A stretch of DNA of 35,834 nucleotides from Fidelibacterota bacterium (GTDB lineage Bacteria > Fidelibacterota > Marinisomatia > SCGC-AAA003-L08 > D37C17), in the NCBI GenBank assembly GCA_014381415.1, contig JACNLQ010000033.1:1-35834 (forward strand), in the 5' to 3' direction. Below the pieces are notes generated by a model. The model saw only the letters and a program-made list of their open reading frames with translations, was not told the origin of the DNA and searched no databases. Positions 1 through 35,834 of this stretch are shown here, piece after piece (the stretch's first letter is position 1; each line of letters starts with the position of its first letter). The translations under genes and the position numbers were made by a program.

Positions 1-971
1 TTAACTTCTGAAGTGGAAATGGGAAAGCCTGATTGGTTTAGAGATACGTTGATAGAGGTAGAAACTTCTTTTGTATATTGGTCTAAATTTCCATTACTGT
101 TTATATAATCAGCCGTTAATGTGAGAGAAAGATTAAAATTGCCAAATGAAACAGATTCATTCAATAAAATTGAAAAACTATTACTCACAGTCTCTCCTAA
201 GTTCATATCTCCTAAGTTTAGATAGGCTTCATTTGTTATTGTACCACCATCATCAATTATAAGGGACACCACAACATTTAATGCATCAGCTTGAAATGAA
301 TTATTTGAAAAAGTGAATTCAACAGAAAATCCTTCGCCTGGATTTAAAACCCCATCATTGTCAATTTCGTTATCTAGGGTAATTTCAGGGTTGGCTGACA
401 TAATTAGAGAATTATATAATTTATCAAGCATGGTATTTATTTGATTATTTGCATTTGATATAAAAGCTGGGCCAGTACTGAATCCAGCTTCTTTATAATG
501 TACAGTCATGGTATGATCAATAAATGCAGAACTAGGGAATGAACTTTCAGTATTCAGAATATTAAAAATAGGATATCCAGAATCATCAATAATCATGGGG
601 ATAGCATTGGTGCCCATATTTCCCCACTGTTCACAAGTATAAGGTTGATTTAAATCTGACAAACCAACCAATATTTTAACATTTTCATTATCTTCCCATT
701 CTTCTGCTAAATCATCAAAATATGGTAATAATGAAACACAGGGGCCACACCAGGTTGCAGATAAATCAATTAACATCACATAATATTGACCGCCATTCAA
801 ATCGCCATTATATTCAGCAAAACTAAAAATACCATCATTATTGGGGTCCAGTTCAGGTTCATAACAGATTGGAAGCTCATTATACTGATGTGCCAAACTA
901 AGTGTCTCGCCAACCTCATAGGCAAAAATATTAGAAATAAATATTCCCATTATTATATAAATATGTACCAT
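1..971 (-). CDS. Exported thioredoxin-fold protein, 3' end outside window (partial)
   Basis: The minus-strand frame is open from an ATG at 971 to the window edge, giving about 323 residues with no stop. A signal peptide is visible at residues 1-17, ending NIFA before YEVGE. A short acidic stretch (DPNNDG) precedes a thioredoxin-like domain with the redox motif WCGPC at residues 74-78, followed by a cis-Pro-like NAIPM segment. From about residue 190 the protein continues as beta-rich, CARDB-like sequence beginning NPEITLDNEIDNDG. The start is supported by a strong GGAGG ribosome site about 6 nt upstream, inside the 10-bp gap after the lipoprotein gene, so the two are probably co-transcribed. 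The family suggests thiol-disulfide exchange or reduction outside the cytoplasm; the substrate is unknown. The true C-terminus, possibly a dockerin or sorting tail, lies outside the window. Confidence 0.85.
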   Translation of the reverse strand, partial: MVHIYIIMGIFISNIFAYEVGETLSLAHQYNELPICYEPELDPNNDGIFSFAEYNGDLNGGQYYVMLIDLSATWCGPCVSLLPYFDDLAEEWEDNENVKILVGLSDLNQPYTCEQWGNMGTNAIPMIIDDSGYPIFNILNTESSFPSSAFIDHTMTVHYKEAGFSTGPAFISNANNQINTMLDKLYNSLIMSANPEITLDNEIDNDGVLNPGEGFSVEFTFSNNSFQADALNVVVSLIIDDGGTITNEAYLNLGDMNLGETVSNSFSILLNESVSFGNFNLSLTLTADYINSNGNLDQYTKEVSTSINVSLNQSGFPISTSEV

Positions 972-981
972 TTCTTCCTCC

Positions 982-1506
982 CTAATTTAACTTTAAACAC
1001 TCGGGGATATCGTTGGATAATTTTGTTCCACCGATTCCAGCAAAAATGATTTCAGTCATACAGACTTCATCAGTTGATTCACTATAACTAATTTCTGTGA
1101 GAATCCCAGTACCCACTGGAATTATTTTTCCCTGCATTGAAAATGCCAATACTCTTGATGCACTGTTGGATGCTTCAAAACCATTTTCTTTTAACAAACC
1201 TCCATTAGCGTCAGAAATTCCTACTCCTGGTAAATCGCATTGAAATCCTGCAACCGGTTCATTATTTACCATAAAGATCTCAAAGGATTTATTAGATGGA
1301 TCATGGTTTCGCAATTGAAGGCAAACTGCTTCATTGCAGGGTTCAACCTTAACTACCAATTCATCTGCAGACGGCTTTGACTCAGATTGTACAGCCTGTG
1401 TTGGCTGGGCTGCTAACTCGGAAGCATTTTCTGTTTTCTTACTACTTTTATTTTGAGCCTGACATGCAAATGCTATAATTAATGCAAGTACAATACTAAT
1501 TCTCAT
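982..1506 (-). CDS. Probable lipoprotein with a cohesin-like module
   Basis: This 174-residue protein begins with a hydrophobic signal, MRISIVLALIIAFAC. Cys15 could be a lipidation site, although the lipobox (AFAC) is imperfect. A low-complexity polar linker covers residues 16-50. The rest resembles a cohesin-like beta module also found in the larger C25 protein and the giant Cys-rich protein of this window: EPVAGFQ near residue 84, VLAFS near 119, and IPVGTGILTEISY near 129. The four later cysteines (57, 62, 90, 149 or 170) could form disulfides. An AAAGGA ribosome site precedes the ATG. The downstream thioredoxin-fold gene starts 10 bp after the stop. I infer a surface or periplasmic binding role, possibly as a docking partner for dockerin-bearing proteins; enzymatic function is not evident. 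Confidence 0.8.
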   Translation of the reverse strand: MRISIVLALIIAFACQAQNKSSKKTENASELAAQPTQAVQSESKPSADELVVKVEPCNEAVCLQLRNHDPSNKSFEIFMVNNEPVAGFQCDLPGVGISDANGGLLKENGFEASNSASRVLAFSMQGKIIPVGTGILTEISYSESTDEVCMTEIIFAGIGGTKLSNDIPECLKLN

Positions 1507-1607
1507 TTTTAATATTTCCTTTCAAAAATACAATAATACTATTAAAATCAATCCTTAAAGGTACATTATTTTTCATATAAATTTTGTGATTTCCTTACAA
1601 TAATAAT

Positions 1608-1640
1608 AAAATGCCCCATTTTAATTAAACAGGGCATTTT
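1608..1640 (-). terminator. Intrinsic terminator after the first C25 peptidase gene
   Basis: Inverted arms AAAATGCCC and GGGCATTTT flank a 15-nt AT-rich loop about 20 bp past the stop codon at 1663. In the minus-strand transcript the hairpin runs into TTTTATTATTATT. This separates the peptidase transcript from the lipoprotein gene. Confidence 0.75.
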
Positions 1641-1662
1641 GATTAATTTCATAAATTTTAAA

Positions 1663-4600
1663 TTATCCCTGAGAATTCAATATAGCGTTCACAAGGGTAA
1701 CAACATCCAAAATATCAAGGGCTCCATCCTGATTCATATCTCCAGGAGCAGAATACTCACCATTTATTACTGCATTTACCAATCCAACAACATCTAAAAT
1801 ATCTAATACTCCATCTTCATTGAAGTCCCCTAAAATAAATTCAGATTCTGTACCAGTAGTAATAAATAAAGCAGAACCATCCTCAAGTGTTGCGGCAGCT
1901 TCTGGGTAAGTATTATTAAATGTGTATTGTAATCCCATATCACCTAAATGATTTTCAATTCCAATTGTAGAATAACACCCATGGCTTGGAGTACTACCAC
2001 TAGGATAGTACCCATCTGAGGCATTATTAAAATCTTGATATTGAATCTTTATTTCACTGGTATTATACAATATTATTTGAAAGGTCTGCCTAGGACCTCC
2101 GGAACAATTATTTGCATACCAACCACCAGTAAGGTCACCACATGTTCGCATATTATCCCACTGAATAACAACATACTCATCCGAAGCATAATAATATACA
2201 TAGCCACTTGAACCTGTCATAAGATCATCCCAAAAAGCAGCCACCATAGGTGAGGGACCACCTGCTCCTGGAATGGGATAATTCCTAAATGCATTCATTT
2301 CAAAATTTCCAAAAGAAATCCAACCGTTTGTATTTATCTGAATTGTATTATACTCTTCGCCATAAAATGTAAATGGAAATGGGAGCGTTCTATTATCTGT
2401 ACTAGCCGTATAACTGCTATTTCCATTCCCTTCATCAGAAATTGAGACTTGATCACCTAAACCATTGGCGATTTCAATCCAATCATAAACTGGTGCAAGC
2501 TCATAATCAGTGTCACCTGAATCATAAATATAATATCCATAAGGATCAGGACCCAATGGATCAGACACCCTTACTTCTCCAACCGTTATATTGAGAGTTT
2601 CAATTCGTGAATGACCATCATTGCTTGTTATTAATAGCTCCAAAGGTAATACGAAACCATTAATTATATTATCACTAAAAGAAAGTTTAATTTCATCTAA
2701 AGTAGTATAATCACCTACAGATAAATTATCGATTAAAAATTCTCCAGAATTCACCATTACAAAATTTTCATATGGAAGTAGTTCAACTAATATATTATTA
2801 GCCGATTTTGAGCCTTCATTTTCCAGGTTGATAGAAAATTCTGTATGGGAACCAGGATTGGTATCACCAGTATATTCCGTAATTATTAAATGAGCACCTA
2901 ATATATTAACAGGAACATGGTTAGTCCAGTTATTTCCTTTATTATCACTTATGGTAATTTGAAATTCCAAGTCTTCCATATCAAAAGCAGTTCCATGAAT
3001 ATATACAGGGATCTTTTTAGTTATAGATGAACCTACAGGGATCAAACCAAAATATGCAATGCTTTCAAAAATAGTAACTTGATCGGATGGAGAGCTTAGT
3101 TCAACAATCACATCTTCTGCTACTAATGTTCCATAATTGTACAATTCAATTTCAAATTCAGTTTCTTCACCTGCATTTGCATATATTTCAGGTGAAATTA
3201 AAGAAATAGCAGCTCCAAATGATTCGGGTATTTCAATGGTACTTTCATAAGGTCGATAATTGCGTTTTATAGCCAAAATAGACATAGTACCAGATTCTAC
3301 AGCATCCCAATTCAAGGTAATATCCCCATTTTCATCTGTTAAGCCAGTGGAAAATATTATATCATCTCCCATGAGTAAAGTAACCCTAGCACCTTCAACA
3401 AATTCACCATTTTCATCAGTGATGGTTAAATCTAAAGTGGTTGTACCTAATGCAATTGTACCAGGGTGTATAAAGTTAAAGTTTGTTGGAACCCCAGTCC
3501 ATAGGTGTAATGCAGGGTCACCGATTAAATTACTCCATTTACTGAATGCCTCGGCAGCACTTGCAGCACTACTAGGATTAGGATAAGTTGCATTTATTGC
3601 TAGATCACCATAAGCTGTTACAACCCCAGCATACCATAAATTTCTAGAAAAAATAGCATCATAAATCCCCATATTTACAATATTATTATAAGCTGTATGC
3701 GTTCCGGTTGTAGCCATTCCTACAGCACCCACCGCACCCTTGGGGTTGTTTACCGACCCCAACCATACAAATTCTTCAGAACTTGCAGTCACATTAAAAT
3801 CACCTGTGCCACAAGTTATTGTGGTAACAAAAGGGGTATCATAGCCATTATTTATTGCGTTCGTAGGATAACTTCCGTAGCCATAATACCAACCACGATA
3901 GTTATAATAGAGAATTCCAGCATTAAATTGCTGCTCCATAAATGTTTGGTTCCCACTACCATCATAATCTGTTTGCACACGATTCATTCCATGATTGACC
4001 ATTAAATTTTCAATATATTGGTTTGTAAAAATGGTGGAGTTACCAGATGAAGATGGGTCCCCAACAAGCCCCGCTTTTGAAAACCAAATATCTTCTACAA
4101 ATTCTGCTTTTTCATATCTTATGGTTTTATTAATAATATTTTCAATGTCTGAAGTCCCTCCAGAAATTCTCCCAATAAATACTTCGGGTATCAAATCTCC
4201 ACCTTGAAGCTGTGTATAATCTAAATCTGTGGAACCGGAGTATCCACCCCAACTATGAGTATAGTTTGGAAGACTATAACTGCCACCGGTGTCACCAATG
4301 AGGCCAACAATTTCTGGTGGGTTTTCCCAAGTATTATAGGCGTTGGTTATATAATTTTTAATTTCACTGGTACTGGCACTAGAGCCACCAACTTCAGATT
4401 CGGAGGCCGTATAAACAATATACCCCTGCTTATGACGCCATTCTACCAACTGTTGAACATAACTATTGGTTATGGAAGTACCACCACCAATGTATAAAAT
4501 GGCTGCAACTTGATAATCTTCAGGTCGATCAGAAGATTCAAAATTCACCATAATGTCTTTATAAAACTCATCGAATATATGTGATCGTTTAGGCTGCATT

Positions 4601-5157
4601 AATTGAGAATCAGGGTTTTCTCCTGTTTCTACAACATGTACTTCCACATCAGTAAAAACTTCTAATTTTTCATATTTTGGGTAATATTTATAGGGAATGA
4701 CGTTTATGCTTACAAATTCAATTCCCCTACCTTGTGATCGCTCTGATACAGTCAAATTCTGTTCAGGAAATACCGCAAATGAGTTATAAAACTCCTGATT
4801 AATAATATTTACATTTTCTACTTCCCAAATATCCATACTTTGATGAGGAAGAATCGTGATATTTTCAATGGTATAAGAATCCAGTATTTCCAGTTGGAAA
4901 TCGTAGGTCTTTTCGGGATTTAATTGATAAAAGGTGGTAAATATTGGAAGTTCAGGCATTCCTGCTTCAGTTGTATGACCTTCACCCATTTTAGCTAATC
5001 GTGTGTATCCACCAGAAATCTCACTAAATTCAGGCGAGTGTTGAAGACTAACCTTGCCTGTATTCCCAGCATCTAAATAACTAAAATTGTTCTCATAAGA
5101 GAATAACAGAGACAGAGAAATTGTAACTATTGATAAAATCCAAACCCTTCCGAACAT
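1663..5157 (-). CDS. Secreted C25 (gingipain-like) peptidase homolog with C-terminal dockerin
   Basis: This 1164-residue multidomain protein has a signal peptide (about 1-20), a gingipain-type propeptide-like region (about 30-190), a C25 peptidase-like domain (about 215-555), a carboxypeptidase-regulatory-like beta domain (about 565-645), two CARDB-like segments (about 655-860), a nidogen-like FPFTFYG...NGWISFG domain (about 860-1100) and a dockerin-like pair at 1109-1160 (DFNEDGVLDILDVV and DMNQDGALDILDVV). The candidate nucleophile is Cys449 in TCGTGDF. At the place where gingipains have the catalytic His (Y-x-G-H) this protein has NYRGW, so the usual dyad is incomplete; His487 in GTHTAYNN is an alternative. 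The ATG follows a GAAAGG ribosome site. It is a tandem paralog of the next gene upstream. Cell-surface or secreted proteolysis is the family role; activity here is uncertain. Confidence 0.88.
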   Translation of the reverse strand: MFGRVWILSIVTISLSLLFSYENNFSYLDAGNTGKVSLQHSPEFSEISGGYTRLAKMGEGHTTEAGMPELPIFTTFYQLNPEKTYDFQLEILDSYTIENITILPHQSMDIWEVENVNIINQEFYNSFAVFPEQNLTVSERSQGRGIEFVSINVIPYKYYPKYEKLEVFTDVEVHVVETGENPDSQLMQPKRSHIFDEFYKDIMVNFESSDRPEDYQVAAILYIGGGTSITNSYVQQLVEWRHKQGYIVYTASESEVGGSSASTSEIKNYITNAYNTWENPPEIVGLIGDTGGSYSLPNYTHSWGGYSGSTDLDYTQLQGGDLIPEVFIGRISGGTSDIENIINKTIRYEKAEFVEDIWFSKAGLVGDPSSSGNSTIFTNQYIENLMVNHGMNRVQTDYDGSGNQTFMEQQFNAGILYYNYRGWYYGYGSYPTNAINNGYDTPFVTTITCGTGDFNVTASSEEFVWLGSVNNPKGAVGAVGMATTGTHTAYNNIVNMGIYDAIFSRNLWYAGVVTAYGDLAINATYPNPSSAASAAEAFSKWSNLIGDPALHLWTGVPTNFNFIHPGTIALGTTTLDLTITDENGEFVEGARVTLLMGDDIIFSTGLTDENGDITLNWDAVESGTMSILAIKRNYRPYESTIEIPESFGAAISLISPEIYANAGEETEFEIELYNYGTLVAEDVIVELSSPSDQVTIFESIAYFGLIPVGSSITKKIPVYIHGTAFDMEDLEFQITISDNKGNNWTNHVPVNILGAHLIITEYTGDTNPGSHTEFSINLENEGSKSANNILVELLPYENFVMVNSGEFLIDNLSVGDYTTLDEIKLSFSDNIINGFVLPLELLITSNDGHSRIETLNITVGEVRVSDPLGPDPYGYYIYDSGDTDYELAPVYDWIEIANGLGDQVSISDEGNGNSSYTASTDNRTLPFPFTFYGEEYNTIQINTNGWISFGNFEMNAFRNYPIPGAGGPSPMVAAFWDDLMTGSSGYVYYYASDEYVVIQWDNMRTCGDLTGGWYANNCSGGPRQTFQIILYNTSEIKIQYQDFNNASDGYYPSGSTPSHGCYSTIGIENHLGDMGLQYTFNNTYPEAAATLEDGSALFITTGTESEFILGDFNEDGVLDILDVVGLVNAVINGEYSAPGDMNQDGALDILDVVTLVNAILNSQG

Positions 5158-5242
5158 ATTTAACCTTTCTTTTATATTAATTATTAATTGTTTTTACCTA
5201 CGGGAAAATAAACAGTTTATATTAAAAATGGCTAAGGTTAGA

Positions 5243-5258
5243 TTGTTACAAGATGTAA
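5243..5258 (-). promoter_or_regulatory. 16-bp palindromic motif upstream of the first C25 gene (copy 1)
   Basis: The sequence TTGTTACAAGATGTAA (plus strand) contains the inverted repeat TTACA-3-TGTAA and lies about 86 bp before the start at 5157. The identical 16-mer occurs about 81 bp before the paralog's start. The remaining leader sequence is not similar, so this is a candidate shared operator or promoter element. No regulator is known. Confidence 0.4.
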
Positions 5259-5267
5259 GTAAACTCA

Positions 5268-8200
5268 CTACCCAAGAATTGTATTCACAAGTTGAACAAT
5301 ATCAAGTATATTTAATTGTCCATCTCCATTCATATCACCATTTAATTCAAATTCTTCATCCAGTATCAAATTAGCAAGTGCCACTAAATCCAAAATATCA
5401 AGGGAACCATCACTATTTAAGTCACCCATTAAACTGCCACTTACACAATCACCCCATTCCGTTTGTAATGAATTACCATAGATATTTGATATAATATTAT
5501 TGATTGGGTCCGAGCCAAAACAAATTTCACCCCCATCATAATCCGTAAAAGATACTTGACCTAATAAATGTGTTCCAGATGGGATTACTGTACCTGAGGT
5601 TGAAAATCCCAACACCATATTAGAAGAAGCGGATAAAATAAAATCATTTGCTTCTGCTTCACCTCCAGAAATTTCCATCAATGAAATTCCAAATATTTCA
5701 AATTGAAATCCTGCAACAGGATCTTCATTTTCAATTCTGATATCCAAAGTGCCATTTGTCAAGTTTATGTTTTCAAGGCTTAAATGGACTCGTGGTTGGC
5801 GACCGGTTGTTATAAAAATTGCGGTCCAATCTTGCAAGGATGCAGCAGCTTCAGGGTAGATATTATTAAATGTATATTGGAGCCCTATATCACCTAAATG
5901 GTTTTCAATACCTATGGTGGAGTAACAACCATGAATGGGAGTACCTCCATTCGGATAACTTCCATCAGATGTATTGTTAAATTCCCCATATTGAATTTTT
6001 ATTTCACTATCTCCAGTGATTGTAGGAGAAAAATAGTCTTTATTATATAAAATTATTTCGAATGTTTCATGATATTGACCACTATTATCATATGTTCTGA
6101 GATCATCCCATTGAATTACAACCATTTCTTCTGTTTCATAATAATATACATACCCACCGCCACCCGTTTTAAGATCATCCCAAAAGGCTGCAACCATTGG
6201 CGATGGACCTCCTGCACCTGGAATTGGATAATTACGAAAAGAGTACATCAAAAAGTCTCCAAATGAAATCCATCCATTTGTATTCACTACAATTTGATCA
6301 TAATCTATACCATAAAAGGTAAATATGAATGGTAAATCAATAAGGGTAGAACCATTCGTATATGTACCGGCATAATTATTTCCATTTCCATTATCATAAA
6401 TTGGAAGTTGTTCGCCTAATTCATCTGGTAATTCAATCCAATTAAAATTGGGGGCATAATTACTATCTTCATCTTCTGAATCGTAAATGTAATACCCATA
6501 GGCATCTGGTCCTAAAGGATCTGACTCCCTTACTTCACCAACCGTAATATTAAAATTTTCTACCCTTGAATATCCATCACTACTGGTTAATAATAGTTCC
6601 ATTGGAAAAACTGAGCCATTGATTATATCATTATGGAAACTAAGGTCAAATCCATTTGAATTTAGATTATTTCCTACACCAATATTGTCCAAATTTATCA
6701 AACTAGAATTTACCGCAACATCCGTTTCGATTGATATTAGTTCCGCTGTGAACCCATGAGCAATTCGGCTACCATAATTTGCTAAATTTATTGAAATTTC
6801 TGCATCCATTCCCGGTAGAAATTCACCATTATAATCGGTCACTTTAAGATGTGGTCCAGAAATAGTAACAGGTAAATGATTAAGCCAATTATTACCCAAT
6901 TCGTCACTGATAGTAAGTTGAAATTCTAAATCCTCCATATCATGAGCAGTGCCGTGAATATAAACAGGATATAGTTTAGAAACCGTTGACCCAGCAGTGA
7001 TATTTCCAAAATAATTTATACTTTCAGTGATAGTAACATGTTCAGAAAGTGAACTTAATTCAGCAATGACATTTTCGGATTCCACATTTCCGTAATTGTG
7101 TAATGCAATTTCAAATTGATTTGATTCACCCGAATTTACATATATTTGATTCGGTATAATTGAAATTGCAGCACCAAAAGATTCAGGAATTTCTATATTC
7201 CCTTCGTAAGGACGAAAATCACTTTTCATTGCCATTATAGATATATTGCCAGCTTCAACAGCATCCCAATTTAAAGTGATTTCTCCATTTTCATCAGTCA
7301 CTCCAGTTGAAAAAATGACATCTTCGCCCATTAATAAGGTAACTCGCGCATTTTCAACTAAATTTCCATCACTATTATAAACTATAATCTCCATAGTAGT
7401 TGTGCCCAATGAAATAGTAGCGGGATGATCTACAATAAAATTATCAGGCTTCCCTGTCCATAGATGTAACGCAGGGTCTCCAATGAGGTTGCTCCATGCA
7501 ATAAATGTTTGGGTAACATCTGAAGGGTTTTCTGGGTAAGTTGCCAAAATAGCTAAATCGCCATTTGCTACAGATGCACCCGCATACCATAGTTTTTTTG
7601 CAAATATTCCATCATAAATGCCCATGTCAACGATGTTATTATATGCGGTATGGGTTCCGGTAGTAGAAATGCCTACAGCTGCAACTGCACCTTCAGGATT
7701 ATTCACAGAACCCAATTTCACAAAGCCTTCACTCTGAGAATTACCGTTATCATAATCACCCGTACCGCATGTCATGGTAGTGACAAATGGAGTTTCGTAT
7801 CCATTATTAAATTGGCTACTAGCACCTGTTCCTTCATCCCCATAAATACCTCGGTAATTATAGTAAAGGATTCCATCTTGAAACTGATTGACAACAAAAC
7901 TACTAATTCCATACCCATCATAGTCAGTGGCAATATCAGTCATACCATGGTTGATCATAAGATTTTCAATATATTGATTGGTAAAAACAGTGGAATTCCC
8001 TGATTCAACAGGGTCACCAACCAATGCCGCTTTTGTAAACCAATCATCATCTACATACAATGCTTTTTCATACTGGATGGTTTTATTGATAACATTTTCC
8101 ATGACTGAAGTTTGTTGACCTGAAATTCTACCAATAAAAACTTCCGGAATCAAATCATCACCGTCTAACTGAGTGAAATCAAAATCGGTAGCCCCATTAT

Positions 8201-9098
8201 AACTATTCCAACCCCCTGGTCCCCAGGATTGATAAAAGCAATCTATTACATCCGTATCGCCAATAAGCCCCACAATTTCAGGTGGGTTTTCCCAAGTTTC
8301 GTAGGCATTTTTAATATAGCTTTTGATGGTATTTTCGTTAGAAGTTGGAGTATCATAGGTATAGACTATATAGCCTTGTTTATGGCGCCATTCAAACAAA
8401 TCTTGAACATAGCTATTATTAATCCAATTTCCACCTGCAATGTAAAGTATGGCAGGCGCCTGGTAATCTTCAGGGCGGTCAGAATACTCAAAATTTACTA
8501 TTAGATCTTTGTAAAACTCATCAAAAATAAGGGATCGCATCGGCTGGGTTAATTGGGGGTTTGGATTATCGCCTGTTTCAATAACATGAATGTCAATATC
8601 GGTAAATACTTCTAATTTTTCATATTTAGGATAATATTTGTACGGTGTGACCTGAATACTCACAAATGCAATTCCTCGCCCCTGTGACCGTTCGGATATT
8701 ACCATGTTCTGTTCTGGAAAAGCAGCGTATGAATTGTATATTTCCGTGTTAATTATATTTACATTATCTACTTCCCATTTTTCCATACCTTGGTGAGGTA
8801 GAATTGTAATATTTTCAATGGTATATGATTCCAATACCTCCAGTTGAAAGTCATAAGTCTTTTCGGGATCTAATTGATAAAATGTTGTAAATCGAGGAAG
8901 TTCAGGCATGCCTGCTTCGGTGGTATGTCCCTGTCCGATTTTTGCCAGACGGGTATATCCTCCATTTATTTCGGTGAATTCGATGGAATGCTGAAGGCTT
9001 ATTTTCCCAGTCCCAGAATTAGAAAAATTATTTTCGTATGAAAATAAAACGGATAGCGAAATTAAAATAAAATATAATCTACGTAATAGTTGCCCCAC
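5268..9098 (-). CDS. Secreted C25 peptidase homolog with cohesin-like module and dockerin
   Basis: This 1276-residue paralog of the following gene has the same domain order: signal peptide (about 1-20), propeptide-like region, C25-like domain (about 210-550), regulatory beta domain, CARDB-like segments and a nidogen-like domain (about 855-1098). It then has an extra cohesin-like module (about 1102-1218, containing PVAGFQFEIFG, VLGFSTSG and IPSGTHLLGQVSF) before the dockerin-like pair (1224-1276: DLNSDGSLDILDLV, DMNGDGQLNILDIV). Cys444 in TCGTGDY matches the expected nucleophile; NYRGI replaces the usual catalytic-His motif, and GTHTAYNN (His483) is conserved with the paralog. The start is a GTG with AAGGAG four bases upstream; an ATG two bases earlier is in another frame. 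Exported protein processing or degradation is inferred from the family. Confidence 0.88.
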   Translation of the reverse strand: MGQLLRRLYFILISLSVLFSYENNFSNSGTGKISLQHSIEFTEINGGYTRLAKIGQGHTTEAGMPELPRFTTFYQLDPEKTYDFQLEVLESYTIENITILPHQGMEKWEVDNVNIINTEIYNSYAAFPEQNMVISERSQGRGIAFVSIQVTPYKYYPKYEKLEVFTDIDIHVIETGDNPNPQLTQPMRSLIFDEFYKDLIVNFEYSDRPEDYQAPAILYIAGGNWINNSYVQDLFEWRHKQGYIVYTYDTPTSNENTIKSYIKNAYETWENPPEIVGLIGDTDVIDCFYQSWGPGGWNSYNGATDFDFTQLDGDDLIPEVFIGRISGQQTSVMENVINKTIQYEKALYVDDDWFTKAALVGDPVESGNSTVFTNQYIENLMINHGMTDIATDYDGYGISSFVVNQFQDGILYYNYRGIYGDEGTGASSQFNNGYETPFVTTMTCGTGDYDNGNSQSEGFVKLGSVNNPEGAVAAVGISTTGTHTAYNNIVDMGIYDGIFAKKLWYAGASVANGDLAILATYPENPSDVTQTFIAWSNLIGDPALHLWTGKPDNFIVDHPATISLGTTTMEIIVYNSDGNLVENARVTLLMGEDVIFSTGVTDENGEITLNWDAVEAGNISIMAMKSDFRPYEGNIEIPESFGAAISIIPNQIYVNSGESNQFEIALHNYGNVESENVIAELSSLSEHVTITESINYFGNITAGSTVSKLYPVYIHGTAHDMEDLEFQLTISDELGNNWLNHLPVTISGPHLKVTDYNGEFLPGMDAEISINLANYGSRIAHGFTAELISIETDVAVNSSLINLDNIGVGNNLNSNGFDLSFHNDIINGSVFPMELLLTSSDGYSRVENFNITVGEVRESDPLGPDAYGYYIYDSEDEDSNYAPNFNWIELPDELGEQLPIYDNGNGNNYAGTYTNGSTLIDLPFIFTFYGIDYDQIVVNTNGWISFGDFLMYSFRNYPIPGAGGPSPMVAAFWDDLKTGGGGYVYYYETEEMVVIQWDDLRTYDNSGQYHETFEIILYNKDYFSPTITGDSEIKIQYGEFNNTSDGSYPNGGTPIHGCYSTIGIENHLGDIGLQYTFNNIYPEAAASLQDWTAIFITTGRQPRVHLSLENINLTNGTLDIRIENEDPVAGFQFEIFGISLMEISGGEAEANDFILSASSNMVLGFSTSGTVIPSGTHLLGQVSFTDYDGGEICFGSDPINNIISNIYGNSLQTEWGDCVSGSLMGDLNSDGSLDILDLVALANLILDEEFELNGDMNGDGQLNILDIVQLVNTILG

Positions 9099-9178
9099 AT
9101 TTCTCCTTACAATTATCTGATATGGTTAAAACAATTGGGTAATTTAACAAGAGGTTATTGAAGGGGACTAAAAGAACT

Positions 9179-9194
9179 TTGTTACAAGATGTAA
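9179..9194 (-). promoter_or_regulatory. 16-bp palindromic motif upstream of the second C25 gene (copy 2)
   Basis: This is an exact copy of the TTGTTACAAGATGTAA motif at 5243, lying just after the amidohydrolase stop and about 81 bp before the GTG start at 9098. The near-equal spacing to two paralogous genes argues for a regulatory role, though inheritance from the duplication alone is possible. Confidence 0.4.
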
Positions 9195-9199
9195 AAATA

Positions 9200-10522
9200 T
9201 TATTCTAAAACAGGACCTTTTAATAACCCATTTTGCTGATATTTAATTTTATATTTTTTATATAACGTCTTATGTCTATCAGTTAAATCAATTTCTCTTC
9301 CCTGAATAAATGCCCTTTCAACCTGGGTTCTAATATCTAAAATATCTCCATCGGCAATAAATAATGTGGCTTCCTTCCCAACCTCTAGGGATCCCACTTT
9401 TTCATCTACTCCCAATATCTCTGCAGTGGAAAGGGTAATGGACCGTAATGCTTCTTCCCATGGAAGTCCGTATGAAGCGGCTTTGGCAGCATGATAGGGT
9501 AAATTTCGAATATGAGGCGTCTGAAAAGGTGACTCACTATTGGAAATACAGAATTTTACTCCTGCTTCAAATAATTGAAATGGGGTTGTAAATGCCTGAT
9601 CATAATTTTCAAACCTCCGCATGGGTGTTGAATGGGTCTGTGTATAAATGACTGGAATATCTCTATCTTTTAATAGCGTGGTTGTGCGCCATGAATCTTT
9701 ACCTCCCACCAGAACCATTTCCAGATTTTGGCGGTCAGCCCAGTACACAGCCGCTTCAATTTGCCTAACTTCATTGGCATGAATGAATACTGGAATATCC
9801 CCCGTCAAAACAGACAGCATTCCCTCTAATCGTAAATCATGTTTAAAGGATGAACTCCTGGATTCTTTCAGCTTCAAATATGCCCGGGATTCCTGAATCA
9901 GATCATCAATTTTCTGGATAGATTTTAGGCGTGACTCTTTGTCAGATTTATCCTTCTTTTCTGCTTTATCCGATTTTGCTACATTCATGGATGGCCAAAA
10001 TAAATGCAGCCCCACCGGATGTTGTAGTGTGGCATCTTCCCAAGTCCAGCCATCTAACATCATGAGCGACGACATACCTGACATCCGCCCGGACCGAGGC
10101 ACAGATAATGCTAATAATATTCCATTGGATCGAGAAATGGGTATGATTTCTGAATCGGGGTTATAACTTACATTTGCTCGAACGTTGGGATTTATACTCC
10201 CCACTTCTGCATAATCACGAGTAGCCCGCACTGCCCCAATTTCCTGTAATCCTAATGTGGAACCGGCAGAAATAAGTCCTGGGAAAATATGTTTACCAGA
10301 GATATCAATTTTTTCAATTTTGTACATTGCAGAAAGGTTGTGACCTACTGAAATAATCTTTCCGCCATCAAATAATATTTCTGCATTTTCTAAGACCCCA
10401 TGGGATACGGTATGAATGGTAGCTCCTGTAAAAATAATGGGGTGATCTTGAGGAGGTCCCGGGATTTGGTCCGAGGCAAATAATAAACTAAAAAGTAGGG
10501 TTATGGAGTAAATCAATTTCAT
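9200..10522 (-). CDS. Secreted amidohydrolase-family protein lacking HxH
   Basis: From the ATG at 10522 the product is 440 residues, with the signal peptide MKLIYSITLLFSLLFAS. A longer frame to 10576 exists, but the ATG at 10522 overlaps the previous stop as ATGA and has GGAGG five bases upstream, so it is preferred. The fold signature of imidazolonepropionase-like amidohydrolases is present: GKHIFPGLIS near the N-terminus, VFIHANE in the middle, and GSLEVGKEATLFIADGD at the C-terminus. The usual metal-binding HxH after PGLID is replaced by SAGST, and the usual late Asp motif reads SNSES. It may therefore be a non-catalytic partner of the larger amidohydrolase encoded just upstream, or use a different site. 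A Lys/Glu-rich insertion lies in the middle (KSDKAEKKDKSDKES). Substrate unknown. Confidence 0.82.
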   Translation of the reverse strand: MKLIYSITLLFSLLFASDQIPGPPQDHPIIFTGATIHTVSHGVLENAEILFDGGKIISVGHNLSAMYKIEKIDISGKHIFPGLISAGSTLGLQEIGAVRATRDYAEVGSINPNVRANVSYNPDSEIIPISRSNGILLALSVPRSGRMSGMSSLMMLDGWTWEDATLQHPVGLHLFWPSMNVAKSDKAEKKDKSDKESRLKSIQKIDDLIQESRAYLKLKESRSSSFKHDLRLEGMLSVLTGDIPVFIHANEVRQIEAAVYWADRQNLEMVLVGGKDSWRTTTLLKDRDIPVIYTQTHSTPMRRFENYDQAFTTPFQLFEAGVKFCISNSESPFQTPHIRNLPYHAAKAASYGLPWEEALRSITLSTAEILGVDEKVGSLEVGKEATLFIADGDILDIRTQVERAFIQGREIDLTDRHKTLYKKYKIKYQQNGLLKGPVLE

Positions 10523-13482
10523 AATTCCTCCAGGCAATTGTGATGATCTACAGATTTCTTTTCTGAATGATTCCATTTTTTTCCCTTAGAATCACTTTTC
10601 TTTGATAAAATTTTACCCACCAATTTATCCCGTAATTCTGTATCTCTTGCTTTTAGTTCTGCATCCTTTTCCAGTGAAAAATATTGGACTCCATCTATCC
10701 ATGTTTGCTCACACTTTGCTCTTGTAGATAGCGGATGATCGCTCCAAATTACAAAATCTGCATCTTTCCCCACTTCCAGAGAGCCCACCCATTTATCAAT
10801 ATTTAACTGAATCGCCGGATTAATTGTCACCAGTTTCAATGCTTCTTCTTCAGATAGATTACCATATTTCATCCCTTTAGCTGCTTCTGTATTCATCCGC
10901 CGCGCTAATTCCCGAGAATCTGAATTAAAAGAAACCGTCACACCAACATCCGTCATAAGCGCACCATTGTAAGGGATGGCATCTATGACCTCATATTTAT
11001 ATGCCCACCAATCGGAAAAGGTGGAAGCATTTGCACCATGTTCTTTCAAGCGGTCAGCAACCTTATAACCTTCCAATACATGCTGAAAAGTGCCTACGGT
11101 GAATCCAAAATCTTCAGCAACCCGGGTGAGCATAAGAATTTCATCCTGCCGATAAGAATGACAATGAATTTGTCTTTTCCCTTCCAGAATTTCAACCAAT
11201 GCATCCAATTCTAAATCTTGTCGGGGGGGTATTTTCTTTTTCCATTTTTTATTATTTTTTCTAAAATCAATCCATTCATTTTGATATTCAACAGCCGAAG
11301 CAAAAGCGTCTCGGAGAATCTGCTCTACTCCCATACGGGTCTGTGGATATCGGGTGGTATTCTCATCTCCCCAATTGGACTGTTTTACATTCTCACCTAA
11401 GGCTAATTTGATTCCAGGCATTGCATTTTCATATAGCAAATATTCAGGAGTGGCACCCCATCGCATTTTGATTACCGCATTTTGTCCACCAATGGTATTT
11501 GCCGAACCATGGAGGATATTTGCCATAGTAAGTCCCCCAGCGAGTTGCCTGTAAATGGTTATATCATCACTATTCATTACATCCTGAATTCGAACTTCTG
11601 CTGTAATAGATTGAGTTCCTTCATTGATGGAAAAAGCCGCTGAATGTGAGTGACAGTCAATAAGTCCGGGAGTGATATGTTTTCCCGTTCCATCAATTTT
11701 GGTGACCCCTTTTGAATTGAGACTATAGCCTATTTTTTTTACTTTTCCACCTTCAAATAAAATATCAACCCCTTCTAATTTTCCCTGTTTTCCACAGGTC
11801 CATACGGTGGTATTCTGAATAAGAATTGATTTGGCATCCTGTAGAACATCATTTTCCAATCCATAGGTTCCTTCAGGATAATAAACAGATAATTCTGAAC
11901 TATTTTCTTTATCTTCCTCCTTCTTTTCTTCTTTTTCCAATCCGCCTATTTTCAATGCACTCCAACTGAGTTGTAAGTCGTGAGCTGTACCTTCCATTCT
12001 ATTTTCTAAAATGTGACCAGTGAATCGGCTGGGTCCAGCAGTAGAATCTAATGTCACCTGCCAGCTGATAAATCGCCCTCCAATTTTTAATTTGGATAGT
12101 TTAAAATTGGTGGTATCTTGAATAACTGATCCACTGTAACTATTGTTTTTTTTCTTCAGCTCTAATTGATACCACTTTTTGCCCATAGTGAGTTTCCACT
12201 CTCCGGCAATATCTGTGTCATATTTTGGTAAAACAGGATATTCCTCACCTCCAATCCAGGTAGAAACAATCTTAGATTTATTCTGGAAATAATTCCCATC
12301 TACGATGGTGAGATTAGCGAGAAACCCTTGCTCAATTTTGCCTAATTGATTTCCCTTCCCCATTTTCTCAGCAGGAATCGTTGTAAGAGCTGCTAATGCA
12401 TCAGTTTCTGAAAGACCCCGCTCTATAGAACGGATCAGATTTTTCCGGAATTCATTGCCCTTTAATCCATGAGATGTAAATGCAAAAGAAACACCATGGT
12501 CGATTAAAATAGCAGGATTATCTGCTGCTAAATCCCAGTGTTTCAGCTCAGAAGTACTATAGCTCAGCGCTTGGTAGGGGTGAGATAGATCGGGAGTTAC
12601 AGGAAAATCTAGGGGTAAAATAATAAAGGGATTCACCTTTGCAATTTCTGAAATCCGTCTATATTCATAGCCGCTTCCCCTGATCCAACTATTTAACTGA
12701 AATTCATCACTAATATTGAAAGACCGTAATACGGAAAGTTCCTGGTTGGTTTCAAAAATGAAGGGTTTATTTTCCTGACGCCAATTACTGAAAACATCTA
12801 AATCTCTATTTCCCTTAAGGGGTTCATTGAACTTAGGAAATTGTTTTGTAATAGCATTGGCTTCTCCGTACCATGTCGCATCCATTAAAGTTTGTCTCAA
12901 TAAGGCCACCACACCAAGAAGGGAATTCGGATATTTGTCACTACCCCAGCCATCTACCTCGTAGGCAATATCCTGAGCCACCGCCGAAATTAGCACCGTA
13001 CCTTCATTATTCAGTTGAACTAGGGCGGTCTGTCCTTGAAATATCCCTGAATCGGGTACGATGTGGGCAGCAGTAAATCCCATTTTATGGAGAGATTCCA
13101 GTTTTTTCTTAACGGGCTGATACTGACTGTATAATTCCCGGCGGGCATTCACTTTGTGGTTCCAATGTGCATCGTGGGGAATTGTATTTTCTGGCTGAGT
13201 TGAAATTTCCACCCAGCTGTCAATGAATCCGGAATAAATGGTTTTGCCGGTTAAATCCAATACTGTGGCATCATTGGGAATTCGGATATCTCTACCCACA
13301 TTTTCAATAAACCCATCACGAATTACAATAGTGGCATTCCCCAAATAGGTACCTGGTTCAATGTAAACCTTGGCATGGGTCAGCGCCCAAACTCTTGGTG
13401 GATTTTCTCTTAATCCATCCACCGGTTCAATTTGATTGAATATTAAGCTCAACAAACAAAAATATAAAAATAATATTCTCAT
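10519..13482 (-). CDS. Secreted two-unit amidohydrolase-family protein
   Basis: This 987-residue exported protein (signal about 1-18) contains two amidohydrolase-like halves. The N-terminal half (about 30-415) ends in the typical GKIEQGFLANLTIVDG, but its metal site is lost: the expected IDxHxH reads IDSWVE. A small beta domain (about 425-510) and a charged linker (KEEKKEEDKE) follow. The C-terminal half (about 545-935) keeps the metal-binding set: HSH at 611-613, His773 in QIHCHSY, His801 in FQHVLEG and Asp855 in FNSDS, then GSLEVGKDADFVIW. Family members hydrolyse cyclic amides or peptides (imidazolonepropionase and related proteins); the substrate is not predictable here. The gene overlaps the next amidohydrolase by ATGA at its end and the preceding small gene by ATGA at its start, so the set is translationally coupled. 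Confidence 0.88.
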   Translation of the reverse strand: MRILFLYFCLLSLIFNQIEPVDGLRENPPRVWALTHAKVYIEPGTYLGNATIVIRDGFIENVGRDIRIPNDATVLDLTGKTIYSGFIDSWVEISTQPENTIPHDAHWNHKVNARRELYSQYQPVKKKLESLHKMGFTAAHIVPDSGIFQGQTALVQLNNEGTVLISAVAQDIAYEVDGWGSDKYPNSLLGVVALLRQTLMDATWYGEANAITKQFPKFNEPLKGNRDLDVFSNWRQENKPFIFETNQELSVLRSFNISDEFQLNSWIRGSGYEYRRISEIAKVNPFIILPLDFPVTPDLSHPYQALSYSTSELKHWDLAADNPAILIDHGVSFAFTSHGLKGNEFRKNLIRSIERGLSETDALAALTTIPAEKMGKGNQLGKIEQGFLANLTIVDGNYFQNKSKIVSTWIGGEEYPVLPKYDTDIAGEWKLTMGKKWYQLELKKKNNSYSGSVIQDTTNFKLSKLKIGGRFISWQVTLDSTAGPSRFTGHILENRMEGTAHDLQLSWSALKIGGLEKEEKKEEDKENSSELSVYYPEGTYGLENDVLQDAKSILIQNTTVWTCGKQGKLEGVDILFEGGKVKKIGYSLNSKGVTKIDGTGKHITPGLIDCHSHSAAFSINEGTQSITAEVRIQDVMNSDDITIYRQLAGGLTMANILHGSANTIGGQNAVIKMRWGATPEYLLYENAMPGIKLALGENVKQSNWGDENTTRYPQTRMGVEQILRDAFASAVEYQNEWIDFRKNNKKWKKKIPPRQDLELDALVEILEGKRQIHCHSYRQDEILMLTRVAEDFGFTVGTFQHVLEGYKVADRLKEHGANASTFSDWWAYKYEVIDAIPYNGALMTDVGVTVSFNSDSRELARRMNTEAAKGMKYGNLSEEEALKLVTINPAIQLNIDKWVGSLEVGKDADFVIWSDHPLSTRAKCEQTWIDGVQYFSLEKDAELKARDTELRDKLVGKILSKKSDSKGKKWNHSEKKSVDHHNCLEEL

Positions 13483-13814
13483 TTATTTTTCCTCGCTACA
13501 AAATTAAAATGATTAAAATATTTTTCCCATTGCAGGTCAGTTGAATTAAGATCGTTGTTCCCAAAAAAGGTATCCTTTAATGCTTCCCTCATTCGGGTAA
13601 GTTCTCTATAATGAGATTTTATTCTTACACATCCAATCGTTAAAAAAATGAGCTCAAGTGCTCGATTTAAGGCATTATTTGAAAATTCAACATTTTCTTT
13701 TTTTTTCCGCCAATGGATTGCCCTGCTTACTTCACTGCCTATATTTGCCATTTGTTCAGAAAGTGTCATCTGCTTCCAGCGATCTAACGAAGGTGCATTT
13801 GAACCATATGCCAT
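13479..13814 (-). CDS. Small helical conserved hypothetical protein
   Basis: This 111-residue, mostly alpha-helical, basic protein has no signal peptide or membrane segment. It opens MAYGSNAPSLDRWKQMTL and continues with SEQMANIGSEVSRA; similar short proteins are, to my recollection, widespread in bacteria as hypotheticals. Its stop overlaps the amidohydrolase start as ATGA, and its own ATG shares the A of the preceding stop (TAATG), so it is read as part of the coupled set. No strong ribosome site precedes it, consistent with coupling. A helical-bundle RNA- or protein-binding role is possible, but nothing in the sequence fixes it. It does not clearly match the 23S rRNA-intervening-sequence four-helix family. 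Confidence 0.75.
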   Translation of the reverse strand: MAYGSNAPSLDRWKQMTLSEQMANIGSEVSRAIHWRKKKENVEFSNNALNRALELIFLTIGCVRIKSHYRELTRMREALKDTFFGNNDLNSTDLQWEKYFNHFNFVARKNK

Positions 13815-13963
13815 TAATTATTTCGCTTTATCCATTTATTGGAAATATTAACAATGTTTTTTTGAATGGAAACATCATCAACCGCTTTCAACATATCCCC
13901 AAAGCCCTGAACTGCAATTGATTTCAAATCTTCAATTGTAATTTGTTTAGATAGAATTTGCAT
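13814..13963 (-). CDS. 49-aa mini-protein resembling a truncated DUF5674 N-terminus
   Basis: A short minus-strand frame starts ATG at 13963 (MQILSKQITIEDLKSIAVQ) and ends at a TAA whose last base is the A of the next gene's ATG. The segment FGDMLKAVDDV resembles the start of DUF5674 proteins, which usually run to about 100 residues or more. Here the similarity stops near residue 31 and the tail (SIQKNIVNISNKWIKRNN) is unrelated, suggesting truncation or decay. There is no convincing ribosome site. Translational coupling to the next small gene argues it is still read. The family match is from memory. Confidence 0.5.
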   Translation of the reverse strand: MQILSKQITIEDLKSIAVQGFGDMLKAVDDVSIQKNIVNISNKWIKRNN

Positions 13964-14045
13964 TTTTTTAATTAAATTTGATGAATAATAAGAGGGAGCA
14001 ATATAAATATATTAACTAAAATGTTTCTAATGGAAAAAAGTTATA

Positions 14046-15995
14046 TTAAAATACTGCATCTAATTCTTGAACTTCTACCCATACCCCATCTTCTTTCATG
14101 AGATCAATGAGGACATCTACAGCGTTTTCCATAGGGAGGTTTGACTGCACTACATTCTGCCCCCTGTATAAACTGATTTTCCCCACACCTGTACCTACAT
14201 ACCCATAATCTGCATCCGCCATTTCACCAGGACCATTTACAATACAGCCCATGATGCCAATTTTAACTCCCTTCAAATGACTGGTTCTTTCCCGGACCAA
14301 TGCTGTGGTTTCCTGCAGATCAAAGAGTGTCCGACCGCAAGATGGACAGGAAATATACTCTGTTTTACTTATACGGGTTCGGGATGCCTGTAGAATTCCA
14401 AATGCAGTTTGGTTTACCTCTTTTAGCGTACCGCATTTTTCTGCAGCAATAAATACACCATCACCTAAACCCTCAATGAGCAAAGCACCCATGTCAGTTG
14501 CTGAATAAAGCCGCATGTTTGTAACCGAAAGGTCACAATAATATCTCCCAATGATGACAGGAGTTGAACAGCTTTTAGCAAGGAGTTCTCTAAATATCTC
14601 CCGCTGCTCTGACATACCATGTTCATTATAGGTATCAATCAGCAAAACCGCAGTTTGGTCACATTTTAATTTTTTTATTAAGTCTTCAGATAAATCTGAT
14701 AAAGTGAGGTAAATAAAATTCAAGTGGCTATGAAATGAGTCATTTTCTAAATATTCACTAACATTTATTTGAGGATAATGCTGTGGAAGTTTTTCATCCT
14801 TCCAAACAGAGTAAACTTGAACCACTCCCAAAGTCCCAGGGAGATCAAAGTTTATTTTCATCTTATTAATGAAAATATAATCACAGGCAAAATCGCCAAT
14901 TCCCCATTTATCTTCAACTTCGAAATATTTATAACCTAATTGAGATAGAGTGCTTGGATTTACTTCCGGTTCCAAGGCTAAATCCACCAACACCCGAGGT
15001 ACATTGTCGCCACCAATATTGAGTACGGAATTGGTCTTATGGGGTTGATATTCAAAGTGACTCAATTCAAAATCAGAATTGACAGCAATTTTTTCATGAC
15101 CGTTCCGATGGGTATAGCGATCCACCAAAGCTTTAGCTACCGGAATTTCATACTCTGGTTCCTCCGTAAGGGAAACACGGACGGTATCTCCTAATCCATC
15201 TTCTAAAAGCGTACCAATTCCCACCGCTGATTTAATTCTGCCGTCCTCTCCGTCACCAGCTTCAGTTACACCCAGATGAAGAGGATAATTCAAGCCTTCT
15301 GCACTCATCTTATTTACCAACAAACGATAAGCCTGAACCATGACCCTCGTATTACTGGATTTCATAGACAATATAATTTCATGGTAATTATAACTTTGGC
15401 AAATTCGTAAAAATTCCATAGCAGATTCCACCATGCCTAAAGGTGTATCTCCATAACGGCTCAGAATTCGGTCCGACAACGAACCATGGTTAGAGCCGAT
15501 TCGTAAGGCACAACCCTCTTCTTTGCACACCTTGACCAATGGTGAAAATCGATCATGGATGCGTTCTAATTCCTCATCATAAGATTGATCCGTATATTCA
15601 ATATCCTGAAATTTTTTACGATCTGCAAAATTGCCAGGGTTAATGCGGACTTTTTCTACAATTCTGGCCGCTTCCAATGCCGCATTGGGTGTGAAATGGA
15701 TATCTGCAATGAGGGGAGTGTTATATCCTTGTTTCCTAAGTTCTTTTTTTATTTCCGCTAGATTCCTAGCTTCTCTAATACTTGGAGCAGTGATCCGTAC
15801 ATACTCACACCCAGCCTCAATCATACGGATGGACTGTTCAACGGTAGCCTGGGTATCCATGGAATCGGTAGTGGTCATTGACTGCACACGAATAGGATAC
15901 TCACCACCTAATGGAATATCACCAATATGCACCACGCGGGTTTTAAGCCTTTGATACTGAGTTAAAGATTCACAATATTTAATAGATTCACTCAT
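14046..15995 (-). CDS. ispG: 4-hydroxy-3-methylbut-2-enyl diphosphate synthase (IspG/GcpE), long form
   Basis: This enzyme of the MEP isoprenoid pathway reductively converts methylerythritol cyclodiphosphate to HMBPP using a [4Fe-4S] cluster. The 649-residue protein has an N-terminal TIM barrel (about 15-290, with PIRVQSMTTTDS and VRINPGN), an insertion of roughly 250 residues, and a C-terminal cluster domain. The cluster ligands are visible: Cys550 and Cys553 in SCPSCG and Cys584 in GCIVNGPGE, with the catalytic-loop Glu591. Typical proteobacterial IspG is about 370 residues; the long form is known from Bacteroidetes/Chlorobi, Chlamydiae and plants, and supports an FCB origin. Its product path leads to the polyprenyl synthase at 31654-32634, although the genes are not linked. 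The start is ATG with an AAAGA-like ribosome site. Confidence 0.97.
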   Translation of the reverse strand: MSESIKYCESLTQYQRLKTRVVHIGDIPLGGEYPIRVQSMTTTDSMDTQATVEQSIRMIEAGCEYVRITAPSIREARNLAEIKKELRKQGYNTPLIADIHFTPNAALEAARIVEKVRINPGNFADRKKFQDIEYTDQSYDEELERIHDRFSPLVKVCKEEGCALRIGSNHGSLSDRILSRYGDTPLGMVESAMEFLRICQSYNYHEIILSMKSSNTRVMVQAYRLLVNKMSAEGLNYPLHLGVTEAGDGEDGRIKSAVGIGTLLEDGLGDTVRVSLTEEPEYEIPVAKALVDRYTHRNGHEKIAVNSDFELSHFEYQPHKTNSVLNIGGDNVPRVLVDLALEPEVNPSTLSQLGYKYFEVEDKWGIGDFACDYIFINKMKINFDLPGTLGVVQVYSVWKDEKLPQHYPQINVSEYLENDSFHSHLNFIYLTLSDLSEDLIKKLKCDQTAVLLIDTYNEHGMSEQREIFRELLAKSCSTPVIIGRYYCDLSVTNMRLYSATDMGALLIEGLGDGVFIAAEKCGTLKEVNQTAFGILQASRTRISKTEYISCPSCGRTLFDLQETTALVRERTSHLKGVKIGIMGCIVNGPGEMADADYGYVGTGVGKISLYRGQNVVQSNLPMENAVDVLIDLMKEDGVWVEVQELDAVF

Positions 15996-16094
15996 ATCTT
16001 TAATAAATGGAATGGTTTAATTTAGGAGTGTATTTATGCGGTAAAGGAATATTATTAAATTTAGTTTTCAATTTTTCCCTATGCTTTTAATAAC

Positions 16095-17504
16095 CTACAC
16101 CTTATGGATCTTAAGCATATTAGTACTGCCAGTTACTCCAACAGGTACGCCTGCAGTTATAATAAAGGAATCTCCCTTTTTAATAAAATTTCTCTCCTTT
16201 AACAATTCACTGGAATCAATTATCATTTTATCTGTTGACTTAACAGGATTTACCAATAATGGTGTAACACCCCAAATCAAAGCCAATTGACGACAAACAT
16301 TAGAATATGGGCTAAGTGCAAAAATCTGGGCTCTAGGTCGATGCTGAGCCATTTTCATTGCAGTAACTCCGCTTTCAGTCATAATCACAATTGTATTTAT
16401 AAAAAGATCATTGGATATGGTCATTGCAGCATGACAAATAGACCCTCTACCATCTACATAATGTGTCGATTCATTGAAAATATATCGATTAAAGTTTTGC
16501 CTGTCTAAATCTTTTTCAACGGATTGAGCAATGTCTCCCATAATTTGCACTGATTCCACAGGATATTCTCCTACTGCAGTTTCCCCTGAAAGCATAACGG
16601 CATCAGCGCCATCATAAATGGCATTGGCAATGTCATTTACCTCAGCACGTGTAGGAGTTGGATTATGTATCATTGTGTCCAGCATTTGAGTGGCAATTAT
16701 TACCGGTTTTCTATTTTGAAGGCATTCATTAACAATTTTCTTTTGCAGGATGGGTAGCTCCTTCAGAGGCATCTCCACGCCTAAATCCCCTCTTGCGACT
16801 AATATACCGTCAAAAGCATTTATAATCTCATTCAGGTTTTCAATCGCTTCAGGTTTTTCAATCTTGGCAATTATCGGAATTTTGACATTTCTTTTTTCCA
16901 GTTCATTTCTTAAGAGATTTAAATCATCTGCCGAACGAACAAATGACATGGCAATCCAATCCGCTTTTAAATCTATGGCTAGCTGAATATCTATAAAGTC
17001 TTTTTCAGTCACAGATGGCAAGTTTAATTTCACTCCCGGAAAATTAATCCCTTTTCCAGAAGCTATTTCTCCAGAATTTTTTGCCCTAATCTGCAAATAA
17101 CTTTTATGTACTTCGATTATATCAAAAGATATGCTACCATCATCTATTTTAATTTCTCCGCCCTGAGCATGGTCAGTAAAACTCAATTCCATATTTATAG
17201 GGATATCAAAGGATTCACCTCCCAGGCTATATTCCACACCTTCTTTAATTTGAATTACCTTAGCTCCAGTAATTTTTCCTACTCGAATTTTTGGACCGCC
17301 TAAATCAAATAGTATGGCAATTGATTTTTCAAATTTCAGCCCCTGTTCTCTTATCAATTGAACTGTTTTTTTTAATTGAGAAGGCGATGCATGATGGGAT
17401 AAATTTATACGAGCTACATCTAAACCAGCATGAATGAGTTTTTCAATTTTCTCCATTGAATTTGAAGCAGGGCCAATGGTAGCAATAATTTTAGTTTTTC
17501 TCAT
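16095..17504 (-). CDS. pyk: Pyruvate kinase
   Basis: This 469-residue cytoplasmic enzyme of lower glycolysis transfers phosphate from phosphoenolpyruvate to ADP. The N-terminus MRKTKIIATIGPAS and the RINLSHH motif start the barrel. The catalytic region reads IIAKIEKPEAI, then VARGDLGVEMP, and the ADP-site signature is TQMLDTMIHNPTPTRAEVNDIANAI. The C-terminal allosteric-type domain follows from about residue 345. Length is normal. It is a separate unit: 99 bp precede ispG downstream, and 174 bp with a terminator lie on the upstream side. Confidence 0.97.
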   Translation of the reverse strand: MRKTKIIATIGPASNSMEKIEKLIHAGLDVARINLSHHASPSQLKKTVQLIREQGLKFEKSIAILFDLGGPKIRVGKITGAKVIQIKEGVEYSLGGESFDIPINMELSFTDHAQGGEIKIDDGSISFDIIEVHKSYLQIRAKNSGEIASGKGINFPGVKLNLPSVTEKDFIDIQLAIDLKADWIAMSFVRSADDLNLLRNELEKRNVKIPIIAKIEKPEAIENLNEIINAFDGILVARGDLGVEMPLKELPILQKKIVNECLQNRKPVIIATQMLDTMIHNPTPTRAEVNDIANAIYDGADAVMLSGETAVGEYPVESVQIMGDIAQSVEKDLDRQNFNRYIFNESTHYVDGRGSICHAAMTISNDLFINTIVIMTESGVTAMKMAQHRPRAQIFALSPYSNVCRQLALIWGVTPLLVNPVKSTDKMIIDSSELLKERNFIKKGDSFIITAGVPVGVTGSTNMLKIHKV

Positions 17505-17620
17505 AGTCGATGATAGTCTAATATTTTTCCTGATTAATTTCTACAATCCCCTCATCAAAAAAGAATGCTTTTAAAATTGCAGGGGGATTAAATTACATTT
17601 TATATGAAATACCCCATTAT

Positions 17621-17657
17621 AAAAAACCCCGCATATAAAATCTTATATACGGGGTTT
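17621..17657 (-). terminator. Intrinsic terminator of the giant repeat-protein gene
   Basis: The minus-strand transcript reads AAACCCCGTATATAA, a three-base loop, then TTATATGCGGGGTTT followed by more T, about 22 bp past the stop at 17679. It is a near-perfect 15-bp stem with one G-U pair, and the cleanest terminator in the window. Confidence 0.9.
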
Positions 17658-17678
17658 CTAATTATTCTTTTTATTATT

Positions 17679-20600
17679 TTATTTCAATAGCATGAGCTTT
17701 TGAGTTTGGACAAATTGCTGTCCATTTCCAGATGCAAAGTCATCAATGACAATAGTTAGAAAATAAAGTCCACTGGAATGGCTATCAGCATTCCAATTAA
17801 CAACATGGTATCCCGCTGAATATACACCATTAGCAAGCTCTGCAACTTCACGTCCATTAATATCAATCACTTTTGCCATTACTACTGCATCATTTTCTAT
17901 GCCAAAAGTAATATTGGTTACAGGATTAAATGGATTTGGATATGCGGAAACCAACAGCACTTCGTCTGGCATTTCTCTTGCCGCAAGCTGACCAAGAGTA
18001 AATATTTCATTACTTTTCCAAGCTGGGACTACATCCATAATCTGGTAAACTTTTCCAGTGGTATTCTGCTGTACTTTAAATGTGAGCATGCTACCCATAT
18101 TACTGTAACCCTCAGTCTCAAAAGCTCCATCATATCCCATGGCTGGAATATCAGTAAAAGTACCTTTCCATTGGCGAGCACCTACCAGAGTTTTTCCATT
18201 GTAGGTGAGAATCCAATCTCCATTTGAAACAGGCATTCCATCCAGAATAATGTCTTCTATAAAATAGAATGCTTGTTGTGTAGATTGGTAAATATCATTG
18301 TTATCTGGAGCTGTTAATCCAACATCTTCATCATATTTTATTCTACTCATAGTACTCACATCAAAGGAAAAAGAGATATTTTCAGTGGTAATCATCCAAT
18401 ATCCATTTCCTCCACTTAGCGCAGATAAACTTCCCTGCCATGGAGGTTGATTATTAGCTGCCACACCTTCTCCAATAATACCACTTACAAAGCCTTCAAT
18501 ATCATCTGGTAAACTGGAACTTATACCTACAGACCCTTCAACGGGGAAAGAAATTAAATTTGCGCCACTATGAAGAGAATATTGAATAGCAGGATCAGTG
18601 GGATTCCCATCCTCAATACATAATGAACCCGCCTCACTCACAATTACCCAGTATCCAGATAATGAACTAATATTATTTAAACTACCCATCCATTCTACCC
18701 CATTATAGTTGGCGGCCACACCTTCCCCAATAACACCAGTGGCATTACCTTCAATTGAAGACATTACATGGGTTATAGATACATCATCAGGAAGCCCATA
18801 AAAACTTATCAGGTTGGCACCGGAATGTAAATCCAGACAGTAGTCAATCGTTGTGCTTTCTTCAGGGCAGTCTGCAGTATCACACACAAATGTGCCATCC
18901 CAACATTCAATTTCTCCAGGACCACCGCATACACCACATTCATCAATTTCAGCAGTACCAAAACATTCACCAGCGCAGTCCATATCGGCATTACCACCTT
19001 CACAAACACCGCAGTCATCTAACTCTGCGGTTGAACCACATACATCATCACAGCCATCGGTTGGAAGCTCATCATAAACACCACAGCCACAGCCCTGATC
19101 ATAGTCGGTTCCACCCCATACACCAAAACAGTCTTCTACACAGTCATTAGAGCTGTCATCATCACAAGTGCCACACTCATCTTCAGTAGCGGTTGAACCA
19201 CATACATCATCACAGCCATCGGTTGGAAGCTCATCATAAACTCCACAGCCACAGCCCTGATCATAATCGGTTCCACCCCATACACCAAAACAGTCTTCTA
19301 AACAATCATTAGAGCTGTCATCATCACAGGTGCCACACATATCTTCTACATTTGGACCATTTGGAACGCCAGCACAGTCATCACAGTCATCACCAGAGTT
19401 ATTACCAGCTACACATCCACAATCACTTTCCCATGAATCGCCATTTGGTACTCCTTCACAATCAGAGCAGGTGGAGTTATCACCACCACATACATCGCAA
19501 TCATCATTTTCTAAAGTTGACCCACATTCATTATCACAACCAGATGGCCCAGGCTCAAAACATCCACAGCCTAAATCAACAGCATTGTCATTGGATGGAT
19601 CAGCATCACAGACACCGCAATTATCTTCATACGCAGATCCACCCCATTCACCGGCACAATCCTGCACACAGTCATTTGAGTAGTCATTGTCACAGGTACC
19701 GCAGTTATCTACAATATTATCTCCATTTGGAACACCTGCACAATCATCACAATCATCACCAGAATTATCAGCAGCTACACAGCCGCAATCACTTTCCCAA
19801 CTATCGCCATTGGGTACACCGGCACAGTCCGCGCAGGATGAATTATCACCACCGCAAACACCACAGTCATCATTTTCTAAGGTTGAACCACAAACATTAT
19901 CACAACCAGATGGTCCAGGTTCAAAACATCCACAGCCTAAATCATCAGAACCATCACCTCCGCATACTCCACAGGCATCTAATTCTGCAGATCCACCGCA
20001 ATCACCAGCACAATCGTAAAAGTTATCAGCACAATCTGGATATTCATCACTACAATCTAATACCAATTCAGAACCACCAGCATAGTAAATGAATGGGATA
20101 GCATTACCAGTTGCATCAGATACAACAATCCCTGATAACCCTGTTGCTGATCCATCTAAATTAACTTGTGTAAGTGTACCGCATCCTGGTCCAAAAGTTG
20201 CACCAGTTAATGAAAATCCGATAACCATTGAACCACCTGTACTCACCATAAATCCAGCATCACCTGCATCTCCACCGGAAGCACTACTAGCAGTGGCTCC
20301 ATCTACATTAAACTGGAAACCACCTATTTCTTCTGACGACTGATAATATACTGAGCCGTCTTCTCCTAAAAACAAGTTTAAATCTGGTAGATCACAGCCA
20401 TCTGTAATATCTCTGCCACCATCTATACATTCTTGAGATTCTGATCCTGGATTCCCAAGACCATCACCATCAGTATCTTCACACATAGTTGCCCATATAG
20501 ATGAACCGCCGCAGACATCGGCACAGTCTAATTCATTACCATCACAGTCACAATCCCCGTCCGGAATACCAAATTCTCCAGGAGATCCACAACCACAATC

Positions 20601-22997
20601 CTGCTGTACTCCGTCACCACCACAGACACCGCATTCATCAATTACAGCACTGCCGCCGCATTCACCGGCGCAGTCAAATTCGTTTGCTGCACAATCTGGA
20701 TATTCATCACTACAATCTAATACCAATTCAGAACCACCAGCATAGTAAATGAATGGGATAGCATTACCAGTTGCATCAGATACAACAATCCCTGATAACC
20801 CTGTTGCTGATCCATCTAAATTAACTTGTGTAAGTGTACCGCATCCTGGTCCAAAAGTTGCACCAGTTAATGAAAATCCGATAACCATTGAACCACCTGT
20901 ACTCACCATAAATCCAGCATCACCTGCATCTCCACCGGAAGCACTACTAGCAGTGGCTCCATCTACATTAAACTGGAAACCACCTATTTCTTCTGACGAC
21001 TGATAATATACTGAGCCGTCTTCTCCTAAAAACAAGTTTAAATCTGGTAGATCACAGCCATCTGTAATATCTCTGCCACCATCTATACATTCTTGAGATT
21101 CTGATCCTGGATTCCCAAGACCATCACCATCAGTATCTTCACACATAGTTGCCCATACAGAAGATCCTCCACATACTCCAGCACAGTCTTCCACATTTTC
21201 GTCACAGTCACATGCACCCTGTGGAATACCATTTCCTCCGCATACTCCACATTCATCTAATTCTAAAGTGGAACCGCATACATTATCACAACCAGATGGC
21301 CCAGGTTCAAAACATCCACAGCCTAAATCATCAGAACCATCACCTCCGCATACACCACAGGCATCATTCTCTAAGGTTGACCCACAAACATTATCACAAC
21401 CAGATGGTCCAGGTTCAAAACATCCACAGCCTAAATCATCAGAACCATCACCTCCGCATACACCACAGGCATCATTCTCTAAGGTTGACCCACAAACATT
21501 ATCACAACCAGATGGGCCAGGTTCAAAACAACCGCATCCCAAATCATCAGAGCCATCACCACCACATACACCACAGGCATCATTCTCTAAAGTAGAGCCG
21601 CATACATTATCACAACCACTGGGACCTGCTTCCCCGCAGCCACAACCTAAATCTACATTATTATTACAATCGCAAGCCCAAGGCGGAATACCATCCCCTC
21701 CACATATTCCGCATTCATCAATTTCTGCTGAGCCACCACATTCTCCAGCACAATCTAATTCTAAACAACTACCATCCTCAATAGTAGCATCCGGATTATA
21801 GTTACAGGCCGTATCATTCATGCAGCCTTCAATATCACTACCCCCACAATTTCCACATGATTCTGGGCATAGTTCACCAATAGGTGTTCCTCCCCATAAA
21901 AAATCACAACCCCAGGTAGTTACAGCATACCCACAGGTAAAGGGTGCTACAGAGGCATCATCATCAAAACAGGGATATTCACAGGTACCATCATCAATAG
22001 TTGCGTCTGGGTTATAATTTGCTGCTTCGGAATCCATACAGCCATACACATCAGCTGCTGGACAGGCATCACAAGTGACAGGACATAATTCACTTATAGG
22101 TACACCACCCCATAAAAAATCGCATCCCCAATTGGCATATCCCATTGCACAATCAAATGGTGCCAATGCAGCGTCATTGTCAACACATTCTTCAATAATT
22201 GAGCCAATATTAAAAATGATTGGATTCATTACATCTCCCAGAATATCATTAATGACAAATTCATAGGTTTCTACAATATCTAATATTGCATCTGCTGATG
22301 CATCATAATATTTGTATGAAATAAGATCACCTTCAGCATTACTACGCAATTGAACTTCAAATACAGGGGTTCCCTCATAGGGACCAAAGGGGGGGAATAA
22401 CAAGAGCCCGACACCGCGAACATTTCCATCTTCATCAAAGGCAGCAAATATGTCCCCATCATCACCCATTTGCTCACCACTCTCGCTTAGTATTATTCCA
22501 CCTGAAATTGTTGCTGTAAATTCATAGCATCCGGGACAGTCTACCCAATCAGGGGCATTTGTTTCAATTTCTTGAATATTAAAAGTAATAGGATTAATTA
22601 CATCGCCTAAAATATCATTAATGACAAATTCATAGGTTTCTGCAATGTCTAAAACTGCATCTGCAGATGCATCATAATATTTGAAGGATAAGAGGTCACC
22701 TCCAGCATTACTACGCAATTGTACTTCAAAAACAGGTGTTCCTGCATAGGGTCCAAAAGGCGGAAACAACATAAGACCAAGCCCCCTGACATCACCGGCA
22801 TCATCAAAGGCCGCAAACATATCTCCCTCATCCCCCATCTGCTCACCATTCTCACTTAGTATTATACCACCAGAAATTGTTGCTGTAAATTCATATCCGC
22901 CAGGATTATCCACCCAATCTGGTGGACTAGCATTTAGATATTGTGTTGAAATTATTATAAGTACTACTGGTAAGATACTTCGGCTTAAAAACTTCAT
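17679..22997 (-). CDS. Giant cysteine-rich repeat protein with type IX-like sorting tail
   Basis: The product is about 1772 residues from ATG at 22997 (a TTG at 23006 would add three); GGAGGAG lies upstream. A signal peptide ends near LNA-SPPDW. Two copies of an about 120-residue module follow (about 28-147 and 151-268, numbered from the TTG; DWVDxPGxYEFTATISGGIIL). The region 274-1388 has roughly 130 cysteines: two ShKT-like segments, GCMDxxAxNYNPDAT motifs, four tandem 36-residue repeats (about 453-596), two identical cohesin-like modules (about 652-765, 872-985), and dispersed DCAGxCGGSA / CGVCGGDG units. Two LHSGANLISF modules (about 1390-1458, 1476-1543) precede a sorting domain from about 1688 (YPNPFNPVTNITFGI). 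This suggests export through a type IX-like system and disulfide-rich display on the surface. Adhesin or scaffold is inferred; there is no enzyme motif. Confidence 0.9.
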   Translation of the reverse strand: MKFLSRSILPVVLIIISTQYLNASPPDWVDNPGGYEFTATISGGIILSENGEQMGDEGDMFAAFDDAGDVRGLGLMLFPPFGPYAGTPVFEVQLRSNAGGDLLSFKYYDASADAVLDIAETYEFVINDILGDVINPITFNIQEIETNAPDWVDCPGCYEFTATISGGIILSESGEQMGDDGDIFAAFDEDGNVRGVGLLLFPPFGPYEGTPVFEVQLRSNAEGDLISYKYYDASADAILDIVETYEFVINDILGDVMNPIIFNIGSIIEECVDNDAALAPFDCAMGYANWGCDFLWGGVPISELCPVTCDACPAADVYGCMDSEAANYNPDATIDDGTCEYPCFDDDASVAPFTCGYAVTTWGCDFLWGGTPIGELCPESCGNCGGSDIEGCMNDTACNYNPDATIEDGSCLELDCAGECGGSAEIDECGICGGDGIPPWACDCNNNVDLGCGCGEAGPSGCDNVCGSTLENDACGVCGGDGSDDLGCGCFEPGPSGCDNVCGSTLENDACGVCGGDGSDDLGCGCFEPGPSGCDNVCGSTLENDACGVCGGDGSDDLGCGCFEPGPSGCDNVCGSTLELDECGVCGGNGIPQGACDCDENVEDCAGVCGGSSVWATMCEDTDGDGLGNPGSESQECIDGGRDITDGCDLPDLNLFLGEDGSVYYQSSEEIGGFQFNVDGATASSASGGDAGDAGFMVSTGGSMVIGFSLTGATFGPGCGTLTQVNLDGSATGLSGIVVSDATGNAIPFIYYAGGSELVLDCSDEYPDCAANEFDCAGECGGSAVIDECGVCGGDGVQQDCGCGSPGEFGIPDGDCDCDGNELDCADVCGGSSIWATMCEDTDGDGLGNPGSESQECIDGGRDITDGCDLPDLNLFLGEDGSVYYQSSEEIGGFQFNVDGATASSASGGDAGDAGFMVSTGGSMVIGFSLTGATFGPGCGTLTQVNLDGSATGLSGIVVSDATGNAIPFIYYAGGSELVLDCSDEYPDCADNFYDCAGDCGGSAELDACGVCGGDGSDDLGCGCFEPGPSGCDNVCGSTLENDDCGVCGGDNSSCADCAGVPNGDSWESDCGCVAADNSGDDCDDCAGVPNGDNIVDNCGTCDNDYSNDCVQDCAGEWGGSAYEDNCGVCDADPSNDNAVDLGCGCFEPGPSGCDNECGSTLENDDCDVCGGDNSTCSDCEGVPNGDSWESDCGCVAGNNSGDDCDDCAGVPNGPNVEDMCGTCDDDSSNDCLEDCFGVWGGTDYDQGCGCGVYDELPTDGCDDVCGSTATEDECGTCDDDSSNDCVEDCFGVWGGTDYDQGCGCGVYDELPTDGCDDVCGSTAELDDCGVCEGGNADMDCAGECFGTAEIDECGVCGGPGEIECWDGTFVCDTADCPEESTTIDYCLDLHSGANLISFYGLPDDVSITHVMSSIEGNATGVIGEGVAANYNGVEWMGSLNNISSLSGYWVIVSEAGSLCIEDGNPTDPAIQYSLHSGANLISFPVEGSVGISSSLPDDIEGFVSGIIGEGVAANNQPPWQGSLSALSGGNGYWMITTENISFSFDVSTMSRIKYDEDVGLTAPDNNDIYQSTQQAFYFIEDIILDGMPVSNGDWILTYNGKTLVGARQWKGTFTDIPAMGYDGAFETEGYSNMGSMLTFKVQQNTTGKVYQIMDVVPAWKSNEIFTLGQLAAREMPDEVLLVSAYPNPFNPVTNITFGIENDAVVMAKVIDINGREVAELANGVYSAGYHVVNWNADSHSSGLYFLTIVIDDFASGNGQQFVQTQKLMLLK
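19014..19337 (-). repeat. Two tandem 162-bp coding repeats
   Basis: Two nearly identical 54-residue units inside the giant gene carry CFGVWGGTDYDQGCGCG and YDELPTDGCDDVCGS. The DNA match is visible, for example, from 19039 and again from 19201. Confidence 0.85.
20029..20497 (-). repeat. Perfect 469-bp direct repeat, copy A
   Basis: The sequence is identical, base for base as far as I can read, to 20689-21157 at an offset of 660 bp. It encodes the EDTDGDGLGNPGSE linker and a cohesin-like module (EIGGFQFNVDG, MVIGFSLTG). Flanks diverge immediately at both ends. Confidence 0.92.
20689..21157 (-). repeat. Perfect 469-bp direct repeat, copy B
   Basis: Partner of 20029-20497. Absence of even synonymous differences implies a recent duplication, ongoing gene conversion or strong recombination. 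An assembly collapse or expansion across it is possible. Confidence 0.92.
21219..21650 (-). repeat. Four tandem 108-bp coding repeats
   Basis: Units are 36 residues each, LGCGCFEPGPSGCDNV...GVCGGDGSDD, with landmarks at 21293, 21401, 21509 and 21617, exactly 108 bp apart. Inner copies are nearly identical in DNA; the outer ones have diverged. A further dispersed copy lies near 19860-19960. Confidence 0.9.
22203..22925 (-). repeat. Duplicated 120-residue N-terminal module
   Basis: Two in-frame copies (22566-22925 and 22203-22556) encode YEFTATISGGIILSE, then FPPFGPY, VFEVQLRSNA and TYEFVINDILGDV. They are highly similar but not identical, so older than the 469-bp repeat. Confidence 0.85.
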
Positions 22998-23054
22998 TAA
23001 AATCAATTCTCCTCCATCAGTTAATTAATTATCATCCCTCCTAGGATGCACCTA

Positions 23055-23072
23055 ATAGCAGTTAACAGCTAT
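23055..23072. promoter_or_regulatory. Near-palindrome in leader of the giant gene
   Basis: ATAGCAGTTAACAGCTAT is symmetric except for one A/A pair. It lies about 58 bp before the ATG at 22997. It is operator-like, but there is no known match. Confidence 0.3.
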
Positions 23073-23141
23073 CACGCTAGTAGTGAATTTATTACATCTA
23101 CAGCACCATGAACAACGATTTTTCCCGTTACATCTCTCCCA

Positions 23142-23157
23142 TGTGATACAAATCACA
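23142..23157. promoter_or_regulatory. CRP-type operator in the divergent spacer before gltA
   Basis: TGTGATACAAATCACA matches the classical CRP core TGTGAT-N4-ATCACA at all 12 conserved positions. It sits about 132 bp before the gltA ATG and about 145 bp before the start of the giant gene, so either or both could be targets. The Crp-family protein at 34346-35032 has the matching recognition-helix residues. Confidence 0.6.
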
Positions 23158-23288
23158 ATTTTAAGATAAGGATGTAAATAAAAATAACATATTTGTGAGC
23201 AAATTCCAATTGTGAGGACTTCATTTTTCTGTTTAAATTTTCTATCCAAATTAATAACTACAAACACCAAATTAGGTCATAAATATTT

Positions 23289-24560
23289 ATGGAAAAAGCG
23301 CAGCTCACATTGGATGGTAAAACTATCGATTTACCCATCGTCAAAGGTACCGAGGATGAAAAAGCCGTCGATGTAACACAACTAAGGTCTGAAACAAACT
23401 TTATAACCTATGATCCTTCCTACGGAAATACCGGCTCTTGTTCCAGCGAAATCACTTACATCAACGGAGAGAAAGGAATATTGAGATATCGAGGGTATCC
23501 AATAGAACAATTAGCTGATAATTCAAGTTTTGTTGAAATTATCTATTTACTACTTTACGGGGAATTGCCTAATAAAACAGAATTGGCATCATTTAATAAG
23601 CAAATAACATACCATTCCCTAATTCATGAGGATATGAAGCGATTTTTTGATGGTTACCCTATGAATGCTCATCCAATGGGAGTACTGGCATCAACTGTTG
23701 CCGCTCTTTCTACATTTTACCCTGCACGGGTGGATGGAGATATTGAACTAAATATAATTAGACTTCTGGCTAAAGTAAAAACTCTAGCTGCATTTGCTTA
23801 TAAAAAATCCATAGGACAGCCGCTGATTTATCCGAAAAATGAACTGGGATTTGAAGAAAACTTTCTTCACATGATGTTTGCAGTACCAGCAGAGGAATAT
23901 ACAGTTGACCCTACAATGGCTGAGGCACTGAGATTACTTCTAATACTTCATGCAGATCATGAACAGAATTGTTCCACATCCACTGTACGGATGGTAGGAA
24001 GTAGCCATGCCAATTTATTTATTTCCATTGCTGCTGGAATTGGTGCTCTGTGGGGTGCATTGCATGGCGGAGCAAACCAGCGTGTAATTGAAATGCTGAA
24101 AATGATTCATGCAGATGGGGACAACTTTGAAAAATATGTTGATATGGCAAAAGATAAAAAATCCAATTTTAAAATGATGGGTTTTGGTCACAGGGTCTAT
24201 AAAAATTTCGATCCGCGAGCTAAAATATTAAAAAAATCTGCCGATAAACTATTATCAAAAATGGGGATTAATGATCCACTGCTAAAAATTGCAATTGAAT
24301 TAGAACAAGTGGCATTAAAAGATGAATTTTTTATTTCCCGGAAACTCTACCCAAATGTTGATTTTTACTCGGGTATTATATATAGGGCTCTTGGAATTCC
24401 AACCAAAATGTTTACGGTGATGTTTGCTTTGGGAAGACTGCCTGGCTGGATAGCACAATGGAAAGAAATGCGAGGTGCTGAAAAACCTCGAATTTACAGA
24501 CCAAGACAAATTTATACCGGTGTTGCAAAACGGGAATTTATTCCCATGGCAAAACGATAA
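23289..24560 (+). CDS. gltA: Citrate synthase (type II-like)
   Basis: This 423-residue enzyme condenses acetyl-CoA and oxaloacetate to citrate, the entry step of the TCA cycle. The N-terminal beta region (MEKAQLTLDGKTIDLPIVKG) is that of the hexameric-type enzymes. The catalytic set is visible: His near 260 in LHGGANQ, His near 299 in GFGHRVYKNFDPRA, and Asp near 357 in VDFYSG. Other family motifs are GILRYRGYPIEQLA and GWIAQWKEM. It is the first gene of a three-gene plus-strand run with malate dehydrogenase (39 bp downstream). Only a weak ribosome site is seen. The CRP-type palindrome upstream suggests carbon- or nucleotide-linked control, which is an inference. Confidence 0.97.
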   Translation: MEKAQLTLDGKTIDLPIVKGTEDEKAVDVTQLRSETNFITYDPSYGNTGSCSSEITYINGEKGILRYRGYPIEQLADNSSFVEIIYLLLYGELPNKTELASFNKQITYHSLIHEDMKRFFDGYPMNAHPMGVLASTVAALSTFYPARVDGDIELNIIRLLAKVKTLAAFAYKKSIGQPLIYPKNELGFEENFLHMMFAVPAEEYTVDPTMAEALRLLLILHADHEQNCSTSTVRMVGSSHANLFISIAAGIGALWGALHGGANQRVIEMLKMIHADGDNFEKYVDMAKDKKSNFKMMGFGHRVYKNFDPRAKILKKSADKLLSKMGINDPLLKIAIELEQVALKDEFFISRKLYPNVDFYSGIIYRALGIPTKMFTVMFALGRLPGWIAQWKEMRGAEKPRIYRPRQIYTGVAKREFIPMAKR

Positions 24561-24599
24561 ATCTCTCCTACTCAATAATTTAATAAAGGAAATACTAAT

Positions 24600-25535
24600 A
24601 TGGCACGAAAGAAAATAGCCCTAATTGGCGGCGGGCAGATTGGTGGCAATCTCGCTCTTTTAGCTACTCAAAAAGAATTAGGTGACATAGTCATTTATGA
24701 CATCCCTCAAGCTGAGGGTATGACCAAAGGCAAATCACTGGATATCATGCAGTTACGTCCTCACGATGGTTATGATGCTAATTTAGAAGGGAGTAGTGAC
24801 CCTGCTTCCCTTACAGATGCAGATGTGGTTATTATTACAGCAGGCATTCCCAGAAAACCTGGGATGGACCGAGAAGATTTATTAGAAATAAATATTAAAA
24901 TAATTACTGATGTTGCCAATAATGTGAAAAAATATGCACCCAATGCTTTTGTTATAGTTGTGTCTAACCCATTAGATGCCATTGTGTATTCATTTTACAA
25001 AGTATCAGGATTTTCAAAAAATAAAGTTATCGGTATGGCAGGTGCTTTGGATAGTGGGCGATTTCGGGCGTTTCTTGCAATGGAAACTGGCTACTCTGCC
25101 CAGGATGTAAATTGCATGGTTCTTGGGGGACATGGAGATACAATGGTTCCCATCACCCGCTTGGCAACAATTGGCGGAATTCCAGCAGAAGAACTCATAC
25201 CTAAAGACAGGCTGGATGCCATTGTAGAGCGGGTACGCTTTGCTGGCGGTGAATTGGTGAAGCTCTTTGGAAATGGTTCTGCATATTACGCCCCTGCAGC
25301 TTCCGCGATTGAAATGGCTGAAGCCTACCTGAAAGATAAAAAAAGGGTAATCCCCTCTGCTGCTCTCTGTGAAGGTGAATTTGGCGTTGACGGATATTTT
25401 ATTGGGGTTCCCACCGTCATTGGTGCAGGTGGTATTGAAAATATTTTGGAATTCAAGCTCTTACCCGAAGAGCAGGAGATGCTGAACAATACACTGATAG
25501 CTGTTAAAAAAACTGTTGCTGAAACCAAGCTGTAA
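24600..25535 (+). CDS. mdh: Malate dehydrogenase (LDH-like type)
   Basis: This 311-residue NAD-dependent enzyme interconverts malate and oxaloacetate, feeding the citrate synthase encoded just before it. The Rossmann motif is IALIGGGQIGGN at the N-terminus. The substrate loop is GIPRKPGMDR (near 80-90), VSNPLDA follows, and the proton relay includes ALDSGRFR and the catalytic His in GGHGDTMVP (near 175). Length and motifs fit the LDH-like MDH group found in FCB bacteria. AAAGGA precedes the ATG by about eight bases. The adjacency to gltA makes a two-step TCA cassette. Confidence 0.97.
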   Translation: MARKKIALIGGGQIGGNLALLATQKELGDIVIYDIPQAEGMTKGKSLDIMQLRPHDGYDANLEGSSDPASLTDADVVIITAGIPRKPGMDREDLLEINIKIITDVANNVKKYAPNAFVIVVSNPLDAIVYSFYKVSGFSKNKVIGMAGALDSGRFRAFLAMETGYSAQDVNCMVLGGHGDTMVPITRLATIGGIPAEELIPKDRLDAIVERVRFAGGELVKLFGNGSAYYAPAASAIEMAEAYLKDKKRVIPSAALCEGEFGVDGYFIGVPTVIGAGGIENILEFKLLPEEQEMLNNTLIAVKKTVAETKL

Positions 25536-25550
25536 ATTTCTCAAAATATA

Positions 25551-26339
25551 GTGACACAGACTGAAATGCTCAATTTTGCTATTGACACGGCAAAGGGAGC
25601 TGGCTCCATTCTCATGGAGCATTTTGGTCATATTTCCTCCTACAAGCATAAATCTACACCTATTGATTTACTCACCATTGCCGATATCCAATCGGAAGAG
25701 TTTATAATAAATGAAATCAAAACAACCTTTCCTGATCATCATATTATTGCTGAGGAAAGTGCTATCATTGATAATAAATCGGATTATCGCTGGGTTATTG
25801 ATCCCTTAGATGGTACCACTAATTTTGTACACAACCTCCCCATTTTTGCAGTGTCAATTGGATTGCAATATAAAGAAGAAACAATTGTAGCAGTAGTGTA
25901 TAACCCTGCGGCTGATAAATGTTTTTGGGCAGAGAAAAATGGGGGTGCCTTTTTAAATGGAATAGCCATCCAAACTACTTTAACTAATACTTTAAGTAGC
26001 AGCCTATTAGTTACTGGATTTCCATATAGTCATGATGACAGATGGAATAAAGGATTTGATCTTTTTAAAGCATTGTATGGCAAGACTCAGGGAGTACGAA
26101 GGCTGGGTGCTGCAGCACTAGATTTCTGCTTTGTAGCTATGGGGCGTTTTGAGGGGTTCTGGGAGTTTGGACTCCAGCCATGGGATGTCTGTGCTGGTGC
26201 TCTCATTGTACAAGAAGCAGGGGGTAAAGTATCCGATTGGGATAGTTCCCCTATGCCCTTTTCAGGGAATCGTGTTCTTGCCACTAATAGCCATATTCAT
26301 AAGGAATTACTGGAATTATTAAGTGAGGATTTGATTTAG
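25551..26339 (+). CDS. Inositol monophosphatase family protein (SuhB-like)
   Basis: This 262-residue Mg-dependent phosphatase-fold protein has the three family motifs: EESA near residue 67, DPLDGTTNF near 85, and WDVCAGALIVQEAGG near 217. Family members dephosphorylate inositol phosphates, 3'-phosphoadenosine phosphates or related sugars; the exact substrate cannot be assigned. The longest frame starts with GTG at 25551, 15 bp after mdh; the ATG at 25566 (MLNFAIDTAKGAGSILMEHFG) aligns better with typical family starts and is a real alternative. Neither has a good ribosome site. The stop is one base from the stop of the convergent uvrC. Confidence 0.93.
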   Translation: MTQTEMLNFAIDTAKGAGSILMEHFGHISSYKHKSTPIDLLTIADIQSEEFIINEIKTTFPDHHIIAEESAIIDNKSDYRWVIDPLDGTTNFVHNLPIFAVSIGLQYKEETIVAVVYNPAADKCFWAEKNGGAFLNGIAIQTTLTNTLSSSLLVTGFPYSHDDRWNKGFDLFKALYGKTQGVRRLGAAALDFCFVAMGRFEGFWEFGLQPWDVCAGALIVQEAGGKVSDWDSSPMPFSGNRVLATNSHIHKELLELLSEDLI

Positions 26340-26340
26340 C

Positions 26341-28167
26341 TTACTTGAGTGAGGAGCATTTCTGAATTGCTTCACACAATTTCATTGAAAATCCAGTCTT
26401 TTCTCTCAGTTCAATCAATGAGGCATTTTGTATAGTTTCTAACGACTTAAACTCCTTCCACAATTTCTGAATTCGTTTTTTCCCCATTCCAGGGATTTCC
26501 TCAAATATACTTTTGGTCATATCCTTCTTTCGGGCCTTTCGGTGAAAAGTGATGGCAAAACGGTGAACCTCATCTCGAATTGCCCGTAATAAATGTAGTC
26601 CCGCTGATGTTTTAGCAATATTCTGTGGCTCGGACATTCCCGGTTTAAATACTTCTTCCAATCGCTTCGCGAGACCAATAACCGGCACATACCCTAAACC
26701 CAAAGCATCTAAGGCAGATTTTGCTGCAGAAAGCTGACCCTTCCCTCCATCAATAAGTATGAGATCAGGTAGTGGATTTTTTTCCTCCAATTGCCGTTTA
26801 TAACGACGGTCTACCACTTCGTGCATGGATGCAAAATCATCAATGCCTTTCACCGTTTTAATATGGAATTTTCGATATTCTGATTTACGGGGTTTTCCAT
26901 CTACAAAACTAACCATTCCAGCCACAGGATTACTGCCCTGTATATTTGAATTGTCAAAGGCTTCAATTCGCCGGGGAGCCACTTCCATGCCCAAGTCTTC
27001 CTGAAGTTGAAGCACCGGTTTTGTAAGGAGTTCCTTGCGTTTGGCTTGTTTGAGACGTAATTCTCCCAGAAGTAAATCAGCATTACGTTTAGAAATTTCT
27101 ACTAATTTTCGTTTTTCTCCTCTTTCCGGTACCAGAATCTGCACCCGCTTTTTCCGAATACCCTTCAGCCACTTTTCATATTCTATTATTTCATCAAAAT
27201 TACATTCAACCAATACTTCCTCAGGCAAGTCAATGGTTGAAGAGTAATACTGTAGCATAAATTGTGAGATATTTTTTGCATGAGCGCCGGAGTCATGTAC
27301 CTTTAAATTAAACTTTTCACGTCCCATTATATGCCCATTACGAATACGCATTACTACCCCTACTCCGTAACTATTTTCAGCTGATACCACCAATACATCC
27401 CTGTCTTTAAAATCCTGACTGGCTTTTTTCTGTTTGCGGGTAAATTGGGTGACTGCATTCAACTGGTCTCTATAGCGTACCGCGTCCTCATATTTTTGGT
27501 GCTCACTAGCTAAATCCATTTGCTCTTGGAGGTAACCCTTAATTTCCATATTCCTCCCTCTTAGAAATCCCTTTATCTGCTTAATCATCTCCCCATAGTC
27601 TTTTTCAGGCACTAAGCCCTCACAGGGACCATCACAGCGTTTGATGTGGTAATCCAGACATATCTTGATCTTCCCTGCTTCAATGGTATTATCATCAATA
27701 TAATAGGTGCAGGTTCTAAGGGGAAATATTTTATGAATCACCCGCAGAATTTCTCTCAAATACCCAGAATCGGTATAGGGACCAAAATAATTATGGTCAT
27801 CTTTGGTGAGATTTTTCTGCCGGATTATCTCCACTCGGGGGTAGGGTTCATTTGTAATACGGATATAGGGGAAGGTTTTATCATCCTTCAAAAAGACATT
27901 GTAACGGGGTTTATGTTCTTTGATGAGATTCGCCTCCGTAAGCAGTGCCTCTACCTCAGAACGCACCACCAGCCATTCCATATCAGCTATATTTTTCACC
28001 ATTACTAAAGTTTTGGGGTCTTTACCTGTAGGTGAATTAAAATAAGATCGCACCCGGTTTCTCAGTATTTTTGCCTTGCCAATGTAAATAATCTCCCCCT
28101 TACCATCACGGAAGAAATATACTCCCGGTGATTTGGGGATTTGGCTGAGTTTTTGCTGAATATCCAT
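26341..28167 (-). CDS. uvrC: Excinuclease ABC subunit C
   Basis: This 608-residue nuclease makes the two incisions of nucleotide excision repair with UvrA and UvrB. The N-terminal GIY-YIG domain shows GVYFF (15-19), IIYIGKA (26-32) and nearby arginines, with a Glu in the LLTEANLIKEHKP helix. A UVR motif lies near 205-240. The RNase H-like C-terminal nuclease keeps its acidic/His residues in EAFDNSNIQGSNPVAGMV, LILIDGGKGQL and RDEVHRFAITFHR; helix-hairpin-helix motifs follow (IPGMGKKRIQKLW). The DNSNIQG form, instead of DISHIQG, is typical of the Bacteroidetes side. It is a single gene, convergent with the phosphatase gene. Confidence 0.97.
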   Translation of the reverse strand: MDIQQKLSQIPKSPGVYFFRDGKGEIIYIGKAKILRNRVRSYFNSPTGKDPKTLVMVKNIADMEWLVVRSEVEALLTEANLIKEHKPRYNVFLKDDKTFPYIRITNEPYPRVEIIRQKNLTKDDHNYFGPYTDSGYLREILRVIHKIFPLRTCTYYIDDNTIEAGKIKICLDYHIKRCDGPCEGLVPEKDYGEMIKQIKGFLRGRNMEIKGYLQEQMDLASEHQKYEDAVRYRDQLNAVTQFTRKQKKASQDFKDRDVLVVSAENSYGVGVVMRIRNGHIMGREKFNLKVHDSGAHAKNISQFMLQYYSSTIDLPEEVLVECNFDEIIEYEKWLKGIRKKRVQILVPERGEKRKLVEISKRNADLLLGELRLKQAKRKELLTKPVLQLQEDLGMEVAPRRIEAFDNSNIQGSNPVAGMVSFVDGKPRKSEYRKFHIKTVKGIDDFASMHEVVDRRYKRQLEEKNPLPDLILIDGGKGQLSAAKSALDALGLGYVPVIGLAKRLEEVFKPGMSEPQNIAKTSAGLHLLRAIRDEVHRFAITFHRKARKKDMTKSIFEEIPGMGKKRIQKLWKEFKSLETIQNASLIELREKTGFSMKLCEAIQKCSSLK

Positions 28168-28422
28168 TAGGGTAATTTAGGGAAGAGTTAGAAAATGGGG
28201 GGAGTTTCTCTTTTAATTAACCACGCTTGGCTGCCAACAAGAATCAGTGTTAGCGGGTAGGAATTATCACAAATTCACACGAAGAAGTGTATGTTTTGGA
28301 TTATTGGATTTATGAGTTGGTTGATTTGAAAAAAGAAATTTATATAAACAGAATGAATCTACAAACCAGCCCGCCATTGTTAAAATACTTCAATTTTAAG
28401 CCCTTAAACAGACTGGTTTACA
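28168..28422. other. 255-bp intergenic region with no gene seen
   Basis: The region lies between mce (ends 28423) and uvrC (starts 28167). It probably holds the uvrC promoter and the end of the mce transcript. Short open frames here lack ribosome sites and family resemblance. A weak 5-bp hairpin close to 28405-28421 is too short to call a terminator. Confidence 0.6.
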
Positions 28423-28842
28423 TTACTTTTTTTCACATAATTCTACCAACACTCCACCAGTGGACTTGGGATGCAGAAAAGCAATTTTAAATCCCTCTGC
28501 CCCAATTCGGGGACTCTTATCAATAAGCTCTACATCATTCTCATTTAGATAGTCCAACGCCGACTGAATGTTGTCAACAATAAGGGCTAAATGATGTATT
28601 CCTCCACCCTTTTTATCAATAAAGCGGCTAATTGGCGAATTTTCATCAGTGGCCTTTAAAAATTCCAGTTTACCACATCCTGTCTCATAAATATCCGTAA
28701 TTACCTGCTGATCATCAATCTTTTCTCTACTACGAAGTTCCAAACCAAGAAGATCACCAAAAACATCAGAGATGCCATTTAAATTATCAACAGCAATGCC
28801 CACATGTTCAATTCCCAATATTTTAAACGGTAATTCAGGCAT
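28423..28842 (-). CDS. mce: Methylmalonyl-CoA epimerase
   Basis: This 139-residue vicinal-oxygen-chelate fold enzyme interconverts the R and S forms of methylmalonyl-CoA in propionyl-CoA/succinyl-CoA metabolism. Metal-ligand positions are visible: His in IEHVGIAVDN, His in GGGIHHLALIV, and Glu in GVLVELCEKK; the FLHPKSTGGVLVEL ending is diagnostic. It overlaps rimO by 8 bp and is last in a seven-gene overlapping run whose first gene is meaB, the chaperone of methylmalonyl-CoA mutase. The mutase itself is not in the window. Confidence 0.95.
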   Translation of the reverse strand: MPELPFKILGIEHVGIAVDNLNGISDVFGDLLGLELRSREKIDDQQVITDIYETGCGKLEFLKATDENSPISRFIDKKGGGIHHLALIVDNIQSALDYLNENDVELIDKSPRIGAEGFKIAFLHPKSTGGVLVELCEKK

Positions 28843-30142
28843 GGACTAATCTCTTCGCCGCTAAATCATATTCAAATGCATCGGTGATTTCAACATCATA
28901 AAATTCACCAATATTTAGTTTTTCATCTATCCGGACAAAATTATCAACTTCCGGGGCATCACGATAGGAGCGGCCGATAGATGTACCATCTTCACTATGC
29001 CTGTCGATGAGCACTCTTTCAATATTCCCAATGAGGGTTTGGTTCTTTTTCCAATTCATATCCTGCTGCAACATCATAATGGCATCCATACGTTCTGTTT
29101 TTATTTCTGTGGGAACATCATCTTTAATGGATGCTCCATGGGTACCCTCTTCTTCAGAATATGTAAAAACTCCTAGGCGGTCAAACTCAATCTCTTCTAC
29201 AAAATCATATAATTCTTTAAAATCAGAATCACTTTCACCGGGGAAACCTACAATGATACTGGTTCGGATAGAAATGTCAGGATTTACCTGCCGTAAATCA
29301 TCAATCCGTTTTCGAATACCGCTTGACATAAGTCCTCTCCGCATATCTTTTAACATTTTATCAGATCCATGCTGAACAGGCATGTCAATATAGGGTACGA
29401 GTTTTTCCAACTGCCCAAATCGTTGAATCATTTCTCTGTGTAGATGAGCCGGATGGGCATAATGGAGGCGAATCCATTCCAATTCATTCACTTTGTCTAG
29501 TTCATCCATTAGTTCATGCAGAGAAGATCGAGGGGTTAAGTCCCAGCCATAGGAGGTAGAATCTTGGGCGATGACCAGTAATTCTTTCACTCCTACATCA
29601 GCCAGTCGTTGTGCTTCCTGCACATTCCACGCTACCGGCTGACTTTTTTGCTGTCCACGCATAATTGGGATGGAGCAAAAACTGCAGCCATTATCACAAC
29701 CTTCAGCAATTTTCAGATAGGCATAATGATTGGGGGTTAATAATGAGCGGAAATAATCAGGGTCATCTTTGGTATGGGATTTTCCTGTTAAGTAGCTGAG
29801 AACTGCGGCATGGTCATCGGTGCCAAAAAAAGCATCCACTTCAGGGAGTTCATCATGTAGCTCGGAGCCATATCGATCTGAAAAACAGCCCATGACAACT
29901 AAGTTTTCCACCTGATTGGACCTTCGCAATTCTCCTGCTTCTAAAATTACATCTACAGATTCCTCTCTGGCAGTATCTAAAAATCCGCAGGTATTCACAA
30001 TGAGTATATCCGCTTCATCAGATTTTTGTACAATTTCATAGTTTTCCTGCTTGAGTCCACCCAATAATATTTCTGAATCCACCAGATTTTTGGCACATCC
30101 CAGGCTAATCATACAGACCCTATTTTGCTTTGAATTATTCAT
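28835..30142 (-). CDS. rimO: Ribosomal protein S12 methylthiotransferase RimO
   Basis: This 435-residue radical-SAM enzyme adds a methylthio group to a conserved Asp of ribosomal protein uS12. The N-terminal MTTase domain carries cluster cysteines at 10 and 16 (VCMISLGCAKNLVDSE) and a third near 86 in MGCFSDRYG. The radical-SAM motif is CDNGCSFCSIP near 150, and a TRAM-like beta domain occupies the last about 65 residues. SLGCAKNLVDSE and the MPVQHGSDKML motif favour RimO over MiaB. It overlaps ftsY and mce by 8 bp each. The ATG has a GGTAA-like ribosome site inside ftsY. Confidence 0.95.
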   Translation of the reverse strand: MNNSKQNRVCMISLGCAKNLVDSEILLGGLKQENYEIVQKSDEADILIVNTCGFLDTAREESVDVILEAGELRRSNQVENLVVMGCFSDRYGSELHDELPEVDAFFGTDDHAAVLSYLTGKSHTKDDPDYFRSLLTPNHYAYLKIAEGCDNGCSFCSIPIMRGQQKSQPVAWNVQEAQRLADVGVKELLVIAQDSTSYGWDLTPRSSLHELMDELDKVNELEWIRLHYAHPAHLHREMIQRFGQLEKLVPYIDMPVQHGSDKMLKDMRRGLMSSGIRKRIDDLRQVNPDISIRTSIIVGFPGESDSDFKELYDFVEEIEFDRLGVFTYSEEEGTHGASIKDDVPTEIKTERMDAIMMLQQDMNWKKNQTLIGNIERVLIDRHSEDGTSIGRSYRDAPEVDNFVRIDEKLNIGEFYDVEITDAFEYDLAAKRLVHA

Positions 30143-31037
30143 TTACCATTTCTTTTTTATTGGAAATCAATCCGTTAATATAACTTTCCCGGTCAAATGG
30201 AACCAAGTCATCTACCTGTTCCCCTACTCCCAAGAAATAAACCGGAAGATTTAACTCTTTCATAATCTGAATCGCAATTCCGCCCCGAGCGGTACCATCC
30301 ATTTTTGTCAGGATTACCCCTGTTAATGGAATATATTTGGCAAATTCCCGTGCCTGCTGGAGTCCATTTTGACCGGTGTTGGCATCTATTGTAATAAGCA
30401 CATCAATTTCATCGGTTAGCTTCAAGACAACCCTGTGTATTTTCTCTAATTCTTTCATGAGATTGGCTGATGTGTGCAACCGCCCTGATGTATCTACAAT
30501 AATTCTATTCAGGTTTTTTGTGATCCCGCTGGAAACACCATCATAGGCGACGGAGGCAGGATCAGCAGATTTATCGTTTGCTGTAAGCTGCAAGTTAAGC
30601 CGCTTTGCCCAAATTCGTATTTGCTCAACAGCTGCTGCTCGATATGTATCTGCAGCAACCAGTGAAACTGACTCCCCAGTACTGGAATAATACCCCCCTA
30701 ATTTAGCGGCTGAAGTAGTTTTACCGGTACCATTGATTCCAACTAGGAGAATTACCTTTTGTAATTCATGTACTTCATTTACATCAGATAGATACTGTTT
30801 AATGCACTGCTGAAATCGATCCTCCCGGGTAATTTCTGCTTTATCCGGCGCTTTAAGCTGTTCAATAATAGAGTCCGTAAGCTCCCAACCAATATCGGCA
30901 CCTAACAATGCTTCTTCTAAATCCTCAATATCTTCTTCAGTGAGAATGGTTTTTCCTGAGAATTTCGCTAAAAGATGAGATAACTTATTGCGAGTTTTCG
31001 TTAAACCTGAAATTGTTTTTTTGAGAAATGAAATCAT
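30135..31037 (-). CDS. ftsY: Signal recognition particle receptor FtsY
   Basis: This 300-residue SRP GTPase docks ribosome-SRP complexes at the membrane. Only the N and G domains are present; the acidic A domain of E. coli is absent, as in many phyla. N-domain residues 1-85 include LLGADIGWELTDSII. G motifs: GINGTGKTTSAAKLGGYY (G1), AADTYRAAAVEQIRIWA (G2/insertion box), DTSGRLHTS (G3, Ser where Ala is usual) and TKMDGTARGG (G4), then the closing VGVGEQVDDLVPFD. It overlaps pgsA by 4 bp and rimO by 8 bp; together with the nearby tatC it makes the run rich in protein export functions. Confidence 0.96.
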   Translation of the reverse strand: MISFLKKTISGLTKTRNKLSHLLAKFSGKTILTEEDIEDLEEALLGADIGWELTDSIIEQLKAPDKAEITREDRFQQCIKQYLSDVNEVHELQKVILLVGINGTGKTTSAAKLGGYYSSTGESVSLVAADTYRAAAVEQIRIWAKRLNLQLTANDKSADPASVAYDGVSSGITKNLNRIIVDTSGRLHTSANLMKELEKIHRVVLKLTDEIDVLITIDANTGQNGLQQAREFAKYIPLTGVILTKMDGTARGGIAIQIMKELNLPVYFLGVGEQVDDLVPFDRESYINGLISNKKEMVNE

Positions 31038-31654
31038 CTCGCTTCTAATTCTTTAAAATAGCGTAAATATCTTCGGATATATTCAAATGTACTAAACGTA
31101 AACAAGAGAGTTGAAATCAGGTAGGATGACCACAGAATTAAATTTGGTATATTCAACGGATCTTTTAATAAAAATAATACCATCATGAGTGCGGAAATCC
31201 CTATAAACCACTTCCCTGATTTATTCGATTGAAATACCTCCTCTTGAGAAAACATTAAATAAACACCGATAATGATGAGAAAAATGTCCCTTATTGCCAA
31301 GATGAGAAAAAATAGCAGAAAGGGTAAATTATAAATTATTATCAAATAAATTAATACTACCATCATACAGACTTTGTCAGCAACGGGATCAATGAGTTTG
31401 CCAAAGTTGGTAATTTCCTCAGCTTTTCGTGCCACATATCCATCTAAAAAATCTGTTAATACAATAATGATGATGAGTGATAAAGCCTGCCATAATTTAC
31501 TTTCCATACCATGTGCGATGTCTTCAAATATTAATACCAATGGTATGGTAAGAAATATTCTACTGATACTAATGGCATTAGCAAGGGTCATTATACGGTC
31601 CTGCCGGGTTTGGAGGCGTTTTTTTCGTACCCTTTTTCTGTGCTTAAATCGCAT
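31034..31654 (-). CDS. pgsA: CDP-alcohol phosphatidyltransferase (PgsA-like)
   Basis: This 206-residue integral membrane enzyme probably makes phosphatidylglycerophosphate from CDP-diacylglycerol and glycerol-3-phosphate. The signature DG-x2-AR-x8-G-x3-D-x3-D is complete (Asp68 nearby, Asp71, Asp89 and Asp93 in DGYVARKAEEITNFGK and LIDPVADK), and several hydrophobic helices follow. The first 21 residues are very basic (RFKHRKRVRKKR), and the internal Met22 aligns with usual family starts. The upstream ATG overlaps the previous stop as TAATG, which supports the long form through coupling. Assignment to PG rather than another head group is by length and context. Confidence 0.88.
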   Translation of the reverse strand: MRFKHRKRVRKKRLQTRQDRIMTLANAISISRIFLTIPLVLIFEDIAHGMESKLWQALSLIIIIVLTDFLDGYVARKAEEITNFGKLIDPVADKVCMMVVLIYLIIIYNLPFLLFFLILAIRDIFLIIIGVYLMFSQEEVFQSNKSGKWFIGISALMMVLFLLKDPLNIPNLILWSSYLISTLLFTFSTFEYIRRYLRYFKELEAR

Positions 31655-32634
31655 TAGTTATTTCGATGAGAATTAAATTTTAATGCAGCTATTAAGGAGT
31701 TTTTATAATCAGAAGCGGGAAATATATTAAGCTCATCCTGCGCTTCTTTGGATAGTCTGTCAATTTGGTTTTCTGCAAATTCTATCCCACCATGCTTTTC
31801 GATGAGTTTTCTGATTTCTCTAATTTCTGATTTTTTTACATGATTGTTTAACTGTCTTTTAATAACCTTTGCATCAGCAGGATCTAATTTTTCAAAAAGA
31901 TAAATGAGTGGTAATGTGAGAATATTTTTTTTCAGATCAAAACCAGCAGGTTTTCCCAATCCTTCAACATTACCGGTAATATCTAACAGATCATCTTTAA
32001 TCTGGAATACCAGTCCAAATTTTTCACCAAACTTTGCCAATGCTTCGCGTTTATCATTATCTTTTGTTACTGTCATAACCCCTAATTTACAGGCTGCGGA
32101 AAATAATGAAGCTGTTTTATCGCTCACCATTTGATAATAGATTTCCTCCGTCATATTTTTTTTGATGGCTTTTTCGATTTGTTGGATTTCACCTTGGCTC
32201 AGACGCTCCGCAGTACTGGATAAAATCTCTAAGGCATCAAAGTCTTTCAAGTGAATCATATTTGTAAGAGCTTTTGAAAACATAAAATCGCCTACTAAAA
32301 TAGAAAGTTTATTTTTCCATACCCGGTTTATAGATGGCCACCTTCGACGAAGATTCGCTTCATCTACCACATCATCATGGATAAGCGTTGCCACATGAAT
32401 CATTTCAATGAGGGCTGCTGCACGATAGGTGTTTTCATTGGGTTTTCCACATAAACCTGCAGAAAGCAAACAGAGACGGGGTCGAAGCTGTTTCCCCTTT
32501 TTCCGGGAAATATATCTTATAATTGTATTTATTAATTTTACATCCGATTGAATCGATTCCCTATAAACTTCCTCAAACTGGATTAGGTTTTCACGAATTG
32601 GAGATGTTACAATTTTTTGCAGTTCGACATTCAC
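31654..32634 (-). CDS. Trans-polyprenyl diphosphate synthase
   Basis: This 326-residue all-helical prenyltransferase extends isoprenyl diphosphates, probably to the side chain of a respiratory quinone. The first Asp-rich motif is DDVVD (87-91, followed by EANLRRR), and the second is QIKDDLLDITG near 215; KGKQLRPRL is the substrate-binding lysine/arginine region. The sequence style is octaprenyl-type (IspB) rather than farnesyl synthase; chain length is not determined. The start is a GTG that overlaps the tatC stop as GTGA. It is fed by the MEP pathway, to which the unlinked ispG of this window belongs. Confidence 0.92.
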   Translation of the reverse strand: MNVELQKIVTSPIRENLIQFEEVYRESIQSDVKLINTIIRYISRKKGKQLRPRLCLLSAGLCGKPNENTYRAAALIEMIHVATLIHDDVVDEANLRRRWPSINRVWKNKLSILVGDFMFSKALTNMIHLKDFDALEILSSTAERLSQGEIQQIEKAIKKNMTEEIYYQMVSDKTASLFSAACKLGVMTVTKDNDKREALAKFGEKFGLVFQIKDDLLDITGNVEGLGKPAGFDLKKNILTLPLIYLFEKLDPADAKVIKRQLNNHVKKSEIREIRKLIEKHGGIEFAENQIDRLSKEAQDELNIFPASDYKNSLIAALKFNSHRNN

Positions 32635-33368
32635 ACTAATGAATCCTTTGGTTTGAAAAGTTTACTAATTAGAATACTGAACTCATAAAGAACAATAAGG
32701 GGAACCACAATAAGTATTTGACTAACTGGATCAGGAGGGGTCAGCACGGCTCCAAGAATAAGAAATACAACAACAGCAAACTTTCGATATTCCCGTAAAA
32801 ATGCAGGGGTGAGGATGCCAATTTTTGTAAAAAATATAGAAATTACCGGAAGCTGAAATAATAATCCACACCCGAAAATTAACCAGAGAATATACATGAG
32901 GTATCCTTCTAAAGTGAAATTATAAGCCACATCAATTGTCTCTGCGGTTAATGAAGTAAAGAATGTCAGGCTAAATGGAATAATTACAAAATAGGCAAAA
33001 CTCATTCCCAGTAGAAAAAATGCAGATGAAAAAATTACCGTAAAAATGACTGCTAACCCATATTTATCTTCAAATGCCGGTGATATAAAACGCCAAAACT
33101 GGTACAAAATAACCGGCAAACCCAATATCATGCCTCCAAATAATGCCACAGACAATTTCACCGTGAACATACTTGTAATTTTTAAAACCTGAAGGTTTAA
33201 ATCAATAGAAAGAGATTCTGTGGGATTGATAAGCCAATACATGATAAAATCCGCATAGCGGTATGTGACAACTGCTCCAAATAAAATAGCAATGATAGAT
33301 TTAATTAATCGCCAACGGAGTTCTTCCAAATGATCCCAAAATGGCATTTCAGGAGATTGATTATTCAT
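32631..33368 (-). CDS. tatC: Sec-independent translocase TatC
   Basis: This 245-residue protein with six hydrophobic helices is the receptor of the twin-arginine translocase for folded proteins. The N-terminal signature MPFWDHLEELRWRLIKSI is clear, and the conserved FxxPAFE-type loop appears as FISPAFEDKYG. Conserved GLPVILYQFWRF and GAVLTPPDPVSQ segments follow. It overlaps meaB and the prenyl synthase gene by 4 bp each. No TatA or TatB gene is seen in the window. Confidence 0.96.
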   Translation of the reverse strand: MNNQSPEMPFWDHLEELRWRLIKSIIAILFGAVVTYRYADFIMYWLINPTESLSIDLNLQVLKITSMFTVKLSVALFGGMILGLPVILYQFWRFISPAFEDKYGLAVIFTVIFSSAFFLLGMSFAYFVIIPFSLTFFTSLTAETIDVAYNFTLEGYLMYILWLIFGCGLLFQLPVISIFFTKIGILTPAFLREYRKFAVVVFLILGAVLTPPDPVSQILIVVPLIVLYEFSILISKLFKPKDSLV

Positions 33369-34303
33369 TTTTGTGCTATCAGTTGTTTGGCTAAATTGTA
33401 TGGAGATTGACGAAGATCAGGTTGTTTTTCTAATTCAGATTGAAGTTCTGAATGGTTTTTATCATTCCAGAAAGAAATCATTAGATCATCTGTTATGAGT
33501 TTTGTTACTCTTTTTTTATAGCGATCATCTATTTTTACTTTTTGAATACCCTGGGTCAGATTAAAGGATTTATGGACATCAATGGATTTCATCAGTTCCT
33601 CTATGCCCTTACCCTCAGTAGCAACCGTTGCTACAACCTGAGGCATCCATTGGTTATCCTCAATTTTAAGTGTGGAAAGAATATTTTTCAGAGTAATCAT
33701 CAATTTATTTGAACCAGCTCGGTCAGCTTTATTAATTGCGAAAATATTTCCAATTTCCATCAAACCTGCCTTCAGCATTTGAACCTCATCACCAGACTCA
33801 GGAACCAATACTACAACTACAGAATCGGTAGCCTGAATGACATCCAATTCTATTTGCCCCACCCCAACCGTTTCAAAAATGATAATGTCATACCCCGCAG
33901 CATCAAATATTTCTCCCACTTCTTGTGTTTTTTGAGCCAAACCACCCCGACTTCCCCTGGTTGCCATACTTCTCACAAAAACATGGGGATCTGAAAAATG
34001 GGACGTCATTCGAATTCGGTCTCCTAACACAGCACCTCCGGAAAATGGACTGGTGGGATCAACTGCAATAACCGCAACCCTTTTGTCAATTTTACGAAAG
34101 GCTGAAATTAGATTATGGGTGAGTGAACTTTTCCCCGCTCCGGGAGGTCCGGTGATTCCTATTTTATAGGCATTCCCTGTATCTTTGTAAATCTCAGAAA
34201 GAAGTTTTGCCCCTTCTTCTCTGCAATCTTCAATTAACGATACAGCCTGGGAAATTGAAAGTCTTGATTGCTCACGTATTCCTTGGATTAACTCTGGTAA
34301 CAC
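33365..34303 (-). CDS. meaB: MeaB/ArgK family GTPase (methylmalonyl-CoA mutase chaperone)
   Basis: This 312-residue G3E-family GTPase loads and protects the B12 cofactor of methylmalonyl-CoA mutase. Walker A is GPPGAGKSS (52-60), with VDPTSPFSGGAVLGDR near 81-96, ETVGVGQIE near 144 and NKAD near 190. The annotation ArgK (arginine transport kinase) found in databases is outdated for this family. The start is GTG with no strong ribosome site, 42 bp after the Crp-like gene. The presence of mce in the same run supports a methylmalonyl-CoA route; the mutase genes must be elsewhere. Confidence 0.93.
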   Translation of the reverse strand: MLPELIQGIREQSRLSISQAVSLIEDCREEGAKLLSEIYKDTGNAYKIGITGPPGAGKSSLTHNLISAFRKIDKRVAVIAVDPTSPFSGGAVLGDRIRMTSHFSDPHVFVRSMATRGSRGGLAQKTQEVGEIFDAAGYDIIIFETVGVGQIELDVIQATDSVVVVLVPESGDEVQMLKAGLMEIGNIFAINKADRAGSNKLMITLKNILSTLKIEDNQWMPQVVATVATEGKGIEELMKSIDVHKSFNLTQGIQKVKIDDRYKKRVTKLITDDLMISFWNDKNHSELQSELEKQPDLRQSPYNLAKQLIAQK

Positions 34304-34345
34304 GAAGCAAATTTAAGGATTTAATACTGTCTTTTGTTATATGGT

Positions 34346-35032
34346 TTAGACGGTTTTATCAAATAGGCGTTTAAAGAAAGCATAATCTGGAATGACCACA
34401 GTGTGCCCGACTTTTGTTATCATGAGTCTATCTTCAAACAATTTTAAAACTCTGGAAACAGTTTCCCTTGATGTACCGGACATATTGGCAATATCTTGTT
34501 GGAAAGGTAATTTTTCAATAGTAACCTGTCCCTTTCGGATAACCCCCATATCTTCTGCTAAATTTAGGATTGATACACCGATCCTATGCTCAGCATCAGA
34601 AAGAGATAATGCTTCAATCTGTTGATCAGATTTCCTGAGTCGTTTTGCTAACTCTCCCATAAGGGCAAAGGAAATTTTAAAATTTCGTCTTAGTAATCGG
34701 AGGAATTCGCTTCTTTGAATTGCGATGAGTTCACAATTTTCCTGAGCTAAGGCATTGGCTGATCGCGCTTCGCCATCTAAAATTGCCATTTCACCAAAAA
34801 TTTCGCCTGGCCCCAATAATGATAAAATCACTTCTTTACCTTCATCATTTACCCGAGTAATTTTTACAGTACCTTTAACAATTATGAAAACTATGTCACC
34901 AAATTCTTCTTCAAGAATAATCATACTATTTTTCGGATATTTCCGTGGAGTACAGCTTTCGGAAACATCAGCTAATTCCTCTGCATCTAAATCAATAAAA
35001 ATTGGAATGGAATTAAGATTGTCAGTTATCAT
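34346..35032 (-). CDS. Crp/Fnr family transcription regulator
   Basis: This 228-residue dimeric regulator has an N-terminal cyclic-nucleotide-binding fold (about 10-120): GEMAILDGEARSANALA contains the Glu81, Arg90 and Ser91 positions that contact cyclic nucleotide in CRP. A long dimer helix follows (about 120-145), and a winged helix-turn-helix (178-201) with recognition helix SRETVSRVLKLFE. Arg189, Glu190 and Arg194 match CRP Arg180, Glu181 and Arg185, which read TGTGA half-sites. The Fnr-type cysteine cluster is absent. AAGGA precedes the ATG by about eight bases. The TGTGAT-N4-ATCACA palindrome before gltA is a plausible target. Ligand not proven. Confidence 0.93.
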   Translation of the reverse strand: MITDNLNSIPIFIDLDAEELADVSESCTPRKYPKNSMIILEEEFGDIVFIIVKGTVKITRVNDEGKEVILSLLGPGEIFGEMAILDGEARSANALAQENCELIAIQRSEFLRLLRRNFKISFALMGELAKRLRKSDQQIEALSLSDAEHRIGVSILNLAEDMGVIRKGQVTIEKLPFQQDIANMSGTSRETVSRVLKLFEDRLMITKVGHTVVIPDYAFFKRLFDKTV

Positions 35033-35225
35033 TATTTTTTTCCTTATATAGAATGGTTTCTTTGTAAACAGTAAATACCGAATTCACAGACTAGTAAAAT
35101 TAGATGGATTATTTTCTAATTACAATAATTTCTAAAATATAAATGATTATTTATTCTTTAGTCTTATAAAATAAATCTTTATTAAATTTATGGGCTAATT
35201 TAGAATTAAATAATTAAACATTACT

Positions 35226-35474
35226 ATGGGTGCATCAGGATCAGAGTTAAAAAGAGTACGACAATCACAGAGGAATAACCTTCGAAATCGTCATTATAAG
35301 TCAATGGTTAAAACTTCAATTAAAAAGGTGATGGAAGCAGATAAAAAAGATGCTTCTGCACTTTTAGACCAAGCTATATCAACCATTGACCGTGTATGTA
35401 GGAAAGGTATTATTCATAAAAATCGTGCTTCCCACCAAAAATCTAGACTCACCAAATACGTTAACAGCCTTTAG
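35226..35474 (+). CDS. rpsT: 30S ribosomal protein bS20
   Basis: This 82-residue basic helical protein binds 16S rRNA during small-subunit assembly. Recognisable features are the N-terminal KRVRQSQRNNLRNRHYKS, the middle KKVMEADKKDASALLDQAI, and the C-terminal KGIIHKNRASHQKSRL. It is normal in size. It is divergent from the Crp-like gene across a 193-bp AT-rich spacer. No clear ribosome site precedes the ATG; many FCB genes are read without one. It is followed by an intrinsic terminator. Confidence 0.97.
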   Translation: MGASGSELKRVRQSQRNNLRNRHYKSMVKTSIKKVMEADKKDASALLDQAISTIDRVCRKGIIHKNRASHQKSRLTKYVNSL

Positions 35475-35496
35475 GCTGCAGATTTAATATTTCAGT

Positions 35497-35529
35497 ACCC
35501 TATCCATGCAATGTGGATGGGGTTTTTTA
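35497..35529 (+). terminator. Intrinsic terminator after rpsT
   Basis: The arms CCCTATCCA and TGGATGGGG (one G-U pair) flank a short loop and run into TTTTTTAT. The last bases overlap the stop codon of the guaB-like pseudogene on the other strand. Confidence 0.88.
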
Positions 35530-35834
35530 TTGAGGTTTCTGGTAATTTGGTGAATCCTTTGTGATATTAATATCATGAGGATGGCTTTCCTTCATCCCCG
35601 CACCTGTAATCTTGATAAATTCGATATTCTTGTGAAATTCCCTAATGGATTTTGTTCCGCAATATCCCATGGAACTGCGGACACCACCCATGAGCTGATG
35701 GATGGTTTACATAACCTCACCATGGTACGGAACGAATGCTTTAATCACTGCTGGAACCAGTTACTTGGATTCAGTATTTTGTTGAAAATGGCGGTCTAGA
35801 CGGCACTCAGTCATGGCTGCAATGGAGCCCATGC
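35527..35834 (-). pseudogene. guaB: IMP dehydrogenase (GuaB) C-terminus with two in-frame stops, partial
   Basis: Read on the minus strand in a single frame, the window edge gives GSIAAMTE...RHFQ, a TAA stop at about 35763, LVPAVIKAFVPYHGEVM, a second TAA at about 35709, then TIHQLMGGVRSSMGYCG and IEFIKITGAGMKESHPH, ending at 35527. The order and spacing match the last about 100 residues of IMP dehydrogenase, whose usual text around the first stop is KLVPEGIEGRVPYKGEV. Both stops and the odd residues can be explained by single-base changes, with no frameshift. It is therefore a decaying copy, or a sequence of low quality at the contig end. The catalytic centre is outside the window. Confidence 0.75.

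Follow-up and report, generated by a model that had tools for sequence, protein, structure and literature searches.

A perfect in-frame repeat of a predicted cohesin-like module in a Cys-rich exported protein of Candidatus Neomarinimicrobiota

When two long stretches within a single bacterial gene are identical to the last base, it has to be asked whether they are recent copies, and what further exchange between them would do to the encoded protein. Here we address this question for a gene of Candidatus Neomarinimicrobiota, a widespread uncultured marine phylum. The gene lies in a stretch of 35,834 nucleotides (the window), which is the complete contig C10 of an 85-contig, 1.9-Mb MAG with 88% completeness. 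The citrate synthase encoded in this genome shares 94% identity with that of Candidatus Neomarinimicrobiota strain D37C17, a member of the same genus.

Exact repeat and layout of the surrounding gene

A first-pass annotation had described a perfect 469-bp direct repeat within a coding region (20029-20497 and 20689-21157), with flanks that diverge immediately. Indeed, 469/469 bases are equal, the exact match extends 0 bp to either side, and both copies fall in a minus-strand ORF (17679-22997) that encodes a modular exported protein of 1772 amino acids (P0001). Below, R denotes the repeated unit, R1 its first copy in the protein (20689-21157) and R2 the identical second copy (20029-20497), the offset between them being 660 bp or 220 codons. 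In a scan for exact direct repeats from 40 bp up, this pair was the longest in the window; the next-longest repeats, of 107 and 80 bp, are both located in the same gene. The 469-bp identity is not due to chance.

All parts of the gene run on the minus strand. In protein order, a signal-like N-terminus (probable signal peptide of 23 residues, 22929-22997, judged by eye from the translation) is followed by two diverged N-terminal domains with a period of 369 bp or 123 residues (22206-22895; 83% matches in TRF) and by a Cys-rich array of the DCAGxCGGS/CGVCGG type that precedes the first module (21158-22187). R1 shows a DTDGDG start and, as judged from repeat, codon and predicted fold, a cohesin-like core; a Cys-rich spacer of 191 bp or ~63 residues (M; 20498-20688) separates it from R2. 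Downstream come Cys-rich repeats (18858-20028), then two LISF stretches, then the C-terminal sorting domain of T9SS type A at residues 1686-1752 (17742-17942). The Cys-rich parts contain further in-frame tandem arrays, a 108-bp array in the upstream portion (21228-21618) and a 162-bp pair in the downstream portion (19027-19346); one pair is identical over 107 bp.

The C-terminal tail scored 29.9 bits against TIGR04183 in hmmscan, above the cut-off of 23, which supports the exported or surface nature of the protein that the annotation had proposed. Pfam PF18962 matched the same tail with 23.7 bits, below its cut-off of 27. A six-frame search of the genome listed 48 T9SS-tail matches; the tail of the repeat gene is absent from this list, although hmmscan detects it. 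In addition, a PorU-like gene on contig C66 was matched in pieces at 159.9 and 109 bits, below the family cut-off of 420.

Identity of the copies includes synonymous sites, as had been noted at the outset: 0/155 complete core codons differ. By comparison, where the flanks encode the same amino acid, the R1 and R2 sites use different codons in 9/21 cases within the 40 codons upstream of the module and in 15/20 cases within the 40 codons downstream, or 24/41 in the combined flanks. The motif GGSS ahead of the module and the motif DCAGxCGGSA behind it retain their residues with mostly different codons. This contrast between core and flanks indicates that the module was recently copied or homogenised while the old Cys-rich flanks were left uncopied and, together with the exact identity, it supports the initial suggestion of a recent duplication or gene conversion. 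With 0/469 differences, the divergence of the copies is bounded at ~0.64% (95%).

It could be argued that selection on the protein sequence alone keeps two old modules alike, given that the R1 and R2 proteins are identical over 155 residues. However, such selection is already contradicted by the absence of synonymous change in the 155 core codons, and other module pairs of the family diverge: the 86 within-ORF pairs from 13 ORFs have a median identity of 58%, with two pairs at 95% or more and only the window pair at 100%. We therefore regard this explanation as practically untenable.

Origin of the repeat

As 469 bp exceed the usual length of short reads, an assembler might have duplicated or averaged a true gene that carries one R or two diverged copies of R. 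The fragmented state of the MAG is compatible with such an artefact, as are the runs of N, either gaps or masked sequence, that occur within two further family genes of the same MAG. However, an in-frame 191-bp spacer with R on both sides would not be expected from a single-copy gene. Moreover, a DNA search of the 1.9-Mb genome found whole R only as the two window copies, neither of them at a contig end, all other matches to R being partial or weak (63-76% identity). Relatives also show the same kind of tract (see below), although their assemblies may be prone to the same error. We consider an artefact unlikely. With R bordering the in-frame spacer at either end, the gene should contain at least two copies of R, and the number could be higher.

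In 14/81 module-bearing contigs of relatives, a module lies <500 bp from the contig start, versus 2.1 contigs expected (131 rows). Beside citrate synthase, where six relatives were compared, the contigs of G001, G002 and G012 end within a family gene, no family gene was found in G003, G005 and G026, and no single-copy ortholog was found in any of the six. Such breaks are what repeats difficult to assemble would give, but they would equally result from strain variation or low coverage. Since contigs of the relatives tend to break near modules, the assemblies may largely hide how many repeats these genes really contain.

We rejected a simple 660-bp tandem duplication as the source of the second copy, since the sequence that follows R2 is not M. 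Beyond the R core, identity drops fast to the level of the Cys-rich repeats and then to background. One module may have been copied over another by ectopic conversion, or inserted between Cys-rich repeats, presumably through RecA-type homologous recombination within the gene or between family members. On the upstream side of R2, the adjoining 146 bp of M match the flank of a paralogue located on contig C76 with 79% identity. In their cores, the C76 module and a module on contig C13 share 60% and 70% of amino acids with R, respectively. Amino-acid identity to the C76 flanks over aligned columns is nearly equal for the R2 and R1 sites (upstream 71% vs 70%, downstream 49% vs 46%). As far as these alignments can tell, there are hints that modules and flanks differ in history and that R2 may sit in the older context, though the R1 flanks are nearly as close to C76.

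Relatives of the module are encoded at 31 places in the genome, R1 and R2 included, and the module is present in 29 of the 60 genomes searched, counting the genome under study. The comparison collections hold one genome per species. Five genomes of the same genus yielded only partial matches to R, in G001 and G003, and the copying event thus cannot be polarised there. A search for other strains or copies confirmed no relative in IMG/VR, gave no match in phage records and turned up no second strain.

Repeats were surveyed in 41 stretches (268,625 bases), comprising the window and 40 stretches around family genes and citrate synthase genes. Exact direct repeats of at least 60 bp were present in 10/41 of these stretches, which were mostly selected for holding the family, so that the count does not represent a genome-wide rate. 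In G010 (contig C16), a near-identical tract of ~455 bp recurs at an offset of 1134, with a module pair at 98.8% identity, and G011 (contig C13) contains a near-identical tract of ~720 bp with a 12-bp shift. On a contig of G003 (C291; L192, 1-809), the N-terminal domain is repeated in tandem, perfectly over 443 bp and with a period of 366; this tandem reaches the contig end and is a clearer example of its kind than the repeat in the window. In the window and these three contigs, identity takes no more than one or two 30-bp bins to fall at each contig-internal edge, while for repeats on contigs C64 and C13 of the genome under study it declines more gradually. Near-identical in-frame module tracts recur in the same protein family in relatives. 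Contig C114 of G006 was considered as a second perfect R pair and rejected, as its 124-bp repeat sits in Cys-rich flanks.

A crossover between R1 and R2 would remove or add 220 codons, and with them one predicted docking site, while leaving the frame intact; the arithmetic of the offset supports the earlier statement that recombination between the copies removes 660 bp in frame. On/off phase variation of a surface antigen, which the annotation had also brought up, was not borne out. The direct repeats would be able to recombine, but 660 is a multiple of 3, so that gain or loss of the segment stays in frame, and among the exact repeats listed, up to five per surveyed stretch, the sole out-of-frame offset spans a run of N. 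Switching of this kind is highly improbable in our view, whereas variation of length or valency by R1/R2 recombination is plausible.

Predicted fold of the module and possible docking partners

From an alignment of three modules, all taken from the window, AlphaFold predicted a β-sandwich with a mean pLDDT of 64 (two of the five models at 36.5) and 10-residue means of 77-88 over residues 41-130 of the module model; from the single sequence of R, the pLDDT was 38. When the module model was compared to the PDB with Foldseek, ranks 1-6 were cohesin entries by title, the best with an E value of 1.2e-3 and a probability of 1.00, and no match had an E value of 0.001 or better. VIA-align superimposed the model on the archaeal cohesin 2xdh (Z 9.6, 2.6 Å, 101 residues), and 43 of the 50 rows listed were cohesins or cellulosome complexes, judged by their titles; the non-cohesin sandwich YcnI reached a Z of 8.8, level with most of the cohesin rows.

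At the sequence level, the Pfam cohesin family PF00963 gave no match in two overlapping sets of 21 and 14 modules, searched at E values up to 1 and 5. Likewise, a PDB sequence search with R and two family profiles returned nothing significant, a scaffoldin cohesin at an E value of 0.51 being at chance level. Searched over 2498 ORFs, the module profile matched an ORF on contig C58 with an E value of 7.4e-5, in the same stretch as a PF00963 match over cut-off (E 1.9e-6), and an ORF on contig C14 with 5.8e-4, again in the same stretch as a PF00963 match, here under cut-off (0.02); the best unrelated locus had an E value of 0.011. Among four loci fetched for their cohesin matches, the module profile finds two clearly, one at an E value of 0.1 and one not at all. 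In hhalign comparisons of the module profile with the genome's five cohesin matches, probabilities were only 20% and 13%. These searches hint at a modest sequence link to a Pfam cohesin of the same genome, and we term the module cohesin-like rather than a cohesin. With its predicted cohesin-like core, the protein may be scaffoldin-like and dock dockerin-bearing partners.

Candidate partners are encoded in the same genome, which contains 67 Dockerin_1 matches (65 over cut-off alone and one more with its neighbours); 12 of the 67 have a T9SS tail ≤1500 bp downstream on the same strand. Two of these dockerin matches are located in the window, both at the ends of neighbouring minus-strand C25 peptidases of the gingipain family and one of them borderline. 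The first peptidase (5268-9098) bears a related cohesin-like module (5478-5780) and, at its C-terminus, a type I dockerin over cut-off. The second (1663-5157) ends in a weak dockerin match (1678-1833) that scored 20.1 bits against a cut-off of 22.9 and, in a second search, 22.9 bits, marked as over. A Pfam scan found no T9SS tail on either peptidase. The module profile also located one related cohesin-like module (1072-1278) in a 174-aa ORF on the same strand (982-1506). Elsewhere on the minus strand of the window, overlapping ORFs (9200-10576 and 10519-13482) carry amidohydrolase domains, the smaller one matching the Pfam models in their C-terminal part only. At two other sites of the genome (C58:8544-9596 and C48:61120-62784), a PF00963 match, a dockerin and a T9SS tail lie in succession on one strand, as judged from coordinates, the cohesin match on C48 being under cut-off.

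Dockerin-like calcium motifs are common outside cellulosomes. Based on the modelled fold, we hypothesize that the module might bind dockerins; if the cohesin reading holds, recombination between R1 and R2 would alter docking valency rather than reach. Taken together, the repeat is probably a real, recent, in-frame copy of a whole module, predicted to be cohesin-like, within a T9SS-exported, Cys-rich protein that may be scaffoldin-like.

Relation to known systems

Periscope Proteins are exported proteins, including examples from Gram-negatives, in which one gene encodes highly identical domain repeats, and their length changes are proposed to arise from intragenic recombination (PMC8201768; PMC9704523). 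By analogy, the present module might have no partner at all, the protein being a plain length-variable stalk in which the repeat sets only its reach, since identical-domain repeats in surface proteins have been proposed to vary in number in this way (PMC8201768; PMC9704523). Repeats of this class are delimited as >50 residues with at least 80% identity within one protein, and those of the present gene comprise 156 codons with 100% identity. However, Periscope Proteins, as there described, contain tandem arrays, whereas the two copies here are not adjacent, ~63 residues of diverged, Cys-rich spacer lying between them. In addition, the predicted fold resembles that of a docking module, and 67 dockerin matches occur in the same genome. 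A stalk is thus a possible reading, on which we would place only limited weight.

Cellulosomal scaffoldins with near-identical cohesins are known. Like these, the present protein combines predicted cohesin-like modules in one exported chain, with dockerin matches in the same genome. It differs from them by divergent modules that the Pfam cohesin family does not recognise, by its Cys-rich linkers, by a T9SS tail in place of a Gram-positive anchor and in that the dockerin-bearing proteins include C25 peptidases.

T9SS type A cargo proteins are best known from Bacteroidetes. The present protein resembles them in its C-terminal sorting domain, which scores over the NCBIfam cut-off; the host, however, belongs to the Neomarinimicrobiota, and its PorU-like gene falls below the family cut-off. 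In open-licence literature, we found no work on surface proteins of Marinimicrobia/SAR406 or on Marinimicrobia cohesin-dockerin systems, and for Marinimicrobia and type IX secretion only a study on esterases (PMC8767016).

One may speculate further, although we deem it rather doubtful as a whole, that Neomarinimicrobiota export a cohesin-dockerin apparatus through T9SS and that recombination tunes the genes of its scaffold. Whole cohesin-like modules would then be perfectly copied within and between genes, and cells of one population would vary in how many identical docking sites they carry and in what order, such as sites for the dockerin-tailed C25 peptidases encoded nearby.

Should the modules dock dockerin proteins, the phylum may employ a kind of scaffold described chiefly for cellulose degraders and have a simple genetic means of changing its valency. 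The repeat appears to work in the manner of Periscope Proteins and of the duplicated cohesins of scaffoldins; what is unusual is the place in which it occurs.
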